A DNA stretch of 64,000 nucleotides from Gordonia sp. UBA7599 (GTDB lineage: Bacteria > Actinomycetota > Actinomycetes > Mycobacteriales > Mycobacteriaceae), in NCBI GenBank assembly GCA_002477755.1, contig DLKD01000036.1, positions 1 through 64,000 on the forward strand, given 5' to 3'. Made by a program: the position numbers and the translations under genes. Of the stretch, positions 1 to 64,000 are shown piece by piece (the stretch's first letter is position 1; the number at the start of each line of letters is the position of its first letter). The notes under the pieces were generated by a model, which saw only the letters and a list, made by a program, of their open reading frames with translations, was not told the origin of the DNA and did no database searches.

Positions 1-138
1 ACCCGCTCGGCGCTGCAGAACGCAGCCTCGATCGCGGCTCTGTTCCTCACCACCGAGGCCGTCGTCGCCGACAAGCCGGAGAAGCACGCTGCACCGGCCA
101 TGCCGGGCGGCGACGAGATGGGCGGCATGGGCTTCTGA
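1..138 (+). CDS. groL: 60 kDa chaperonin GroEL, C-terminal fragment
   Basis: Only the last 45 codons lie in the window; the gene starts upstream. The visible part has the conserved [16 protein letters not shown] segment that precedes the flexible tail of GroEL, then ends in a Gly/Met-rich tail ([11 protein letters not shown]). In actinobacteria the Gly/Met tail is typical of the housekeeping GroEL2 copy, while GroEL1 usually ends in a His-rich tail, so this is probably the essential cytosolic chaperonin. It is followed directly by a strong hairpin pair and faces a convergent dioxygenase gene. Identification is secure; the GroEL2 assignment is inference from the tail. Confidence 0.95.
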
Positions 139-170
139 TCTGTAGCCCTTCGCACCATCGCGAACCAGCA

Positions 171-263
171 CCGAGGCCGGTCACCCCACGGGGTGACCGG
201 CCTTCGGTCTTTCGCACCTGAAACCGAAGGCCGGCCACTCCGTACGGGGTGACCGGCCTTCGG
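171..263. terminator. Double-hairpin bidirectional terminator
   Basis: Two successive long inverted repeats lie between groL and the convergent dioxygenase gene. The first pairs 171-186 with about 191-207 and the second pairs 224-239 with 249-263. Both share the arm GGCCGG and the sequence GGGGTGACCGGCCTTCGG, so one looks like a copy of the other. There is no long T tract, as is usual for actinobacterial terminators. The location between two converging genes fits a bidirectional terminator. Confidence 0.85.
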
Positions 264-276
264 CGCTCGGGGTCGG

Positions 277-1332
277 CTACGCGGAGGAGCCCGCCAAGTC
301 TGTCTGAGGCGAGGGCTCCGGCGGGGCCATGCCCGGCCCGAAGTGGACGAACTTCTCGATGTGAGCGTCGAGTGCCAGCGGGCTCGGTGTCCCGTATGTG
401 AAGTAGGTCTCCCAGGGGAGCTTGGCGCCGCCGATGGCCAACCCGGTGTCGATATCGGCCATATCCCAGGTCTTGGTGGTCGCGTCGGGATCGAGATGCA
501 TGAACCCGGCCGACCCGAACAGTTCGACCCGGTTTCCGCCGGGTTCGAACACGTAGAGGAATTGGCCTTGCGTGATGCCGTGGGTATCGGGTCCCGCTTC
601 GATCTGGATATCGTAGTCGCGGAACATCTCCGCGGCGTCGACGTTGTGCTGCAGGTTGCCGTAATAGAACGCGACGTGGTGCAGCTTGCCCCGCCCGCCA
701 GTGAGGTCGCGCATGCAGGCGACCTCGTGGGCCAGGAGATTCGAGCTCATCCAGGCGCCGATCTCCACGTCGCCGTCGACGACGCGCTCGGTGGTCTGGA
801 ATCCCAGATGACGTTCGAAGGACTCCTTCACCGGGGTGACATCGGAAGCCATCAGATTGAGGTGGTCGATCCGCTTCACCGGGATGCCCTGCAGCGGCTT
901 CTTCGACGGACGCGTGAGGATCTTGCTCTGCAGCTCCGGCGGGGCGACGTACTTCTCGGCCTCCCAGACGAGCGACACGTTGTGCCCATCGGGGGTCTGG
1001 TACTTCAGGGTCTTGCCGTACCCGAAGTCGCCGTCCTGCCACGCACGGTCGACGTTGGCGTCGTTGAGGGACTTCTCGCGTCGGTCGAGCGCCTCGGCCG
1101 AATGGGTGCGCATTGCGAAGTGGTCCATTCCGGCCTGCGGCGACTCGGTGATCTTGAGACTCCACTGATAAGGGTCTTCATAGCCGCGGAGATAAACCGA
1201 CTGGCCTTCCCGTTGGGTGACGTACATCCCGAGGAATCGCGTGAAGAAGTCCTCGGTCTCCTGCGGCTTGGGACTCAACAGCTCCACGCGGGCGAGGTGC
1301 GCGATTTCAAAACGTGCGGGGTTCTCGGACAT
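277..1332 (-). CDS. Catechol 2,3-dioxygenase (type I extradiol, VOC superfamily)
   Basis: 351-residue extradiol dioxygenase that would open catechol or alkylcatechol rings next to the diol, giving 2-hydroxymuconic semialdehydes. Two VOC modules are visible, and the Fe(II) ligands are His157 (RIDHLNL), His219 (KLHHVAF) and Glu270 (NRVELF). Acid-base residues match XylE: His251 (HGIT) and Tyr260 ([15 protein letters not shown]). The ATG at 1332 is preferred to an earlier start because AGAGGAGA lies just upstream of it. The gene is divergent from the acylating dehydrogenase operon and convergent with groL. It is the ring-cleavage step of the island. Substrate (catechol versus 4-alkylcatechol) cannot be told from sequence alone; an AphC-like role is inferred from context. 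Confidence 0.92.
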
Positions 1333-1548
1333 CGATATCTCCTCTGGATCATCCAGCACCGACATGGCGGGCTGTCTTGCAGTTCTAGCGCCAGAATGCC
1401 CCGCGTTTGTGACGGCGGTCACGCCCTTTCGGCATGCCCGAATATCGGGCACAACATTTCGTCGCTTGTCCGCGCAGGCGGATTCTCGCTCCCGTCGGTA
1501 TGCATCGCGGACCTAGGGTCGACCCCGTACAGACCACTAGGAGGCGAC
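1333..1548. promoter_or_regulatory. Divergent promoter region of dioxygenase and dmpF operon
   Basis: 216 bp without a gene between two divergent catabolic units. It holds a good ribosome-binding site for the rightward gene (CTAGGAGGCGAC, ending 2 nt before ATG 1549) and a 10-bp palindrome GGGTCGACCC at about 1515-1524. CACTAGGAGG here also occurs directly after the third dyad operator near 15980, and CTAGAAC occurs on the minus strand near 1380, so degenerate copies of that operator are possible but not convincing. Confidence 0.4.
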
Positions 1549-2427
1549 ATGAGTCAGCTGACCGCAGCAATTGTCGGATCGGGCAATATCGGCACGGACC
1601 TGCTGTACAAACTGCTCCGCTCAGAGCACATCGACCCCGTCGCCATGGTCGGTATCGATCCGGCGAGTGAGGGCCTGGCCAGGGCCCGCGAGTCGGGCCT
1701 GGAGGCGTCTTCGGGAGGACTGGAATGGCTGCTCTCCCAGCAACGCCCGCCGGATCTCGTGTTCGAGGCGACCTCGGCGAAGGTCCACGCCGCTGCTGCG
1801 CCCCGGTACCTCGAGGCGGGCATCACCGCCATTGATCTCACGCCGGCCTCGGTGGGCCCGTACGTCGTTCCCGCGGTGAACCTCGAAGAGCACCTGGGTG
1901 CGCCCAACGTCAACATGGTCAGCTGCGCGGGCCAGGCGACCATCCCCATCCTGTATGCGATCAACGAGGCCGCGGATGCCTCATACGGTGAGATCGTTGC
2001 GGCGATCGCATCGAAGAGCGCGGGGCCGGGCACCCGGCAGAACCTGAGTGAGTTCAGCGAGAAGACCGGGCGCGCACTCGCCCAGGTGGCCGGCGCCGAT
2101 ACCGCGAAAGCGATCTCGGTGATCAATCCGGCGGAGCCGCCGATGAACATGCGCGACACCGTGTATGCCCGGGTTCGCCGGCCAGACGCTCCGACCATCG
2201 AACGCGCGGTGGTCGACATGGTCGCCCGGGTCCAGACGTACGTCCCCGGCTACTCGCTGAAGCTGATCGACGTCGACGGTGATCTCGTCACCGTCATGCT
2301 CGAAGTCGTCGGCGCAGGTGATTTTCTGCCCACGTATGCGGGCAACCTCGACATCATCACCGCCGCAGCTGTGCAGGTCGCGGAGGTCATGGCCCAGCAG
2401 AATCTCGTGACGGGAGCAGCACAGTGA
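1549..2427 (+). CDS. dmpF: Acetaldehyde dehydrogenase (acylating)
   Basis: 292 residues. It converts the aldehyde released by the aldolase to an acyl-CoA using NAD+ and CoA, the last step of the meta-cleavage pathway. The N-terminal Rossmann motif is [10 protein letters not shown], and the catalytic cysteine is Cys126 in [10 protein letters not shown]. Length and domain order match DmpF/MhpF/XylQ. The ATG at 1549 is chosen because of the TAGGAGG box immediately upstream; a much longer in-frame reading into the dioxygenase promoter is not supported. The stop overlaps the aldolase start by 4 nt (GTGA), which implies translational coupling; DmpF and DmpG enzymes form a channelling complex, so the pairing fits. 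Confidence 0.94.
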
Positions 2428-3464
2428 CCAACGAAAACCCCGATCGGAAGGTCATCCTGGTCGACACGACGCTGCGGGACGGCATGTCGAGCGTGTCGCA
2501 CCAATTCACCACCGACAACGTCGCCGCGATTGCCGCGGGACTCGACCGGGCAGGGATCTCCACGATCGAGGTCGCGCACGGCATCGGACTGGGCGCGTCG
2601 TCCATCCAATACGGGTTCGCCGCCGCCACCGATCCCGAGTATGTCCGGGCTGCGGTCGGGGCGGTAGAGAACGCCGACATCGCGGTCCTCTACGTACCGG
2701 GCATCGCGACCCTTCGCGAATTGCAAGGTGCGATCGACGCGGGCATCAAGACTGTTCGAGTCGCCGTGCACTGCACCGAGGCAGACTGCGGCCAGCAACC
2801 GGTCGAGTGGGCCAAGGAGCAGGGGCTGAACGTGATGTGCTTCCTGATGATGAGCCACAAACTCGAGGCCGGCGCCCTTGCCGAGCAGGCCGTCAAACTG
2901 GAGTCCTACGGTGCCGACGTCGTCTACGTCGTCGACTCGGCGGGAGCCATGGTCCCGCAGCAAGCGGGAGAACGGGTCGCGGAATTGCGCTCAGCGATCG
3001 ACGTCGGAATCGGCTTCCACGCGCACAACAACCTCGGTGTGGGCGTGGCGAATGCTCTTGCCGCCGCGGAGAACGGCGCGAAGTACATCGACGGTTCGCT
3101 GCGCGGGTTGGGCGCCAGCGCGGGCAATGCGCAGACCGAGGTCCTCGCCGCGGCATTCGAGCGCGCGGGTTGGGACACGGGAGTCGACCTGTATCCGCTG
3201 ATCGACACCGCCGAGCACGTGGTCGCCCCGCTGATGAAGGAACCGCAGATCGTCGACGAAACCGCACTCATCCTTGGATATGCGGGTGTCTACTCGACGT
3301 TCTTCCATCCGACGAAACGGGCCGCCCGCAAGTTCGGGGTGTCTACGCGCGACATTCTCCTCGAACTCGGCCGGCGCGGTGTGATCGGCGGCCAGGAGGA
3401 CATGATCATCGACGTGGCTTCCGAACTCGCCGGGCGGACCTACGAGACGGCAGTGAACGCGTGA
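2424..3464 (+). CDS. dmpG: 4-hydroxy-2-oxovalerate aldolase
   Basis: 346-residue HMGL-like TIM-barrel aldolase that cleaves 4-hydroxy-2-oxoacids to pyruvate and an aldehyde. It shows the N-terminal DTTLRDG motif, which supplies a metal-binding Asp and the catalytic Arg, and the metal-binding HAHNNLG motif. The C-terminal communication domain includes [12 protein letters not shown], as in DmpG/MhpE. It starts at a GTG that overlaps the dmpF stop, and the partner dehydrogenase lies directly upstream, so the two probably form the usual heterotetramer. Alkylated substrates would release propanal or longer aldehydes; that specificity is inference. Confidence 0.94.
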
Positions 3465-3480
3465 CCGGAGGGCGAGGGCT

Positions 3481-4947
3481 ATGACGACATCCGCACCGAT
3501 CGATGTACGACACCTGATCGGGGACCAATGGCGGTCCGCCTCCGACGGCGCCACGTTCGAAACGAGGGACCCGCACGACGGCACTCTGCTCGGACAGGTG
3601 GCGCGCGGCACCGCCGACGACGGCCGTGACGCGATCGAGTGCGCGCGCACGGCCTTCGACGAAGGCGTGTGGCCGAAGATGGCACCCAAGGAACGGGCGA
3701 CGATCCTGCACCGGGTGGCTGATGCGGTCGACGAGCACCGCGAGGAGTTGGCGCTGCTGGAGACACGGGACGGGGGCAAGACGATCACCCAGTCCCTGCA
3801 CGCGGAGATCCCGCGCGTCGCGCACAACCTCCGGTTCTTCGCCGACTACGTCGCAATGGCCGCGAACGAGGCCTACCCCGACGGGGACCTGCTCTCCTAT
3901 GTGCTGTACCCGCCCGCGGGAGTGGTGTCGGCGATCAGCCCGTGGAATGCGCCGCTGATGTTGGCGACGTGGAAGGTGGCACCGGCGCTGGCATTCGGCA
4001 ACACCGTTGTCCTCAAACCCGCGCCGCAAACCCCATTGACCGCGAACCGGTTCGCCGAGATCGCCTTGGAGGCGGGGCTCCCGCCGGGGGTGTTGAACGT
4101 GGTGCACGGCTACGGCGGTGAGGCGGTGGCGGGCCCGCTCACGTCCGATCCACGCGTGGACCGCATCACGTTCACCGGTTCGAGCGCCACCGGTGTCAAG
4201 ATCCTGCAGGCCGCGGCGTGCAACCACACGCCGGTTTCGGCCGAGATGGGCGGGAAGTCGGCCAACATCGTCTTCGATGACGCCGATCTCGACCTCGCAG
4301 TGCCGATGTCGTTGCGCGCAATCTTCGGCGGAAACGGTCAGGTGTGCCTATCGGGCACGCGGCTTCTGGTCCAGAACTCGATTCGCGAAGAGTTCCTCGA
4401 GCGGTTCACCGCCGAGGCCGCCAAACTCGTCGTCGGAGATCCGAAGAGGCCCGACACGTTCATGGGACCGCTTATCGAGGAGCAACACCTCAAGAAGGTG
4501 CACGGCTACGTCGAGCTGGCACAGGAGGAGGGCGGAAAAGTCGTCGTCGGCGGCGAGCGACTCACCGGCGCGGAATACGGGGCGGGCTCCTACTATCCGC
4601 CGACGGTCATCACCGGCCTCACCAACGAGTCGCGGACGGCGCGCGAGGAGATTTTCGGACCGGTCGAGACCGTACTCGGGTTCGACACCGAAGATGAGGC
4701 GCTGCGGATCGCCAACGATTCGCCTTACGGCCTGGCCGGCATCCTCTTCACCGACAACCTGAACCGTGCGCACCGGATGGCCGCCGCGTGGAAGGCCGGC
4801 ACCGTGTGGATCAACACCTTCTTCGAACGCGATCTGCGCCTGCCGTTCGGCGGCGAGGGGATCAGCGGATTGGGTCGAGAGGGTGGGCAGTACTCGCGCG
4901 AGTTCTTCACCGAACCCAGGGCCGTCACGATCCGCCTCCGGCGGTAG
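3481..4947 (+). CDS. dmpC: 2-hydroxymuconic semialdehyde dehydrogenase-like aldehyde dehydrogenase
   Basis: 488-residue NAD(P)+ aldehyde dehydrogenase. It has the cofactor motif FTGSSATGVKI, the general-base Glu in AEMGGKSANIVF, and the nucleophile Cys289 in GNGQVCLSG. Its place third in the lower-pathway operon, with tautomerase, decarboxylase and hydratase genes nearby, suggests it oxidises the ring-fission semialdehyde to 4-oxalocrotonate (DmpC/XylG step). No separate ring-fission hydrolase was found, so flux probably takes this oxidative branch. The family is certain; the exact substrate is inferred from neighbours, and a general aldehyde dehydrogenase of the betaine-aldehyde type is the alternative. 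Confidence 0.85.
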   Translation: MTTSAPIDVRHLIGDQWRSASDGATFETRDPHDGTLLGQVARGTADDGRDAIECARTAFDEGVWPKMAPKERATILHRVADAVDEHREELALLETRDGGKTITQSLHAEIPRVAHNLRFFADYVAMAANEAYPDGDLLSYVLYPPAGVVSAISPWNAPLMLATWKVAPALAFGNTVVLKPAPQTPLTANRFAEIALEAGLPPGVLNVVHGYGGEAVAGPLTSDPRVDRITFTGSSATGVKILQAAACNHTPVSAEMGGKSANIVFDDADLDLAVPMSLRAIFGGNGQVCLSGTRLLVQNSIREEFLERFTAEAAKLVVGDPKRPDTFMGPLIEEQHLKKVHGYVELAQEEGGKVVVGGERLTGAEYGAGSYYPPTVITGLTNESRTAREEIFGPVETVLGFDTEDEALRIANDSPYGLAGILFTDNLNRAHRMAAAWKAGTVWINTFFERDLRLPFGGEGISGLGREGGQYSREFFTEPRAVTIRLRR

Positions 4948-4950
4948 ACC

Positions 4951-5712
4951 ATGGCCGCGACGGGGAGTCCCGAGACATGCGTCGTCGTCGGTGCGACCGG
5001 CGCGATGGGTTCGGCAATCACGTCGTCGTTGGTGGCCAAGGGGTTTCGCGTCGTGGCAGTGGCGCGCGACGCGGCGGCACTCGACGAGCTGGGCGCGTCC
5101 AGCGAGTTGGTTGTCGCGTGCCCGGCCGATATTGCATCCGATGATGCCGTCGCGACGATAAAGCGGGCACTCGATACCCCGGTGCGCATGGCAGTGTTCG
5201 CGGCCGGACTGCCAGTGCGCGGGTCGGCCGATGCGATCGACCCGTCGGCGCTGGCCGTCGCCGCGAATATCAAAGTTGCCGGCACGGTTCGGCTGCTGCA
5301 CGCGGTGCGCGACCACCTGGTCGCGGGGTCGCGGTTCGTGGCCATCGCCGGGTCGCTCGGTATTGAACCCGGCCCCCTCGATGCCGGGCCCGGGACCGCG
5401 AATGCGGCGCTGATCAACCTGATGCGACAACTTAGCGCGTTGTACGGCCCCAACGGCGTGACGACCCACACGATCGCGCCGGGACCGGTGGATACGCCGC
5501 GGCTGCGCGCGCTGATCGAGACGCAGTCCGCCGAATCCGGAACGTCGGTCGACGAATTGTGGGAGCGATACCGCGCCAAGACCACACTTGGCCGGTTGCC
5601 CACTCTCGACGAGATCGCCTGGCTGGTCGGCCTATTGGTCGAGCCGCAGGCATCGGTCCTGCACGGCGCGGTACTCGCCGCGGACGGTGGAGTGCGCCAC
5701 GGGGTGCTGTAG
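4951..5712 (+). CDS. SDR-fold protein lacking the usual catalytic Tyr/Lys
   Basis: 253 residues, three nucleotides after the aldehyde dehydrogenase and clearly in the same operon. The N-terminal nucleotide-binding motif GATGAMGS and the terminal LAADGGVRHG segment are those of classical short-chain dehydrogenases. However, the region that should read YxxxK is GPGTANAALINLM: both the tyrosine and the lysine are absent, although the upstream serine (IAGSLG) is kept. It may bind NAD(P) without classical SDR chemistry, or belong to a divergent subfamily using another acid. No role in standard meta-cleavage schemes is known to me. The SDR fold is confident; the function is unknown. Confidence 0.85.
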   Translation: MAATGSPETCVVVGATGAMGSAITSSLVAKGFRVVAVARDAAALDELGASSELVVACPADIASDDAVATIKRALDTPVRMAVFAAGLPVRGSADAIDPSALAVAANIKVAGTVRLLHAVRDHLVAGSRFVAIAGSLGIEPGPLDAGPGTANAALINLMRQLSALYGPNGVTTHTIAPGPVDTPRLRALIETQSAESGTSVDELWERYRAKTTLGRLPTLDEIAWLVGLLVEPQASVLHGAVLAADGGVRHGVL

Positions 5713-5750
5713 CCCGTCGGCCGACGCATCTTTGATCAGAGGAGACCCAA

Positions 5751-6161
5751 ATGCCTGTTGCACACTTTCACATCCCGGCCGGCCGGTTCACCGCTGCGCA
5801 GGAGCGAAAGCTCCTGATCGACGCCAGCACCACGTACTCGCGGGTGCTGGATTCCCCGATCGAGCGGGTGCGGGTATTCGTCGTCCGCTACGACCCGTCG
5901 TGTGTCGCGGTGGCCGGGCACGTCGACTCAGGCGTCGACGCCCCGTACTTCACTGCGATCGTGCTGGCCGGACGGCCTGCCGCGCAGCGCCAAGCCCTGC
6001 TCGAAGCCCTCACGGCGGTGATCGTCGACGCCCTCGGTGTCGCGCCTGACGCTGTGCGCGGTCAGATCGTCGAGGTCTTGCCGGAGAACTGGGGTATCGC
6101 GGGCCGTCCCGCGAGTGCCGTCCGGTCCGGCGAGATCGCGGCTCGGGCCGCCCAGACCTGA
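5751..6161 (+). CDS. Tautomerase-superfamily protein, tandem 4-OT-like
   Basis: 136 residues beginning Met-Pro, so removal of Met would expose Pro1, the catalytic residue of tautomerases. Two beta-alpha-beta-like halves can be seen (about residues 2-60 and 65-125), the second ending in ENWGIAGRPAS, which resembles the 4-oxalocrotonate tautomerase end. The length matches fused-type members such as CaaD-, MSAD- and cis-CaaD-like proteins rather than the 62-residue 4-OT. AGAGGAGACCC precedes the ATG. It closes the rightward catabolic operon and is convergent with the EthD gene. A canonical 4-OT is encoded elsewhere in the island, so this copy may handle another enol substrate. Confidence 0.8.
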   Translation: MPVAHFHIPAGRFTAAQERKLLIDASTTYSRVLDSPIERVRVFVVRYDPSCVAVAGHVDSGVDAPYFTAIVLAGRPAAQRQALLEALTAVIVDALGVAPDAVRGQIVEVLPENWGIAGRPASAVRSGEIAARAAQT

Positions 6162-6167
6162 AGGCCC

Positions 6168-6476
6168 TCAGATCTTGTCGGGGTCGCCGGCGAACAGTAG
6201 CGTGGCGCCGCCGCTTGCGAAGTTCGCCACGTCGGCCGAGGTCACCTGTCCCTCCGGGGACCCCAACCCGGCGAGGGCCTGGTCCTTGGAGTCGAAGACC
6301 AATCGGGCGATGCCGTAGTGGCTCGGCGTCGATCCGTCGAGTGTGTCGCACTTGACGAACGACGCACTCTGCAGGCCGGGGATCTTCCGGGCGAGCGCAA
6401 CGTGCGTGTTCCAGTAGTAGTCGTCGAACGCGGCGGGGTCGGCGGGGTGGTTGTAGATGACCGTGATCTCGTACAT
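6168..6476 (-). CDS. EthD-family protein
   Basis: 102-residue ferredoxin-like-fold protein of the EthD family: it starts MYEITVIYNHP, has the DDYYWNTHVALARKIPGL block and ends with a short ATLLFAGDP segment. EthD was named from the Rhodococcus ruber ether-degradation cluster (ethRABCD), where it is required together with a P450 but has no defined catalytic role. Here too it is the last gene of a P450-reductase operon, 63 nt behind the reductase. A role in helping the P450 system or isomerising a product is inference. Confidence 0.85.
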   Translation of the reverse strand: MYEITVIYNHPADPAAFDDYYWNTHVALARKIPGLQSASFVKCDTLDGSTPSHYGIARLVFDSKDQALAGLGSPEGQVTSADVANFASGGATLLFAGDPDKI

Positions 6477-6539
6477 GGGGGTGTCTCGCTTCCGGGAGAG
6501 GGTGCGGTTGGGTTACGGCAGTGGCGTCGAGGCCGTGGG

Positions 6540-7598
6540 CTACGACTCTGACGGGGTTGTCGGTGGGGCTGGCGTGAACTCCTCACGGAGGATCAATCGT
6601 GGCGACATGCGACGGCGCTTGAGCGTCTTCACCGCCGCGGCCACCATCACCGGCGGCCCGCAGAGGTATGCGCGCATGCCCTTGCAGGTGGCGAAGTCAT
6701 CGGCGACGACATCGGTCACCATGCCGGTCGCGCCGTCCCAGTCTTCCTCGCTCAGCGCTGGGTGGTAGTGGAAGTTGGGATGCTCGCGGTCGAGGGCGGT
6801 GAAGAACTCGACGTCGTAGAGATCCACTTGGCGCCGACCCCCGTGATAGAGGTGGATCTCCGGCAGCAGGTCGAGGTGGAGTGCATGGCGCACGATGGAT
6901 TTCAACGGTGCCAGGCCGGTGCCCCCGCCGATGAGGACCGCGGTTTCCTCGCACTGGTTGACCAGGTGGAATTGGCCGAGAGGCCCTTTCAGGGTGAATC
7001 GATCGCCGACCTTGAGCGATCGGAAGACCCAGCCGTCGGTGGCCAATCCGCCCGGAGTCCTCTTGATGTGCAACTCCAGCCGCCGGTTCTCGTCGGGTGG
7101 ATTGGCCATGGAGTACTGCCGGGCCACACCGCTTTCGGGAACGATCAGTTCGCAGTATTGGCCGGCGTTGAACGCCATCGGGGAATCCAACTCCACGACG
7201 AGGCGCCGGGTGTCGGCAGCGATATCCTCCAGCTCGACGACCTCGGCGGTGTAGTCCCGCAGGGGGTGGTGGGGCACCCCGTCGTCGGTCGCGCCCAGCG
7301 GTTCGACGACGAGATCGTCCGTGGGTACCGCCCGGCAGGCGAGCGTCAGTCCGTCAGTGCGCTCCTCCAGCGACAAGGTGTACTCCGGGGAGTCGGCGTG
7401 ATCCACCGTGCCCGACAGCACCTTGAGTTTGCAGGTGCCGCAGGTGCCCTGGGTACACGAATGTGGAATCCAGGCGTTGGCGCGCAGGGCGGCGTCGAGA
7501 ATCGATTGATCGGGCGCCACCTCGAACGCCGTCGTGGAGCGAGCGATTTCGACGCGGAAATGGGCGGGGGCGACCACCGGGGTATCGGTATCGGCCAT
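6540..7598 (-). CDS. One-chain P450 reductase (2Fe-2S, FAD, NAD domains)
   Basis: 352-residue electron-transfer protein. The N-terminal plant-type [2Fe-2S] domain has HSCTQGTCGTC plus a later Cys (about residue 90). The FAD domain shows ARQYSMAN, and the NAD(P)H domain shows GGGTGLAPLKS and YLCGPPVM. Order and length match phenol hydroxylase P5-type reductases and GcoB/AgcB, which serve CYP255 O-demethylases. The ATG at 7598 is preferred to a GTG at 7607 because TGAGGTG is well placed before it. It follows the P450 stop almost directly, so it is the dedicated reductase for that P450. Confidence 0.9.
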   Translation of the reverse strand: MADTDTPVVAPAHFRVEIARSTTAFEVAPDQSILDAALRANAWIPHSCTQGTCGTCKLKVLSGTVDHADSPEYTLSLEERTDGLTLACRAVPTDDLVVEPLGATDDGVPHHPLRDYTAEVVELEDIAADTRRLVVELDSPMAFNAGQYCELIVPESGVARQYSMANPPDENRRLELHIKRTPGGLATDGWVFRSLKVGDRFTLKGPLGQFHLVNQCEETAVLIGGGTGLAPLKSIVRHALHLDLLPEIHLYHGGRRQVDLYDVEFFTALDREHPNFHYHPALSEEDWDGATGMVTDVVADDFATCKGMRAYLCGPPVMVAAAVKTLKRRRMSPRLILREEFTPAPPTTPSES

Positions 7599-7608
7599 CG
7601 GTTGCACC

Positions 7609-8835
7609 TCAGACTTCCCAGGTCACGTGCAATTCCTTGGGGCCGCGGAATCCCCAGCCCCAGAAATCCACGTCGTGGGTCTCGTCGAGTTCGAGGTTCG
7701 GAATGGCGTCGAACAATTCCTCGAGCGCGATTCGGACCACGGCGGATGCGTAGTACGTTCCGGCGCAGGCATGGACCCCGCCACCGAAAGTCAGGTTGGG
7801 GGAGACGGCCCGGTCGAGGTCGTACTGCGTCGGTGCCTCGTAGGCGTTCTCGTCGTTGTTCGCCGACCCGTACGAGAGCATGACCAGGGAGTTGGCGGGG
7901 AGCGTTACGTCGCCCACGGTCACCTCGGAGGTCGCCACCTTGACGGCGGCCGACCAGATCGGGGCGACCCATCGCATGCCCTCGTTGATGGCTCGGGGAA
8001 GCAACGAGGGATCGTCGACCACACGCTCGAACTGATCTGGCTTGCTGAACAGGCCGGCCATGGTCGTCGCCATGGCGTGGGCGGGTTCCTGCATCGCACC
8101 CAGCAGGAAGACATAGATGTTCGGGTAGATGACCTCCCGGCTGCGGGTTTCACCTTCGGGCATGCCGTCGTGCAACCAGTGCGAGACCGCCGAATCATCG
8201 GGCTCGACGATCCATTTGTCGATCTTCGGGTCGAGCATGGCGATGATCTCCGCCCGGGCCTCGTCGCCGGGGATGAAACCGTCGGGGTTGGCGAACTCGC
8301 CGTCGGGCGTCATGTCGGCATTGGTGAACGAGACACTCAGCTTGTGGAACCACTCACGGAGTTTGTCTTCGGAGACGTCCGGGAGACCGAGGAGGTCACC
8401 GAGTGCGCGGACACTGACCGGTTCGCAGTATTCGGCGACGATATCGACAGCACCGATGTCTTCGATGGCCTCGAGTCGTGCCCGCGCGATCGGCCGCACG
8501 AGGTCGTCGATGTAGGTGTCGACGGCCTGCGGTCGCAGGTGGGGCTCGACCATGCTCCGCAGATCCTTGTGCTGGGGGCCGTTGGTGCCGATGATCGCCC
8601 CTTCTCCGAAGGTGCGCCCTCCGGCCGGTGAGATGACGGCCGGCCAGTGAGCGGAATCCTTGGCGATATCCATGCACAGGTCGCGGGTGGAGATGATGTA
8701 GAGACCGAGCTGGGGGACGTAGGCAACGGGGGCCTCGGCGCGCAGCCGCTGGTAGACCTCGTTGGGGTTGCGCTCCAACTGTTCCATTGTGACGTCGTTG
8801 ATCCACGCGGGCGTCAAGTCTTCGGTCGTTGTCAT
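7609..8835 (-). CDS. Cytochrome P450, CYP255/GcoA-like (candidate O-demethylase)
   Basis: 408-residue soluble P450. The ExxR motif is EGMR, the heme-binding loop is [10 protein letters not shown], and the terminal section matches bacterial P450s. The I-helix oxygen-activation motif is atypical: GAMQEPAH replaces A/G-G-x-D/E-T, so the usual Thr is a Pro. Start 8835 is chosen for the GGAG box upstream; a second ATG at 8847 has none. Together with its FeS-FAD-NAD reductase it matches the GcoAB/AgcAB two-component layout that O-demethylates guaiacol or alkylguaiacols to catechols, and the adjoining meta-cleavage genes would consume the product. EthB-like ether oxidation is the main alternative. 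Confidence 0.85.
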
Positions 8836-8918
8836 GGGGTGCTCCATTCAGAGGGAAGAATCCGAGGCTGGGGATTCTGGGGTTCTGGTGGTCAGCAGCG
8901 CCGGTCGAGTTGAACCGG

Positions 8919-8938
8919 CCCTGTGATTTGGAACACTA
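8919..8938 (+). promoter_or_regulatory. Dyad operator copy 1 (P450 promoter)
   Basis: CCCTGTGATTTGGAACACTA lies 80-100 bp upstream of the P450 start. Two further copies, differing at one or two bases, are at 12670 and 15969. The core GTGATYTRGAACAC is an imperfect 14-bp dyad. It precedes a relic of an araC start on the right-hand side, as copies 2 and 3 precede intact araC genes. A binding site for an AraC-family regulator, or for a CRP/GlxR-like protein (TGTGA half-site), is likely. Confidence 0.75.
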
Positions 8939-8960
8939 TTGGCGGTTGGATCCTCAGAGA

Positions 8961-9002
8961 ATGGCCACGAGTGCACGGATGATTGACCGCGGTTGCACGG
9001 GT
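8961..9002 (+). pseudogene. Relic of an AraC-regulator 5' end
   Basis: From the ATG at 8961 the sequence reads MATSARMIDRGCTG, nearly identical to MTTSARMIDRDCTD at the start of the intact AraC gene at 12713; the DNA matches with about five differences over 40 bp. The upstream dyad operator sits at the same distance (40 against 41 nt). Similarity fades after about 9002 and the sequence then runs into the antisense 3' end of the tautomerase gene. This is a truncated duplicate of the regulator's promoter and start, not a working gene. Confidence 0.8.
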
Positions 9003-9025
9003 CGGTCGAGCACCGTCGGCGCAGT

Positions 9026-9226
9026 TCAGGACGTCGACGATCGCCTTTCGGCGATCGTCACATCGCCGGCGGCGAAATGGGTTGACGGTACTTCGCGCAC
9101 CATCACCCGGATCGACGTCAAGGGTGCGTCGACGGCCCGCTGGGCCGCGAGGGTGAGCTCGTGGATGAGGGTGCGCAACTGCTCCGGCGATCGTCCTTGG
9201 GTCAGTGTGACGTCGATGATCGGCAT
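9026..9226 (-). CDS. 4-oxalocrotonate tautomerase
   Basis: 66-residue canonical 4-OT: Pro1 after Met (MPIIDVTLTQGR), Arg11 in the GR pair, and the family block PLTSIRVMVREVPSTHFAAG. It isomerises 2-hydroxymuconate (4-oxalocrotonate enol) to the keto form for the decarboxylase. It is the last gene of the dmpE-dmpH-tautomerase operon, 2 nt after the decarboxylase stop. Confidence in function is high because length, Pro1 and operon position all agree (XylH/DmpI type). Confidence 0.93.
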   Translation of the reverse strand: MPIIDVTLTQGRSPEQLRTLIHELTLAAQRAVDAPLTSIRVMVREVPSTHFAAGDVTIAERRSSTS

Positions 9227-9228
9227 GG

Positions 9229-10017
9229 CTATCCTCCCGCGAGTGTGATGGATCCGAGCGTGGTGAAGTGTGCGGCGACCCGCGCGCCGCGCTCGACGGC
9301 GACGGCGTCGGTCATGCCGCCGGTCAGGACGATCCAGCCGGCCTCGATGGCATGTCCGCGGGCAGCGAGGGTGTTGGCGGCGAAGGCGAGGGCTTCGGCC
9401 GGGTTCCCGAGCACCGCGGACCCGGTCGCGCTGTCGACGACGTGACCGTCGATCTCGAGCAGGCAGGCCTCTAGCGGCAGGTCGACGTCGGCCGCGCGAC
9501 GAGCGATCCCCCCGGTGACGTACACGCCGGACGAATTGTTGTCGGCGACCGCGTCGGCAAGGGTGAACTTGAAACCGGAGTACCGGCTGTCGATGATCTC
9601 GATGGCGCCGAGGATAACGTCGACGGCTGCGAGTGCCGTAGCAGCGGTGACGCCGGGACCTGCCAGGCGCCGGCCCATGACGAATGCGATTTCTGGTTCG
9701 GCACGTGGATGGATGAGCCGGTCGGCCGGCACCGGCAGACCGGCGGGTAGGACCATCGCATCGGTCAGCCAGGCCACCGACGGCTCGTCGACGCCCATCT
9801 GCTGTTGCTTGGCACGCGAAGTTAGGCCGAGTTTCACGCCGGTGACCACTTCGCCGTTGCTGCGGCGGTCGGCCAGCGCGATGTCCTGCGCGATGTAGGC
9901 GGTGTGCAGGTCCAGGCCGGGCCACTCCGCCGCAATCGACGTCCGTGGCGTCCGTCCGCGTTCGCACGACAGCAGGGTGTCGGCGACCCTGGCCGCGTTC
10001 CAGGTCTCGGTGGTCAT
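9229..10017 (-). CDS. dmpH: 4-oxalocrotonate decarboxylase
   Basis: 262-residue member of the hydratase/decarboxylase family (FAH-like fold). It decarboxylates 2-oxo-3-hexenedioate to 2-hydroxypentadienoate using Mg2+. The segment IEIIDSRYSGFKFTLADAVADN with the RAEPEIAF metal-binding stretch looks like XylI/DmpH (DSRYxxFKF), whereas its upstream neighbour has the hydratase-type IRDW sequence. The ATG overlaps the dmpE stop by 4 nt. DmpH and DmpE form an obligate complex, so co-translation makes sense. Assignment between the two homologues rests on remembered signature differences. Confidence 0.82.
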   Translation of the reverse strand: MTTETWNAARVADTLLSCERGRTPRTSIAAEWPGLDLHTAYIAQDIALADRRSNGEVVTGVKLGLTSRAKQQQMGVDEPSVAWLTDAMVLPAGLPVPADRLIHPRAEPEIAFVMGRRLAGPGVTAATALAAVDVILGAIEIIDSRYSGFKFTLADAVADNNSSGVYVTGGIARRAADVDLPLEACLLEIDGHVVDSATGSAVLGNPAEALAFAANTLAARGHAIEAGWIVLTGGMTDAVAVERGARVAAHFTTLGSITLAGG

Positions 10018-10802
10018 TTGTTCTCTCCCAAGATGGCGGTGACACTTCCGATGCCGGCGAAGTCGGCGACGATCGCGTCGCCCGGGGCTATCGGTACGGC
10101 TCGGGTGACCGAGCCGGGAAGGACGACGTGCCCGGGCTCGAGGGTGACGCCGAGCGGGCCGACGGTGTTGGCCAGCCACACCAGCGAATTGAGCGGGGAC
10201 CCCAGGACCGCGCCGCCGGCGCCGGTGGCCACCAGTTCGCCGTTGACAGATAGGTTGCACCCGGACAAGCGCAGATCGACGTCGGTCAGGCGCACCGGTC
10301 GGCTGCCCAGTACGACCCCGCCGGACGAGGCGTTGTCGGCCACGGTGTCGAAGATGCCGATCTTCCAGTCGCGGATGCGGGAATCGACGATCTCGAGCGA
10401 TGCGAGTACGAAGTCGACGGCCGCCGCAGCCTCGGCGACGGTCACGCCGGGCCCGGTGAGCGGCTTGGACAGCACGAATGCGACTTCGGGTTCGATGCGA
10501 GGCTGGATGTAGGTGTCCGCCGGGATGGGCTGGTGTTCGAGGTGGAACATGCTCGTGGTGAGGTGGCCGAAGTCGGGTTGGTCGACGCCGGCCTGGCGCT
10601 GCATCGCACGGGAGGCGAGGCCCACCTTGTGGCCTTTGACGGCGTCGCCGGCTTTGACCCACGACTCGACCTGCGCAAGGGCGATCTCGTAGGCGGTCGA
10701 GAGCGGGGCCTGCGCGAACATCGGGGTGAGCGGTTCGATCGGAGATCTGGTCCGGTAGGCCTCAAGGAGGGCGTCGGCGGCCGACTGTATCTGGTTGGTC
10801 AT
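10014..10802 (-). CDS. dmpE: 2-oxopent-4-enoate hydratase
   Basis: 262 residues, homologous to the following gene but closer to MhpD/DmpE: GVDQPDFGHL, QPRIEPEVAFVL, SRIRDWKIGIFDTVADNASSG and LGSPLNSLVWLANT all match the hydratase pattern. It adds water to 2-hydroxypentadienoate to give 4-hydroxy-2-oxovalerate, the substrate of DmpG. The ATG at 10802 starts the leftward operon, 77 bp from a divergent IclR gene that is the obvious candidate regulator. Confidence 0.85.
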   Translation of the reverse strand: MTNQIQSAADALLEAYRTRSPIEPLTPMFAQAPLSTAYEIALAQVESWVKAGDAVKGHKVGLASRAMQRQAGVDQPDFGHLTTSMFHLEHQPIPADTYIQPRIEPEVAFVLSKPLTGPGVTVAEAAAAVDFVLASLEIVDSRIRDWKIGIFDTVADNASSGGVVLGSRPVRLTDVDLRLSGCNLSVNGELVATGAGGAVLGSPLNSLVWLANTVGPLGVTLEPGHVVLPGSVTRAVPIAPGDAIVADFAGIGSVTAILGENK

Positions 10803-10879
10803 GACGGCTGTCTTCCTTCTGCGGCGTTCTCCCGCGGATTCGTTGCGCTGGGCGTGTTGGCAGGGCAGGCTGGAGAACC

Positions 10880-11638
10880 ATGGAGGCCAGTCGTGCCGGT
10901 GAGCGGAACGAGGTCGGTGCAATAGCGCGCGCGGTGCGTGTGCTGGAGGAGCTGGCCGACGAGGACGAGCCGCTGGGTGTCTCCGAACTCGCCCGACGTA
11001 CCGGCATCTCGAAGTCGAGTGTCTTCCGGATTGCCAACGAACTCGACGAACACCGGTTGGTCGAGCGCGCCGACCGCGGCTACCGCCTCGGGCTGAAACT
11101 GTTCGAATTGGGGCAACGGGTTCCCCGTCAGCGCAATCTGCGCGAGGCTGCGCGCCCCGTTATGGAGGACCTCCGCGAGGCGACCCGGCAGACCGTGCAC
11201 CTGGCCGTTTTGGACGGTGAATCGGTGGTCTACGTCGAGGTGCTGGTGGGCCCGGCCGGGCCGCCCCTGCCGACCCGGGCCGGGGTACGGTGGCCGGCTC
11301 ACGCGACCGGGATCGGCAAGGCGATACTGGCCCATTCCGAGCCGTCGGTGGTCGAGCGCGTGCTTGCCGCCGGGCTTCCGCGGGTCAGCGAGCGGACCAT
11401 CACCGGCGCAGGCCTGCTCACCGAGGAATTGACCCGGATCGTCGACCGGGGTGTGGCCTACGACCTCGAGGAGTCGAAGCCGGGGCTGGTGTGCGTGGCC
11501 AGTCCGGTATTCGGTTCCGACGGTCGAGTCGTGGCCGGCATCTCGGTGTCGGGATGGCACAACCGGATCAATCTGGACCATACGGCGGCCGCCGTGCGGA
11601 CTGCGGCGCTCGGCCTGTCCCGTCACCTGAGGGATTGA
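10880..11638 (+). CDS. IclR-family transcriptional regulator
   Basis: 252 residues with an N-terminal winged helix-turn-helix (about 10-70: GAIARAVRVLEEL ... LGVSELARRTGISKSSVFRI) and the C-terminal IclR effector domain (HATGIGKAILAH, ESKPGLVCVASPVF). IclR regulators often control aromatic catabolism (PcaR, PobR, CatR types). Its divergent position to dmpE suggests that it controls the hydratase-decarboxylase-tautomerase operon; the effector is unknown. The island holds a second IclR gene, read convergently just beyond it. Confidence 0.9.
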   Translation: MEASRAGERNEVGAIARAVRVLEELADEDEPLGVSELARRTGISKSSVFRIANELDEHRLVERADRGYRLGLKLFELGQRVPRQRNLREAARPVMEDLREATRQTVHLAVLDGESVVYVEVLVGPAGPPLPTRAGVRWPAHATGIGKAILAHSEPSVVERVLAAGLPRVSERTITGAGLLTEELTRIVDRGVAYDLEESKPGLVCVASPVFGSDGRVVAGISVSGWHNRINLDHTAAAVRTAALGLSRHLRD

Positions 11639-11660
11639 CGCCACCGCCGTCATCGCCGAC

Positions 11661-12470
11661 TCACCCGGCGACGACGTGCAGGGTCGGATTGTCGAGTCCG
11701 GGCTCAAGCGGTTTGTCCGCCGACGTCGCCAGGGACTTGGAGACAGTCGCCGCGGCAGCGATAACGGCGCGACGGTATTCGTTCCGGGCGGGGAGGAACC
11801 GACTCGACGGGGCCGTGATGCTGATCGCCGCGACGACCGCTCCCATACCGTCGCGAATCGGCGCGGCCACGCAGTGGACTTCGGGAGCCGCCTCGCCGTT
11901 GTCGTAGGCACAGCCGTTGCGCAATGCGGTCCGGAGCTCGGCCTGGAGTGCGGCCGGATCGGTCACGGTGGCGGCCGTCAATCGTCGGAGCGGTTTGTTG
12001 GTCACATTGCGTTCGATCTCGTCGCTGTGGCAGTGCGCGAGGAGTACTTTGCCGACGGCGCTGCAGTGAGCATCGAGATGGGCCCCCACGCGCGCACCGG
12101 TGATGTTGATGATGTGGTTGCCGACCACTTTGTCGACGTAGAACACCCGGTATCGCTCCAGGATCGCCAGGTGAGTGGTCTCTCCGTATTCATCGGACAG
12201 GGCCTGCAGCACCGGTGAAGCGCACGACTTGACGTCGACGGTGCCCTGGAGGGTCTGGTTCAGCTCGATGATCCGCCAGCCGATCCGATAGCGCCCTCGT
12301 GAGCGGCACTGCAGGAGTCCGATGTCGACAAGAGAGGCGAGGAGCGCGTGCGCGCTGGACCGGGGAACGTTGATCTGCGCAGCGACCTCCGACACGCCCC
12401 ACTCGGGCCGGGAAACGGTGAACAGATCGAGTACGGGACCGATCTTCTGAATCGTTTGGAGTGCTGCCAT
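11661..12470 (-). CDS. IclR-family transcriptional regulator
   Basis: 269 residues: N-terminal HTH (LDLFTVSRPEWGVSEVAAQINVPRSSAHALL, about 14-45) followed by an IclR ligand domain (CSAVGKVLLAHC, CAYDNGEAAPEVHCVAAPI). It is only distantly similar to the neighbouring IclR protein, so this is not a recent duplicate. It is divergent from the AraC gene at 12713, with 242 bp between them holding GGAAC/GTTCC elements and dyad operator copy 2. Likely part of the island's control circuit; target and effector unknown. Confidence 0.9.
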   Translation of the reverse strand: MAALQTIQKIGPVLDLFTVSRPEWGVSEVAAQINVPRSSAHALLASLVDIGLLQCRSRGRYRIGWRIIELNQTLQGTVDVKSCASPVLQALSDEYGETTHLAILERYRVFYVDKVVGNHIINITGARVGAHLDAHCSAVGKVLLAHCHSDEIERNVTNKPLRRLTAATVTDPAALQAELRTALRNGCAYDNGEAAPEVHCVAAPIRDGMGAVVAAISITAPSSRFLPARNEYRRAVIAAAATVSKSLATSADKPLEPGLDNPTLHVVAG

Positions 12471-12669
12471 CGCGACCTCCTGTGGGTTGGCGGGCTGGTG
12501 CGGACGTGCCCAAGGGAACTATGTGGCGGTTCCGGTGATCACGTCCAGAAGAACGTTCCGGTCAGCGGTACGCGCCGCGATTGTTGTGAAATATCGATTC
12601 GGGTATCTGGGATTCGGGCTGGGAGGGCGGGCATCTGGTTCGGCGATTGCGGTCTCGGAGACGTCCGAT
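12471..12669. promoter_or_regulatory. IclR/AraC divergent control region
   Basis: No gene is present. Inverted pentamers GGAAC (12515-12519) and GTTCC (12529-12533) are followed by a perfect 8-bp palindrome GAACGTTC (12561-12568), and GTTCCGGT occurs twice. These are plausible IclR autoregulatory sites. The right edge abuts dyad operator copy 2. Confidence 0.4.
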
Positions 12670-12689
12670 CCCTGTGATCTGGAACACTA
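12670..12689 (+). promoter_or_regulatory. Dyad operator copy 2 (araC promoter)
   Basis: CCCTGTGATCTGGAACACTA ends 23 nt before the AraC start at 12713. It differs at one base from copy 1 (8919) and at one base from copy 3 (15969). The position suggests autoregulation of this AraC gene, or control by a shared regulator of all three units. Confidence 0.75.
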
Positions 12690-12712
12690 TGGTGCGAAAG
12701 TGGGGTAGCAGA

Positions 12713-13723
12713 ATGACCACGAGCGCACGAATGATTGACCGCGATTGCACGGACTCCACGGGCGCAAAAGTTGCGGTCAGCACCCGTGATCTGGCCTGGG
12801 CCGAGAGCCGCGAGGTCTGGTCGAACACGGTTGCCTCCACCTACTGCGAGATGGATCTGAGCTGGCCGGAAACGGGCAAGCGCGGCGGCTTCACCGCCGA
12901 GGTCCATGCGCGTGGGCTGGGCGATATGTCGGTGAGCAAGGTGCGCGCCGACCCCCATGCGGTGATCCGCACCCCGACGATGATCTCGTCCGGTCCGTCG
13001 GAGGACCTGCTGCTCTGTCTCATCACCGAGGGGACCGCGACGATCTCCCAGTCCGGACGGTCGGATTGCCTGGACGAGGGTGCGTTCGGCTTCGTCGACG
13101 CCTCGATGCCGTTCGTGGTGCGCGGGGAGACCGAGTTCGCCCAGATCGTGTTGCGGATTCCCGGCGGCAAACTGCGCGACCGGGTGACGACACCGGTTCT
13201 CGACGAGATTCTCGGTCGACGGATCTCGGCGCAGTCCGGCGTCGGACGATTGGCGTCGAGGATGCTGGTCGATATCGTCGCCGACGTCGATGAACTCGGC
13301 GACGACGAGTGCGAACACATCGCGCCGGCCATCGCCGAGATGGTCGCCGCGGCGGTCGCGCAGTGCGCTCCGACGCCGTCGCTGTCCCAGACGGATCGGA
13401 TCCACGCCCGCGATCTGTGGATGGTGCAGCAGGCACTGCTGGCCGGCATCGGCGACCCCGAGCGGACGGTCGCGCAGGTCGGCGTTGAACTCGGGATGTC
13501 GGTGCGATACATCCACAATCTGTTCACCATCGTCGGAACTACGCCCCGCAAGTGGCTCTATGACCGTCGCATCGATCGCGCATGCGTGCTCCTGCGCACC
13601 ACCGAATACAGCTGTGCCGAGGTATGCGACGAACTGGGCTTCAGTGACGTGTCGCATTTCAGCCGGGTGTTCCGCCGGGTGACCGGCACCAGTCCGGGGC
13701 GGTACCGCACCGGGCCTCGTTGA
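12713..13723 (+). CDS. AraC-family transcriptional regulator
   Basis: 336 residues: an N-terminal AraC-binding-like sensor domain (about 30-200) and a C-terminal double HTH (about 235-330) containing VAQVGVELGMSVRYIHNLF and the second-helix signature CDELGFSDVSHFSRVFRRVTGTSPGRYR. AraC/XylS regulators of this layout activate phenol and alkylphenol operons (AphR-like role inferred). ATG 12713 is chosen because the relic at 8961 conserves sequence from this codon; an in-frame ATG at 12689 would begin at the end of the operator. It is convergent with the flavin reductase gene. Confidence 0.88.
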   Translation: MTTSARMIDRDCTDSTGAKVAVSTRDLAWAESREVWSNTVASTYCEMDLSWPETGKRGGFTAEVHARGLGDMSVSKVRADPHAVIRTPTMISSGPSEDLLLCLITEGTATISQSGRSDCLDEGAFGFVDASMPFVVRGETEFAQIVLRIPGGKLRDRVTTPVLDEILGRRISAQSGVGRLASRMLVDIVADVDELGDDECEHIAPAIAEMVAAAVAQCAPTPSLSQTDRIHARDLWMVQQALLAGIGDPERTVAQVGVELGMSVRYIHNLFTIVGTTPRKWLYDRRIDRACVLLRTTEYSCAEVCDELGFSDVSHFSRVFRRVTGTSPGRYRTGPR

Positions 13724-13765
13724 GACCGAGGCCGGCCCGCAACCGAGGTGCCGTCGTCGCATCGG

Positions 13766-14290
13766 TCAGAACCCCCAGGCTTCGTCGGGGGTTTGCAGTT
13801 CGAGCGCTCGGAAGCTGCCGGTGTAGAACACCAGGGGTCGGCCATCGTCGTACCACAGCTCGTCGACACGGCCGATATGGAGGGTGTGGTCCCCGGCCGG
13901 ATGTGAATCGGTGACCTGGCAGGAGAGATGGACCAGAGCACCTTCGAGGAGTGGGACGCCTTTTCGCCAGGTGAATCGGACGAGGTCGTGGCGCTCCGTT
14001 GCTCCCGCAAAGTGCAGGGACAGGGGCTCCTGATCGCTGGCCAGGATCGATACGCCATATCGTCCGGTTGCGGTGATCTTGTCGTTCATCTTGGCGCGAT
14101 TGGCGATCGACACGAGGACCAACGGCGGATCGAGCGAGACCGAGGTGAAGGCGTTCGCCGTCATCCCGTGGACGGAGTCGTCGAGTTCGCTCTCGGCGGT
14201 GGTGACGATGGTGACGCCACTGGCGAAGCGGCCCAGGGCTTTTCGCATTCGCAGTGGGGTCGCATCGAGATCGGATTCGGGGGAGGTCAT
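13766..14290 (-). CDS. Flavin reductase, HpaC-type partner of the HpaB monooxygenase
   Basis: 174-residue flavin-reductase-like domain protein: LRKALGRFASGVTIVTT-type start (visible as MRKALGRFASGVTIVTT), GMTANAFTSVSLDPPLVLVS for flavin binding, and the terminal GDHTLHIGRVDELW block. It would supply FADH2 or FMNH2 to the oxygenase encoded 17 nt upstream. The start at 14290 has GGGGGAGGTC directly upstream of the ATG. Two-gene order oxygenase-reductase matches HpaBC and AphAB-type systems. Confidence 0.88.
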   Translation of the reverse strand: MTSPESDLDATPLRMRKALGRFASGVTIVTTAESELDDSVHGMTANAFTSVSLDPPLVLVSIANRAKMNDKITATGRYGVSILASDQEPLSLHFAGATERHDLVRFTWRKGVPLLEGALVHLSCQVTDSHPAGDHTLHIGRVDELWYDDGRPLVFYTGSFRALELQTPDEAWGF

Positions 14291-14307
14291 GGTTGACGTC
14301 GCCCAGG

Positions 14308-15867
14308 TCAGCGCGTGACGATCGCGAGATCGTCGTTGTTGATCAGATCCGGCCGAGTCCATCCGTTGACGTCGTACTCGGACATGCACTGCTCGGCGAA
14401 GCCCTTGAGTGCCACGTCCTGCCCGCTGCCCTGATAGGCGAACAGGGTCTGGAACCGCACTGCTTCGTGGTCGCCGCCGTAGTTCCGCTCGTACAGCTCG
14501 TGGCGGCCGGCGAACTCGCTGCCAACGGCGTCCCACAACAGTTTCAGGAGTTGGATGCGGTCGATCGCCGCGACGCCGTTGGAACCGCGGACGTACTGAT
14601 TCAGGTACTTGGCGATCTCTGGATTCCCGAAATCGCTGGCGTGGGAATTCAGATAGATCAGCCCGCTGCCGACGACCTGCTCAATGATCTCCTTCACGCG
14701 CGGGTACCCGACGCCCATGAAGGTGCGATAGGCGAGGCCGTAGTTGAGGTTGGGCTGAACAGTGTCGTTCACCCAGGGCTGCGGCGACTTGGCCATGGCG
14801 TCGGAGAGCGCCCAGAACATGTCCCGCCAATTGAGGATTTCACCGATCTGCATCTGCACTCCGCGGAATCCGGAAGTACCGGTCATCTCGACGGCCTTCA
14901 TCACGCAGCCCGCGATGAAATCGAGTTTGACGGCAAGTCGCGCGCAACCATGGAACACGAAACGGGGCAGGAATCCCGATCGCATGACGAAATTGTTGCT
15001 CGTCTCAACGTCGTAGGCGAAGACGTTCTCCCACGGCACCAGCACCCGATCAAAGACCATGATCGAATCGTTTTCGTCGAATCGGCTCGACAATGGGTAG
15101 TCGAATGGGGTCCCCATTACTGCCGCATTCATCTCATAGGAGCTTCGACAGATCAATTTGAGTCCGGGGGAGTCCATCGGAACGGTGAATACTAGGCCGA
15201 ACTCCTTCTTGCGCAACGGAAGTCCGTAGTGCGCAATGAAGTTGGCGTTGGTGATCGCCGATCCGGTGGCCACGACCTTGGCCCCCGAGACGATCAATCC
15301 CGAATCGGTCTCCTCGTCGACGTGGACGCAGATGTCGGCAGTCTCGTCGGCCGGCTTGTCGCGGTCGATCGGTGGGTGGACAATGGCGTGGTTGAGGTAG
15401 AGCAGGCGCTCCTGGCACGTCTTGTACCAGTGCAAAGCATTCTGCTTGTATTCGCCGTAGAAGTCGGCGTTGGCGCCGAGTGTGCCGAGGAAGGACGCCT
15501 TGTAATCGGGTGAGCGTCCCATCCACCCGTACACCTCGCGCTGCCACGCGACGATGGCGTCGCGGGAGAGGACGAGGTCCTCTGCGGTGTGGGCGGTCTT
15601 GAAGAACGGGTGGGTGTAACCACCATTGCCAGTATCGGTCGGCACGGCCAGAATTCCCCGCATTTCGGGCGCATGGAGAGTGTCGTACATCCGTGCGATC
15701 GAGCGGACGGAATTCCGGAATGCCGGATGAGTGGTGACGTCGGCGACGCGTTCTCCGCGATAGTAGACTTCGCGGTCGTCACGCAGGGATTCGATGTACT
15801 CTGCGCCTGTCATCGGGCGGACGTCGTTGAGTGTGCCCGAGTCAGCGGGTGACTGTGTGGTCGTCAT
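14308..15867 (-). CDS. HpaB-type flavin-dependent phenol 3-monooxygenase
   Basis: 519-residue oxygenase of the 4-hydroxyphenylacetate 3-monooxygenase family with acyl-CoA-dehydrogenase-like folds: [20 protein letters not shown] and [14 protein letters not shown] are clear family blocks. It would ortho-hydroxylate a phenol to a catechol using reduced flavin from the following gene, feeding the extradiol dioxygenase. In Rhodococcus an HpaB-like AphA acts on 4-alkylphenols and lies beside comparable meta-cleavage genes, so an alkylphenol substrate is likely but not proven. GAGGAG precedes the ATG. It is divergent from the second AraC gene, with dyad operator copy 3 between them. Confidence 0.9.
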
Positions 15868-15968
15868 GGGTCAAACTCCTCGCGGTTGTTAGGAATTTCA
15901 AATTGTGTTGAGCGGATATCGGACTGTGGTGCAGTGCGATATCCGCGTGTACGGTCGGGCTTGCTGGT

Positions 15969-15988
15969 CCCTGTGATCTAGAACACTA
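15969..15988 (+). promoter_or_regulatory. Dyad operator copy 3 (monooxygenase/araC promoter)
   Basis: CCCTGTGATCTAGAACACTA, the most symmetric copy: GTGATCTAGAACAC pairs as a dyad at 12 of 14 positions around TCTAGA. It lies about 100 bp upstream of the HpaB-type gene and 22 bp before the AraC start at 16011; the following AGGAGG overlaps its last A and G. It probably controls both divergent genes. Confidence 0.75.
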
Positions 15989-16010
15989 GGAGGCACCGGG
16001 ATGGCACAAA

Positions 16011-17021
16011 ATGGCTGAGCGCGAACAATTGCATGGCCGAATGCGAACGATCATGGGCAACGGCGAGGGCGCTCAACGCGTCTGTCTGCGCACGGCTGAC
16101 CTGGGGTCGATGGAAGGGCGCCGGGAGTGGGCCGACACGATCGGCGCGCTCTACGGCGATATGGGCGTGGACTGGCCGAATCGCTTGGATCGACTCGAGG
16201 CGGAGTGGAGCGGGCACGCGTTCGGCGATCTGCACATCAGCTCGATCCAGTGCCAACAGCACACGGTGGTTCGGTCGCCGGAGATGGTCCGCGGAGACCC
16301 GACCGCCGGCTTCCTGGTGTGCATGGTGACGTCCGGAACAGTGGAGATCGAGCAGCGTGATCGCACGAACGTGCTGAGCCCCGGTGCGTTCACCCTGCTT
16401 CATCTCGGCACACCGTTCGTGTTCCGCACCCCCTCGGCCTTCTCTCAGGTGGCGGTTCGAATCCCGGCGACTCCGATTGTGTCGCGCCTGCCCGAGCGCG
16501 TCCTCGAGGGGTCGCTCGGGTGCGCGTTCAACAGCGCCGGCCCCTCGGCGGTGGTGGGTCGGCTGATCGCGGATCTAGCCGGACTCGACGACGATGTGCC
16601 CGAGCAGGTCCGCGAGTCCTTCGCCGCGGCGACGATGGACATGTTGGCGGCATCGGTGCTGGAGGCCGTTGTCGATACCGGCGCAGCGCAGGTTTACCGG
16701 ACTCGTGAGGTCGCGGCGGTGAAACGCGTGGTGGCGGATCATTTGCACGAACCGGACCTGACTCTGCCGCACATCGCGGCCGATGTCGGCATGTCCTTGC
16801 GATCCATGCAGAAACTCTTGGGCGCCAGGGGTCTGACTCCGAGTGCACTCCTGAATGGCGCGCGAATGGACCGAGCGAAGCTGCTGCTGAACACCACCGA
16901 GTTATCGGTTGCCGAGGTGGCCGCCGCGGTGGGCCATCAGGATGTGTCGCACTTCAGTCGGACATTCCGGAAGACGGTCGGGATGAGCCCAGGTCGGTTC
17001 CGCGAAGCCGGGAAAGCCTGA
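16011..17021 (+). CDS. AraC-family transcriptional regulator
   Basis: 336 residues, a diverged paralogue of the AraC protein at 12713: sensor domain about 30-200, then a C-terminal HTH pair with LPHIAADVGMSLRSMQKLLG and VAAAVGHQDVSHFSRTFRKTVGMSPGRFRE. It is divergent from the HpaB-type operon and is its likely activator. The start is odd: the strong AGGAGG at 15988 is placed ideally for ATG 16001, which encodes only MAQNG then stops at 16018, while the regulator's own ATG at 16011 lies inside that mini-ORF 17 nt from the box. A downstream start is possible. Confidence 0.85.
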   Translation: MAEREQLHGRMRTIMGNGEGAQRVCLRTADLGSMEGRREWADTIGALYGDMGVDWPNRLDRLEAEWSGHAFGDLHISSIQCQQHTVVRSPEMVRGDPTAGFLVCMVTSGTVEIEQRDRTNVLSPGAFTLLHLGTPFVFRTPSAFSQVAVRIPATPIVSRLPERVLEGSLGCAFNSAGPSAVVGRLIADLAGLDDDVPEQVRESFAAATMDMLAASVLEAVVDTGAAQVYRTREVAAVKRVVADHLHEPDLTLPHIAADVGMSLRSMQKLLGARGLTPSALLNGARMDRAKLLLNTTELSVAEVAAAVGHQDVSHFSRTFRKTVGMSPGRFREAGKA

Positions 17022-17133
17022 GGTTAGACGACCGCCCATTTCCGGTCATCATGTGGCCGTTCGGTTTTCCACCGGAGCAGTAGTTGCACTTTGTACTATG
17101 TGGGCACTCGGTCGATCAGAGAGGAGTGCTCCC

Positions 17134-17808
17134 ATGACGCCGGTCTACCGCGCGGCACTGGGTTCTGATTTCGACCGGCTGCACCCAAATCTCCAATGGC
17201 GCTACGGGATCGACTCCACGTCGGGCGTCGCGCAGATAATGACCGGGCTCCTCGAATCGGTGTACGTCACCCCGACGCTTCCGCCGCCGGTGGTGTGGTT
17301 CTACGGCAAGCGCAACGCGATCCCGTCGAAGACCAGCCGTATGCTCCCGTTCCGGGCGGGCAACTACTGCTATCGCGACGAACTGGGCCGCGAGTGCCTG
17401 GCCGTGTTGCGCACCTTCGGTTACAGCTCGGGGGACCGCGGCCTTAACTCGGTGCTCGTCGATGGACGTGACGGTTTCGTCGACTATCTCGGTGACGGAC
17501 CGGAACTCTTGTTCCCCATTGAGCCGAAGGTCACCCGAGCTGGCGAGTTGCTCTTGGAGAGCGGCCCGGCCCGATGGCTGCGGGGGCCCAAACTCGCGCC
17601 TCGCGGCCCCTTGGTGGCGACGATGAAGTACATCGAAGGATGGGACGAGCAGCACCAACGGTTCCGCTGCGACGCAACCGTCCGCAACCCCGTTCTTGGC
17701 GAGATCATGCACTACCGCGGGTGGTTCACCGCCGTCGACAAGCCGTGTCAGACGTCGGACATCCCCGACGAGGCATGGCCCTACAAACTCATCGACAGAG
17801 AGACCTGA
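17134..17808 (+). CDS. DUF4166 domain-containing protein
   Basis: 224 residues. The pattern LGSDFDRLHPNLQWRYGI at the start, the internal FYGKRNAIPSKTSRMLPFRAGNYCYRDELGRECL block and a terminal MHYRGWFT match the DUF4166 family as I remember it. No signal peptide or membrane segment is seen. ATG 17134 follows GAGAGGAGTGC, which decides the start over an earlier in-frame ATG. It lies 32 nt before an SRPBCC gene and may head that rightward operon. Function unknown. Confidence 0.75.
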   Translation: MTPVYRAALGSDFDRLHPNLQWRYGIDSTSGVAQIMTGLLESVYVTPTLPPPVVWFYGKRNAIPSKTSRMLPFRAGNYCYRDELGRECLAVLRTFGYSSGDRGLNSVLVDGRDGFVDYLGDGPELLFPIEPKVTRAGELLLESGPARWLRGPKLAPRGPLVATMKYIEGWDEQHQRFRCDATVRNPVLGEIMHYRGWFTAVDKPCQTSDIPDEAWPYKLIDRET

Positions 17809-17840
17809 CGCGCGCAGTCCGACAGGGTAGGTTTACGCGC

Positions 17841-18281
17841 ATGGCTGTCTCCGCAAGTACCAAGTTCGATATCGCAGCACCGCCGTCGGTGGTCATGGAA
17901 GTCCTGCAGGACGTTGAGTCGTTGCCCGAGTGGTCCGGACCGCATAAGTCGGCCGAGATCGTCGAGGAGTACGACGACGGTCTGCCGAAGATCGTCAAGG
18001 TGAAGGTGTCGGTCGGCCCCATCACCGACGAGCAGACCTTGGACTACTCGTGGACCGACAACACGTGCACCTGGGACCTGATCGACAGCAACCAACTCGC
18101 CAAGCAGCACGGCGTGTACACGCTGACCGAGACGCCCAAGGGCACACATGTGCAGTTCGACCTGGAGATCGACCTCAAGGTGAAGCTGCCCGGCTTGCTC
18201 GTCAAGCAGGGGCAGAAGACCGCCGTCGACACCGCCAAGAAGGGCCTGACGAAGGAATCCCTCAAACGAGCTGCAGGATGA
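17841..18281 (+). CDS. SRPBCC (polyketide cyclase/dehydrase-like) protein
   Basis: 146-residue START-like protein: FDIAAPPSVVMEVLQDVESLPEWSGPHKSAEI is the typical N-terminal strand-helix with the conserved Pro-Glu-Trp. These domains bind hydrophobic ligands; mycobacteria have several uncharacterised copies. Its stop overlaps the start of the next, secreted-protein gene by 4 nt (ATGA), indicating coupling. No catalytic residues can be inferred. Confidence 0.85.
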   Translation: MAVSASTKFDIAAPPSVVMEVLQDVESLPEWSGPHKSAEIVEEYDDGLPKIVKVKVSVGPITDEQTLDYSWTDNTCTWDLIDSNQLAKQHGVYTLTETPKGTHVQFDLEIDLKVKLPGLLVKQGQKTAVDTAKKGLTKESLKRAAG

Positions 18282-18787
18282 TCGCGGCGCGATTCATCGC
18301 GACCGCCGGCATGATCGCCGCTGGCGCATGGCTCGCCGTCGTCGGCGGTCAGGCGACCGCCTCGGCGGGTACGTTGTGCCAAGCCGCCAATGGCGGCCAT
18401 CAAACACATGTCGTCGGGGGCAGTGCGTGCAGCGCCAAGGCGGGCAAGGGCAGTAGCGCCCGTGCCGAGGAGTCCGGCGGCAACGGCACGGCGGTTGCCG
18501 TGGCCGATGCCGGCGGACAGGCCGATGCGCGATCACTGCAGCCGAAGTCGACGGCGCTGGCCGGTGCGCCCCGAGGTGGGCAGGCGCATTCGTACACCAC
18601 TGGGCCGGGTGCCATGTCGGTGGCCCAATCCGCACCGGGCGGCACCTCCGTCGCCATCGGCGGGTGGGGCGGTCGCGCCATCGCGGTACCTGAGGGCACC
18701 GCGTGCAGTGGTGGTTTCGCGGCAGCATGGGTGTCCAACTCCGGAAAGCTGTGCATCCACAGCGGGGCGGTCGGGTTCCAGAACTGA
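18278..18787 (+). CDS. Secreted Gly/Ala-rich protein of unknown function
   Basis: 169 residues with a signal peptide (MIAARFIATAGMIAAGAWLAVVGGQATASA, cleavage likely after ASA at about 30). The mature part is rich in Gly, Ala and Ser and has four cysteines (CQAA, SACSAK, TACSGG, KLCIHS), suggesting two disulfides outside the cell. I think similar actinobacterial proteins are grouped as DUF6764 but am not certain. Its stop overlaps the next membrane-protein start (TGATG), so it is translated with the SRPBCC and membrane genes. Confidence 0.7.
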   Translation: MIAARFIATAGMIAAGAWLAVVGGQATASAGTLCQAANGGHQTHVVGGSACSAKAGKGSSARAEESGGNGTAVAVADAGGQADARSLQPKSTALAGAPRGGQAHSYTTGPGAMSVAQSAPGGTSVAIGGWGGRAIAVPEGTACSGGFAAAWVSNSGKLCIHSGAVGFQN

Positions 18788-19590
18788 TGGCCGTTGTCGC
18801 CACCATCGCGGTGGTCGTGGCGATCGTCGCGATCATCCTCGGTCCGCCGCTGCTGTGGATCCGGGCACGCGTCGTAGACGAGTCTGGCTTCACCTCGGCC
18901 GTCCGGGAACTCGGCGAGACCACCGAGGCCCGTGAGTACCTCGCGGACACGATCACCAAACAGATCGCCGCACACGCCGGCAAGGTGACCGGCGTCTTGG
19001 CCCGTCCGCTTGCCGTGCGCTTCACCAACTCCGAGGGCTTCGCCGACGACGTCGCCGACTTGGCGGCCCAAGCCCACGAATGGCTGTTCTCGCCGCCGCC
19101 ACCCGGCGTCGACCCCGAGGTCATGCAACTGGACCTGACGGCCATGGTCCGGCGGGTCGCCGGACAGGTGACCCCGGGGCTGGCCGACAAGATCCCCACG
19201 ATCCGGGTTCCGGTGGGGCAGAATCGACCGGCCCTGGAAGCGGGCCGTTATCGTCCGCTGGCAGAGCGGGTATCGCGGTGGGGGACCGCATGCGTCGTCG
19301 TCGCCGCCCTCGCTTCAATGGTCGCGCTGGCGTTCAGCCAGCATCGTGGCGTGATCGTGGCGGTCCTCGGCGTCGGGTGTTTGTTGTCGGCGGCGGCAAC
19401 CAACGCTGCCGCCACCTATCTGCGCAAACGGGCCACGGCCGAGCTTGCCGTCGCAGATCCCGGGATGGCGCGGCTCGGCGGAAAGGCCGTCGGTGAACTG
19501 CTGGACAACCTCCACGAGTGGGTCGGCATGCTCGTCCGGAGTGGTGCCATCCTGATCGCGGTCGGCCTGCTCATCGCCATCCTGTTCTGA
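18787..19590 (+). CDS. Membrane protein, tandem paralogue 1
   Basis: 267 residues with an N-terminal membrane segment (AVVATIAVVVAIVAIILG), a long extracytoplasmic region (about 25-165) and three C-terminal hydrophobic segments. It is a clear paralogue of the next gene: both share RVVDxxGF near the N-terminus, YxADTITxQ, PPGVDPxVMQLDLTxMVRRVA, ALEAGRY, and a C-terminal LLDNLHEW/LVDNLHQW motif. The start overlaps the stop of the secreted-protein gene. Family and role unknown. Confidence 0.8.
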   Translation: MAVVATIAVVVAIVAIILGPPLLWIRARVVDESGFTSAVRELGETTEAREYLADTITKQIAAHAGKVTGVLARPLAVRFTNSEGFADDVADLAAQAHEWLFSPPPPGVDPEVMQLDLTAMVRRVAGQVTPGLADKIPTIRVPVGQNRPALEAGRYRPLAERVSRWGTACVVVAALASMVALAFSQHRGVIVAVLGVGCLLSAAATNAAATYLRKRATAELAVADPGMARLGGKAVGELLDNLHEWVGMLVRSGAILIAVGLLIAILF

Positions 19591-19612
19591 GCACGCCCAG
19601 TAGTCTGTCCGG

Positions 19613-20428
19613 ATGCGCAGCCTTGCAGCCTTCCTTGCCGGCCTGATCGCCGTCGCCGCGATCGTCGTCGCGCTTCCCACGTTATGGGTCACCGAGCGGG
19701 TCGTCGACGCCGACGGATTCCGTGCGACGGCGACGGCGATGGGGCAGAGCGCCCAGGTCCGCACCTACATGGCCGACACGATCACCAACCAGGTCCAGCG
19801 CCGCGCCGGCGCGACCGCCGGGGCGCTGGTGGCACCGTTCGCGCAGCGCTACACGCAGTCACCGGCATTCACCGAGGACTTCGTCGATCTGGCCAGCCAG
19901 CAGCATCAATGGTTGTTCGAGCCCGCACCGCCCGGCGTCGACCCGGGCGTCATGCAGCTCGACCTCACCAACATGGTCCGTCGCGTTGCCGCGCAAGCCA
20001 ACCCGGCACTCGCCCAGCGGATCCCGGGCCCGATCCTCGTCCCCGTCAGCGACCGCGACCAGGCGCTGGAGGCCGGTCGCTATCAACAGTCGGGTGTGCA
20101 GGTGAAGCGTCTGGCTTACGGGAGCATCGTCGTGGGCGTGATCGCCGCGGTGCTTGCGCTGCTGGTGTCCCGGCGGCGCGGCACCACACTGGTGTGGCTG
20201 GGGTTGGGCGGCGTGCTGTCGGCCGCCGCGAGCTTCGCGGGCGGCTATTACTTCTCAGCCCGCGCGAAGGATGAGGTCGCAGTCACCGAGGCAGGCATGC
20301 GCGAGGTCGCCGAGTCGGCGATCAACGGGCTCGTCGACAACCTGCACCAGTGGTGTCTGGCCGTCGGCGGTGTCGGAGTGGCGGTCGTCGTCGTCGGACT
20401 CGTCGTGCGGGCACTGACTGCAGATTGA
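19613..20428 (+). CDS. Membrane protein, tandem paralogue 2
   Basis: 271 residues, same topology as its upstream paralogue: N-terminal membrane segment (AAFLAGLIAVAAIVVALP), extracytoplasmic domain, then paired membrane segments and a last one (GGVGVAVVVVGLVVRAL). The shared block PPGVDPGVMQLDLTNMVRRVAAQ marks the extracytoplasmic domain. It ends the rightward operon and converges on the hemerythrin gene across a short hairpin. Confidence 0.8.
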   Translation: MRSLAAFLAGLIAVAAIVVALPTLWVTERVVDADGFRATATAMGQSAQVRTYMADTITNQVQRRAGATAGALVAPFAQRYTQSPAFTEDFVDLASQQHQWLFEPAPPGVDPGVMQLDLTNMVRRVAAQANPALAQRIPGPILVPVSDRDQALEAGRYQQSGVQVKRLAYGSIVVGVIAAVLALLVSRRRGTTLVWLGLGGVLSAAASFAGGYYFSARAKDEVAVTEAGMREVAESAINGLVDNLHQWCLAVGGVGVAVVVVGLVVRALTAD

Positions 20429-20437
20429 CTGTTCGTT

Positions 20438-20453
20438 CGGGGCCGTCGCCCCG
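20438..20453. terminator. Short convergent terminator hairpin
   Basis: CGGGGC-CGTC-GCCCCG forms a 6-bp GC stem with a 4-nt loop between the membrane-protein stop (20428) and the convergent hemerythrin stop (20457). No T tract. Confidence 0.55.
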
Positions 20454-20456
20454 GCG

Positions 20457-21179
20457 TCAGATCGTCTCCGGCACCGGTTGGCCGGGGAACAACTGCCGGT
20501 ACTGCTTGGCGAACTGGCGTCGGCCGGTGATGCGCCACAGTAGTCGCACCGGCGGCGGCACGGCGGCGAAGAACTCTGCTCGATCGGCGGGTGACGAGTT
20601 CGCCAAGAGCAGCCCCAACTGCGGCAGCAGACGGCTCTTGGGGATCGCGTTGATGCTGTGTTTGGCCAGCCCGGACCATTCCTTCTGCGTAATGACCCGT
20701 TCGACGACCGGGACCACTTCGACGACCTCGCGCCGCAGGTGCACCGTCAACACGCCCAACATCCTGGTGTAGGCATCGGTCAGTTTCTCGCCCGTCGCTG
20801 GGTCGGCATTGCTCCGCCACGCGGTCAGCAGCGGTTCGGTCTCCGCGAGAAGTTCGCTCACCTGGACGTGGTGTGCGCGCATTTGGCCGACGTGCAGGGC
20901 GCAGCTGGGGGAACGCTGTTCGAGTCGGTCCCAGAGGAGTTCGTCCTCGGACTCGTGATGGGTGTGCAGCGTCGCATCCAGATCGGCCAGCCACTGGCCG
21001 ATGAATTCGCTACGCGAAGTCTCACCGGGACCCACCGATCCGATCAACCCGGGTGCTTGCTCGTAGGCCCACAAGAAGGCGTTGTGCAGAATGCGCATCT
21101 CTTCGCCGCTGCACAGCTTGGGACCGTCGGGGACAGGCGGCTGCACTTCGCCGGGCAGGGGCGCATAGTCGATGGCCAT
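20457..21179 (-). CDS. Hemerythrin HHE-domain protein
   Basis: 240 residues with a four-helix hemerythrin-like domain in the first about 160: HNAF (first His), HTHHESEDELLWDRL (HxxxE), HHVQVSELL and HLRREVVEVVP carry the expected metal-ligand histidines and glutamate. The C-terminal part (about 165-240) is specific to actinobacterial members. Such proteins bind a non-heme diiron or a metal for O2/NO sensing or storage. ATG 21179 is preferred over GTG 21191 because GGAGG lies 5 nt before it. Role here unknown. Confidence 0.88.
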   Translation of the reverse strand: MAIDYAPLPGEVQPPVPDGPKLCSGEEMRILHNAFLWAYEQAPGLIGSVGPGETSRSEFIGQWLADLDATLHTHHESEDELLWDRLEQRSPSCALHVGQMRAHHVQVSELLAETEPLLTAWRSNADPATGEKLTDAYTRMLGVLTVHLRREVVEVVPVVERVITQKEWSGLAKHSINAIPKSRLLPQLGLLLANSSPADRAEFFAAVPPPVRLLWRITGRRQFAKQYRQLFPGQPVPETI

Positions 21180-21240
21180 TGGGGCCTCCACAGGGCTGGC
21201 GTGGATTATGGCTCAACGGTACGAGTCGCAAATGCCCAGG

Positions 21241-23301
21241 TCAAGAACCCAATTGTTGCCAGAGGAATTCGAAGGCGAGGGCGGACAGGAACGCCGCCTG
21301 CTTGTTGTTCGCGGAGCCACCGTGGCCGCCCTCGATGTTCTCGTAGTACCAGACGTCGGAATGCCCGGTTTGCTCCAGTATCGCTGCGAATTTGCGGGCG
21401 TGGCCAGGGTGCACGCGGTCGTCGCGCGTTGACGTCGTGATCAGGATGGGCGGGTACTCGACGTCGGCGCGGACGTTCTGGTACGGAGAGAACGGCTCCA
21501 TGAACGCCCACTGCTCCGGGTCGTCGGGGTTGCCGTACTCGGCCACCCAGGACGCCCCGGCGAGCATCGTGTGATAGCGCCGCATGTCGATCAGTGGGAC
21601 CTGGCAGACCAGGGCGCCGAAGAGCTCGGGGTAGCGGGTGAGCATCACGCCCATCAGCAGCCCGCCGTTGGACCCGCCCATCGCGCCGAGCTGCGCGACG
21701 GTGGTGAGTCCCCTGGCGACCAGGTCCTTCGCGACCGACGAGAAGTCCTCGTACACCAGGTGGCGCCCGGCCTTCTGTGCTTGCGAGTGCCATGTCGGTC
21801 CGTACTCGCCGCCGCCGCGGATGTTGGCGATGACATAGATCCCGCCCTCGACGATCCAGTTTCGGCCGGGCACCGGTGTGTAGCCGGGCACGAGCGCGTT
21901 GACGAAGCCGCCGTACCCGTAGAGGAGGGTCGGGCCGGACTCGACGTCACGGCGTCGCACGACGAAATAGGGGATCCGTGTGCCGTCGTCGGAGGCGGTG
22001 AAGAATTGTTCGACCACGATGTTGTCCGCATCGAAGAACGCCGGCGAATGTTTGATCGGTGTCACACCGTCGACGGTGGTCCCGTGCAGCATGGTCGGCG
22101 GTGTGACGAAGGTGCTGGAGACCAGGAAGATCTCATCGCCGTCTTCGGGGTCGGTGTCGTGCACGCCGATGGTGGCCAGTGGCGGCAATCCCCGCAACTC
22201 CGACGGTTGCCAGTCGCCCAATGACAGCAGCGACAGCTGAGTGGCGACGTCGTGCAACGTCGTGAGCACCAGATGGGACTGGGTGAACACGATGCTGGCC
22301 AGGCTCGTCGTCGCATCCGGGGTGAACAGCACGGTCGCCTCCCGTCGTCCGGCGTGGACGAAGGCGTCGTAATCGAAGACGAGGAGGCTGCCCGGCTCGT
22401 GCACCGCCGTGCCCAGTTCCCACGGAGATCTCGTGATGACGAAGAGCCACTGGCGGTAGGGCTGCGATAGGGCATCGGTGGGCAGATCGATCAGCGTGAG
22501 GCCACCGGTGTCCGGGTCGAGTTCGTAGTTGAGCGAGTTGTAGAAGTCGGTCGCACGTTCGGCGAAGTGCCGCTCAAACCCCGGGACGCTGCTGTAGGAA
22601 GCACCGGCGGCCACGTCGGTGTACTCGCCTGTGTACACCGTCGGTGCATTCGTGAGGGCGGTGCCGCGGGACCAGCGCTTGGTGATGCGTGGATAGCCGG
22701 ACTCGGTCAGCGATGGCTGGCCGTCGGGGGCTTCGCCGAAGTCGGCGCTCACGTAGACGGTGTCCGGGTCGAGCCAGCTTATCGTCGACTTCCCCTCGGG
22801 GAGGTGGAAGCCACCGTCTTCGGGAGCCACCCACTCGCGTGTCACGAGGTCGAACTCGCGGGTGACGGTCGCATCGGCGCCCCCGCGCGAGAGGGACACC
22901 AGGACATGGCGCCATACGCCGGACCCGTCGCGCGGGCGCAGGACGTGCGCCCCCGCCCACACCCATTTCTCGTCGTTCTCGGTGGCGAGGGCGTCGACGT
23001 CGATGAGCACGTCCCACTCGGGCTTCTCGGTGCAGTAGGACTCCAGCGTGGTGCGGCGCCACAGGCCGCGCGGGTGGTCGGCGTCGCGCCAGAAGTTGTA
23101 GAGGAACTCGCCGCGCCGGGTGATACCGGGGAGTTTGTCGTCATTGTCGAGGATGGCCAGGGTTGCGCTGCGCAACTGCTCGAAGTGTGGGGTACTCGCG
23201 AACTCGTCGACCGTCGCCTTGTTCTGGTGGCGCGCCCAGTCGAGTTGCGCCTGCCCTTCGATGTCTTCGAGCCATTCGTTGGGATCCGCGGTGTTGGTCA
23301 T
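21241..23301 (-). CDS. Prolyl oligopeptidase family serine peptidase (S9A)
   Basis: 686 residues: N-terminal beta-propeller (about 70-410) and C-terminal alpha/beta-hydrolase domain. The catalytic Ser lies in GGSNGGLLMG, the Asp in STRDDRVHPGHA and the His in EGGHGG. It begins NEWLEDIEG, the usual S9A opening. No signal peptide, so a cytosolic enzyme that trims proline-containing oligopeptides. Length is normal for the family. The next gene upstream (choloylglycine-hydrolase-like) is separated by a strong terminator, so this gene has its own promoter. Confidence 0.92.
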   Translation of the reverse strand: MTNTADPNEWLEDIEGQAQLDWARHQNKATVDEFASTPHFEQLRSATLAILDNDDKLPGITRRGEFLYNFWRDADHPRGLWRRTTLESYCTEKPEWDVLIDVDALATENDEKWVWAGAHVLRPRDGSGVWRHVLVSLSRGGADATVTREFDLVTREWVAPEDGGFHLPEGKSTISWLDPDTVYVSADFGEAPDGQPSLTESGYPRITKRWSRGTALTNAPTVYTGEYTDVAAGASYSSVPGFERHFAERATDFYNSLNYELDPDTGGLTLIDLPTDALSQPYRQWLFVITRSPWELGTAVHEPGSLLVFDYDAFVHAGRREATVLFTPDATTSLASIVFTQSHLVLTTLHDVATQLSLLSLGDWQPSELRGLPPLATIGVHDTDPEDGDEIFLVSSTFVTPPTMLHGTTVDGVTPIKHSPAFFDADNIVVEQFFTASDDGTRIPYFVVRRRDVESGPTLLYGYGGFVNALVPGYTPVPGRNWIVEGGIYVIANIRGGGEYGPTWHSQAQKAGRHLVYEDFSSVAKDLVARGLTTVAQLGAMGGSNGGLLMGVMLTRYPELFGALVCQVPLIDMRRYHTMLAGASWVAEYGNPDDPEQWAFMEPFSPYQNVRADVEYPPILITTSTRDDRVHPGHARKFAAILEQTGHSDVWYYENIEGGHGGSANNKQAAFLSALAFEFLWQQLGS

Positions 23302-23315
23302 CCGTCCATCATGCA

Positions 23316-23346
23316 CGAACGGCCCCGGATGACCCGGGGCCGTTCG
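23316..23346. terminator. Strong terminator hairpin
   Basis: CGAACGGCCCCGG (23316-23328) and CCGGGGCCGTTCG (23334-23346) form a perfect 13-bp stem with a 5-nt loop, downstream of the choloylglycine-hydrolase-like gene on the minus strand and before the peptidase gene. Confidence 0.85.
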
Positions 23347-23381
23347 CGGCGTGTGGAAACGCTTGTGGCGTTTACCTGCGA

Positions 23382-24479
23382 TTACTCCGCACCGACGAGG
23401 TCGGTGTACTTCTGCGCAACGATCTCCTGAACCTTCTTGGCATCGTCGACGGCGGCCTTTGCCTTGACGACGGCCTCGCCGAGGGCCTTGGCCTGTTCGA
23501 TCGAGGCGATGTGGAACTTGGCGTGGCGGTGGAACTTCTTGGTGATGTTGCCCGAGAGCCCGTTCTCCACCTCGAGACGCTTGACCAGGTCCACCTTGGC
23601 CTCGCCGGAGCCCTCCGTGAAGTCGATCTCGGGCAGGTCGACCCACACGATGTTGGGGCGCGACGTCGAGCCGAAGATGTAGCGCAGCTTGGTCAGGTCA
23701 CACACGACCTGCCACAGCGTCTGCGATGCGTCGGGCTTACCCGGGTCCGGCGTGCGGTACGGCTGGGCGGCGTTGCGGATGATGCTGAACATCGCGGCGA
23801 CGGCCTCTTCGGAGTCGGCCGGCTGGTTCTGGTGGTTGACGTAGTACAGCGCACGCGCGAACCGGTCGGGCGCATTGCAGGTGCCCGGCAGCGGGTCGTC
23901 GCCGCCCAGCCCCTGGAACTTCTTTACCAGTTCCAGTTGCTGGTCGTAGCTCGGCGAATTCGTCATCACCAGGTAGTCGCGACTGTGGTGGACCTTCAAC
24001 TCACCGTCGATGTACTCGAAGATCACAGAATCGCCCTGGGCGTCGTCGAGCGCCAGGTGGATCGCCGGCTGGCTGCCTCCGGTCGGATCCGACATCGGGA
24101 TGACCTGTGGGTTGTTGGTCTTGGTCCACTCAACCGCATCGGCGACGGTGGCGAAGTTGTCCAGGTAGTACTGCAACCACACCGACATCGCCAGCTGGGG
24201 GCGTGAGTCATCGGGGTCGCCGTACTTCGACTCGGCCAGCCACAGGATGTGCCCGGCCAGGCCCTTCTCGTTCATCCCGTCGGTCGACAGCAGGTCGTAG
24301 ACGCCGGCGACGATGCTGCCGTACTTGGCCTTCCACGTGAGCTTGCCGTGGACGCGGTCATCGCGCTCGATCCCGCGGGGCAGCTTCCACAGATTGGTGT
24401 GGAGGTCCTGGTGGAAGTCCATGTTCCGCCCGACGACGACGGCACCGTTGGCGTCGGGCCAGATCACACGAGTACACAT
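23382..24479 (-). CDS. Choloylglycine hydrolase-like linear amide hydrolase
   Basis: 365-residue Ntn-hydrolase of the bile-salt hydrolase/penicillin V acylase family. The nucleophile Cys2 follows Met directly (MCTRVIW), and GRNMDF near residue 18 is the family hallmark. Such enzymes cleave linear amides such as N-acyl homoserine lactones, penicillin V or conjugated bile acids. The last about 60 residues form a Lys/Ala-rich, probably helical extension not needed for the core. No signal peptide, consistent with a cytosolic self-processed enzyme. The substrate cannot be told. Confidence 0.85.
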   Translation of the reverse strand: MCTRVIWPDANGAVVVGRNMDFHQDLHTNLWKLPRGIERDDRVHGKLTWKAKYGSIVAGVYDLLSTDGMNEKGLAGHILWLAESKYGDPDDSRPQLAMSVWLQYYLDNFATVADAVEWTKTNNPQVIPMSDPTGGSQPAIHLALDDAQGDSVIFEYIDGELKVHHSRDYLVMTNSPSYDQQLELVKKFQGLGGDDPLPGTCNAPDRFARALYYVNHQNQPADSEEAVAAMFSIIRNAAQPYRTPDPGKPDASQTLWQVVCDLTKLRYIFGSTSRPNIVWVDLPEIDFTEGSGEAKVDLVKRLEVENGLSGNITKKFHRHAKFHIASIEQAKALGEAVVKAKAAVDDAKKVQEIVAQKYTDLVGAE

Positions 24480-24598
24480 AGGAGTTCTTCGCCTTCTTCT
24501 TCTGATCTCTTCCGGGCGAGGGGGTTCGCCCTTTTCGACCCTACGTCCGGGAATCGGGCATTAGCGCCCCGGGTGCGTAGTACGAATGTGAGAACAGA

Positions 24599-25804
24599 TC
24601 AGCCGATCGCCTCGCCAGTGCGCACCGGGCAGCGGGTGTGGGTGTAGATCGTCGGCATGCACAGATTGCAGTGCGTGCACTGCGAGTGGACCGTCGGGTC
24701 GACTGCCAGACGGCGCGGCAGATCCGGCTCGCGCAGCAGTGCGCGGCCCATGGCGACGAAGTCGAATCCTTCGCTCATCGCGGCGTCGATGCTGGCGCGG
24801 TCGGTGACCCCGCCCAGCAGGATCACCGGCATCGCCACCGCCGCCCGCAACTGCTTGGCCAGAGGCAAGAGGTAGGCGTCGTGGTACGGGTAGTGCTTGA
24901 GGAAGACCGGCCCGGCGACTTTCAACCCCCAGCGCATCGGCCCGGAGAATGCATCGGCGAACTCTTTGCGCGGGACATCGCCGTGGAACAGGTACATCGG
25001 ATTGAGCAGCGAGCTGCCCGCGGTTGGCTCGATGGCGTCGAGGTGGCCGTCGGCTTCGAAGAGTCGAGCGGTCGCGCACGCCTCGTCGACGTCGAAACCG
25101 CGCAGCGGCCCGCGCCGCGGAGTGCCGTCGTACATGTTCAGCTTTGCCCAGACTGCGACCTGGTCGCCGACGGCTGCGCGGACCGCCGCGGCCACCTCGC
25201 GGGCGAATCGGGCGCGGTTGACCAGGGGGCCGCCGTAGCCATCGCGCCGGCGGTTGAGCAGCGGCGAGAGGAAACTCGACAGCAGATAGTTGTGGCCGCA
25301 GTGTAATTCGAGGGCGTCGAACCCGGCATCGACGGCGAGCCTGGCCGCATCGGCGAACGCCGCGACGAGGCCGGCGATCTCGTCGGCATCGGGGGACTGC
25401 GTCACCGACATGCCCATCGGGGCCGGGATGCGCGAGGCCGCCAGCGCGGGGACCCGATTCGACACCGAGTTCGCGACGGGGCCGGCGTGACCGATCTGCG
25501 CGGCGGCCAGCGCTCCTTCGTTGTGAATCGCATCGGTCAGGCGGACCAGACCCGGCACGGCCTCGGGGCGCAACCAGATCTGGTGACGGTCGGTGCGCCC
25601 GCCGGGGGTCACCGCGCAATAGGCGACGGTGCTGATAGCGACGCCGCCGGCGGCGACCTCCCGATGGAAGGCGATCAGATCGTCGGTGACCAGCGCGTCG
25701 GGCGTCATCCCTTCGAAGGTGGCGCACTTGATGAGCCGGTTGCGCGTGCGCAACGGCCCCAAGCGGGCCGGGGCGAACGGATCGGGGGCTGTGGATGTGG
25801 TCAT
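24599..25804 (-). CDS. NADH:flavin oxidoreductase (old yellow enzyme family)
   Basis: 401-residue FMN TIM-barrel protein. Substrate-binding His pair ELHCGHNYLLSSFLSPLLNRRRDGYGG and the FMN phosphate loop LLGGVTDR ... VAMGRALL are present. The C-terminus has CTHCNLC plus a further Cys in TRCP, resembling the FeS-ligand region of 2,4-dienoyl-CoA reductase-type members but without their following FAD/NAD domains. It reduces activated alkenes or similar compounds using reduced pyridine nucleotide. A TetR gene 24 nt upstream in the same direction probably controls it. Confidence 0.88.
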   Translation of the reverse strand: MTTSTAPDPFAPARLGPLRTRNRLIKCATFEGMTPDALVTDDLIAFHREVAAGGVAISTVAYCAVTPGGRTDRHQIWLRPEAVPGLVRLTDAIHNEGALAAAQIGHAGPVANSVSNRVPALAASRIPAPMGMSVTQSPDADEIAGLVAAFADAARLAVDAGFDALELHCGHNYLLSSFLSPLLNRRRDGYGGPLVNRARFAREVAAAVRAAVGDQVAVWAKLNMYDGTPRRGPLRGFDVDEACATARLFEADGHLDAIEPTAGSSLLNPMYLFHGDVPRKEFADAFSGPMRWGLKVAGPVFLKHYPYHDAYLLPLAKQLRAAVAMPVILLGGVTDRASIDAAMSEGFDFVAMGRALLREPDLPRRLAVDPTVHSQCTHCNLCMPTIYTHTRCPVRTGEAIG

Positions 25805-25828
25805 CGGAGGGCCTTCTTCGGGGGCTGG

Positions 25829-26410
25829 TTACGGGGCCGGAGTTGGGGGTGCGGTGAGCCCGGCGATCACAAAGTCGCGCAGCGCCGCAATCGCGTCGGG
25901 GGACAGCGGGGTCGCGCCGGTCCGCCCGAAAGAGGTCAGGATCAGATCGAAAGCCAGCGCCCAGCGCGCCCGGGCGGACTTCTCGTCGACGTTGGGCAGC
26001 GTCGCGCTCCACCTCCGCAGCGAGGTCCAACCCTTGGGACGGCGGGCGTGCGGCGCGTCGGCGATGAGTCGTGCGAGCAGGTGCAGGTGGGTGCGGCCGA
26101 GCGCGTCGGACTGGATTTCGATGAAGGGCGTGAGTATCGCGTCGACGACGTCGGGGACCGGTGACGCAGCGGTGAGGCCGTCGAGCGCGTCGCGCCAGCG
26201 GGGCACGAGCCGCTCGTCGAGGAGCGCGACGACGAGGTCCTCCTTGGTGCCGAAGTGGTAATGGACGGCGGCGACGTTGGCGTGCGCCGCCGCGCAGATC
26301 GCCCGCACCGAGACCGCGTCGAAAGGGGACTGCGCGAACAACTCCTCGGCACACGACAGGAGGCGTTCTCGGGTGGCGGTTTCGACGGTCACCCATCCAG
26401 TACACCTCAT
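25829..26410 (-). CDS. TetR-family transcriptional regulator
   Basis: 193 residues: N-terminal HTH (ATRERLLSCAEELFAQSPFDAVSVRAICAAAHANVAAVHYHFGTKEDLV) followed by a variable ligand domain. It is cotranscribed with the OYE-type gene and divergent from lpdC. ATG 26410 is chosen for the GGTGA box; a GTG at 26419 and an internal GTG at 26392 are alternatives. A 25-bp imperfect palindrome covers its promoter and is a good autoregulatory site. Confidence 0.9.
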   Translation of the reverse strand: MRCTGWVTVETATRERLLSCAEELFAQSPFDAVSVRAICAAAHANVAAVHYHFGTKEDLVVALLDERLVPRWRDALDGLTAASPVPDVVDAILTPFIEIQSDALGRTHLHLLARLIADAPHARRPKGWTSLRRWSATLPNVDEKSARARWALAFDLILTSFGRTGATPLSPDAIAALRDFVIAGLTAPPTPAP

Positions 26411-26412
26411 TT

Positions 26413-26437
26413 CAATCACCGATTCAATTGCTGATTG
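26413..26437. promoter_or_regulatory. Candidate TetR operator
   Basis: An imperfect 25-bp palindrome with arms CAATCAnCnATT and AATnGnTGATTG (10 of 12 positions pair) directly upstream of the TetR start and 67 bp before lpdC. Size and place fit a TetR dimer-pair site. Confidence 0.6.
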
Positions 26438-26503
26438 ATACGGCGATCGGCTGGTCGCCGAGACCCCCTGCGACGGACATGTCCGAGCGCTAGGCTGAGA
26501 GCC

Positions 26504-27889
26504 GTGTCAGAACACTTTGAAACCGTTGTCCTGGGTGCTGGGCCCGGTGGGTATGTGGCCGCAATCCGGTCCGCCCAACTCGGCCGCTCCACCGCCGTCA
26601 TCGAAGAGAAGTGGTGGGGAGGTGTCTGTCTGAACGTCGGGTGCATCCCGTCCAAGGCGCTGCTGCGCAACGCGGAACTGGCGCACATCTTCAAGCACGA
26701 GGCCGCGACGTTCGGGATGAGCGGTGACGTCAGCTTCGACTTCGGATCGGCTTTCGACCGCAGTCGCACGGTGTCCGACGGCATCGTCAAGGGCGTCCAC
26801 TTCCTGATGAAGAAGAACAAGATCACCGAGATCGACGGTTACGGGGTGTTCCGTGACGCAAAGACCATCGTCGTCGGCGACCGGGAGATCACCTTCGACG
26901 ACGTCATCATCGATACCGGCTCCACGGTGAAGCTGCTGCCCGGCGTCGAGCTGTCCGACAACGTCGTCACCTACGAGACGCAGATCCTGACCCGCGACCT
27001 GCCCGACTCGATCGCCATCGTCGGGGCCGGTGCGATCGGCATGGAGTTCGGTTACGTGCTCGCCAACTACGGTGTCGACGTCACCATCATCGAGTTCCTC
27101 GATCGTGTGCTGCCCAACGAGGACGCCGACGTGTCCAAGGAGATCGCCAAGCAGTACAAGAAGCTCGGCGTGAAGCTGTTGACGTCGACCAAGGTGCAGA
27201 CCGTCACCGACAACGGCAGCTCGGTCACTGTCACCTACGCCGATGCCAAAGACCAGCCGGGCGAACTCACCGTCGACCGAGTATTGATGTCCGTCGGGTT
27301 CGCTCCCCGCGTGACCGGCTTCGGCCTGGAGAACACCGGTGTCGCACTCACCGAGCGCGGCGCGATCGCGATCGACGACTACATGCGCACCAACGTGCCG
27401 GGGATCTACGCGATCGGCGACGTCACCGCGAAGCTGCAGCTGGCCCACGTGGCCGAGGCGCAGGGCATCGTCGCCGCTGAGACCATCTCCGGGGCGGAGA
27501 CCATGACGCTCGGTGACTACCGGATGATGCCGCGCGCCACGTTCTGCCAGCCGCAGGTCGCGTCCTTCGGGTTGACCGAGGCGCAGGCCAAGGACGAGGG
27601 CTATGCCGTCAAGGTCACGACGTTCCCGTTCAGTGCCAACGGCAAAGCGCAGGGGCTGGCCGAGACGGCCGGCTTCGTCAAGCTGATCACCGATACCACC
27701 CACGACGAGCTGCTCGGCGCGCACCTCGTCGGCGACAACGTCTCGGAGTTCCTGCCCGAGCTCACGCTCGCCCAGAAGTGGGATCTCACCGCCAAGGAAT
27801 TGGCACGCAACGTGCACACGCATCCGACGATGTCGGAGGCGCTGCAAGAGGTATTCCACGGTGCCATCGGGCACATGATCAACCTGTAG
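26504..27889 (+). CDS. lpdC: Dihydrolipoyl dehydrogenase
   Basis: 461-residue FAD/NAD disulfide oxidoreductase, E3 of 2-oxoacid dehydrogenases and, in mycobacteria, of the peroxynitrite reductase system. FAD motif [10 protein letters not shown], redox-active disulfide in [18 protein letters not shown] motif [10 protein letters not shown], and the C-terminal acid-base [10 protein letters not shown] are all present. The sequence is very close to M. tuberculosis LpdC (Rv0462) as remembered. GTG 26504 gives the normal length; no strong ribosome-binding site is seen, so translation may be leaderless. A perfect palindromic terminator follows. Confidence 0.96.
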
Positions 27890-27920
27890 GCCCAGCGGCC
27901 GTAAACGCGGATTGGACGGG

Positions 27921-27946
27921 GGCTCCCGGCGCATGCGCCGGGAGCC
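27921..27946. terminator. Perfect palindromic bidirectional terminator
   Basis: The 26-bp sequence is a perfect palindrome: arm GGCTCCCGGCGCA against TGCGCCGGGAGCC. It lies between the stops of lpdC and the convergent DUF4873 gene. Confidence 0.85.
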
Positions 27947-27952
27947 ACCCCT

Positions 27953-28324
27953 CTACCCGTCCGTGTCCGACTCGATCTCGGACAGCTCAGTGGCGACGTG
28001 GAACGGCGGGGTGCTCTTACCGATGATTCGGTAGCGGTCCCAGAAGTCGACGTCGCCGACAAAAGCATCGCGGCTGCTGTGCGGTGTGCGGATCACGCAC
28101 GGCAGCCGTTGTAGGTCGCCGACGATGTCGGCGAGTTGGTCGTTGGGCGAGATCCGGCCCGTCCAACGGAAGATCCCGTCGATCGGTTCGCGGTACCCGA
28201 GCATCTCGACGTCCACGTCGATCTCGGTGCCGCGCAGGATGATCGTCGCGGGCCCGCGGTAGTCGGACTCCTCGTGCGGATCGTCGTTGAACGCCGGTCG
28301 CGCGGAGGGTGCCTCCGTGGCCAT
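27953..28324 (-). CDS. DUF4873 domain-containing protein
   Basis: 123-residue soluble protein; the core (about 20-110) with YRGPATIILRGTEIDVDVEML ... DGIFRWTGRI resembles DUF4873, a small domain sometimes fused to monooxygenases in actinobacteria. ATG 28324 is chosen because AAGGAGGTG is placed before it. It is divergent from the AurF-like gene pair, sharing a promoter region that holds two palindromes, so it probably belongs to the same regulon. Function unknown. Confidence 0.75.
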   Translation of the reverse strand: MATEAPSARPAFNDDPHEESDYRGPATIILRGTEIDVDVEMLGYREPIDGIFRWTGRISPNDQLADIVGDLQRLPCVIRTPHSSRDAFVGDVDFWDRYRIIGKSTPPFHVATELSEIESDTDG

Positions 28325-28396
28325 CACCGCACCTCCTTCGCCCATCAGATCCTGCGTTTGCCTGATTCGGCCCGCCTATGAAAACCAGAGTATACG

Positions 28397-28439
28397 GTAC
28401 TCGTAGTACGCGTAACTAATTCTGGTCAATTGACCAGAA
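28397..28439. promoter_or_regulatory. Two palindromic operators before the AurF-like cluster
   Basis: GTACTCGTAGTAC at 28397-28409 is a palindrome with 5-bp arms, and TTCTGGTCAATTGACCAGAA at 28420-28439 is a perfect 20-bp palindrome ending 18 nt before the TTG start at 28458. The first motif recurs (ACTACGAGTAC, 29488-29498) before the second AurF-like gene. Placement between divergent DUF4873 and AurF-like genes fits control by a TetR-type repressor, perhaps the one encoded at 33026-33748. Confidence 0.65.
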
Positions 28440-28457
28440 CGCCTGGAGGGGGTTGCG

Positions 28458-29459
28458 TTGGACGAGAGGGATGAGCGCGACGGATTGCCACGCACCGTCG
28501 AAGGTGGGCCTGCCAAGCACCGCGGCCGCATCGCCGATCGGCAGACGACCGCACAGCGGTTGCTGCTGGCCGCGGCCGAAGAGTCCTACAGCGGGGATCT
28601 CGACGTCGATTGGGACGCCGACGTCGCGCCGAACCTCGCCTGGTTCCCGACCCGACTGTCCTCGATCCACGGCTCGCCGGAGTGGGAGTGCCTAACCCCG
28701 GATCAGCGCATCGAACTCGGCCGCCACGAGTTGGTCAACGTGCTGACCTTCGCGATGCGTGCCGAAGCGGCGATCACCCTGCTGATGTTCCGCAACATCG
28801 GCGAAAGCGCCAACCTCATGAGCGACGTGACGCGATACACGCTCAAGGCGATCCAGGAGGAGACGCGCAACAGTGCCATGTTCTCGCGGCTGGTCAACAA
28901 GACCGGCCTCGCCATCAATCGTCCCCACCGCGAGGCGTGGCTGACTGCCAAGTTCGTGTTGTTCGTGCCGGCCGGAATTTTGACCAGCGGGCTGATCCTG
29001 CTGCTGCAAGAGGCCATCCACAGCTATGCGACGGCGATGGCGGTCGATCCGACGGTGCAGCCGCATGTGCGACAGGCGATGCGGATCCACGAGATGTCCG
29101 ATCACCGACACCTCGAATACTCGCTCAACGAGTTCCGGCTTGCCGTGGGCCGTGCCGGGCGATTGCGCCGCCGTGTCACCGGCGCTGTGCTCGCGCGGGC
29201 GACGGCGGGGCTGTACCCGTTGATCCTCAACGGCGCCATCTACCCGTCGATCGGGATCGACTCCCGCAGCGGTCTGCGGATCGCACACGACGAGCCGCAG
29301 TACAGCCTGCGTGCACGGGCGCTGACCGACTCTTTTGTCAGCCACGCCCGCGAGGCAGGGCTGTTCCGCACGCGGCACGAGAGGGCCATCCTCCGACGCG
29401 GCAAGGTATGGCCTGCGGAGGTGCCCGACACTGTTCCCGCGGGTGGTCGGGATGGTTGA
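28458..29459 (+). CDS. AurF-like diiron protein with altered metal ligands
   Basis: 333 residues, collinear with the active-looking paralogue encoded next to it. Family blocks RQTTAQRLL, GRHELVNVL, EETRNSAMFSRLVNK and RIHEMSDHRHLEY are clear. Relative to the AurF ligand set, His138 is replaced by Asn (EETRN), Glu215 by Asp, and position 184 is Gln with Glu at 185. Glu91, Glu135, His211 and His218 remain. It may be a catalytically impaired partner subunit or have changed metal chemistry. The TTG start at 28458 follows GGAGGGGG; no better start is in frame nearby. Confidence 0.82.
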   Translation: MDERDERDGLPRTVEGGPAKHRGRIADRQTTAQRLLLAAAEESYSGDLDVDWDADVAPNLAWFPTRLSSIHGSPEWECLTPDQRIELGRHELVNVLTFAMRAEAAITLLMFRNIGESANLMSDVTRYTLKAIQEETRNSAMFSRLVNKTGLAINRPHREAWLTAKFVLFVPAGILTSGLILLLQEAIHSYATAMAVDPTVQPHVRQAMRIHEMSDHRHLEYSLNEFRLAVGRAGRLRRRVTGAVLARATAGLYPLILNGAIYPSIGIDSRSGLRIAHDEPQYSLRARALTDSFVSHAREAGLFRTRHERAILRRGKVWPAEVPDTVPAGGRDG

Positions 29460-29487
29460 CACCGACGATCACGCGACCCAAACTGGA

Positions 29488-29498
29488 ACTACGAGTAC
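29488..29498 (+). promoter_or_regulatory. Repeat of the AurF-cluster operator motif
   Basis: ACTACGAGTAC, the reverse complement of most of the palindrome at 28397-28409, lies 28 nt before the second AurF-like start. The surrounding 21 bp match the first site at 15 positions on the same strand. Confidence 0.45.
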
Positions 29499-29525
29499 CG
29501 GTTACTTCCGGGCGGAGGGATCACG

Positions 29526-30536
29526 ATGACCATCGAGCAATCCGATACGCGACCGGGTGGCAACGAACTCGGTGCCTCCACTGTTCAAGTGCGCCGAGTC
29601 GGCGACCGGCAGACGACCGCCCAACGACTCTTGCGCTCGACTGCTGATCGCGCTTACCACCCCGAACTCGACATCGACTGGGACCGGCCGTTGGCCCCCG
29701 ACAAGGGCTGGGTCATGGAGCACCGCCAGTCGCTGTACGGCACGAAGGTCTGGGATGAGCTCACCCCCGAGCAGCGCACCGAGCTCGGCAAGCACGAGGC
29801 GGTATCGGTCCTCAGTTTCGGCCTGTTGGCCGAGGTCGGGCTATCGATGAATCTGATGAGGTCGATACTCGAGAACCACGTGATGGTCGACGACCACTGC
29901 CGGTACGCCCTCGCCGAGGTCGGTGAGGAGACCCGGCACTCCACGATGTTCAGCCGCCTGGTCAACAAGTCCGGTGTCGCGCCGTACACCTACCCGCGCC
30001 CCTTCCTGAAGGCCCTTCGGCTCGTCGGATTCCTCCCCATCGGGCCGTCCAGCTATGCGGGCACACTCCTCATCGAGGAGGTCCTCGACCGGCTGCAGCG
30101 CGAAGGCGCTGCCGATGAGACCGTCCAGCCCCACTTCCGGCAGCTGATGAAGATCCACGTCCTCGAAGAGGCCCGCCACATCACCTATGCGCGCGAGGAG
30201 ATGGTGCGGTCGATGGCCAAGCACGGCAAGGCATACAACGCCGTGCACCGGGGCATCTTCTCCGTCATGGTGCTGAGCGTCATGCCGACGCTGATCAATC
30301 CGAAGGTGTACAAGTCCGTCGGGATCAGCCGCCTGCGCGGGCTCATCGCCAGCCAGGCCAGCCCGGAGTATCGCGACCGCGCGGTGTTCATGACCGAGCC
30401 GCTCCTGCGGTTCTGCTATGAGGCCGGTTTCATCCGCGGTGCGGTGTCCAGCCGGATCATGCGAGCGTCGCGCGCGTTGCCCGACGACATCATCGCCGAG
30501 CTGAAAGGCCAGAAGCCCTCGACGGTGCAGGAGTGA
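29526..30536 (+). CDS. AurF-like diiron oxygenase
   Basis: 336 residues of the p-aminobenzoate N-oxygenase (AurF) family. All expected diiron ligands are visible with AurF-like spacing: Glu91 (GKHEAV), Glu135 and His138 (EETRHSTMF), Glu184 (LLIEEVLD), His211, Glu215 and His218 (KIHVLEEARH). AurF relatives oxidise amines or C-H bonds using O2 and an electron donor, and the reductase encoded immediately downstream, with a 4-nt overlap, would serve as that donor. Substrate unknown; a lipid or amine target is only a guess. Confidence 0.88.
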   Translation: MTIEQSDTRPGGNELGASTVQVRRVGDRQTTAQRLLRSTADRAYHPELDIDWDRPLAPDKGWVMEHRQSLYGTKVWDELTPEQRTELGKHEAVSVLSFGLLAEVGLSMNLMRSILENHVMVDDHCRYALAEVGEETRHSTMFSRLVNKSGVAPYTYPRPFLKALRLVGFLPIGPSSYAGTLLIEEVLDRLQREGAADETVQPHFRQLMKIHVLEEARHITYAREEMVRSMAKHGKAYNAVHRGIFSVMVLSVMPTLINPKVYKSVGISRLRGLIASQASPEYRDRAVFMTEPLLRFCYEAGFIRGAVSSRIMRASRALPDDIIAELKGQKPSTVQE

Positions 30537-31597
30537 CCGGACTCGCCTCCGTCGCCGCCAACACGCACGTCCAGACACTGGAGGTGCTCGAGGTGATCGC
30601 TGAGACCGCCGACGCGGTGTCAGTGGTGCTGGCCGTGCCGGACTCCCTGGTCCACAAATTCCGCTATCTACCCGGCCAGTTCCTGACGGTGCGCGTACCC
30701 GGACCAGACGGGGAGATGTCGTCGGTCGCCCGCTGCTATTCGTTGTCGAGCTCCCCGCACCTCGACGACCAATTGGTCATCACCGTCAAGCGCGTGCCCG
30801 GCGGCTACGCGTCGAACTGGATTTGCGATCACCTGCGCGCCGGTGACCACCTGACGGTGCTCTCCCCGTCGGGGAAGTTCGTCCCCCGATCGCTGCACCA
30901 GGATCTACTGCTGATCGGGGCGGGCAGCGGTGCGACTCCACTGATGTCGATCGTGAAATCGACGCTGATCGGGGGGAGTGGCGCCATCTACTTCCTCTAC
31001 GCCAACCGCAGCTCCGACGACGTGATCTTCGCCGCCGAGCTCGACGAGATCAATACCGAGTTTCCCGACCGTCTCACCGTCCACCACCACCTCGACGACC
31101 GCGACGGGGTGATGACACCCGAGCAGTTGGCCCCGCGGCTACGGTCCTACGGACGGTGCGACGTCTACCTCTGCGGCCCCGACGGGTTCATGACAATGGT
31201 GCGCGGGGCGCTCGCTGAGGCCGGCGTCCCGTCGGCACACATCCACACCGAGATCTTCCAGTCGTTGGCCGGCGATCCGTTCGCCGACATCGTGATCCCG
31301 CCCATCACCGAGAGCCCCGATGACGCCACGGTGCGCGTCGCGCTGGGCGGAACCACCCACACGCTGTCCTGGCCGCGGGAGACCCCGCTGCTTGATGTCC
31401 TGCTGTCGAAAGGGCTCGACGCGCCCTACTCGTGCCGCGAAGGAGCCTGCAGCGCATGCGCGTGCACGGTCCGATCCGGCGATGTGAGGATGCGGCGCAA
31501 CGACACCCTCGTCGACGCCGATCTGGCCGCCGGATTGACGTTGGCATGCCAGGCCGTCCCCGTCTCCGACGACGTCGAGATCGAGTTCGACCAGTAA
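30533..31597 (+). CDS. FAD/NAD/2Fe-2S oxidoreductase (reductase for the diiron oxygenase)
   Basis: 354 residues in the order FAD domain (RCYSLSSSP), NAD domain (GAGSGATPLMS, DVYLCGPDGFM) and C-terminal plant-type ferredoxin (CREGACSACAC, last Cys in LACQAVP). This order is that of KshB/HmpR-type reductases, the reverse of the reductase at 6540. The GTG start overlaps the upstream stop (GTGA), so it is translated with the AurF-like oxygenase and is probably its electron donor. Confidence 0.92.
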   Translation: MTGLASVAANTHVQTLEVLEVIAETADAVSVVLAVPDSLVHKFRYLPGQFLTVRVPGPDGEMSSVARCYSLSSSPHLDDQLVITVKRVPGGYASNWICDHLRAGDHLTVLSPSGKFVPRSLHQDLLLIGAGSGATPLMSIVKSTLIGGSGAIYFLYANRSSDDVIFAAELDEINTEFPDRLTVHHHLDDRDGVMTPEQLAPRLRSYGRCDVYLCGPDGFMTMVRGALAEAGVPSAHIHTEIFQSLAGDPFADIVIPPITESPDDATVRVALGGTTHTLSWPRETPLLDVLLSKGLDAPYSCREGACSACACTVRSGDVRMRRNDTLVDADLAAGLTLACQAVPVSDDVEIEFDQ

Positions 31598-31634
31598 CCG
31601 GCTGGCCTCCTCGGCCGCGGGATACGGTGGGCGC

Positions 31635-33032
31635 GTGGCTTCCAAGCTCCCCCCGACGTCGCGGTTCGCGCGCGGTAGGAAGATGACGGCCGTCGCGGCG
31701 AACCATGTCGTGCGCGACGCGGGCCGTCGGGTGTCGTCGGTGGGCAAGTCGCCGCAGGAGAAGGAGCAGGCACGCGACAAGACGGTGATCCTGCTGGCCA
31801 ATCAGCTGACCAACGTGCTCGGCGGCATGAAGGGCGCCGCGATGAAAGTCGGTCAGATGCTGTCGGTTCTCGACATGCCGTACCTGCCTGACGAGGTGGC
31901 ACCGCAGTTCCAGGAACGGTTGGCCGTCCTGCGCGATCAGGCCCCCGAGGTCGACGCGGCGACGATGAGCGCCGCCGTCGCCCACGAACTCGGTCGGCCG
32001 CTCGACCAGGTGTTTTCCCGGTTCGGGACCGGCGCCGTCGCGTCGGCGTCAATCGGCCAGGTCTACCGCGCCACGCTGCACGACGGGCGCGAGGTCGCGG
32101 TGAAGATCAAGTACCCGGGGATCGACGACGCGGTGCGCGCCGACATCAAGAATCTGGTGGCGTTCCTCAAGTTCTGGCGTCGCAAACTGCCCGCGTTGGG
32201 AAGCAAGGAGCTGATCGCCGAGCTCCGCTCGACCCTGGCCAGCGAGTTGGACTATGTCGCCGAGGCGCGCAACCAGGCGAGTCTGGCAAGCGCGTACGAG
32301 GGGCACCCGTTCATCGTCGTGCCGCGTGTCGTCGAAGGCTTGTCGACCGACCAGATGTTGGTGACGGAGTGGTTCGACGGTGAGCCGTTGGCGTCGGCGA
32401 CGACGCATGCGGCGCACCAGCGTGACCGGATCGGCGAAATCGTCTACCGCTTCTACATCGGCTCCATTTATCGGCTCGGCGAGTTCTCCGGCGACCCCCA
32501 CCCGGGCAACGTGCTACTCGGGTCCGACGGCCGGCTCGGTTTCGTCGACTTCGGCTCCTACAAGCAGATCGACGCCGACGCGCGCGAGTTCGAACTCGCC
32601 GTGTGGCGCGCCGGCGCGGCGCAGAACGGCGACGAGGTGCTGCGGCTGGCGTTGACGCAGGGCGTGTTCGACGGCGATTCGGCGATCTCGGCCGACAAAT
32701 CCCTGCAGTACACGCTGCAGGCCTTCGGTTGGCAGATGGTCGACGACGAGGTGACGATGACTCGCGACCGCGCGAGGGGCGTCATGTCAGTTCTCGACCC
32801 CCGGGGTGAGTCGTTCACCGACATGCGCGAGCAGTCCCTCCCCGCCGAGATCCTCGTGTCGCGCCGAGTCGACATGCTCACTGCCGGGATGCTGGGACAG
32901 CTCGAGGCGACGGCCAACTGGTTCCGCATCGCCGCAGAGTGGGTGTACGACGCGGAGCCGGTCACCGCGCTGGGGCGCGCCGAACAGCAGTGGCGCGAGC
33001 AGCGCCGCGGCTCGGGCGATTCGACTCAGTAG
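31635..33032 (+). CDS. AarF/ABC1/UbiB-type kinase-like protein
   Basis: 465 residues with the ABC1 hallmarks: KxGQ motif AAMKVGQMLS, Ala-rich loop ASASIGQVYRA, VKIKYPG, GDPHPGNVLL and VDFGS. UbiB-like proteins are atypical kinases or ATPases linked to quinone and lipid biology in membranes; no quinone genes are adjacent. It lies 37 nt after the reductase gene and may be part of the same transcript. Its last 7 nt overlap the convergent TetR gene. Confidence 0.9.
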   Translation: MASKLPPTSRFARGRKMTAVAANHVVRDAGRRVSSVGKSPQEKEQARDKTVILLANQLTNVLGGMKGAAMKVGQMLSVLDMPYLPDEVAPQFQERLAVLRDQAPEVDAATMSAAVAHELGRPLDQVFSRFGTGAVASASIGQVYRATLHDGREVAVKIKYPGIDDAVRADIKNLVAFLKFWRRKLPALGSKELIAELRSTLASELDYVAEARNQASLASAYEGHPFIVVPRVVEGLSTDQMLVTEWFDGEPLASATTHAAHQRDRIGEIVYRFYIGSIYRLGEFSGDPHPGNVLLGSDGRLGFVDFGSYKQIDADAREFELAVWRAGAAQNGDEVLRLALTQGVFDGDSAISADKSLQYTLQAFGWQMVDDEVTMTRDRARGVMSVLDPRGESFTDMREQSLPAEILVSRRVDMLTAGMLGQLEATANWFRIAAEWVYDAEPVTALGRAEQQWREQRRGSGDSTQ

Positions 33033-33748
33033 TCCTCGTCGTCCTCGTCGTCGATGACCGCCAGGTGTAGCGGCTGGCTCACGTCGATCTCGACGCCCTC
33101 GTCGAGATTCGCCGTGATGATGCCGATGATCGACCGAGTGACCTGGTTGATGAACAGGTCGCGGTCCATGGCGCCGTCACCGGATGCCTCGCTGCGGATC
33201 CACCAGTCGGCGGCCGAGGCGGTCATCCCGAACACGGAGTACACGACCAGCTCGAATTGGCGGTGGTCGCTGATGAAGTCGGAGAGAAGCTCCTCGGCCA
33301 CCTCGGAAGCACGGTCGACGGCGCCGCGCGCAAGGATCAGCGGATGCTCCGTGTCGCCGGTGGCCGACAGGTACTGGCCGGTCGCCAGGAACTGAACGAC
33401 GTTGGGGTGCTCCTCGATGGTGTCGGCGAGCTCACTGACCAGTCGCCGCACGATCTGCTCGCCGGAATCCTCGTAGATGTTCAGCGTCCCCGACAGGCGG
33501 TCCCACAGCATCTCCACCCAGTGCTCGAGGATGGCCCGGTAGAGGTCGTTCTTGGTGTCGAAGAACCGGTAGAGCTTGGGTTTGCGGACGCCCATCTCGG
33601 CGCAGATGTCGTCGAGTGTGGCCTGTGGTCCGATGGTGTCGATCGTCCGGATGGATGCTTCGACGAACTCCGCGCGGACCTTGATGCGGTGATCGGCCCA
33701 CCGGGTGGTGCGGGCGTCTTCACGCTTGGCAGCTACCGGACTGGGCAC
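33026..33748 (-). CDS. TetR-family transcriptional regulator
   Basis: 240 residues: N-terminal HTH (IDTIGPQATLDDICAEMGVRKPKLYRFFDTKNDLY, about 38-70), ligand domain, and an unusual acidic end DDEDDEDY. It resembles Rv0472c by position and size (from memory). It is convergent with the ABC1 gene with a 7-nt overlap and is a candidate repressor for the palindromes at 28397-28439. Confidence 0.9.
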   Translation of the reverse strand: MPSPVAAKREDARTTRWADHRIKVRAEFVEASIRTIDTIGPQATLDDICAEMGVRKPKLYRFFDTKNDLYRAILEHWVEMLWDRLSGTLNIYEDSGEQIVRRLVSELADTIEEHPNVVQFLATGQYLSATGDTEHPLILARGAVDRASEVAEELLSDFISDHRQFELVVYSVFGMTASAADWWIRSEASGDGAMDRDLFINQVTRSIIGIITANLDEGVEIDVSQPLHLAVIDDEDDEDY

Positions 33749-33818
33749 GGATCAACGATACGCGATCCATCCACCGGAACGTTGCCGTCCGAGACGCAGC
33801 GGTTGGGCGATCGGGAGG

Positions 33819-34460
33819 TCAGGCGCGCTGCGCCGGAGCGAGTCGGACCAGGATGACGCAGCTGGCGCCGCCGAAATCCGACAACACGCTGGTGGTGAAC
33901 CCGGCCGGGGCGGGATGGGTGACGGCGAGAACCTGGTCCAGGACGCCCTCGATGATGCTGTACGACACGGTCGGATCGGTGCGTGTCACATCGTGCAGCG
34001 TGCAGGAGCAGATGGAGATGTTGAGGACATCGGCGACCATGGATGTCGACTGCACTTCAAAGCCGAGCTTGGTCAACGTCGATTCGATGACCTCGACCGG
34101 GTCGGCGGCTTCGGAGTCCTGATAGTCGTCGAGGGTCGGCGCGGCCCATCGTCGGCCGATCTCGACGGCGGCGGCCCGGCGCGACTCCTCGTCGTCGCCG
34201 AGGCTTTCCACAAGCAGGCCGATGAGGCGTAGTTCGGGTTTGGGGATCGAGGTCGAGTAGCCCGTGCGCGGTCGGCCCACCGAGGTGCTGGGCAGCGGCA
34301 CCGCCACGACCAACCCGTCGTTGATGAGTTTGTTGAGATGGAATCGCGCTGTGCTCACGTGCAGGTCGAGGACTTCGGCGACGTGCGACGCATCGACCGG
34401 TCCATCGGCCGCCTCGATGGTCACCAGTACGTGGTCGCGCTGGCGGGCACGGCTGCTCAT
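33819..34460 (-). CDS. Winged-helix regulator, SufR-like
   Basis: 213 residues. An N-terminal winged HTH (VEVLDLHVSTARFHLNKLINDGLV-type; visible as ASHVAEVLDLHVSTARFHLNKL) is followed by a C-terminal sensor domain with clustered cysteines: ISICSCTLH and, later, GGASCVILV. This resembles SufR-type FeS or metal-sensing repressors. ATG 34460 has AAGGA upstream; an ATG at 34499 is the alternative. It lies downstream of nothing obvious in the Suf pathway, and is next to an ABC transporter pair it may control. Confidence 0.75.
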   Translation of the reverse strand: MSSRARQRDHVLVTIEAADGPVDASHVAEVLDLHVSTARFHLNKLINDGLVVAVPLPSTSVGRPRTGYSTSIPKPELRLIGLLVESLGDDEESRRAAAVEIGRRWAAPTLDDYQDSEAADPVEVIESTLTKLGFEVQSTSMVADVLNISICSCTLHDVTRTDPTVSYSIIEGVLDQVLAVTHPAPAGFTTSVLSDFGGASCVILVRLAPAQRA

Positions 34461-34552
34461 CGCGGATCCTTCCCTCGTGTGTCTGGCTGCTTCTGGCATC
34501 TCTGACACGCCAGGATAGTCGGTTTTCCGCGTGTGATCGGTGACCGTGCCTT

Positions 34553-35341
34553 CTAAGCCCGTCGACGACGCACGCCGGCTGCGGCGATTCCGGCGGCCAG
34601 GAAGGCGACCGACAGCAATGCGAAGTAGCCCAGTGCGCCGCTGCGGCCCCACGGCGGGGTGAGCGCCAGCCACTGTCCGGTCCCGTAGATTCCGTTGAGA
34701 AACGGCATGTATTGCTGCACGGTCATCCCGTTGGGGATGAGTGCGATGGCGTCCTCCACGACGCCGGCCCACAGCAGCATCAGTGCGATCGCGGTGAGTC
34801 CGGAACCGGTGAGCGCGGCGAGGCCGACCCCCAGCGACGCGGCGCAGTAGGCAAAGAAGGGAACGGCCCAGCAGAAGCGCAAACCGGCCGAAGAACCCAG
34901 GTCCACCCCGCCGTAGACGACGGGGAACAGGTGCGGCAGCGTCGTCATGAGCACTACGACGAGGCCAAGCGTCACTGCCGCCGCGATGAGGCCGTAGAAG
35001 ACCGAACGGGCGATGATCACCGTCGACGGTGAACCGAACAGGTAGCGCTCGGTGTCGGCCGTAGTGCCCGATGCCGCCGCAGCCTGGGCATGGGCCGCGC
35101 CGATGGCCAGGATCAACACCCCCAGGTTGATCACCCAGTAGACCGAGTTGTTGGATTCGACGGCCGAGACGGTGATCGACGTCGTCTCCATCGTCGCGAA
35201 CCGTTCCGACACGGCCGCGATGGCGTACGTGATGAGCAGCGGTAGCGCGATCCCGAAGGGTATGGCGATGAACCACCATGGGCTGCGCCGGCCGGCCGCG
35301 CGGGTGGCTTCGGCGGCGACCGCCGCGGTCAGCGTGCTCAT
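34553..35341 (-). CDS. ABC transporter permease subunit
   Basis: 262-residue integral membrane protein with about six hydrophobic segments (for example FIAIPFGIALPLLITYAIA, WVINLGVLILAIGAA, LLSVAFLAAGIAAAGV) ending in RRRRA. The start overlaps the ATPase stop by 4 nt, so the two form one transporter, probably an ABC-2 type exporter. Substrate unknown. Confidence 0.82.
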   Translation of the reverse strand: MSTLTAAVAAEATRAAGRRSPWWFIAIPFGIALPLLITYAIAAVSERFATMETTSITVSAVESNNSVYWVINLGVLILAIGAAHAQAAAASGTTADTERYLFGSPSTVIIARSVFYGLIAAAVTLGLVVVLMTTLPHLFPVVYGGVDLGSSAGLRFCWAVPFFAYCAASLGVGLAALTGSGLTAIALMLLWAGVVEDAIALIPNGMTVQQYMPFLNGIYGTGQWLALTPPWGRSGALGYFALLSVAFLAAGIAAAGVRRRRA

Positions 35342-36090
35342 CGCGAGTACTCCGGGGGTGCGTCGGTGCCTCCGACGGCCCGCAGGTAGGCCTGCTCGAG
35401 GTCGGGGTCTGTGCCGAGGAAATCGTGCAATTGTGCGTCGGCGACGAGGCGCCCGCGCGACAGCACCAGGATTCGATCCGCGTTGCGCCTAACCTCGTCG
35501 AGCTGGTGGGAGGCGACGAGAACTGCCCGTCCGGCGTCGGCGAGTTCGCGCAGCAACGTCCGCAACCAGATGATTCCGGCGATGTCGAGGCCGTTGAGCG
35601 GCTCGTCGAACAGCAGGACCGGTGGATCGCCGATCAGGGCTCCGGCGATCCCGACTCGTTGGCGCATGCCCAGCGAGTAGCCGTCGACGGGTTGATCGGC
35701 GACGGCGGTGAGGCCGACGGTGTCCAGCACCTGCTCGACCCGATCGTCACCGATCCCCGCCGAGCGGGCCAACCACCGCAAGTGCCGGCGCGCGGTGTGG
35801 CGGCCGGCGAACGCGTCGTGGTCGAGGTGGATGCCCAAGTGGCGTACCCGACTGGACCGTCGTGCCCGGTCCGACCAGGGTGCGCCGTCGATCTCGACGG
35901 TTCCCCGATCGGGGGTGGCGATCCCGCTGGCGCAGCGCAACAGGGTCGACTTGCCCGCACCGTTGAGGCCGAGCAGGTAGGTCAACGAACCGGGCGCGAC
36001 CTCGGTGGAGACGTTATCCAGGACGGTGTACCCGCCGTAGCTCTTGGTCAGTCCCTCGATCCGCAGCCCGGTGCCGTGCGCGCGCGACAC
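35338..36090 (-). CDS. ABC transporter ATP-binding protein
   Basis: 250-residue ATPase: Walker A GLNGAGKSTL, signature YSLGMRQRVGIAGAL, Walker B VLLFDEPLNGLD and switch His in VASHQ. The architecture is that of ABC-2 drug or heme exporters, with the permease gene directly downstream. GTG 36090 is chosen because an earlier start would run into the MTB12-like gene; the true start is uncertain within about 20 codons. Confidence 0.9.
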   Translation of the reverse strand: MSRAHGTGLRIEGLTKSYGGYTVLDNVSTEVAPGSLTYLLGLNGAGKSTLLRCASGIATPDRGTVEIDGAPWSDRARRSSRVRHLGIHLDHDAFAGRHTARRHLRWLARSAGIGDDRVEQVLDTVGLTAVADQPVDGYSLGMRQRVGIAGALIGDPPVLLFDEPLNGLDIAGIIWLRTLLRELADAGRAVLVASHQLDEVRRNADRILVLSRGRLVADAQLHDFLGTDPDLEQAYLRAVGGTDAPPEYSR

Positions 36091-36098
36091 CCGGTGTG

Positions 36099-36566
36099 TC
36101 AGGCGTTGCAGTAGATCGGCAGCCCGACGGTCTTCACGCCCTTGCACATCGAGCTCGACGCGAGCTTCCAGTTGCCCTGGTAGACGAAGTCGATGGGCAT
36201 GTTGACGTCGGGCCGGCCGGCCGACCGGGCGTGCAGGTTGACCGTCGCGACGTTGCCCTTGCGGACGATCGGGCCGGTCACCGTCGACGATCCGCGCGGT
36301 GCGCGGAACAGGCCCAGGTTGTACACGGTGCGGGGCACGACGACCGCGCTCTCGCCACCCTCGACGTTGCGGGCCTTGGCGGCGTCGGAGGCTGGCGTCG
36401 CGACGAGGAACGTCACGATGTTGTTGAAGTCTGCGACCGTCGGGTTCTGGGTCGTCACCGTGAAGTCGGCTGGCAGCGCCGACGCAGGGCCAGCGACAGT
36501 GGCGCCGACCAGTGCGGTGATCGCCGCCAGGACGGCGAGCAGGGTTGCGCGGAAGGTGTTCATCAT
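36099..36566 (-). CDS. Secreted MTB12-like low-molecular-weight antigen
   Basis: 155 residues with a signal peptide (AVLAAITALVGATVAGPASA, cleavage after ASA). The mature domain has KARNVEGGESAV, VPRTVYNLGLF and a terminal GNWKLASSSMC block, as in MTB12/CFP-2-like secreted antigens of mycobacteria (family recalled from memory). Two cysteines near the C-terminus could form a disulfide. ATG 36566 fits the AAAGG box better than ATG 36563. Exported, function unknown. Confidence 0.75.
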   Translation of the reverse strand: MMNTFRATLLAVLAAITALVGATVAGPASALPADFTVTTQNPTVADFNNIVTFLVATPASDAAKARNVEGGESAVVVPRTVYNLGLFRAPRGSSTVTGPIVRKGNVATVNLHARSAGRPDVNMPIDFVYQGNWKLASSSMCKGVKTVGLPIYCNA

Positions 36567-36583
36567 GGAATGCCTTTCGTGGG

Positions 36584-36925
36584 TTATTTCGTGTGGGGGG
36601 TGAGGACGACCAGCGTGAGTGCGGAGTCCTCGGTGGCGGTCAGCGCATGGGTGACCTCGGCCTCGACGTGAATCGCCGTACCGGGCGTCAGTGTCGTGGT
36701 CTGATCGCCGACGGTGAACGCCACGCTCCCGGCCTGGCCGATGACGAGGATCGGCCAACGGGCGGTGTGCTCGGCCATCGTCTGGCCGGCACGGAAGCTG
36801 AGGCGCACGACGGTGGCCCCGGTGAGGTGGGCGAGCGCCTTGATGGCAGGCCCGGGGGCGTCCGCATCGTTCAGCGCGGTGTCGGCGAGGCCGTGCAGGA
36901 CGGTCTCTTCGGGTGCGTCGGCCAT
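36584..36925 (-). CDS. Small cupin-domain protein
   Basis: 113 residues forming a single cupin barrel: RLSFRAGQTMAEHTARWPILVIGQAGSVAF and TPGTAIHVEAEVTHAL. Only part of the metal-binding set is present (His53-type in AEHTA and the His near the end in THAL), so metal binding is uncertain. It lies 4 nt after a methyltransferase gene and is probably cotranscribed with it. Confidence 0.82.
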   Translation of the reverse strand: MADAPEETVLHGLADTALNDADAPGPAIKALAHLTGATVVRLSFRAGQTMAEHTARWPILVIGQAGSVAFTVGDQTTTLTPGTAIHVEAEVTHALTATEDSALTLVVLTPHTK

Positions 36926-36929
36926 CGGA

Positions 36930-37736
36930 TCAGTTGCGCACGGCGACGATTTCGATCGCCGCCAGGTTGTCGCGATACTTGCGAAAGGTCTTGCGCATGC
37001 CGAGGACTCGCTGCCTGGCGTCGCGGTTGCGGATGACGTTTCCGGCGAAGCGCAGGGCGCCGCCGATGCCCTCGTCGGCGATGATCCGACGCGGCTGTAG
37101 CAGCGCCATCGGCGCGAAGCGAACGGTTTCGACGGTGAACCCGGCGTCGGTGAGGAGGGCCCGCCACTCCTTCTCGGTCAGGGGGCGCGCATTCACCTTG
37201 ATGGAGCGGGCCAGCGACTTGCGGATCTCGGTCTTCTGCTCGTCGGTCAGGGTGTCCGGGTGCAGGGCCAGCTCGTGGATCGCGTACCGGCCGCCGGGTC
37301 GCAGGACGCGGTTGGCCTCGTTGACGATCTGGCCCTTCACCTTGTCTGACTGCATCGTCAGCATGGCTTCGCCGATGGCGACGTCGACGCTGTCCGCGGC
37401 GAGGCCGGTGTCTTGGGCTTGCCCGACGGTGATGGTGCCGCGGTCGCCGACGACGCCCTCGGCCATGGTGGCCGCGGCCTCGTCGGACTCGACGCCGCGG
37501 TAGCTGCGCGGGTCCAGGGCGAGGATCTCGACGGCGGTGCGGCCGAGGCCCGGGGCGATCTCGAGGACGTCGGCGCCGGTCAGGTCGGCGTCGGTGAGAA
37601 GCTGCTCGGTGAGCTCGCGCCCACCCGGGCGCAGGACCCGCTTGCCCAGCTTGGCGAGGAGCCAATGGCCCGGCATGTCTTCTTCGGGACGGTTCGCATA
37701 TGGCAGATCGGTGGTGGCCACGGTGGGCTCCTTCAT
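36930..37736 (-). CDS. Class I SAM-dependent methyltransferase
   Basis: 268 residues. SAM-binding motif I is VLEIAPGLGRTAVEIL with a following acidic GVESD, and motif IV/post-I blocks (VDVAIGEAML, VLRPGGRYAIHEL) are clear. The C-terminal helix RRIIADEGIGGALRFAGNVIRN is typical of small-molecule methyltransferases. It is followed by the cupin gene and preceded by a second, distantly related methyltransferase gene. Substrate unknown. Confidence 0.88.
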   Translation of the reverse strand: MKEPTVATTDLPYANRPEEDMPGHWLLAKLGKRVLRPGGRELTEQLLTDADLTGADVLEIAPGLGRTAVEILALDPRSYRGVESDEAAATMAEGVVGDRGTITVGQAQDTGLAADSVDVAIGEAMLTMQSDKVKGQIVNEANRVLRPGGRYAIHELALHPDTLTDEQKTEIRKSLARSIKVNARPLTEKEWRALLTDAGFTVETVRFAPMALLQPRRIIADEGIGGALRFAGNVIRNRDARQRVLGMRKTFRKYRDNLAAIEIVAVRN

Positions 37737-37790
37737 CGTTGGAGGATGTGACTACCGTAAATTAGACGAAGCGGATCTGGCTAGCCTGGC

Positions 37791-38432
37791 CTAACTATGG
37801 TCCTTGTGGGCAAGGACGAATTGCCCTTGGTCGACGATGGTCTGTTCGATGCGCGACACCCCGGCCTGGCGCAGCCGCTCGGTGATCTCGTCGTCGCCGA
37901 AGAAGTGGTAGCCGGTCATCCGGCCAACGAGCTGGACACCGGGGATTCGTGAGACGGCCGTCTGCACCGAGGTGAAGATCGCGATTTCCCCGCCGGGACG
38001 TGTGACGCGCACCAGTTCGTCGATGACCGGGAGTGGATCCGGGATCAGGTAGAGCGCGGCGAAGCATGCCACCGTGTCGAAGGTGTCGTCGGGGAACGGT
38101 AGATGGTGGGCGTCGCCGCGGATGAAGGTCGTCCGGTCGTGGGGCTTATGGACGGCTCGGGCGAGCATCGCCGGGGAGAAGTCGAGGCCGATGGCACGGC
38201 CATCGCCGGTCAGGTGCTGCGCGAGACGCCGGGTGTAGAGCCCGGGACCGCACGCGACGTCGAGGATCTGGCGCTCGCCGGTGCGAGCGAGATAGGCGGT
38301 GAAAGCCTTGTCGTACTCCGCGGTGCCCGGACCGCCTAGGCTGAAGATCCGCGTGAACGTCGGGCGCCACAGGCCCTCGTAGACCGCCGACACCACCGGA
38401 TTGGCCATGAGGTGTTGCGCGAGGCTCGGCAC
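37791..38432 (-). CDS. Class I SAM-dependent methyltransferase (UbiE-like)
   Basis: 213 residues: motif I ILDVACGPGLYTRRLA, acidic Asp in IGLDFSPAML, DAHHLPFPDDTFDTV and VTRPGGEIAIF are the UbiE/COQ5-like blocks. It begins 12 nt after the AhpD-like gene and is probably cotranscribed with it. Substrate unknown. Confidence 0.88.
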   Translation of the reverse strand: MPSLAQHLMANPVVSAVYEGLWRPTFTRIFSLGGPGTAEYDKAFTAYLARTGERQILDVACGPGLYTRRLAQHLTGDGRAIGLDFSPAMLARAVHKPHDRTTFIRGDAHHLPFPDDTFDTVACFAALYLIPDPLPVIDELVRVTRPGGEIAIFTSVQTAVSRIPGVQLVGRMTGYHFFGDDEITERLRQAGVSRIEQTIVDQGQFVLAHKDHS

Positions 38433-38444
38433 GCTGAGGCCTCC

Positions 38445-38975
38445 TTACACGTCGCGCTGGACGCGCAGGACGCCCAGCGTGGTGGCCAACGCGTCGTAGT
38501 TGGCGACGAGTTGGACGAACGAGATCTGCTCGGGCTCGTCGAGGTGGCGGGTCAGTCCGGCCCACGTCTCGTCGGTGACGTCGTGCGACCCGACAATCTC
38601 GTCGACGGCCAGCAGCAGCGATCGCTCCCGATCGCCCCATCCAGCGTCGGGGCCCTCGATGATCCGGCCGATCGCCGCGTTGTCGAGCCCGGCGCGCTTA
38701 CCGAGTTTGCGGTGGTGGTCCATCTCGTAGTCGCAGGAGCGCAGATGTGCCACGCGGATGATGATCATCTCGGTGTCTTTGCGCGACAGTTTCCCGAACG
38801 GCATCATCCGCGCCGAGTAGTACAACCAACCGCGGAAGAGTCCCTTGGACCGGCCGAGTGTGGAGAAGACGTGTGCGTCGGGGACACCCTGGGCGGTGGA
38901 GAGGACGCGGGTGACAGCCCAATTGATCGGGCCGAGTTCACGCAGGCCGCCGGGCTCGATGCGAGGAGTGGTCAT
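38445..38975 (-). CDS. Carboxymuconolactone decarboxylase/AhpD-like protein
   Basis: 176 residues with the CMD fold. Around the usual active site the sequence is HLRSCDYEMDHH: one Cys and the His remain but the CxxC disulfide of AhpD is absent, so peroxidase-linked activity like AhpD is doubtful. Position near ramB recalls Rv0464c. ATG 38975 is preferred over an upstream TTG. It shares a short divergent region with vapBC. Confidence 0.82.
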   Translation of the reverse strand: MTTPRIEPGGLRELGPINWAVTRVLSTAQGVPDAHVFSTLGRSKGLFRGWLYYSARMMPFGKLSRKDTEMIIIRVAHLRSCDYEMDHHRKLGKRAGLDNAAIGRIIEGPDAGWGDRERSLLLAVDEIVGSHDVTDETWAGLTRHLDEPEQISFVQLVANYDALATTLGVLRVQRDV

Positions 38976-39016
38976 GGCGACCAACCGTAGCGAGGTTTCC
39001 GCACCGGCGGGACTGA

Positions 39017-39030
39017 TAGCACAAGTGCTA
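39017..39030. promoter_or_regulatory. vapBC operator/promoter palindrome
   Basis: TAGCACAAGTGCTA has perfect 6-bp arms around AA, and the following TACATT could be the -10 element. It lies 10 bp before the antitoxin ATG, as expected for autoregulation by a VapBC complex. Confidence 0.6.
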
Positions 39031-39040
39031 CATTTGAAGC

Positions 39041-39289
39041 ATGGAAGCCGTCGGGCTGCGTGAACTGCGGCAGAACGCCTCTGATCTCATCCGTCGCGTG
39101 GAGGACGGCGAAGAGATCACCATTACGGTGTCCGGGCGCGCCAGCGCGCGGCTGGTCTCCGCGGCGACGAAGACCTGGCGCCGGTGGGCCGACGTCGAGA
39201 AGCTCTTCTCCGGTCCGGGGGATCCGGCGTGGGAGGCCGACCGCGACCTGGTCGCCCACGAACTGCGCGATCCGTGGGATCGGCGATGA
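39041..39289 (+). CDS. vapB: VapB/Phd-type antitoxin
   Basis: 82 residues beginning MEAVGLRELRQNASDLIRRV, the Phd/YefM N-terminal DNA-binding pattern, with a C-terminal tail (WRRWADVEKLFSGPGDPAW) likely to bind the toxin. It overlaps the toxin gene by 4 nt. Transcription is probably autoregulated through the palindrome just upstream. Confidence 0.9.
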   Translation: MEAVGLRELRQNASDLIRRVEDGEEITITVSGRASARLVSAATKTWRRWADVEKLFSGPGDPAWEADRDLVAHELRDPWDRR

Positions 39290-39666
39290 GGGGAATCCTT
39301 GACACGAGTGCTGTCCTCGCTTCGGGTGTTGAACCGATTCCGGGTGAGCTGGCGTTGAGCGCGATCACCCTGGCCGAACTGCACGTCGGCGTGCTCGTCG
39401 CCAAGACGCCCGACATTCGTGCCGAGCGTCTGCGGCGGTTGGTGCAGATCGAGCGGGAGTTCGACGCACTCCCCGTCGACGATGATGTGGCCGACGGCTA
39501 CGGTCGGCTGGCTTCGGCCGTCGTCCTCGAGGGCCGCAACCCGCGGGCGCGGTCGATGGACCTGCTGATCGCAGCAACGGCGTACGCCCACGGCGCGCGC
39601 CTTTACACGCGCAATCCCTCCGACTTCGTCGGCCTGGCTGACTTCATCGACGTCGTCGCGGTCTGA
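39286..39666 (+). CDS. vapC: VapC-type PIN-domain ribonuclease toxin
   Basis: 126 residues: the PIN acidic residues are the Asp in GILDTSAVL, the Glu in TLAELHVGV, and the Asp in ARSMDLLIAATAYAHGARLYTRNPSDF. This pattern is typical of VapC, which cleaves specific RNAs when free of antitoxin. ATG 39286 overlaps the antitoxin stop (ATGA). The pair lies alone between convergent backbone genes. Confidence 0.92.
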   Translation: MRGILDTSAVLASGVEPIPGELALSAITLAELHVGVLVAKTPDIRAERLRRLVQIEREFDALPVDDDVADGYGRLASAVVLEGRNPRARSMDLLIAATAYAHGARLYTRNPSDFVGLADFIDVVAV

Positions 39667-39734
39667 GCGTCCCCGATCCCTACCGTTTCGGCAAACCAGC
39701 ATCGATCGACGGGGGGTAGACGAAATCGTGGGGA

Positions 39735-41198
39735 CTACGGCTTCCTCGGGCAGCCGCCGGACGTGCGCGGGATAGGTAACGGGGCCACGTGTGGACCGCC
39801 CGCTTGCTCGTCGAGCCAGCTCAACGCATCGGGGAACCCCATGAAGGCGCTGCCGAAGTGTTCGGCGGGGTATTCGTGGTAGTCGACGGAGACGCCCAGC
39901 CGGCATTGTTCGGCGACGAACTCGCGCGTCCCCGCGGCGGGCACCCACCATTCGAAAGTGCCGTGGTAGACGTACAGCGGCGTGGCCGAAGCGAGTCCGC
40001 GCATCGCCGTGACGCGGAACAATTCCTTGGCCAGCGGGGTGTGGAACGGGTCGCCGCTGCGCGAGAACAGCTGCATCGGCCACAGCGTCACCCCCGCCAG
40101 CCCGGCCGGCGCGGTGCACGTGTCCTTGATCGGCGACGTCGCGATCCACTGGGCGAGGTTGTTCGCGTCGGCGAGCAGATAGGGCCGCTCACGGATGAGG
40201 CCGAGCGTCGCGACGTGGAGCACGCCGGTGGCCCAGGTCGCGTTCATCGAGGCGGGTAGCAAGGAGAAGTCGGCGGGTAGCCCGCCCAGGGCGGTGGCGC
40301 GGATGCGCCCCTTGAGCTCGGGTGCATAGTCGTCGAGTTGCTTGACCGCGCCGTGGGCCGCAATCGCCCCGCCGGAGAAGCCCGACATCACCATTGGGGA
40401 CTTGGAGATCCCCAGCGGTCTGGTCGTCAAGGGCAGGGTTCCAGGAGGCCGGGGCGTCGCTAGCGCGGCGTCGTGGTTGTCGATCGCGCGGATGGAGTCG
40501 AGGACGACACGGCCGGCGACGATCGGATCGGCGTAGGCCATTCGCGCGCCCTGGTGGTCGGGGACCACGACGATGAAACCGCGATCCAGGGCCCATTGGG
40601 TCGTCGGGGGCAGGCGGTCGGGATCGTTGGTGCCGAGGGTGCGCGGATGCGACATCGCGTACCCCGGCGTGCAACTGGCCCCGAGCGAGTCGATCGCCAG
40701 GTTGTTGATGAGGACGGGGGTGGGCCCGCGACCGGCGTGGTGGACCGTCGGATACAGGACGGTGGCGGTGCCGAACGACGGCTCGCCGCGCGAGTCGGTG
40801 GTGGCGAACTTCACTTGCACTGCGCGCCGGACCGGCTGGCCCAAGACGGCGCCGACGGTGGGCGTGACGCTGCGCGCGGCGATCACCGTTCCGGGGGGCA
40901 GCTTCGAGAGATTCGACGGCCAGTGGTCGAAGAACGGATCGCCCGTCGGAGACGGCAGCAGGGCCGCCCACACGTCGCGCACCTTGGAGTCTTCGTTTGT
41001 TCCCGCGGTACGCGGGTCGGGATGCTTGCGGTGCGGCACCGGTGGCGGCGGCGCGAGCCGGTTCATGAAGTCGCGAACTGCGGGCGGAGCGGGCGCGACG
41101 TTGAAGGGTTCGGCACTCGCTGTGGACGGTGCGACGAGGATCGCGGACACCGTCGTGGCGACAGCGGCCGCGACGAAGGCACGAACGGCTCCGACCAT
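39735..41198 (-). CDS. Secreted lipase (LIP family, PF03583-like)
   Basis: 487 residues with a signal peptide (VGAVRAFVAAAVATTVSAILVAPSTASA, cleavage after ASA). It has the secretory-lipase layout: ATVLYPTVHH ... PVLINNLAIDSLGASC, nucleophile Ser in MSGFSGGAIAA, and a late His in YPAEHFGSA. ATG 41198 has AGGGGGTGAC upstream. It would hydrolyse extracellular esters or triglycerides, consistent with a fatty-acid-using actinobacterium and the nearby glyoxylate genes. Confidence 0.85.
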   Translation of the reverse strand: MVGAVRAFVAAAVATTVSAILVAPSTASAEPFNVAPAPPAVRDFMNRLAPPPPVPHRKHPDPRTAGTNEDSKVRDVWAALLPSPTGDPFFDHWPSNLSKLPPGTVIAARSVTPTVGAVLGQPVRRAVQVKFATTDSRGEPSFGTATVLYPTVHHAGRGPTPVLINNLAIDSLGASCTPGYAMSHPRTLGTNDPDRLPPTTQWALDRGFIVVVPDHQGARMAYADPIVAGRVVLDSIRAIDNHDAALATPRPPGTLPLTTRPLGISKSPMVMSGFSGGAIAAHGAVKQLDDYAPELKGRIRATALGGLPADFSLLPASMNATWATGVLHVATLGLIRERPYLLADANNLAQWIATSPIKDTCTAPAGLAGVTLWPMQLFSRSGDPFHTPLAKELFRVTAMRGLASATPLYVYHGTFEWWVPAAGTREFVAEQCRLGVSVDYHEYPAEHFGSAFMGFPDALSWLDEQAGGPHVAPLPIPRTSGGCPRKP

Positions 41199-41273
41199 GT
41201 CACCCCCTGGTGTGCAAAGCGCTGGATTGGTCCCCACAGCCTAGGGTGCGCGGGGCCGTGTGGTTGGGTGACC

Positions 41274-41370
41274 GGGCTCGGTCGGCGGTGGATTGGGCTC
41301 GGTCGGTGGTGGATTGGGCTCGGTCGGTGGTGGATTGGGCTCAGTCGGCGGGGATTCAGGCTCGGTCGGC
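41274..41370 (+). repeat. Tandem repeat array C (5 x 21 bp)
   Basis: Five units with starts at 41274, 41295, 41316, 41337 and 41358, an exact 21-bp period; typical unit GGGCTCGGTCGGTGGTGGATT. The fourth unit reads GGGCTCAGTCGGCGG, close to the units of arrays A and B (49673-49787 and 50436-50598), so all three belong to one repeat family. It lies in the promoter region between the lipase and the alpha/beta hydrolase. Confidence 0.85.
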
Positions 41371-41373
41371 GCT

Positions 41374-41416
41374 GTATCCTGGTATTCAGGTACCTGATAC
41401 TGAGAATCTCGGATAC
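41374..41416. promoter_or_regulatory. GTATCC/GTATTC palindromic operator cluster
   Basis: Nested inverted repeats: outer GTATCC (41374-41379) and GGATAC (41411-41416), inner GTATTCAGGT/ACCTGATAC (41382-41400). They lie 10-50 bp before the hydrolase ATG, over the likely promoter. Confidence 0.55.
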
Positions 41417-41425
41417 ATTGGTGCA

Positions 41426-42364
41426 ATGGAGTCTGTAACCGAACGCGAAGACATCACCATTGCCCGTGACGGGCACGTGCTCGCTGCGTGGCACTACCCA
41501 CCGTCGTCGACCGATCTGACCGATGCAGACGGTCGTGCGCCTGCGGTCATTCTCGCCCACGGTTTGGGATTCACCCGCGACTGCGGACTCGACAGCTACG
41601 CGCAGGCCTTCGCGCAAGCGGGGATCCATGCAGTCGTCTTCGACTACTCGGGCTTCGGTGACAGCGAGGGCACCCCGCGCGACGTGGTGAACGTCGACTC
41701 CCAGCTGCGCGACTACGAATGCGCGATCACCGCGACGCGCGCCCTCGACGGCGTCGACCCGAAGCGCGTCGCCCTGTGGGGCACGTCCTACGCCGGTGGC
41801 ATCGTCGTCGCCGCGGCGGCGCGCGACGGTGAGATCGCTGCGGTCGTCTCGCAGTGCCCCAACCTCGACAACCTGGCGACGGCACTGTTCCTGGTTCGCA
41901 ACACTCCGCCCCTGCATGGAGCCTGGCTGGTCTCCGGCGTGCTGCGCGACGGCGTCCGTGCGCTGCGCAAGCGCGAGCCGTTCTACGTGCGCGCGATGGG
42001 GCCAGAGGGATCCGGCTCCGCCTACCCCTCCGACGACATCTGGGCCCGGCTCCAGCACCTGGCCGGTCCGACCTGGAACAACCGGATCGGGTTGCGAGAC
42101 TTCCTACGGCTGCCGGTCTTCCGTGCCGTCTCCTACCTCGACCGGCTTCCGTGTCGCATTCAGTTCATCGCGTGCGAACTCGACGACCTCACTCCGGTCG
42201 CGCCGACGCTGGCCGCCGCTAAGAAGCTGGGGGACAAGGCCGATCTGTACCGGGTGCAGGCCGGGCACTTCGACGTCTACGTCGAACCGTTCCTCGCCCC
42301 CGCCGTGGCTGCGCAGACCAAGTTCCTCGTCGGCGAATTGCGTGCGCCCGTCCCGGCGCGGTAG
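41426..42364 (+). CDS. Alpha/beta hydrolase
   Basis: 312 residues: oxyanion-hole block VILAHGLGFTRDCGL, nucleophile Ser in WGTSYAGGIV, Asp region ELDDLTP and His in QAGHFDVY. Such dienelactone-hydrolase-like proteins act on small esters. ATG 41426 is chosen because the sequence just upstream is the palindrome cluster and repeat array C. No signal peptide. It is convergent with ramB. Confidence 0.85.
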   Translation: MESVTEREDITIARDGHVLAAWHYPPSSTDLTDADGRAPAVILAHGLGFTRDCGLDSYAQAFAQAGIHAVVFDYSGFGDSEGTPRDVVNVDSQLRDYECAITATRALDGVDPKRVALWGTSYAGGIVVAAAARDGEIAAVVSQCPNLDNLATALFLVRNTPPLHGAWLVSGVLRDGVRALRKREPFYVRAMGPEGSGSAYPSDDIWARLQHLAGPTWNNRIGLRDFLRLPVFRAVSYLDRLPCRIQFIACELDDLTPVAPTLAAAKKLGDKADLYRVQAGHFDVYVEPFLAPAVAAQTKFLVGELRAPVPAR

Positions 42365-42376
42365 CCGCGGAGTCCG

Positions 42377-43846
42377 TTACGTGCCGTAGGGGGAGATGCT
42401 GCTGCGGTGCTCGTCGATGTGCAGCGGCACCCCCAACGGCGGGAAGGCGCGCTGCGGGCACTGGATGCGCTCGCAAACACGACAGCCCGATCCGATTGGG
42501 GTGACCCGGGCCTGTGGGCCGATCTCCAATCCGTCGGAGTAGACGACGCGTCCGGCGTGCCGCAGCTCACAGCCCAGCCCGATGGCGAACGTCTTGCCCG
42601 GCTGTCCGAACCGGGCGGCCCGTCGCTCGACCGTGCGCGCGACCCAGAAGTACTCGCGGCCGTCGGGCATCTGCGCGACCTGGCTGAGGATCTTGCCCGG
42701 CGATGCGAACGTCTCGTACACGTTCCACAGCGGGCAGGTGCCGCCGCTGGCGGAGAAGTGGAAACCGGTCGCGGACTGCCGCTTGGACATGTTGCCGGCA
42801 CGGTCGACGCGCACGAACGACCACGGGATGCCGCGCAGATTGGGGCGCTGCAGCGTCGAGAGGCGATGACAGATCGTCTCGTAGGAGACCGAATAGAACG
42901 CCGACAGTCGCTCGATGTCGTAGCGGAAGTCCTCGGCCGCGCCGTGGAATTGCTCATACGGCATCACCGCCGCTGCCGCGAAGTAGTTGGCCAGGCCCGA
43001 CATCGCCAGGGACCGCGCGTCGTCAGAGGTGAAGCCGGCGTCATCGACGAGTTCGCGCATGAGGTCGCCGTAGGCCAGGTACGCCAATTCGAAGGCCAGC
43101 TTGAAGGTCCGTTGACCGGGGCCGAGTGCCGCGGAGATCTCGAGGCGGCCCGCCTGGGCGTCGAACCGGTGCAGTACGTCGTCGCCAAGGTCGACGCGTC
43201 GCACGATTTGTACGCCGTGCACCGTCTCCAGACGATTCGCGATCTCGGTGCGCACGTCTCCGGAATGCATGCGCATCCGCGTCACCATCTCCTCGGCCGC
43301 GACGTCGAGGTCGTTGAAGTAATTGTGGTGCGCGGAGAAGAAATCGCGTACCTCCTCGTGGGGAGCGCTGATCGCACCGCGCATGCTGCGGTCGCCGCGC
43401 TCGTCAGTGACCGCGGCGAGTTGATCGGCGGCGACGCGATAGCGCCGGTGCAGGTTGACGACCGCCTCGGCGATGGCCGGGTGCGCGGCAACGATGTCGG
43501 CGAGCTCGTGCGGGTCCATGGGCGTGCCGGTGGACTCCGCGTCGCCGACGCGCTCCTCGATGAGTGCCTCACGGAGCTCTGCGACGAGCCGGATGTCGTC
43601 TTGCGGGTCGAAGAACCCGGCGTCCACGCCGAACACCTCGGAAATGCGGCCCAGCACCGCCGCCGTGAGCGGACGGGTGTCGTGCTCGATCTGGTTCAGG
43701 TAGGACGCCGAGATGCCCAGGTCGGTGGCGAGGCGCACCTGTGACATGCCGCGCTCGGCCCGCAACTGCTTGAGCCGAGAACCCACGTACTGGGAACCCG
43801 ACCGGCGGGCGTCGTCGGCTTTCGAGTGCGCGCGGGCGGTCGTCAC
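42377..43846 (-). CDS. ramB: RamB-type regulator of acetate metabolism
   Basis: 489-residue XRE-family regulator: N-terminal HTH (RLKQLRAERGMSQVRLATDLGISASYLNQIEHDTRPL), an IrrE-like middle domain with FELAYL, and a C-terminal DUF2083 domain containing clustered cysteines (CPLW, GCEL, CRVCERIQCP). In Corynebacterium RamB represses aceA, aceB and pta-ack genes; in M. tuberculosis Rv0465c controls icl1. Here aceA lies nearby with an evident RamB box. GTG 43846 is chosen; the gene is tightly divergent (24 bp) from a lipoprotein gene. Confidence 0.9.
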   Translation of the reverse strand: MTTARAHSKADDARRSGSQYVGSRLKQLRAERGMSQVRLATDLGISASYLNQIEHDTRPLTAAVLGRISEVFGVDAGFFDPQDDIRLVAELREALIEERVGDAESTGTPMDPHELADIVAAHPAIAEAVVNLHRRYRVAADQLAAVTDERGDRSMRGAISAPHEEVRDFFSAHHNYFNDLDVAAEEMVTRMRMHSGDVRTEIANRLETVHGVQIVRRVDLGDDVLHRFDAQAGRLEISAALGPGQRTFKLAFELAYLAYGDLMRELVDDAGFTSDDARSLAMSGLANYFAAAAVMPYEQFHGAAEDFRYDIERLSAFYSVSYETICHRLSTLQRPNLRGIPWSFVRVDRAGNMSKRQSATGFHFSASGGTCPLWNVYETFASPGKILSQVAQMPDGREYFWVARTVERRAARFGQPGKTFAIGLGCELRHAGRVVYSDGLEIGPQARVTPIGSGCRVCERIQCPQRAFPPLGVPLHIDEHRSSISPYGT

Positions 43847-43870
43847 GGTGTGCCGGGTACGGTGTCGCGC

Positions 43871-44650
43871 ATGGGTTCTCCGAGAGCGTCGACGGCGATC
43901 GCGGCCACGGCCGCCGTCATCGGGCTGGTGGGCTGCTCCTCCACGGTAGACCTGGCGCCGCCCGCTCCGGGAACGATGTTGCTGTCCCCGTCGTCGCTGC
44001 CGTCCGGGTTCTCCCCGGTCAGTGCCGGAATCGGTGAGCTGGTCGATGCGAATGCCGAGGCGTTGGCAGTAGCCGCCAAGGCCGGCGTCGTACCGGCGCA
44101 GTGCCGGCCCACCGCTGATGCCGATCTCAACAAGCGCCTCGACACCGACAACGCGGCGGTACTCGCCGCTCGCAGCGCCGATGCGACGTTGAGCAATCTC
44201 GTGGTCGCGTTGGCGCGCAACATCGACGCCGACATCGCCGAGCGCACCGGCGGGTGTGCCACCACGCGCACGACGATCACCGAGGGTTCGCGCGCCGGGG
44301 CGGTCATCACCGCCGAACACCGCAAGCTGACGCCACCGCAGCTCGTGGGCGCACGGCCGGGGCGACTGGGCCGACTCGGCCGGCTCGACATCTCCCAAAT
44401 GCTCGCTCTACGCACAGACACGACGACGACCTTGCCTGATGGCACGACATCGCGGTCGGTGTCCTTCGCGGCGTACGCCGCGGCTCGCACGCCGGGCCCG
44501 TCCGAGCGTAATCGGTACACGGTCGCGGTGACCGTCGCCGGGGATCCGACGCCGTTCACCAAACCGTTCCCAGAGGTGTCCGAGCCGATGAGCGACACCG
44601 CATTCCTGGAGTTGTTCAGCAAGGCGCTGGCCGCGGCCGGACAGACCTGA
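43871..44650 (+). CDS. Putative lipoprotein
   Basis: 259 residues with a lipoprotein signal: TAIAATAAVIGLVGCSS, lipobox LVGC, so Cys is the likely lipidated residue (about residue 23). The rest is an extracytoplasmic alpha/beta domain with two further cysteines (QCRP, GGCATT) and no family I recognise. It is divergent from ramB and precedes aceA. Confidence 0.8.
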   Translation: MGSPRASTAIAATAAVIGLVGCSSTVDLAPPAPGTMLLSPSSLPSGFSPVSAGIGELVDANAEALAVAAKAGVVPAQCRPTADADLNKRLDTDNAAVLAARSADATLSNLVVALARNIDADIAERTGGCATTRTTITEGSRAGAVITAEHRKLTPPQLVGARPGRLGRLGRLDISQMLALRTDTTTTLPDGTTSRSVSFAAYAAARTPGPSERNRYTVAVTVAGDPTPFTKPFPEVSEPMSDTAFLELFSKALAAAGQT

Positions 44651-44998
44651 TCCCGGCGCATCCCCGTCGTCGGAGCATGTGACTCCCCGCACACTGCGGC
44701 CGTGCACGGCCGTGGTTTCGCCGCATGACGCGCGCAACTACGGCGTTTGTCGTCGAACGAGCCCGACATCGAAATCCCAGTACGCGCGTACTTTTTGGCG
44801 CGAGCGGGCAGAACATTCACACCTCTATATTTGCAAACTTTGCAAAATAGCGCCATAGGATGCCCTGAATTTGCATTCCGAAACGATTGGACCTGCAGGT
44901 TTGTCGTGTGGCACGCTTACATCAGGCACCGCCTAGAGGCCTCGGATTCTTCGCAATCGTCACGGCCTTTTCGTAAGTCAAAGAAAGCGAATGCACTA
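44651..44998. promoter_or_regulatory. aceA upstream region (348 bp, no gene)
   Basis: Contains, in order: a CRP/GlxR-like site TGTGACTCCCCGCACA (44678-44693); a 16-bp perfect palindrome CGGCCGTGCACGGCCG (44697-44712), probably the lipoprotein-gene terminator; a perfect 14-bp palindrome AGTACGCGCGTACT followed by TTTTT (44779-44792); and the RamB box at 44830. The DNA is noticeably AT-richer than its neighbours. A two-codon ATG-CAC-TAA overlaps the aceA start (44991-44999). Confidence 0.65.
44830..44846. promoter_or_regulatory. RamB box
   Basis: TTTGCAAACTTTGCAAA; on the minus strand it contains AAAGTTTGCAAA, the RamB consensus established in Corynebacterium glutamicum. It lies about 150 bp before aceA and about 1 kb from ramB itself. 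Confidence 0.8.
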
Positions 44999-46291
44999 AT
45001 GAGCAACGTCGGAAAGCCCCGCACCGCCGCGGAAATCCAGAACGACTGGGACACCAACCCCCGCTGGAAGGGCATCACCCGCGACTACACCGCCGAGCAG
45101 GTTGCCGAGCTCCAGGGCAACGTCGTCGAGGATCACACCCTGGCCCGCCGCGGCGCGGAGGTCCTGTGGGACGGCGTGACCAAGGGCGACGGCTCCTACA
45201 TCAACGCGCTGGGCGCCCTCACTGGCAACATGGCCGTGCAGCAGGTCCGCGCGGGCCTCAAGGCCATCTACCTGTCGGGCTGGCAGGTCGCCGGTGACGC
45301 GAACCTCTCGGGCCACACCTACCCCGACCAGTCGCTCTACCCGGCCAACTCGGTCCCGGCCGTCGTGCGCCGCATCAACAACGCCCTCCTGCGCGCCGAC
45401 GAGATCTCGCGTGTCGAGGGTGACGAGTCGGTCGACAACTGGCTGGTGCCGATCGTCGCCGACGGTGAGGCCGGCTTCGGTGGCGCGCTCAACGTCTACG
45501 AGCTGCAGAAGGCCATGATCGCTGCGGGTGCCGCCGGTACCCACTGGGAGGATCAGCTCGCCTCGGAGAAGAAGTGTGGCCACCTCGGTGGCAAGGTGCT
45601 CATCCCGACCCAGCAGCACATCCGCACCCTGACCTCTGCTCGCCTGGCCGCCGATGTCGCCAACACCCCGACGGTCGTCATCGCCCGTACCGACGCTGAG
45701 GCCGCCACGCTGCTGACCTCCGACGTCGACGAGCGCGACCGCCCGTTCCTGGACGGCACCCGCACCAGCGAGGGCTTCTACGGGATCAAGAACGGCGTCG
45801 AGCCCTGCATCGCCCGCGCCAAGGCCTACGCCCCGTACGCGGACCTGATCTGGATGGAGACCGGCAAGCCCGACCTGGAGCTCGCGAAGAAGTTCGCCGA
45901 GGCCGTCAAGGCGGAGCACCCCGATCAGCTCCTGGCCTACAACTGCAGCCCGTCGTTCAACTGGAAGCAGCACCTGGACGATGACACCATCGCCAAGTTC
46001 CAGAACGAGCTCGGCGCGATGGGCTTCACCTTCCAGTTCATCACCCTGGCCGGCTTCCACGCCCTCAACTACTCGATGTTCGACCTGGCTTACGGCTACG
46101 CCCGCGAGCAGATGAAGGCGTACGTCGACCTGCAGGAGCGCGAGTTCGCTGCCGAGGAGCGCGGCTACACCGCCACCAAGCACCAGCGCGAGGTCGGTGC
46201 CGGCTACTTCGACAAGATCGCCACCACCGTCGACCCCAACACGTCGACCGCGGCGCTCAAGGGCTCGACCGAAGAGGGCCAGTTCCACTAG
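44999..46291 (+). CDS. aceA: Isocitrate lyase
   Basis: 430 residues: the first enzyme of the glyoxylate shunt, splitting isocitrate to glyoxylate and succinate. The catalytic cysteine is in [11 protein letters not shown], and [33 protein letters not shown] and [10 protein letters not shown] are diagnostic blocks of the short, bacterial ICL1 class. Start ATG 44999 gives the normal length. It is probably repressed by RamB, needed on acetate and fatty acids, and followed by a strong terminator before fadB2. Confidence 0.97.
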
Positions 46292-46311
46292 GAACACCCG
46301 AGTTCGCCGAC

Positions 46312-46331
46312 GGGCGGGGGCGACCCCGCCC
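46312..46331 (+). terminator. aceA terminator
   Basis: GGGCGGGG (46312-46319) pairs with CCCCGCCC (46324-46331) around a GCGA loop, with outer CCGA/TCGG adding to the stem, shortly after the aceA stop. Confidence 0.8.
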
Positions 46332-46431
46332 AATCGGCGGAGCACAGTTCGTACGACAGCCGGGGCGGTGACGGTCCGCCGTCATCGCCCCGCGCTGTCA
46401 ACCACTCAACATCCCCACGCTTTCTTCCCTA

Positions 46432-46448
46432 GTCTTGAGTCTCAAGAC
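46432..46448. promoter_or_regulatory. Perfect 17-bp palindrome before fadB2
   Basis: GTCTTGAG-T-CTCAAGAC, 8-bp arms around one base, ends 37 bp before the fadB2 ATG. Likely a dimeric repressor site, perhaps for a TetR or FadR-type regulator of fatty-acid use. Confidence 0.65.
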
Positions 46449-46484
46449 CCCCGCGTTACAGATCCCAGTTTGAGGAGCCGTCCC

Positions 46485-47357
46485 ATGGCAAGCCAGAAGA
46501 TCACGCGAGTCGGTGTCATCGGTGCCGGCCAGATGGGCGCAGGAATTGCCGAGGTGTGTGCGCGCGCCTCAGTCGATGTCCTGGTCTATGAATCCACCCG
46601 CGAACTCGCCGCTGCTGGCCGCGCCCGCGTCATGCGGTCGCTGGACCGCGGTGTGTCCAGCGGCAAGCTGACCGAGCGCGAGCGCGAGCAGGCCGCATGG
46701 CGGCTGCGCTTCACCTCCGACCTCGGTGACTTCGCCGACCGGCAGCTCGTCGTCGAGGCCGTCGTCGAGGACGAAGCGGTCAAGACCGCGATCTTCGCCG
46801 AGCTGGACAAGGTTGTCACCGACCCGAGCGCCGTGCTCGCGTCGAACACCTCCTCCATCCCGATCATGAAGCTTGGCATGGCCACCCAGAACGCGGCCCG
46901 CGTCGTTGGCATGCACTTCTTCAACCCGGTTCCGGTCCTTCCCCTGGTCGAACTGGTGACGACGCTGATGACCAGCCCCGAGGTGTCCGAGCGCGCCGAG
47001 GACTTCGCGCGCGACGTCCTGGGCAAGCAGGTCGTCCGTTCCGCCGACCGCTCGGGCTTCGTGGTCAACGCCCTCCTGGTGCCCTACCTCCTCTCCGCCA
47101 TCCGGATGGTCGAGTCCGGTTTCGCGACGGTCGAGGACATCGACAAGGCCATGGTCCTGGGCTGTGCGCACCCGATGGGTCCGCTCAAGCTGACCGACCT
47201 CGTGGGCCTCGACACCGTCAAGGCCATCGCCGACAAGATGTACGAGGAGTTCAAGGAGCCGCTGTACTCGCCGCCGCCGCTGCTGCTGCGCATGGTCGAG
47301 GCCGGGCGCATCGGTAAGAAGGCCGGACACGGGTTCTACCAGTACGACGCGAAGTAG
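46485..47357 (+). CDS. fadB2: 3-hydroxybutyryl-CoA dehydrogenase
   Basis: 290-residue single-domain 3-hydroxyacyl-CoA dehydrogenase: NAD motif VIGAGQMGAGIAEV, catalytic His in GMHFFNPVPVLPLVE, and the C-terminal block GKKAGHGFYQYD. It oxidises 3-hydroxyacyl-CoA in beta-oxidation or in the butyrate/PHB pathway. Order aceA-fadB2 is that of M. tuberculosis Rv0467-Rv0468. TTTGAGGAGCCG precedes ATG 46485. The metE-like gene follows 12 nt later and must share the transcript. Confidence 0.93.
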   Translation: MASQKITRVGVIGAGQMGAGIAEVCARASVDVLVYESTRELAAAGRARVMRSLDRGVSSGKLTEREREQAAWRLRFTSDLGDFADRQLVVEAVVEDEAVKTAIFAELDKVVTDPSAVLASNTSSIPIMKLGMATQNAARVVGMHFFNPVPVLPLVELVTTLMTSPEVSERAEDFARDVLGKQVVRSADRSGFVVNALLVPYLLSAIRMVESGFATVEDIDKAMVLGCAHPMGPLKLTDLVGLDTVKAIADKMYEEFKEPLYSPPPLLLRMVEAGRIGKKAGHGFYQYDAK

Positions 47358-47369
47358 CGGGTCTGCACT

Positions 47370-49667
47370 ATGACGAGTCCGGACGGCATCGAGTACGGTT
47401 CGTCGATTCTGGGTTATCCCCGTATCGGCGCCCACCGCGAGCTGAAGGCTGCCCTCGAGGGCTACTGGCACGGCTCGTTGAGCCGCGACGAGTTGCTGGC
47501 CACCGGTCGCGAACTCGCCGACGGCGTCTGGAACGAACTGGCCGCCACCGGGCTCGAGCAGGTGCCGGGCAACACGTTCTCGTTCTACGACCACGTGTTG
47601 GACAACGCGGTGTTGTTCGGCGCGATCTCGCCGCGGTTCACCGACCTCGTCGACGAGCTGGAACCGATCGACCTGTACTTCGCGATGGCGCGCGGCAAGC
47701 CCGGGCATCCGCCGTTGGAGTTGGTCAAGTACTTCAACACGAACTACTTCTACCGCCAGCCTGAGATCGCCCCGGACACGGTGTTCGCGCTGAACGCCGA
47801 GGGGCTGCTCGACGAGCATCGTCGTGCCAAGGCCGAAGGCATCGAACTGCGCCCGGTTATTCTCGGTCCTACCTCGCTGCTGCTGCTGAGCAAGGCCGCG
47901 CCCGGGTCGCCGGAGGGCTTCGCGCCGATCGATCGGCTCGACGACCTGCTGGCGGTCTACGCGGACTTGTTCGAGCGTCTGGCGAAGCAGGGCTGCAAGT
48001 GCGTGCAACTCGACGAGCCTTGCTTCACCAGCGACCGTACAGAGTCTGATCTGGGTGCGCTGCGCCAGGCCTACACCGAGCTGAGCCGTGGCGCGCTGCG
48101 CCCGCGCATCCTCGTCACCGGACCCTACGGCGACCTCGCTGACGCGCTGCCGATCCTGGCATCGACGAATATCGAGGCGATCGGCGTCGACCTGGTCAGC
48201 GAGCCGATGTCGGCGGCCGAACTGGGTGCGGTGCCCGGGCTCAAGCGCAAGCGCCTCTATGCCGGCGTGATCGACGGCCGCAACGTGTGGAAGGCCGCCA
48301 AGGGCGGCAAGCTCGACTTCCTCCTGGAGATCAAGGAACACATCCCCGACGTGGTCGTCTCGACGTCGTGCTCGTTGATGCACGTCCCGATCGACGTCCT
48401 GATCGAGCCCGACCTGCCCGGCGACGTCGCCGATCGGTTGTCCTTCGCCAAGCAGAAGGTCGCCGAGGTCGTGGCGCTGGCGAAGGCCGTCACCCACGGT
48501 GCGCCGGAGCACTGGTATTCGCGGCCGGCGACGGTGCACTTCAAGCTCAAGCACGACGTCCGTCAGCGCGTGGCCAACATCCGCCCGGATCAGCGCCAGC
48601 GGCTCCCTTACGCGGAACGCAAGCCGTTGCAGGACAAGGCGCTGGGTCTGCCGATCATCCCGACGACGACCTTGGGCTCGTTTCCACAGACCAACGAGGT
48701 GCGCCAGGCGCGGTACTACTACGGCCAGGGCCGGCTGTCGTGGGAGGAGTACGCCCAGCGACTGCGTGACGAGATCAAGCGCGTCATCGAGTTGCAGGAG
48801 GACATCGGCCTGGATGTCCTGGTGCACGGCGAGGCCGAGCGCAACGACATGGTGCAGTACTTCTCCGAACTGATGGACGGCTACGCCGCAACCCACCAGG
48901 GTTGGGTGCAGGTGTACGGCTCCCGCTGCGTGCGCCCGCCGATCATCTACGGCGACATCAAGCGCAAGCACCCGATGACCGTCGAGTGGACAGGCTACGC
49001 ACAGTCACTGACCGACAAGCCGGTCAAGGGCATCCTCACCGGTCCGGTCACGATGCTGGCGCGTTCGTTCGTGCGCCAGGACCAGCCGATGTATGAGACC
49101 GCCGAGCAGATCGCACTGGCGGTGCGCGATGAGATCGCCGACCTGGAGAAGGCCGGCATCAAAATCATTCAGGTCGACGAGCCGTCGATCCGCGAACTCC
49201 TGCCGCTGCGCGAGCGCGGACGCCAGGGCTATTTGGACTGGGCGGTCAACGCTTTCCGCCTCGCCGTCGGCGGCGCGAAGCCGGAGACGCAGATCCACAC
49301 GCACCTGGGCTACTCATCGATCAGCCGGGTTGTCGACGCGTTCGAGGCGATGGATGCCGACGTGGTGTCGGTCGTCGCGACGCGGCACCTGGACTGGGTC
49401 TTCGCACAGTTGGCGAAGGGCACAACCCTGTCGCATGGTGTTGGGCCGGGTGTGTACGAGAGCCGTAGCGCGCTGATCCCCGAGATCGACGAGATCGACG
49501 ACCTCATCCAGTTGGCCGCCCGCTACATCGATCCGAAGCGGTTGTGGGTCAACCCCGACGGTGGGCTCAAGACGCGCCACTACTGGCAGTTGGAGCCGTC
49601 GCTGCGGAACATGGTCGCTGCCGCGCGCCGCGAGCGCCGTCGAGTTGAATCTGGCGACGACGACTAG
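47370..49667 (+). CDS. MetE homologue lacking zinc ligands
   Basis: 765 residues, full length with both TIM-barrel domains of cobalamin-independent methionine synthase, and conserved blocks such as LGYPRIGAHRELKAALE, TTTLGSFPQTNEVRQAR, GEAERNDMVQYFSE, YGSRCVRPPII and IIQVDEPSIRELLPLR. However, of the four zinc ligands of E. coli MetE only the histidine is kept (His645 in THLGY); the Cys that should be two residues later is Gly647, the Glu is Val669 (VSVVATR) and the last Cys is Gly731 (NPDGGLKTR). It therefore cannot bind the catalytic zinc as MetE does. It lies in the fadB2 transcript without a methionine or B12 riboswitch. Function unknown. Confidence 0.85.
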   Translation: MTSPDGIEYGSSILGYPRIGAHRELKAALEGYWHGSLSRDELLATGRELADGVWNELAATGLEQVPGNTFSFYDHVLDNAVLFGAISPRFTDLVDELEPIDLYFAMARGKPGHPPLELVKYFNTNYFYRQPEIAPDTVFALNAEGLLDEHRRAKAEGIELRPVILGPTSLLLLSKAAPGSPEGFAPIDRLDDLLAVYADLFERLAKQGCKCVQLDEPCFTSDRTESDLGALRQAYTELSRGALRPRILVTGPYGDLADALPILASTNIEAIGVDLVSEPMSAAELGAVPGLKRKRLYAGVIDGRNVWKAAKGGKLDFLLEIKEHIPDVVVSTSCSLMHVPIDVLIEPDLPGDVADRLSFAKQKVAEVVALAKAVTHGAPEHWYSRPATVHFKLKHDVRQRVANIRPDQRQRLPYAERKPLQDKALGLPIIPTTTLGSFPQTNEVRQARYYYGQGRLSWEEYAQRLRDEIKRVIELQEDIGLDVLVHGEAERNDMVQYFSELMDGYAATHQGWVQVYGSRCVRPPIIYGDIKRKHPMTVEWTGYAQSLTDKPVKGILTGPVTMLARSFVRQDQPMYETAEQIALAVRDEIADLEKAGIKIIQVDEPSIRELLPLRERGRQGYLDWAVNAFRLAVGGAKPETQIHTHLGYSSISRVVDAFEAMDADVVSVVATRHLDWVFAQLAKGTTLSHGVGPGVYESRSALIPEIDEIDDLIQLAARYIDPKRLWVNPDGGLKTRHYWQLEPSLRNMVAAARRERRRVESGDDD

Positions 49668-49672
49668 GCCGC

Positions 49673-49787
49673 GACTGGGCCCGGAAGTCCCGCGAGTGGG
49701 CCCTCCCACGCCGCCGAGTGGGCCCTCCCACGCCGCCGAGTGGGCCAGGAAATCCCGCGAGTGGGTCGTCTCACGCCGCCGAGTGGG
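49673..49787 (-). repeat. Tandem repeat array A (6 x 21-22 bp)
   Basis: On the plus strand GAGTGGG cores (first one GACTGGG) occur at 49673, 49694, 49716, 49738, 49759 and 49781. On the minus strand the unit reads GGAGGGCCCACTCGGCGGCG, nearly the unit of array B, which lies on the plus strand at the other side of the methyltransferase gene. So A and B are inverted arrays of one repeat. Confidence 0.88.
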
Positions 49788-49819
49788 TGGTGAGTCAGTG
49801 CAGCGCTATCGTTTGCGGA

Positions 49820-50539
49820 GTGACTGAGGAAGACGTGCGCGCCGCCTACTCACGACGAGCCGTCGAGTACATCGATCTGTTCGGCAACATCGAGTCGGCG
49901 TCCGACGTCGATCGGACCCGGTTGGTTGAGTGGGTCGGGGGGCTCAGCGGCCGAATCATCGACGTCGGTTGCGGTCCAGGGCAATGGACACGGTTTCTCC
50001 ATGGCGCTGGTGCTTATATCGCCGGTGTCGATGTAGTGCCGGAGTTCATCGACGAGGCGCGTCGCGCGCACGACGGTCTCGAGTTTCGGCTCGGCGACGC
50101 CCGACGACTTGATGAGAGGGACAGCAGTCTCGGTGGAATCCTTGCGTGGTTCTCGCTGATCCACTTGGCGCCGCAGCAGCTTGACGTGGCGCTCGCCGAG
50201 TTCGCCCGGTGTGTCCGGACAGGCGGAGGCCTGGCGATCGGATACTTCGTCGGGACCGAGCTCATGACCTTTGACCACGCGGTGACCTTGGGCTACTCCT
50301 GGCCCCCCGAGTTGCTTGCGGAACACGTTGCGGCCGCGGGGTTCGACGTCGTTGATGGGGACGTGAGATCTGCGTCGGAGACACGTGACTTAGGCCGGCT
50401 CTTCGCCGTGCGGAGTCTGACGAATCCCGTGATGACCCAGTGGGCGACCGAGGACGACCCAGTGGGCGACCGAGGACGACCCAGTGGGCGGGCTAGGAGG
50501 GCCCAGTCGGCGGACGCGGAAGCCCAGTCGGCGGGCTAG
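49820..50539 (+). CDS. SAM-dependent methyltransferase ending in repeat DNA
   Basis: 239 residues; SAM motif I is IIDVGCGPGQWTRFL, followed by VDVVPEFIDEAR and GDARRLDERDSSLGGILAWFSLIHL. It begins at GTG 49820. The final about 30 residues (from WATEDDPVGDRGRPSGR on) are encoded by array B and look like read-through of the repeat rather than an evolved domain. The gene is boxed in by inverted arrays A and B and lies between metE-like and PPK2 genes. Substrate unknown. Confidence 0.85.
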   Translation: MTEEDVRAAYSRRAVEYIDLFGNIESASDVDRTRLVEWVGGLSGRIIDVGCGPGQWTRFLHGAGAYIAGVDVVPEFIDEARRAHDGLEFRLGDARRLDERDSSLGGILAWFSLIHLAPQQLDVALAEFARCVRTGGGLAIGYFVGTELMTFDHAVTLGYSWPPELLAEHVAAAGFDVVDGDVRSASETRDLGRLFAVRSLTNPVMTQWATEDDPVGDRGRPSGRARRAQSADAEAQSAG

Positions 50540-50598
50540 GAGGGCCCAGTCGGCGGACGCGGAAGCCCAGTCGGCGGGTTAGGAGGGCCCAGTCGGCG
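50436..50598 (+). repeat. Tandem repeat array B (8 x 21-22 bp)
   Basis: CCCAGT(G/C)GGCG cores start at 50436, 50458, 50480, 50502, 50523, 50545, 50566 and 50588. A typical unit is GGAGGGCCCAGTCGGCGG. It encodes the 3' end of the methyltransferase gene and ends directly at the convergent PPK2 stop codon. Confidence 0.9.
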
Positions 50599-50599
50599 A

Positions 50600-51484
50600 T
50601 TAGAGGGCAGCTGCCCGGGCTTGCTCGACGGCGAGGTCGAAAGTTGGCGGCGGCCAGTCCAGGTTGAGGCCTTCCAGCGCACTGATGAGCAATTCACACA
50701 CGGCCAGCCGTGAGAACCACTTGCGGTCGGCGCCCACGATGAACCAGGGTGCGACGTCGGTGTCGGTCTTGTCGAGGATCGCCTGATAGGCCTCGAGGTA
50801 GGCGTCCCAATAGGCGCGTTCATCGATGTCGGCCGGGTTGTACTTCCAGTACTTGGCCGGGTTGTTCAGCCGGTCGGTCAGGCGCTGCTTCTGCTCGTCC
50901 TTCGAGACGACGAGGAGCAGTTTGATGATCGTGGTGCCGGCCTCGGTGACCTCGCGCTCGAACTGGTTGATCAGCTCGTATCGCTGCGACCACACCTCCT
51001 CGGGCACAAGGTTGTGCACGCGCACCGGCAGCACGTCCTCGTAGTGGCTGCGATCGAAGATCCCGATCCGGCCGGCCGCTGGCAACGCGCGGTGGATGCG
51101 CCACAGGAAGTCGTGGGACAGCTCCTCGGGGGTGGGCTTGCCGAACCCTTTGATCGCCAGGCCCTGCGGATCGACCATCCCGCCGACGTGGCGAACGATG
51201 CCGCCCTTGCCCGCCGTGTCCATGCCCTGGATCACCAGCAGGACGCTGCGATGGTCGCCCGACCGTCCGTTGGCGAACAGCATCTCCTGCAAATCCGCGA
51301 GGCGCTGGCCACGACTGGTCAGCTCCGCCGCGGCCGACGCCTTGTTGCCGGTGTACCCCGGCGTCGCCTTCGGGTCGTAGCGCGCCACCGGATCGGCGGT
51401 GCTCGCGCGCAGTGCCTCCCACGCCGGTACCGACCAGCCGGTGGTCGGCGGCTCTGCGGGCGTTGCCTTCTTCTTCTTGGCCAT
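50600..51484 (-). CDS. ppk2: Polyphosphate kinase 2
   Basis: 294 residues with the PPK2 P-loop fold: Walker A GMDTAGKGGIVRHV, Walker B FDRSHYEDVLPVRV, lid Arg/Lys-rich DEQKQRLTDRLNNPAKYWK, and APWFIVGADRKWFSRL. PPK2 transfers phosphate between polyphosphate and nucleotides, usually making NTPs or NDPs. A short Lys-rich N-terminus (MAKKKKATP) precedes the domain. ATG 51484 has GGGAGG upstream. The stop sits directly at the end of repeat array B. Confidence 0.92.
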   Translation of the reverse strand: MAKKKKATPAEPPTTGWSVPAWEALRASTADPVARYDPKATPGYTGNKASAAAELTSRGQRLADLQEMLFANGRSGDHRSVLLVIQGMDTAGKGGIVRHVGGMVDPQGLAIKGFGKPTPEELSHDFLWRIHRALPAAGRIGIFDRSHYEDVLPVRVHNLVPEEVWSQRYELINQFEREVTEAGTTIIKLLLVVSKDEQKQRLTDRLNNPAKYWKYNPADIDERAYWDAYLEAYQAILDKTDTDVAPWFIVGADRKWFSRLAVCELLISALEGLNLDWPPPTFDLAVEQARAAAL

Positions 51485-51494
51485 CGGGCCTCCC

Positions 51495-52307
51495 TCAGAC
51501 GGTTTCCGTCGGGGGCGGGAACAACGGCCCGCCACCGAATGCGGCTCGGTGCGAGTCTGGCACGGTCTGACCGTCGTCGTTGGTGATCCCGTGGGCCGCA
51601 CCGTACTCCGCGGTGATGATCGTGTGGCCGTTCAACGCGGGTAGTCCAGGATCGTCGGCCAGTGCCGCGACGACCCGCCCGACGAAGGCCGGGTCCTCGG
51701 CGCGCGACACTGGGAAGCCGGCGAACTCGGTGAGGCCGCTGCCCAGCAGCAACGGTGTCCGGATCAGCCCCAGCCACAGGGACACCGCGGTGACCCCGGT
51801 GCTGGCGAGTTCGGCGCCCATGTCGTAGGCCATCTTGTCCAAGCCGGTCTTGCCGACGCCGTACAGGACCGAGTGCAGGTGCCCGCGGCTGCCGAATGAC
51901 GACGTCGAGGCGATCAACCCACTGCCCTGCGGGACCATCACTTGCGCCGCTTGCACCGCGGCGACGTAGTGCGAGCGCAGCCCGACGCCGATCAGCGAAT
52001 CCCAGTCCGACACCGGCCGCTCGTAGAACTTCGCGGTGAACCCGGCGAATCCGGGCGGCGATGCCCATGCGTTGTTCACCAGCAGATCGAGGCGCCCGGT
52101 TTCCTCGACGATGCGGGCGAAGGCGGCGGCGACGGCATCGTCGTCGGCATGGTCGACGGACAGCGCGACAGTGCCGTCGGGTCCGGTGCCGTGTCGCGAC
52201 GTGCCATACACGCGCCACCCCTTCTGCTGAAGGGCGGCGGCGACACCCCAGCCGACGCCTCGGCTCGCTCCGGTGACGAGCGCGACTCGCTGCTTCTCTG
52301 GCGGCAT
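51495..52307 (-). CDS. Short-chain dehydrogenase/reductase
   Basis: 270-residue classical SDR: TGASRGVGWGVA nucleotide motif, NNAWAS, catalytic Ser in ASTSSFGS and YGVGK (Tyr/Lys). It is 10 nt upstream of PPK2 on the same strand and probably cotranscribed. Substrate unknown. Confidence 0.9.
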   Translation of the reverse strand: MPPEKQRVALVTGASRGVGWGVAAALQQKGWRVYGTSRHGTGPDGTVALSVDHADDDAVAAAFARIVEETGRLDLLVNNAWASPPGFAGFTAKFYERPVSDWDSLIGVGLRSHYVAAVQAAQVMVPQGSGLIASTSSFGSRGHLHSVLYGVGKTGLDKMAYDMGAELASTGVTAVSLWLGLIRTPLLLGSGLTEFAGFPVSRAEDPAFVGRVVAALADDPGLPALNGHTIITAEYGAAHGITNDDGQTVPDSHRAAFGGGPLFPPPTETV

Positions 52308-52380
52308 CCGTTCAGCGTAGGCGGCGCGGCGCGGGGCGAACGCATGGCTTGCCGCAGGCCGGTAGGTAAGACTGGACGTT

Positions 52381-53724
52381 ATGTCGACTTCGTCTGTCCT
52401 GAGCCCGGATCCGGGCGCGAAAGCCCCATCGTCGTCGAGCGGTCCCGCCCTGGGAGCACTCGGCGCTCAGGCCGACGAGCAGCGCCGCCGCGACCTGCGG
52501 AAGATGAAGGCGGTCGCCACCGGCTTCCTCGTGTTCGCCGCCGTGGTCTACCTGTTCACCCGCTACCTCGAGTCGCGAGACGGAGCCGACCTGGCCGGAT
52601 GGGTCCCCTATGTGCGCGCCGCGTCCGAGGCGGGAATGGTCGGTGCGCTCGCAGACTGGTTCGCGGTGACGGCGCTGTTCCGCCATCCGCTGGGCCTGCC
52701 GATCCCGCACACCGCGCTCATCAAGCGGAAGAAGGACCAGATCGGCGATCAGCTCGGTGGGTTCATCGAGGAGAACTTCATGGTGCCCGCACTCATCGAG
52801 GAGCGTGCCGCGGCACTGGAACTGCCTCGCCGGATGTCGACGTGGTTCGCGGATCCGGCCAATGCGCCGCGGGTGTCCGATGAGGCGGCGCGCATGATCA
52901 ACCTCGCCGCGGAGATGCTCGAGGACGAGGATGTCGAGCGGTTCCTGACTGCTGCCGTCCGGTGGGCCGCAGAGCCGGAGTGGTCACAGCCGTTGGGGCG
53001 GATCCTCGAGCAGCTTGTGGAGGAGAACCGACTCGAGCCGATGCTGCAGCTCGGTGCCGACCGGGCCCACGATTGGGCATTGGGCAGCCTGGGACTCATC
53101 GACCGCCTCATCGACCGCGACGGTCCGCAGTGGATGCCGAAGTTCGCCGCGAACTTCGTCGGCGACAAGATCTACAAGGAGCTGGTGGAGTTCACCGCGA
53201 AGGTGGCCGGCGACCCACAGCACGAGCTCCGGCTCGCCCTCCTGGGCGCGATCAGCCAGTTCGCCAACGACCTGCAGTACGACCCCGAGACCATCGCGAA
53301 GTTCGAGGCGCTCAAGACCGAACTCGTCGGCCGCGACGAGGTGACCGGCGCCGCGTCGACCGCGTGGAAGGCCGGCAAGGGGGTCATCGAGAAGATGCTC
53401 GACGACCCGAACAACACGCTGCGCAACACGATCACGAACTCGGTCATCCAGGTTTCCGAACGCATCCGCGACGATGAGCCGCTGCAGCAGAAGATGAACA
53501 GCTGGGTGGCGCGCGGCGCCCATCACGTCGCGGAGAACTACGCGGGGGAGATCATCTCGGTGATCACCGAGACGGTGCGCGGGTGGGATGCGCAGGAGAC
53601 CAGCGACAAGATCGAGTTGCAGGTCGGCCGAGACCTGCAGTTCATCCGGATCAACGGCACTGTCGTCGGGGCGCTTGCAGGATTGGCGATCTACACCGTT
53701 TCGGTGCTGATCTTCCACCACTGA
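52381..53724 (+). CDS. DUF445 membrane-associated protein
   Basis: 447 residues: N-terminal membrane segment (TGFLVFAAVVYLFTRYL), the signature GALADWFAVTALFRHPLGLPIPHTALIKRKKDQIGDQLGGFI, a long helical middle and a C-terminal membrane segment (VVGALAGLAIYTVSVLIFHH). DUF445 proteins are conserved in actinobacteria (Rv0473-like position) with no established function. Confidence 0.88.
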   Translation: MSTSSVLSPDPGAKAPSSSSGPALGALGAQADEQRRRDLRKMKAVATGFLVFAAVVYLFTRYLESRDGADLAGWVPYVRAASEAGMVGALADWFAVTALFRHPLGLPIPHTALIKRKKDQIGDQLGGFIEENFMVPALIEERAAALELPRRMSTWFADPANAPRVSDEAARMINLAAEMLEDEDVERFLTAAVRWAAEPEWSQPLGRILEQLVEENRLEPMLQLGADRAHDWALGSLGLIDRLIDRDGPQWMPKFAANFVGDKIYKELVEFTAKVAGDPQHELRLALLGAISQFANDLQYDPETIAKFEALKTELVGRDEVTGAASTAWKAGKGVIEKMLDDPNNTLRNTITNSVIQVSERIRDDEPLQQKMNSWVARGAHHVAENYAGEIISVITETVRGWDAQETSDKIELQVGRDLQFIRINGTVVGALAGLAIYTVSVLIFHH

Positions 53725-53764
53725 GTTCTCTCAGAACCTGCTGGTCAGGTGTGAGGTGTGGCGT

Positions 53765-53793
53765 TGCTAACAGAGCGCTTGCATTTGTTAGCA
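53765..53793. promoter_or_regulatory. Inverted repeat before the XRE gene
   Basis: TGCTAACA (53765-53772) and TGTTAGCA (53786-53793) are perfect 8-bp inverted arms separated by 13 bp, 45 bp before the XRE start; GGTAATATTTGG between may carry the -10. Autoregulation is likely. Confidence 0.65.
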
Positions 53794-53837
53794 CAGGGGG
53801 TAATATTTGGGTCGTTCGATCAACAAAAGGGACGACC

Positions 53838-54248
53838 ATGACCAACGACACGGCTGAATCGGCTGCCGCACACGACAACGCGGCCACGCCGATGGACGCG
53901 GTGTCCAACGCCGCGTCGGATATCGGTGGGTTCATCCGATCCCAGCGTGTCGCGGCCCAAGTCTCCCTGCGTCAGCTCGCAGAGCGGGCCGGCGTCAGCA
54001 ACCCGTACCTCAGCCAGATCGAGCGTGGTTTGCGCAAGCCGTCAGCCGACGTCCTTGCGCAGATCGCGAAGGGGCTCCGCGTCTCCGCGGAGGTCCTCTA
54101 CGTGCGGGCGGGCATCCTCGAGGAGCGCCCGGCATCGCCGGTGCGCGACGCGTTGATCGCCGACGAGTCGATCAGCGAACGACAGCGCCAGATGCTGCTG
54201 GAGATCTACGAGTCCTTTCGCAGTGAGAACCAGGCCAAGCCCGAATAG
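53838..54248 (+). CDS. XRE-family transcriptional regulator
   Basis: 136 residues with a Cro/C1-type HTH at about 33-85: VSLRQLAERAGVSNPYLSQIERGLRKPS. The C-terminal part has no recognised sensor. It precedes the HBHA gene as Rv0474 precedes Rv0475 and is probably a regulator of hbhA or of itself through the inverted repeat upstream. Confidence 0.88.
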   Translation: MTNDTAESAAAHDNAATPMDAVSNAASDIGGFIRSQRVAAQVSLRQLAERAGVSNPYLSQIERGLRKPSADVLAQIAKGLRVSAEVLYVRAGILEERPASPVRDALIADESISERQRQMLLEIYESFRSENQAKPE

Positions 54249-54301
54249 CAACCGATTCCCAAACCGAGTAATCGACCTCAGAAATAAACAGGAGAACCCG
54301 C

Positions 54302-54985
54302 ATGACCGAGAACCCGTTCAACAACGCAGTCACCCAGGCCACCGCCGTGCTGAACCAGCTCCGTGAGCGCAGCGAGGCGACGATCGAGCAGGCCCAGGCC
54401 CGTTTCGACGAGACCCGCGACAACGCGCAGAACCGCTTCGACGAGACCTGGGAGCAGGCTGTCGCCCGCTTCAACGAGGCCAAGGAGCGCCTCGCGGCGC
54501 TGCCCGTCGAGCTGCCCACCGACCTGGACGAGCTGCGCGCCAAGTTCAGCCCCGAGGAGCTGCGCAAGGTTGCCGAGAGCTACCTCGCCGTCGCGGCCGG
54601 CGTCCTGAACTCGCTCTCCGAGCGCGGTGAAGAGGTCGTCGGCAAGCTCAAGGAGTACCCGCTGGTCGAGGAGAACCTGCCCAAGCTGGAGAAGGTCTAC
54701 AACGACGCCCGCGGCCTGACCGAAGAGGCGCTGGGCACCATCTCGGACCAGTCGCGCACCGTCGGTGAGCGTGCCGCTGCCCTGGTGAACCTGCCCGGCG
54801 AGGCCGCCAAGAAGGCTCCGGCCAAGGAGGCTCCCGCCAAGAAGGCTCCGGCCAAGAAGCCGGCCGCCAAGAAGGCTCCGGCTAAGAAGGCTCCGGCCGC
54901 CAAGAAGGCTCCGGTCGCCAAGAAGGCTCCGGCCAAGACCGCTGCCAAGAAGGCTCCGGCCAAGAAGGCCGCGCCCAAGAAGTAG
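54302..54985 (+). CDS. hbhA: Heparin-binding hemagglutinin-like protein
   Basis: 227 residues: a short N-terminal stretch, a long coiled coil (about 15-155, with [28 protein letters not shown]) and a Lys/Ala/Pro-rich tail (about 160-227) built from KKAPAK and KKAPA repeats. In mycobacteria the lysine-rich C-terminus of HBHA binds heparan sulfate and is methylated; the protein also binds lipid bodies. AGGAGAACCCGC precedes ATG 54302. The DNA of the tail repeats GAAGGCTCCGGCCAA many times. A structural hairpin follows the stop. Confidence 0.92.
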
Positions 54986-55005
54986 GCCGCGCCTGTCGAG
55001 TCAGA

Positions 55006-55051
55006 CGAAATCCACGCCCCGCTCTCGCATAGAGTTGGGGCGTGGATTTCG
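55006..55051. promoter_or_regulatory. 15-bp inverted repeat across the DUF2516 start
   Basis: CGAAATCCACGCCCC (55006-55020) and GGGGCGTGGATTTCG (55037-55051) form a perfect 15-bp stem with a 16-nt loop. The downstream arm includes the GTG start of the DUF2516 gene. It may be the hbhA terminator and also hide the next start codon. Confidence 0.75.
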
Positions 55052-55374
55052 TTTCGGCCCTGGGCACGACCCAGGAAATCGTCATACTGCTGCTCGGCGC
55101 CGCTGCCGGACTTGCCGGCGTGCTGTCACTCGTGCACGCCGCCCTGACGCGACCGGACGCCTTCACCGCCGTTGACCGGCAGACCAAGGGATTCTGGGTC
55201 GGGATTCTCGCCCTGTCGACGCTGTTCCTCGTCGTCTTCGGAGTGGCCGGCGGGGTGAGCGCCATCATCGGCATGATCTGCCTGCTCGGACTGGTCGCCG
55301 TCCTCGTCTATCTGGTGGACGTGCGGCCCAAGGTCGACGAGGTCTCCGGGCGGCGCTGGTTCCGGAAACTGTAG
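55042..55374 (+). CDS. DUF2516 membrane protein
   Basis: 110 residues with three hydrophobic segments (IVILLLGAAAGLAGVLSLVHAAL, VGILALSTLFLVVFGVAGGV, ICLLGLVAVLVYLVDV) ending in RRWFRKL. Matches Rv0476/DUF2516 by size, topology and position after hbhA. GTG start inside a hairpin arm. Function unknown. Confidence 0.85.
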   Translation: MDFVSALGTTQEIVILLLGAAAGLAGVLSLVHAALTRPDAFTAVDRQTKGFWVGILALSTLFLVVFGVAGGVSAIIGMICLLGLVAVLVYLVDVRPKVDEVSGRRWFRKL

Positions 55375-55378
55375 AACC

Positions 55379-56137
55379 GTGGCCGAATACCGGATCAACG
55401 ATCTCGCCCAGGTCTCCGGGGTGTCGGTCCGCAACATCCGCGTCTACCAGGACCGTGGGCTATTGCCGCCCCCGGTCATCAAGGGGCGGACCGGCTGGTA
55501 CTACGACCAGCACCTGATCCGGCTGAATCTGATCTCCCGGATGCTCGAGCGTGGCTATACATTCGCGACGATCGGTGAGCTGCTCGCCGCGGCCCACCAC
55601 GGGATGACGGTCGAGCACGTGCTGCGCGGTCCCACGCGGCGCAAGCGGCTGCGCTCGTTCAAACAGGCTGCGACGATCACCCTTGCCGAACTGCGCAAGT
55701 CCCTCGGTGCCGACGACCGGACCATCGCGTTGAGCGAGAAGCTGGGACTGCTGGTCAAGGACGGCGCGGGCTTCGCGGTGACCAACCCCGAACTACTCGA
55801 CGGCGCCGAGGCGCTTGTGAAGGGCGGCGTCGACATCGACGTGCTGCTGGACCGGTGGGTGCGCGTCCAGGGCGACTTGGAGGACGTCGCCCACAGTTTC
55901 GTGTCGATCATCACCGAGCGATTCGTCGATGAAACGCTGCTGGGACTCGACGACGTGGAGGTCGGCCGGATCGCGGAGTTGATCCGCCGTGTGCGCCCGC
56001 TGGCGCACGAGATCGTCGACAGTACATTCACCAGCGCACTCGACCGCGAGATCTCCCAGGCGCTCGCCGCCGTGACCAAGGTCCTCGAGGCGCAGACCCC
56101 CGACAACCAGCCCGAAAACGACGCAGAGAAGGATTGA
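55379..56137 (+). CDS. MerR-family transcriptional regulator
   Basis: 252 residues: N-terminal MerR HTH and wing (INDLAQVSGVSVRNIRVYQDRGLLPPPVIKGRTGWYYDQH) and a longer-than-usual helical C-terminal region (about 80-250) without the cysteine motifs of metal-sensing members. It begins 4 nt after the DUF2516 stop and ends 3 nt before the hydrolase gene, so all three are probably one operon. Confidence 0.9.
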   Translation: MAEYRINDLAQVSGVSVRNIRVYQDRGLLPPPVIKGRTGWYYDQHLIRLNLISRMLERGYTFATIGELLAAAHHGMTVEHVLRGPTRRKRLRSFKQAATITLAELRKSLGADDRTIALSEKLGLLVKDGAGFAVTNPELLDGAEALVKGGVDIDVLLDRWVRVQGDLEDVAHSFVSIITERFVDETLLGLDDVEVGRIAELIRRVRPLAHEIVDSTFTSALDREISQALAAVTKVLEAQTPDNQPENDAEKD

Positions 56138-56140
56138 GCT

Positions 56141-57442
56141 ATGAACAAGCTGTCCAAGGTAGTACTCGGCGGTGTCGGCCTGGCCGGGGTCGGAACGGCA
56201 GCAGGTGTCCTGCGCCTTCTCGGCGGGACCCTCGTCGAGGGCTTGCGCAGCGCGCCGGTCGCGCCCGATGAGCCCGACGCTGCCCTGGCTACGCCGGCGG
56301 CAGCGCCGCGCCGCGCGCACGTACACACCGCCGACGGCGCCGAGCTCAACGTATTGACCTACCCGGCCGACGACCCCGACGACTCATCAGACATCGTCGT
56401 GTTCGTCCACGGCTGGACATGCAGCACGGTCTACTGGAACCCACAGGTCAATCACCTCCTCGGCAAGCGCACACTCGTCACCTACGACCAGCGCGGCCAC
56501 GGCGAGTCCAGGATGGGCCGCGCACGGCCGACCCCGGCCGTCCTGGCCCAGGACCTCGAATCAGTGCTCGCTGCGACCGTGCCGGTCGGCCGGAAGGCAG
56601 TGCTGGTGGGCCACAGCCTCGGCGGGATCACCGTCCAGGCGTGGGCCGACCAACACGCCGACGAGGTCAACGAGCGGGTGTCAGCCGTCGTGCTGCAGTC
56701 CACCGCGGTCACCAACGTCATCGGACGGCACAAGTTGTTCGACGAGAATCGTCCTGCGTATACGAAGCCCTTCGAGCGCATGACCGGTGTCCTTTTCGTC
56801 AGCGCACCGGCGCCGCTACCTCCGGCGCCGCAGACGCCGCAGATAGTCCGGCAGATCACGATGGCGCCGACTACGCGCGGCGCACATGTGGCGTTCGTCG
56901 AAGACATGGTGAAGTCGTGCTCGCCGATCGCCCGCGGTCTGTTGGGCCACGGGATGGTCGGTTTCGACGTGAGCACCGGCACGACTGCCCTGACCGTCCC
57001 GACCACCGTCATCGTCGGTACCGAGGACCGGCTGCTGCCACCGGTCCACTCGCACGAGATCGCCGCCCTGCTCGATCAGGCGGGTGCGTTGCGCCGCCTC
57101 GTCATCCTCGATGACATCGGCCACATGTTGAGCGTCGAGGCGTCAGAGGCATTCAACGAGGTCCTCGACGAGGCGATCGGCCTACATATCGATCCTGCCC
57201 CGGCTGCTGAGAAGGCTCCGGCCAAGAAGGCGGCGGCCAAGAAGACGGCGGCCAAGAAGGCGCCTGCGAAGAAGACCCCGGCCAAGAAGACGGCGGCCAA
57301 GAAGACGGCGGCCAAGAAGACGGCCGCCAAGAAGACGGCCGCAAAGAAGGCGCCTGCGAAGGCTCCGGCAACAGCGGCGCCGCCTACGCCCCCCGCGGCA
57401 CCGGAGTCCGACGGCGGGGTCGCGCCTACAACCGGCAGTTGA
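56141..57442 (+). CDS. Alpha/beta hydrolase with HBHA-like lysine-rich tail
   Basis: 433 residues. A hydrophobic N-terminus ([23 protein letters not shown]) is followed by a hydrolase domain (about 60-350): [11 protein letters not shown], nucleophile Ser in [10 protein letters not shown], Asp in GTEDRLLPP and His in DIGHML. After it comes a tail of about 65 residues of KKTAAKK and KAPAKK repeats, like that of HBHA. The tail is not part of normal hydrolases. It may bind cell-surface glycans or nucleic acid. The last 17 nt overlap the convergent murB. Confidence 0.88.
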
Positions 57443-58481
57443 CGAAGACCGGTTCGGGCACCAGCGTCACCCCGAATCGGGCGCTCACCCCGTCGCGGAC
57501 CTCACGTGCGAGGGTCAGTAGATCTGCGGTGGTGCCATTTCCGCGGTTGGTCAAGGCCAACGTGTGTTTGGTGGACAGACGGACCGGCGCATCGGCACCT
57601 GGATACCCCTTGGTGAATCCGGCGCGCTCGATCAGCCATCCGGCTGACAGCTTGGTGTCGTCCCCCGACGGGAACTGGGGGATGACCGTGTCCGGGCCGA
57701 CGACGACAGCGATCTGTGCGAGGACCGCGGCGGACTCGGCGGCCGACACGATCGGGTTGGTGAAGAAGGATCCGGCGCTGTAGGTGTCGGGGTCGCCGGC
57801 ATCGAGCACCATGCCCTTGCTGCGGCGTAGCTCCAGCACCGCGTCGCGCACAGCTGCCGCATCGGCGGACTGTCCTTCGTCGCGGCCCAGTGCGCGAGCC
57901 AATTCGCGGTAGGCCAATGGCGCGGAGACACCGTTGGGGCGCAGCCACAACGACACCGCGGTCACAATGCGGTTGTCGCGGTGCTTCAGATTCGAGTGCC
58001 GATAGCGCAGGTCGAGGTCACCGGGTGAGACCCAGTCGAGGCGGCGAGCACCACGGTCGTAGACCTGCACGGCGCGCAGAACGTCGGCGATTTCGACGCC
58101 GTAGGCGCCGACGTTCTGGACCGGGGTCGCACCGGTCGAACCTGGAATGCCAGACAGGCACTCCAGCCCGCCATAGCCCTCGTCGACCGTGCGCGCCACA
58201 AGCGCGTCCCACTCCACGCCCGCGTCCGCGGTCGTGAACGGGCGCCCGTCGTCCGTGCCGAACTCGATTCCGCCGGACGTGATCGCGATGACGGTTCCGT
58301 TGAACCCCTCGTCGGCGACGACGAGGTTGGAACCGCCGCCGATCACGAGGACCGCGGTACCGGCGTCGTCGCAGGTGTCCAGTGCCGCCACGACCGCTTC
58401 GGTGGTGGTCGCGGTGGTGGTTGAGTGCGCCGGACCGCCCAGTCGCAGGGTGGTCATCTCGGCGATGCGGGGGGCGGTCAC
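57426..58481 (-). CDS. murB: UDP-N-acetylenolpyruvoylglucosamine reductase
   Basis: 351 residues: FAD-binding block [45 protein letters not shown], catalytic Ser in [12 protein letters not shown], and the terminal Glu region LVPEPVFVN, which are the marks of MurB type I. It makes UDP-MurNAc in peptidoglycan synthesis in the cytosol. The gene order near murB recalls Rv0482. 3' ends overlap the hydrolase by 17 nt. Confidence 0.95.
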
Positions 58482-58537
58482 GACATATGACGCTAGCGCA
58501 CCCGCCCAATCGCGCCCGGTGTGATGGGATGGTGGAC

Positions 58538-59032
58538 ATGGCCACGAAGCTGGAGCACACCGTCTCCTACCCGTTCAGCACCGACCGCCTGTGGGAGGTC
58601 GTGACCACCGAGCAGTACTGGCGGGATCTGCTTGACGCGATGAACCACGACAAGGGTGTGCTGGAGTCGTTCTCACACGACGGCGACACCGTCACCGTGA
58701 CGTGCCGTCAGGTCGTGGACGCCGACAAACTGCCGTCGGTGGTGCAGAAGATCCGCGGCGGTGACATCGTGATCCCGCGCCGCACCGTGCTGCGCCGAAC
58801 CGGCGACAGCATCACCGGCGAACTGGGGGCGTCGGTCGAGGGTGCACCGGCCAAGATCGAGGGGAAACAGACCAGCGGCGGCGACCCGTCGTCGACGCGC
58901 TACACCGCGGCGGTCTCCGTCGGCATCCCGCTGGTCGGCGGCAAGATCGAGAAAGCGATCGCCGAGCAGCTGAACCGACTGCTCGACGCGGAACGCGACG
59001 AGACGCTCAATTGGGAGGCGGGCAACCGGTAA
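58538..59032 (+). CDS. DUF2505/SRPBCC-type protein
   Basis: 164 residues of the START-like fold: LEHTVSYPFSTDRLWEVVTTEQYWRDLL ... LGASVEGAPAKIEGKQT and a terminal LLDAERDETLNWEAG. It is homologous in layout to the next gene; both resemble DUF2505. ATG 58538 chosen; an in-frame ATG at 58529 is possible. Divergent from murB. Ligand unknown. Confidence 0.8.
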   Translation: MATKLEHTVSYPFSTDRLWEVVTTEQYWRDLLDAMNHDKGVLESFSHDGDTVTVTCRQVVDADKLPSVVQKIRGGDIVIPRRTVLRRTGDSITGELGASVEGAPAKIEGKQTSGGDPSSTRYTAAVSVGIPLVGGKIEKAIAEQLNRLLDAERDETLNWEAGNR

Positions 59033-59048
59033 CGGTAGCCTGCAAGCT

Positions 59049-59564
59049 ATGGCACGACGGCTCAGCTACTCAGCCCGCTACCCCCAGCCCGCCGAGAAGC
59101 TCTACCAAGCGCAGATGGAACGCCAGTACTGGGAAGACATGATGGCTGGCTTCCAGATGCTCTCGCCGCACTGTGAGGTCGCGGAGTTCACCTCCGACCC
59201 GTCGGTCGGGATGCGGGTGACCCTCAAGCAGACCCTGGGGCGCGACCAACTGCCCCCGATTGCCCAGACGGTGATGATGAAGGACATGATCATCACCCGC
59301 GAAGAGTCGTTCGGCGTCTTCCATCCCGAGGACGTGACTGCGGGGGAGTACAACGCCTCGATTCCCGCCGGTCCCGGCAGCCTCACCGGCGTGCAGGAAC
59401 TGTTCGCCACCGACTCCGGGTGCACGATCCGCAAGACCACCGAGGTCAAGGTTTACGTTCCGTTCGTCAACCACAAGCTCGAGCAGCTGATGTTGGTGAA
59501 CCTCGTCGACCTCTTCCGGGCCGAGGCGGAGTACGCCAAGGACTGGATCGACAAGAACCTCTGA
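59049..59564 (+). CDS. DUF2505 family protein
   Basis: 171 residues, start-like fold (SYSARYPQPAEKLYQAQMERQYWEDMMAG ... PPIAQTVMMKDMIITREE ... DWIDKNL). It follows the previous SRPBCC-type gene by 16 nt and is probably a duplicate-derived partner; Rv0481c lies in an equivalent place. Function unknown. Confidence 0.82.
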   Translation: MARRLSYSARYPQPAEKLYQAQMERQYWEDMMAGFQMLSPHCEVAEFTSDPSVGMRVTLKQTLGRDQLPPIAQTVMMKDMIITREESFGVFHPEDVTAGEYNASIPAGPGSLTGVQELFATDSGCTIRKTTEVKVYVPFVNHKLEQLMLVNLVDLFRAEAEYAKDWIDKNL

Positions 59565-59624
59565 CGTTCATCGGCGCTGGAGACCCTTGGGTGCCTCACA
59601 GGCACCGGCGCTAGGCTGTCGCCC

Positions 59625-60479
59625 ATGCGCGTCGCGATGGCACAGATCACGGCCGGCGACGATCCGTCGGCGAATCTCGACAACCTCGCGCGGCTGGTCG
59701 AGGAGGCCGCCGCCGGTGGGGCTGACCTCATCGCCTTCCCAGAGGCGACGATGTGCTGCTACGGGGTACCGCTGGCCCCGATCGCGCAACCGCTCGACGG
59801 GCCGTGGGCGACGGGTGTGCGCGAGATCGCGCGCCGCCACGGCATCGCCATCCTCGTCGGCCTGTTCACCCCCGGCACTGCCGATGATTCCGGCAAGCCT
59901 CGGGTGCGCAACACGGTCCTCGTCGTCGACCGAGAGGGCCGCTACTGGTCCTACGACAAGATTCACCTCTACGACGCCTTCGGCTATCGCGAGTCGGCGT
60001 CGGTCGCACCCGGCAACGATGCGCTGGTCGCCGACCTCGAGTTGGCCGACGGCACGACCGCCCGCCTCGGCGTCGCCACGTGCTACGACGTCCGCTTCCC
60101 CGAACTGTTCGGCGCACTGGCCGATGCGGGCGCGCAGGTGATTGCGGTGCCGACGTCGTGGGCACCCGGTCCGGGCAAGGCCGAGCAGTGGCGCATCCTG
60201 ACCTCGGCGCGCGCATTGGACTCCGGCGCGTTCATCGTCGCCGTCGACCAAGCTCCCCCGGCTGGCGCCGGCGAGACCCGCGGCCCCGTCGGTGTCGGGC
60301 ACAGTCGTGTCGTGGACCCATTCGGTAGCGTGGTCGGGGATGAATACGGGCGCTCGCCCCATCTCGGGTTCCACAACCTGGACCTGGCAGATGTCGAGCG
60401 GTCGCGGGACGCGCTCGGAATGCGGGTGAATCGGCGCTCGGTTGCCACACCGGCGCCGATGCCTCCCGGGGATCGATAG
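59625..60479 (+). CDS. Carbon-nitrogen hydrolase (nitrilase superfamily)
   Basis: 284 residues with the nitrilase triad: Glu in AFPEATMCCYG, Lys in YDKIHLYDAFGY and Cys in VATCYDVRFPE. The sequence resembles Nit/deaminated-glutathione amidase or omega-amidase members. The position corresponds to Rv0480c. Cytosolic amidase with unknown substrate. It overlaps no neighbour and is 11 nt before the DUF2993 gene. Confidence 0.92.
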   Translation: MRVAMAQITAGDDPSANLDNLARLVEEAAAGGADLIAFPEATMCCYGVPLAPIAQPLDGPWATGVREIARRHGIAILVGLFTPGTADDSGKPRVRNTVLVVDREGRYWSYDKIHLYDAFGYRESASVAPGNDALVADLELADGTTARLGVATCYDVRFPELFGALADAGAQVIAVPTSWAPGPGKAEQWRILTSARALDSGAFIVAVDQAPPAGAGETRGPVGVGHSRVVDPFGSVVGDEYGRSPHLGFHNLDLADVERSRDALGMRVNRRSVATPAPMPPGDR

Positions 60480-60490
60480 GAGACGGGTCA

Positions 60491-61492
60491 GTGACGACCG
60501 ACGACGACGAGTGGACCTCGGCCGATGAGCCGTTGAACCTGGAGAAGACCGATGCGGTGACGAAGAGGATCCCGCACGCGCCCACCGCCCCGGTCGAACC
60601 GCCGTGGCCGGCAGACGAGCCGCCGACGCCTGATCCGGGGACCGAGCCCATCACCGCCGCGTCCGAGGCGGCGGCGCCCGCGCAGCCGGGCAAGGTCGCC
60701 AAGTCGGTGCCGTCCAAGCGCAGCACCAAGAAGTGGGTCGGCATCGGTCTGGTCGGCGCGCTGCTCATCGTCGTCGCCGGGCTCGGCGGTACCGAGTGGT
60801 ACTTGCGGCACGAGGTTAAGGACTGCATCGCGAAGGCGTTCGGTTCGCTGACCGGCGAGACGGCGACCGTGCAGTTGAGCTCCAAGCCGATGCTGTTGCA
60901 GGTCCTGGCGAAGGAGATCCCCTTCGTCGAGGTCAACTCGAGTGGTTCCGGTGAGGGGCGGCTGCACCTGCGTGTCGACGACATCGCCGCTAGCGGTAAC
61001 CAATCGACGATCGGCAAGATCGACGGAAACGGCGTCATGCCGTTCAGTCAGATTCTCGCTACCGCCCGCGCGGCGGGCCCGGTATCGGGCGGGAACGATC
61101 CGATGTCCCAGATGGGGGCCGCCAGCCAGCTGCAGTCGATCAAGTCGAACGGCGACGGCACCTTCGACGTGACCGTCACCGTGCAGGCGGTCATCATCCC
61201 GCTGCCCGTCACGGTCACCCTGCGGCCGACGATCCAGGACGGCAAGCCCCACCTGGAAGTGGTGCAGGCCAGCATGCTGGTGTTCGGGATTCCGCCGGAC
61301 CTCGCGCAGAACGTCGTCAACGACCTCACCAACGCCATGTTCGGCGAGGGTCTGCGGGACATGAAGATGACGAAGTTCGAGGTGCAGGGCGAGGGCATCG
61401 CGTTCGCCCTCGCCGGGACCAACATCACCGCCGACGAGAACTTCGTCCGGCCCCAGGGCAACTGCGGCGAACTCGTCACCTTCACCGGCTGA
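60491..61492 (+). CDS. LmeA-like DUF2993 membrane-anchored protein
   Basis: 333 residues: a long acidic/Pro-rich cytoplasmic N-terminus (1-90), one membrane segment (WVGIGLVGALLIVVAGLGG), and a periplasmic DUF2993 domain (about 112-333; VQLSSKPMLLQVLAKEIPFVEV ... NCGELVTF). LmeA, a mycobacterial DUF2993 protein, aids mannan elongation of lipoglycans; this one is the Rv0479c-type paralogue. GTG 60491 start. Confidence 0.82.
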   Translation: MTTDDDEWTSADEPLNLEKTDAVTKRIPHAPTAPVEPPWPADEPPTPDPGTEPITAASEAAAPAQPGKVAKSVPSKRSTKKWVGIGLVGALLIVVAGLGGTEWYLRHEVKDCIAKAFGSLTGETATVQLSSKPMLLQVLAKEIPFVEVNSSGSGEGRLHLRVDDIAASGNQSTIGKIDGNGVMPFSQILATARAAGPVSGGNDPMSQMGAASQLQSIKSNGDGTFDVTVTVQAVIIPLPVTVTLRPTIQDGKPHLEVVQASMLVFGIPPDLAQNVVNDLTNAMFGEGLRDMKMTKFEVQGEGIAFALAGTNITADENFVRPQGNCGELVTFTG

Positions 61493-61538
61493 GCGTTGGA
61501 CGACGCCGCACCTGACCGAACGGTCGAGCGCGGTGGGG

Positions 61539-62429
61539 TCAGTCGAAGACCACGGTCTTCGCACCGTGGACCAGCACCCGGTCCTCCAGATGCCAACGGA
61601 CTCCGCGCGCCAACACGAGGGTTTCGATGTCGCGGCCCTGGCGGACCATGTCGGCGACGTTGTCGCCGTGGTCGACGCGGATGACGTCCTGCTCGATGAT
61701 CGGCCCGGCGTCGAGCTCGGCCGTCACGTAGTGGCATGTCGCGCCGATCAGCTTCACGCCTCGGGCGAAGGCCTGGTGGTAGGGGCGCGCGCCGACGAAG
61801 CTCGGCAGGAAGCTGTGGTGGATGTTGATGGCGCGCCGGGCCCAGCGCTCACACAACTGCGCAGGGAGGATCTGCATGAACCGGGCGAGCACAACGGCGT
61901 CGGGGTCATGATCGTCGACTATGGCGGCGATCCGGACGAACGCTTCGTCGCGGCTCACGTCCGGGTCGTCGAAGGCGACGAGGTGGAACGGCACGCCGAA
62001 CCGCTCGGTGAGCTCACCCAACGACGAGTGGTTACCGACGACCGCCACGATCTCGCCGGGGAACTCGTCGCGTTGCGCGCGTCCCAAGAGGTCGATTAGG
62101 CAGTGGCTCTCCTTGCTCACCAGGATGACGACCTTCTTGGGCGCCCCGGAGTCGGTGAGCCGCCACTCGGTGTCGGGGTGGAAGTGTTGCGCGGCGAGCG
62201 CGGCGAAGCGTTCACGTAATTCGTCGACGGTGCAATCGACTGAGTCGGCGCGCACCGCCTGGCGGGTGAAGAACCAGTTGGTGTCCTCGTCGGAGTGATA
62301 GGCCGCCTCGGTGATCCAGGCGCCGGCGTCGGCGAGGAAGCCGGCGATCCGTGCGACGATGCCGGTCGTGTCCGGGCAACCGAGGGACAGGACGAAACGA
62401 CGATCAGCAGCCGCGGTGTCGGGGTTCAC
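61539..62429 (-). CDS. purU: Formyltetrahydrofolate deformylase
   Basis: 296 residues: N-terminal ACT domain ([28 protein letters not shown]) and a formyltransferase-fold domain with the active-site block [20 protein letters not shown] and the Asp in [10 protein letters not shown]. It hydrolyses 10-formyl-THF to THF and formate, balancing one-carbon pools. GTG start. Convergent with the DUF2993 gene, divergent from deoC. Confidence 0.95.
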
Positions 62430-62455
62430 GCTCCCAGTGTGCCAAGCTGGCGGGC

Positions 62456-63169
62456 ATGACCGAACACGACCTCACCCGTGAGCGCGTCGCCCGCATGATC
62501 GACCACACGTTGCTCGCACCGGAAGCGACACGCGCCGACGCGGAGGCCGCAGTGCTCCAGGCGGCCGAACTGGACGTCTTCGCCGTGTGCCTGTCGCCGT
62601 CGATGTTGCCCATTGCAACGGGGGATCGGCAGCGTCTGGCCGTCGTGGCCGGCTTCCCGTCGGGCAAGCATCACGCGCTGATCAAGGCGGCCGAGGCCCG
62701 GATGGCCGTCGACACGGGTGCGCAGGAGATCGACATGGTCATCGATATCGGGGCGGCGGTCGACGGCCGGTTCGACGAGGTGTTCGCTGAGGTGCTCACC
62801 GTCGCCCAGGCGGTCTCTGAGAACGTCCTGTTGAAGGTCATCGTCGAGTCGGCGGTCCTGCTGCGTGATGCCGGGCCCGACACCCTGCAGCGCGTGTGCG
62901 AGCAAGCAGTGGCAGCCGGGGCCGGAATGGTCAAGACCTCCACCGGATTCCACCCGGCGGGCGGGGCGAGTGTCGAGGCGGTCCGCCTCATGGCCGACGC
63001 CGTCGGCGGCTCGGCGGGCGTGAAGGCCAGCGGCGGAATCCGCGATGCGCGGTTCGCTGCAGAACTCATCGAAGCCGGTGCGACGCGACTCGGACTGTCG
63101 CAGACAGCGGCCGTGCTCGACGGCTTCGGGCCTGCCGCGCCCCCCGACGGCGCTAGTCTGAGCGCGTGA
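62456..63169 (+). CDS. deoC: Deoxyribose-phosphate aldolase
   Basis: 237-residue class I aldolase: [38 protein letters not shown] (first Lys) and [10 protein letters not shown] (Schiff-base Lys). It splits 2-deoxyribose 5-phosphate into glyceraldehyde 3-phosphate and acetaldehyde. Rv0478 equivalent. Its stop overlaps the next gene start by 4 nt (GTGA). Confidence 0.95.
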
Positions 63170-63642
63170 GCTTCGTCCTCGAGCATTCGGTGGAGATCGC
63201 CGCGCCGGCGGCGACGGTCTGGGCAGTGTTGACCGACTTCGACGCTTACGGCCAGTGGAACCCGTTCGTCCCGCACGCATCGTGCACCCTTGAGCCGGGG
63301 ACGCCGATCGATATGCAGGTGCGCCTGCGCGGTGACAACCTGCGACGGCAGCGCGAGTTCGTCAACAGCGTCACTCCCGGGCGTTCCTTCAGCTACTCGA
63401 TGAAGCCGGCACCGTTGGGCCTGCTGCGCAGCGTGCGGGAGCAGACGGTCCTCCCGTCGGGGCCCGGGACCAGCCACTACGCATCGCATTTCCAGATCGA
63501 CGGCGCTCTGACGCCGGTCGTCAGCACATTGCTCGGCAAAGACATGCGGCGTGGATTCGACGACATGGCCGCGGCACTCAAACAGCGCGCCGAGGAGATT
63601 TCCGGCGGAACCAAACACCAGCCAGCGCCGCGGCGCCGCTAG
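63166..63642 (+). CDS. SRPBCC-family protein
   Basis: 158 residues: [33 protein letters not shown], the START-like N-terminus, and [19 protein letters not shown] start overlaps the deoC stop, so it is translationally coupled. Its stop TAG and the convergent SDR stop share a CTAG. Ligand unknown. Confidence 0.85.
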
Positions 63643-64000
63643 CCCGTCTTGATGTTTCGCCGCGCATTGGCTTGATCGCGCGGCTTGATGACGATCTCGT
63701 CCAGGTTCACGTGCGGCGGGCGTGACGCGACGAAGGAGATGACCTCGGCGACATCGTCGGCCACCAGCGGAGTGAGTCCGGCGTAGACGGCATCCGCGCG
63801 CTCCTGATCGCCGTCGAAGCGGACCACGGAGAACTCGGTCTCCACCATCCCGGGCAGGATCTCGGTGAGCCGGACCGGCTGGCCGAGCAATTCCAGGCGC
63901 AGCGTCCGGTGCAGCAGGGCCTGTGCGTGCTTGGCCGAGGTGTACCCGGCGCCGTTGTCGTAGGGCTCCAGGGCGGCGATGGAGGTGACGGTGACGATGA
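63639..64000 (-). CDS. Short-chain dehydrogenase, C-terminal part
   Basis: Partial; the 5' end is outside the window. The visible reading includes TSIAALEPYDNGAGYTSAKHA (Ser and YxxxK of SDRs), LLGQPVRLTEILPGMVETEFS and the ADDVAEVISFVASRPPHVNLDEIVI C-terminus. It resembles Rv0484c in position. The enzyme's substrate is unknown. Confidence 0.9.
   Translation of the reverse strand, partial: IVTVTSIAALEPYDNGAGYTSAKHAQALLHRTLRLELLGQPVRLTEILPGMVETEFSVVRFDGDQERADAVYAGLTPLVADDVAEVISFVASRPPHVNLDEIVIKPRDQANARRNIKTG

Follow-up and report, generated by a model that had tools for sequence, protein, structure and literature searches.

A full-length MetE homologue without the canonical zinc site, encoded beside aceA and fadB2 in Gordonia and related actinobacteria

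Gene organization at the locus

The window, meaning the whole stretch of 64,000 nucleotides from Gordonia sp. UBA7599 that was analysed, contains an intact open reading frame with an ATG start at 47370-49667 on the forward strand, which encodes a MetE homologue of 765 residues and follows two genes of the same orientation. The names fadB2 and RamB used below are those that we assume for the respective genes.

42377..43804, minus strand: RamB-like regulator with an HTH and a ScfRs short-chain fatty acyl-CoA regulator domain, divergent from aceA
44996..46291, plus strand: aceA, isocitrate lyase (PF00463, 335 bits)
46488..47357, plus strand: fadB2, 3-hydroxyacyl-CoA dehydrogenase (PF02737 and PF00725), ending 12 bp before the MetE-like gene
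47370..49667, plus strand: zinc-less full-length MetE homologue, 765 aa (Pfam Meth_synt_1 and Meth_synt_2)

A secretory-lipase family protein (39738-41237, minus strand) and an alpha/beta hydrolase (41129-42361, plus strand) are encoded beyond the RamB-like regulator, and a class I methyltransferase-domain protein (49718-50539, plus strand) is encoded downstream of the MetE-like gene.

The initial annotation described the product as a full-length MetE homologue with both domains, and the domain searches agree, with PF08267 covering residues 11-324 (341 bits) and PF01717 residues 430-753 (407 bits), each at near full domain length. The protein passes the NCBIfam model NF003556 (943.7 bits, cut-off 541) and falls below the cut-off of TIGR01371 (887.7 bits, cut-off 929.95). 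Its AlphaFold model has a pLDDT of 90.3 and a pTM of 0.88, and the first 29 Foldseek matches to this model are all MetE-type structures with a query TM of 0.80-0.91. A search of the same genome for a second methionine synthase, which had been proposed along with the initial annotation, found both a canonical metE (contig C100, zinc ligands H/C/E/C) and metH. The genome also encodes a third, short MetE-like protein (L003, G000:C113:4920-5864) in which an HSC motif is followed by a TCG motif, and its gene adjoins frames that by eye resemble MnmA and LigA.

The gene order around the MetE-like gene is conserved. In a tblastn scan of 100 loci (96 distinct proteins), 94 loci had at least 3.5 kb of upstream sequence. 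In all 94, fadB2 and aceA both precede the MetE-like gene in the same orientation, at distances of up to 1 kb and 3.5 kb, respectively. The RamB-like gene was detected in divergent orientation upstream in 39/94 loci, and an alcohol dehydrogenase gene lies downstream in 26/95. In several Rhodococcus, a long hairpin is located between fadB2 and the MetE-like gene (L186:4248-4289, with similar hairpins in L189, L056, L059, L118, L131, and L136); both arms of the stem vary from one species to another, two examples fold with energies of roughly -41 and -44 kcal/mol, and a similar hairpin lies near one canonical metE (L178). An intergenic repeat, a terminator, and a leader element are the candidates for this hairpin.

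Replacement of active-site residues

A MAFFT alignment was prepared from 220 full-length sequences (186 distinct), including E. coli K-12 MetE (NP_418273.1), and the 120 distinct sequences without Cys at E. coli position 643 are referred to here as the zinc-less set; the canonical comparison comprises 66 rows, or 65 once the mis-framed row L229 is left out. In this alignment, H641, C643, E665, and C726 of E. coli MetE correspond to H645, G647, V669, and G731 of the window protein. The roles of further MetE residues are taken as follows: we take His694 to be the proton donor (general acid), Trp561 to be a folate contact facing the pterin, E605, R515, and C516 to form the folate pocket with E605 on the pterin side, and R17, K20, and K117 to be contacts of the polyglutamate tail. 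The zinc ligands and the substrate residues S433, E484, and D599 were assigned after a published account of methionine synthases (PMC7857596). The principal positions are listed below by their codons in the window.

48000..48002, plus strand: Cys211, invariant in the clade (C in 120/120; W in 61/66 canonical rows)
49062..49064, plus strand: Arg565 replacing Trp561 (R 115, F 4, L 1, n = 120; W conserved 1.00 in 65 canonical rows)
49302..49304, plus strand: His645, the sole retained zinc ligand (E. coli H641), kept in 120/120 zinc-less sequences
49308..49310, plus strand: Gly647 replacing zinc ligand Cys643 (G 60, T 27, A 13, P 8, S 6, N 4, E 2, n = 120)
49374..49376, plus strand: Val669 replacing zinc ligand Glu665 (V 117, I 3, n = 120)
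49464..49466, plus strand: Arg699 replacing His694 (R in 120/120; H conserved 1.00 in 65 canonical rows)
49560..49562, plus strand: Gly731 replacing zinc ligand Cys726 (G 119, F 1, n = 120)

The loss of three of the four zinc ligands, with only His645 left, had been read from the single window protein and now extends to all 120 distinct sequences. A displacement of the ligands or a misalignment is rejected, as Cys is not the commonest residue in any column within 6 columns of a lost ligand, and His is the commonest there only at 643 and 645 of the HTH motif and at H737. A sequencing or assembly error is likewise rejected because 120 distinct sequences share the change. The replacements of His694 by Arg699 and of Trp561 by Arg565 are active-site changes beyond those in the initial annotation.

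The homocysteine-binding residues S433, E484, and D599 (S437, E488, and D603 in the window protein) are kept in 120/120 zinc-less sequences. Retention of the folate side, as claimed initially, is true in part. The presumed tail contacts are kept, with R17 and K20 in 120/120 sequences and K or R at position 117 in 116/120, and within the presumed folate pocket R515 is found in 120, C516 in 108, and E605 in 115 of the 120 sequences; the part that did not stand concerns the pterin, where the presumed contact W561 is lost in 120/120 and the pterin-side Glu is lost in five. These five sequences (L081, L082, L150, L152, and L153, three of them from Lolliginicoccus) are the same ones that carry Phe (4) or Leu (1) instead of Arg at position 561. 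The second Arg and E605 are thus both lost in five sequences, and the two-arginine pocket is not universal in the clade. This joint change suggests that the positions of Arg565 and Glu609 are coupled and that their side chains may interact.

The zinc-less and canonical groups share 174 columns that are at least 95% conserved in both and differ at 15 columns that are conserved within each group. Ten of the 15 lie in sequence at or beside zinc or methyl-transfer residues (positions 431, 561, 665, 667, 692, 693, 694, 696, 698, and 726). The replacement residues are nearly or fully invariant in the clade (R699 in 120/120, E697, T671, and S698), and other clade-specific residues include Gln130 (119/120) and His737 (113/120). 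Taken together, these changes amount to a concentrated and uniform rebuild of the reaction centre rather than drift.

Selection and phylogeny

By a simple Nei-Gojobori count, dN/dS is 0.08-0.11 for the window gene against its three nearest orthologues, and six further close pairs give 0.04-0.14; values of 0.19-0.39 for five more distant orthologues speak against the main reading. Low dN/dS and the conserved replacement residues agree with the initial view that the gene is otherwise under (purifying) selection, and the idea of a decaying pseudogene is rejected because the frames are intact and the ratios low.

A quick tree, rooted on the long-branched E. coli sequence, was computed from 51 chosen sequences (22 zinc-less and 29 canonical). 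In it, the zinc-less proteins form one side of a branch with an SH-aLRT of 100 and a stem of 0.89, which supports a single origin of the clade. The clade does not stand beside the canonical MetE of its own family and falls among MetE of other actinobacterial families with weak support (86-93), so that a simple duplication within the family is not shown by this tree. The zinc-less copy may have arisen by within-family duplication, may descend from an older copy, or may have been acquired.

Distribution in the family

Distribution was counted by score, with the ligands directly inspected in the 120 distinct sequences. A sample of 301 genomes of the family gave 150 matches of at least 945 bits, one per genome, at 58-100% identity; nine further genomes have a best E-value below 1e-270, and the remaining genomes no better than about 1e-224. 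By score, the zinc-less gene is therefore present in at least 159/301 genomes and in 24/31 genera, among them Gordonia, Williamsia, Nocardia, Rhodococcus, Aldersonia, Skermania, Lolliginicoccus, and Smaragdicoccus. Within Gordonia itself, 7/59 genomes carry the gene. One Gordonia genome without a full-length zinc-less match has a segment (G013:C2:420775-420978) with 76% identity to window-protein residues 693-760, which is apparently what remains of a lost gene, and Gordonia shandongensis (G036:C12:93402-98436) has, in addition to the zinc-less homologue, two more MetE homologues arranged in tandem.

Outside the family, the order, phylum, and class samples searched yielded no zinc-less case. 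The exact DNA pattern for NPDGGLKTR, which misses variants such as PDGGLKSR and PDFGLKTR, occurred in 3/200 genomes of the order sample (30 family members) and, missing variants in the same way, in 3/396 genomes of the phylum sample (15 family members), in each case only in the family of the window. When 148 class genomes were searched with the protein, 25 loci outside the family were inspected, apart from 7 further outside-family matches. Of these 25 loci, 24 have the full canonical set of checked residues, and the remaining one (L229), mis-framed in the alignment, has the canonical motifs once the correct frame is used.

Relation to other methionine synthases of the same genomes

A cobalamin riboswitch precedes canonical metE at 18/20 chosen loci, including that of the window's genome, and the two canonical loci without it (L200 and L202) belong to G065 and G094, both genomes without metH. 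The cobalamin riboswitch was found at 0/20 chosen zinc-less loci, and RNA elements of any kind were found neither in the window nor at these 20 loci. A separate scan of six loci found one riboswitch, at canonical metE in L187. None was seen at L001 because only about 0.2 kb of upstream sequence is present there.

The metH gene was found in 280/301 family genomes, with 274 scoring above the family's own cut-off. Twenty of the 21 genomes without metH were listed and the last, by elimination, is G323 (best MetE match 2.7e-177). The zinc-less gene is present in two of these 21 genomes (G065 and G094), and since both also hold a MetE with four ligands, the zinc-less protein is never the sole methionine synthase in the 301-genome sample.

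Comparison with known systems

In common with MetE of E. coli, A. thaliana, and C. albicans, the zinc-less clade has the two-domain fold, S433, E484, and D599, and most of the presumed tail contacts; it differs in the replacement of C643, E665, C726, H694, and W561, in having no B12 riboswitch at the loci searched, and in its aceA-fadB2 neighbours. Uroporphyrinogen decarboxylase and its relatives are metal-free enzymes of the barrel fold, but they and the wider barrel superfamily give weak fold matches with 11-15% identity over about half of the window protein and have no N-terminal MetE domain. We presume that identity of the zinc-less protein with an epoxyalkane:CoM transferase can be set aside. 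The core methionine synthases MesA-D lack the N-terminal folate domain and have at most 386 aa (PMC7857596), and the window protein, at 765 aa with an N-terminal domain, is not of this kind. The same paper describes MesB-like proteins of Chloroflexales that are also MetE relatives without conserved zinc residues (FSHG, YCDQ, or YREQ), but these are core proteins without the N-terminal domain and belong to another phylum, whereas the clade of the window is full length and uniform across a family (PMC7857596). Loss of the zinc residues therefore has a precedent in these core proteins, and a full-length, uniformly zinc-less MetE clade appears undescribed, no account of one having been found in open-licence PubMed Central text.

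Sulfate limitation in Rhodococcus qingshengii IGTS8

In the IGTS8 proteome study, a protein reported as MetE (IGTS8_peg5907) was 190- to 273-fold more abundant with dibenzothiophene than with sulfate, ranked in the top ten of the sulfur proteome by abundance under sulfate starvation, and contained 2 cysteines and 7 methionines (PMC8557817). The authors read it there as a MetE with few cysteines and proposed its knock-out to force the use of MetH (PMC8557817). The cultures were grown on glucose as the carbon source with cyanocobalamin in the medium (PMC8557817), so that a canonical metE with a riboswitch is expected to be repressed.

According to the same study, peg5938-5940 encode choline sulfatase, TauD, and a ROK regulator, and peg5948 encodes MshA (PMC8557817). 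In seven genomes of Rhodococcus genus g23, taken as R. erythropolis-like, a distance of 35-38 kb separates the zinc-less gene from mshA, and canonical metE lies 0.69-3.7 Mb from the region of mshA and the zinc-less gene in the three of these genomes in which they share a contig. The order after the zinc-less gene in one of them (G137) is sulfatase, TauD, ROK, and mshA, as in IGTS8. The zinc-less protein has 2 cysteines in 7/7 R. erythropolis-like genomes and canonical MetE has 4 in 4/4 readable rows; methionine counts are about 7-8 in both (initiator included) and do not discriminate. From the synteny in relatives and the cysteine count, we infer that IGTS8_peg5907 is the zinc-less protein, which would then be strongly induced by sulfate limitation in Rhodococcus.

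Possible functions of the zinc-less protein

The initial annotation considered methionine synthesis by the known mechanism unlikely, and the replacement of zinc ligands, His694, and Trp561 strengthens this view; a methionine synthase of the zinc-thiolate type is thus unlikely on the evidence of the residues. With three zinc ligands and the presumed proton-donor His replaced, the label of MetE methionine synthase should not be applied to the zinc-less protein. The protein is probably a neofunctionalised, zinc-independent MetE homologue that binds an amino-acid ligand and acts as an enzyme of sulfur or C1/C2 amino-acid metabolism. In such an enzyme, an alpha-amino acid would still bind in the homocysteine/methionine pocket (S437, E488, and D603, all invariant), Arg565 and Arg699 may hold a negatively charged group on the substrate or co-substrate, and there would be no activation of a thiolate by zinc. 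Small or hydrophobic residues and two Arg at the sites of zinc, His, and Trp would suit an anionic ligand or co-substrate better than a metal-activated thiol.

Genomic context and the published expression data point to a sulfur- and/or glyoxylate-linked role. The roles suggested initially, namely another methyltransferase, a methyl-acceptor variant, and a regulator, are all still candidates. A more specific proposal, which is offered tentatively and may well need revision, is a MetE-fold enzyme family of full length with a zinc-free, arginine-bearing site that would act on a sulfur- or acid-bearing amino acid under sulfate limitation and be tied to the isocitrate lyase operon. The main weakness of the proposed function as a whole is that IGTS8 was grown on glucose, so that the link to aceA and the link to sulfur do not yet fit one pathway.

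Among the alternatives, a pseudoenzyme or sensor that binds methionine, homocysteine, or folylpolyglutamate and regulates another protein without catalysis of its own is unlikely, though it survives better than the others. In keeping with a sensor, the residues that hold the ligand survive where catalytic ones do not, and a regulator gene was detected nearby in 39/94 loci, but the near or full invariance of the replacement residues fits new chemistry better than loss, and the reported rank of the presumed IGTS8 orthologue among the most abundant sulfur-proteome members is high for a sensor.

Methionine synthesis by a different mechanism, possibly in a form that dispensed with its Cys ligands to save sulfur, is somewhat less probable still. 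The retained homocysteine-binding residues, the induction by sulfate limitation (if the IGTS8 assignment holds), and the low-cysteine reading by the IGTS8 authors all speak for it. Against it stand the replacement of Glu, the presumed proton-donor His, and the presumed folate Trp besides Cys, the finding that the protein is the sole methionine synthase in no sampled genome, and the absence of the B12 riboswitch at 20/20 zinc-less loci examined.

A rebuilt metal site with other ligands (e.g., His645, His737, and Glu697), which would make a non-thiolate metal enzyme, is the least credible alternative, since position 737, although His in 113/120 sequences where canonical MetE mostly has G, T, or S, is Y in 5/120 and Q and R in one each, even if the invariant E697 in place of Asp692 might serve such a site.

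Implications

If the reading of the zinc-less protein as a zinc-independent enzyme is true, a "methionine synthase" that passes NF003556 has a different function in Rhodococcus, Nocardia, Gordonia, Williamsia, and their relatives, and metabolic models and sulfur-regulation studies that use the methionine synthase label would be wrong at that step. The protein called MetE in the IGTS8 biodesulfurisation proteome study, and put forward there as a knock-out target, would then have an unassigned activity. The clade would also represent a natural experiment, in which the metal site of a zinc enzyme has been removed and its substrate pocket kept in more than 100 genomes, beside a gene of central carbon metabolism.
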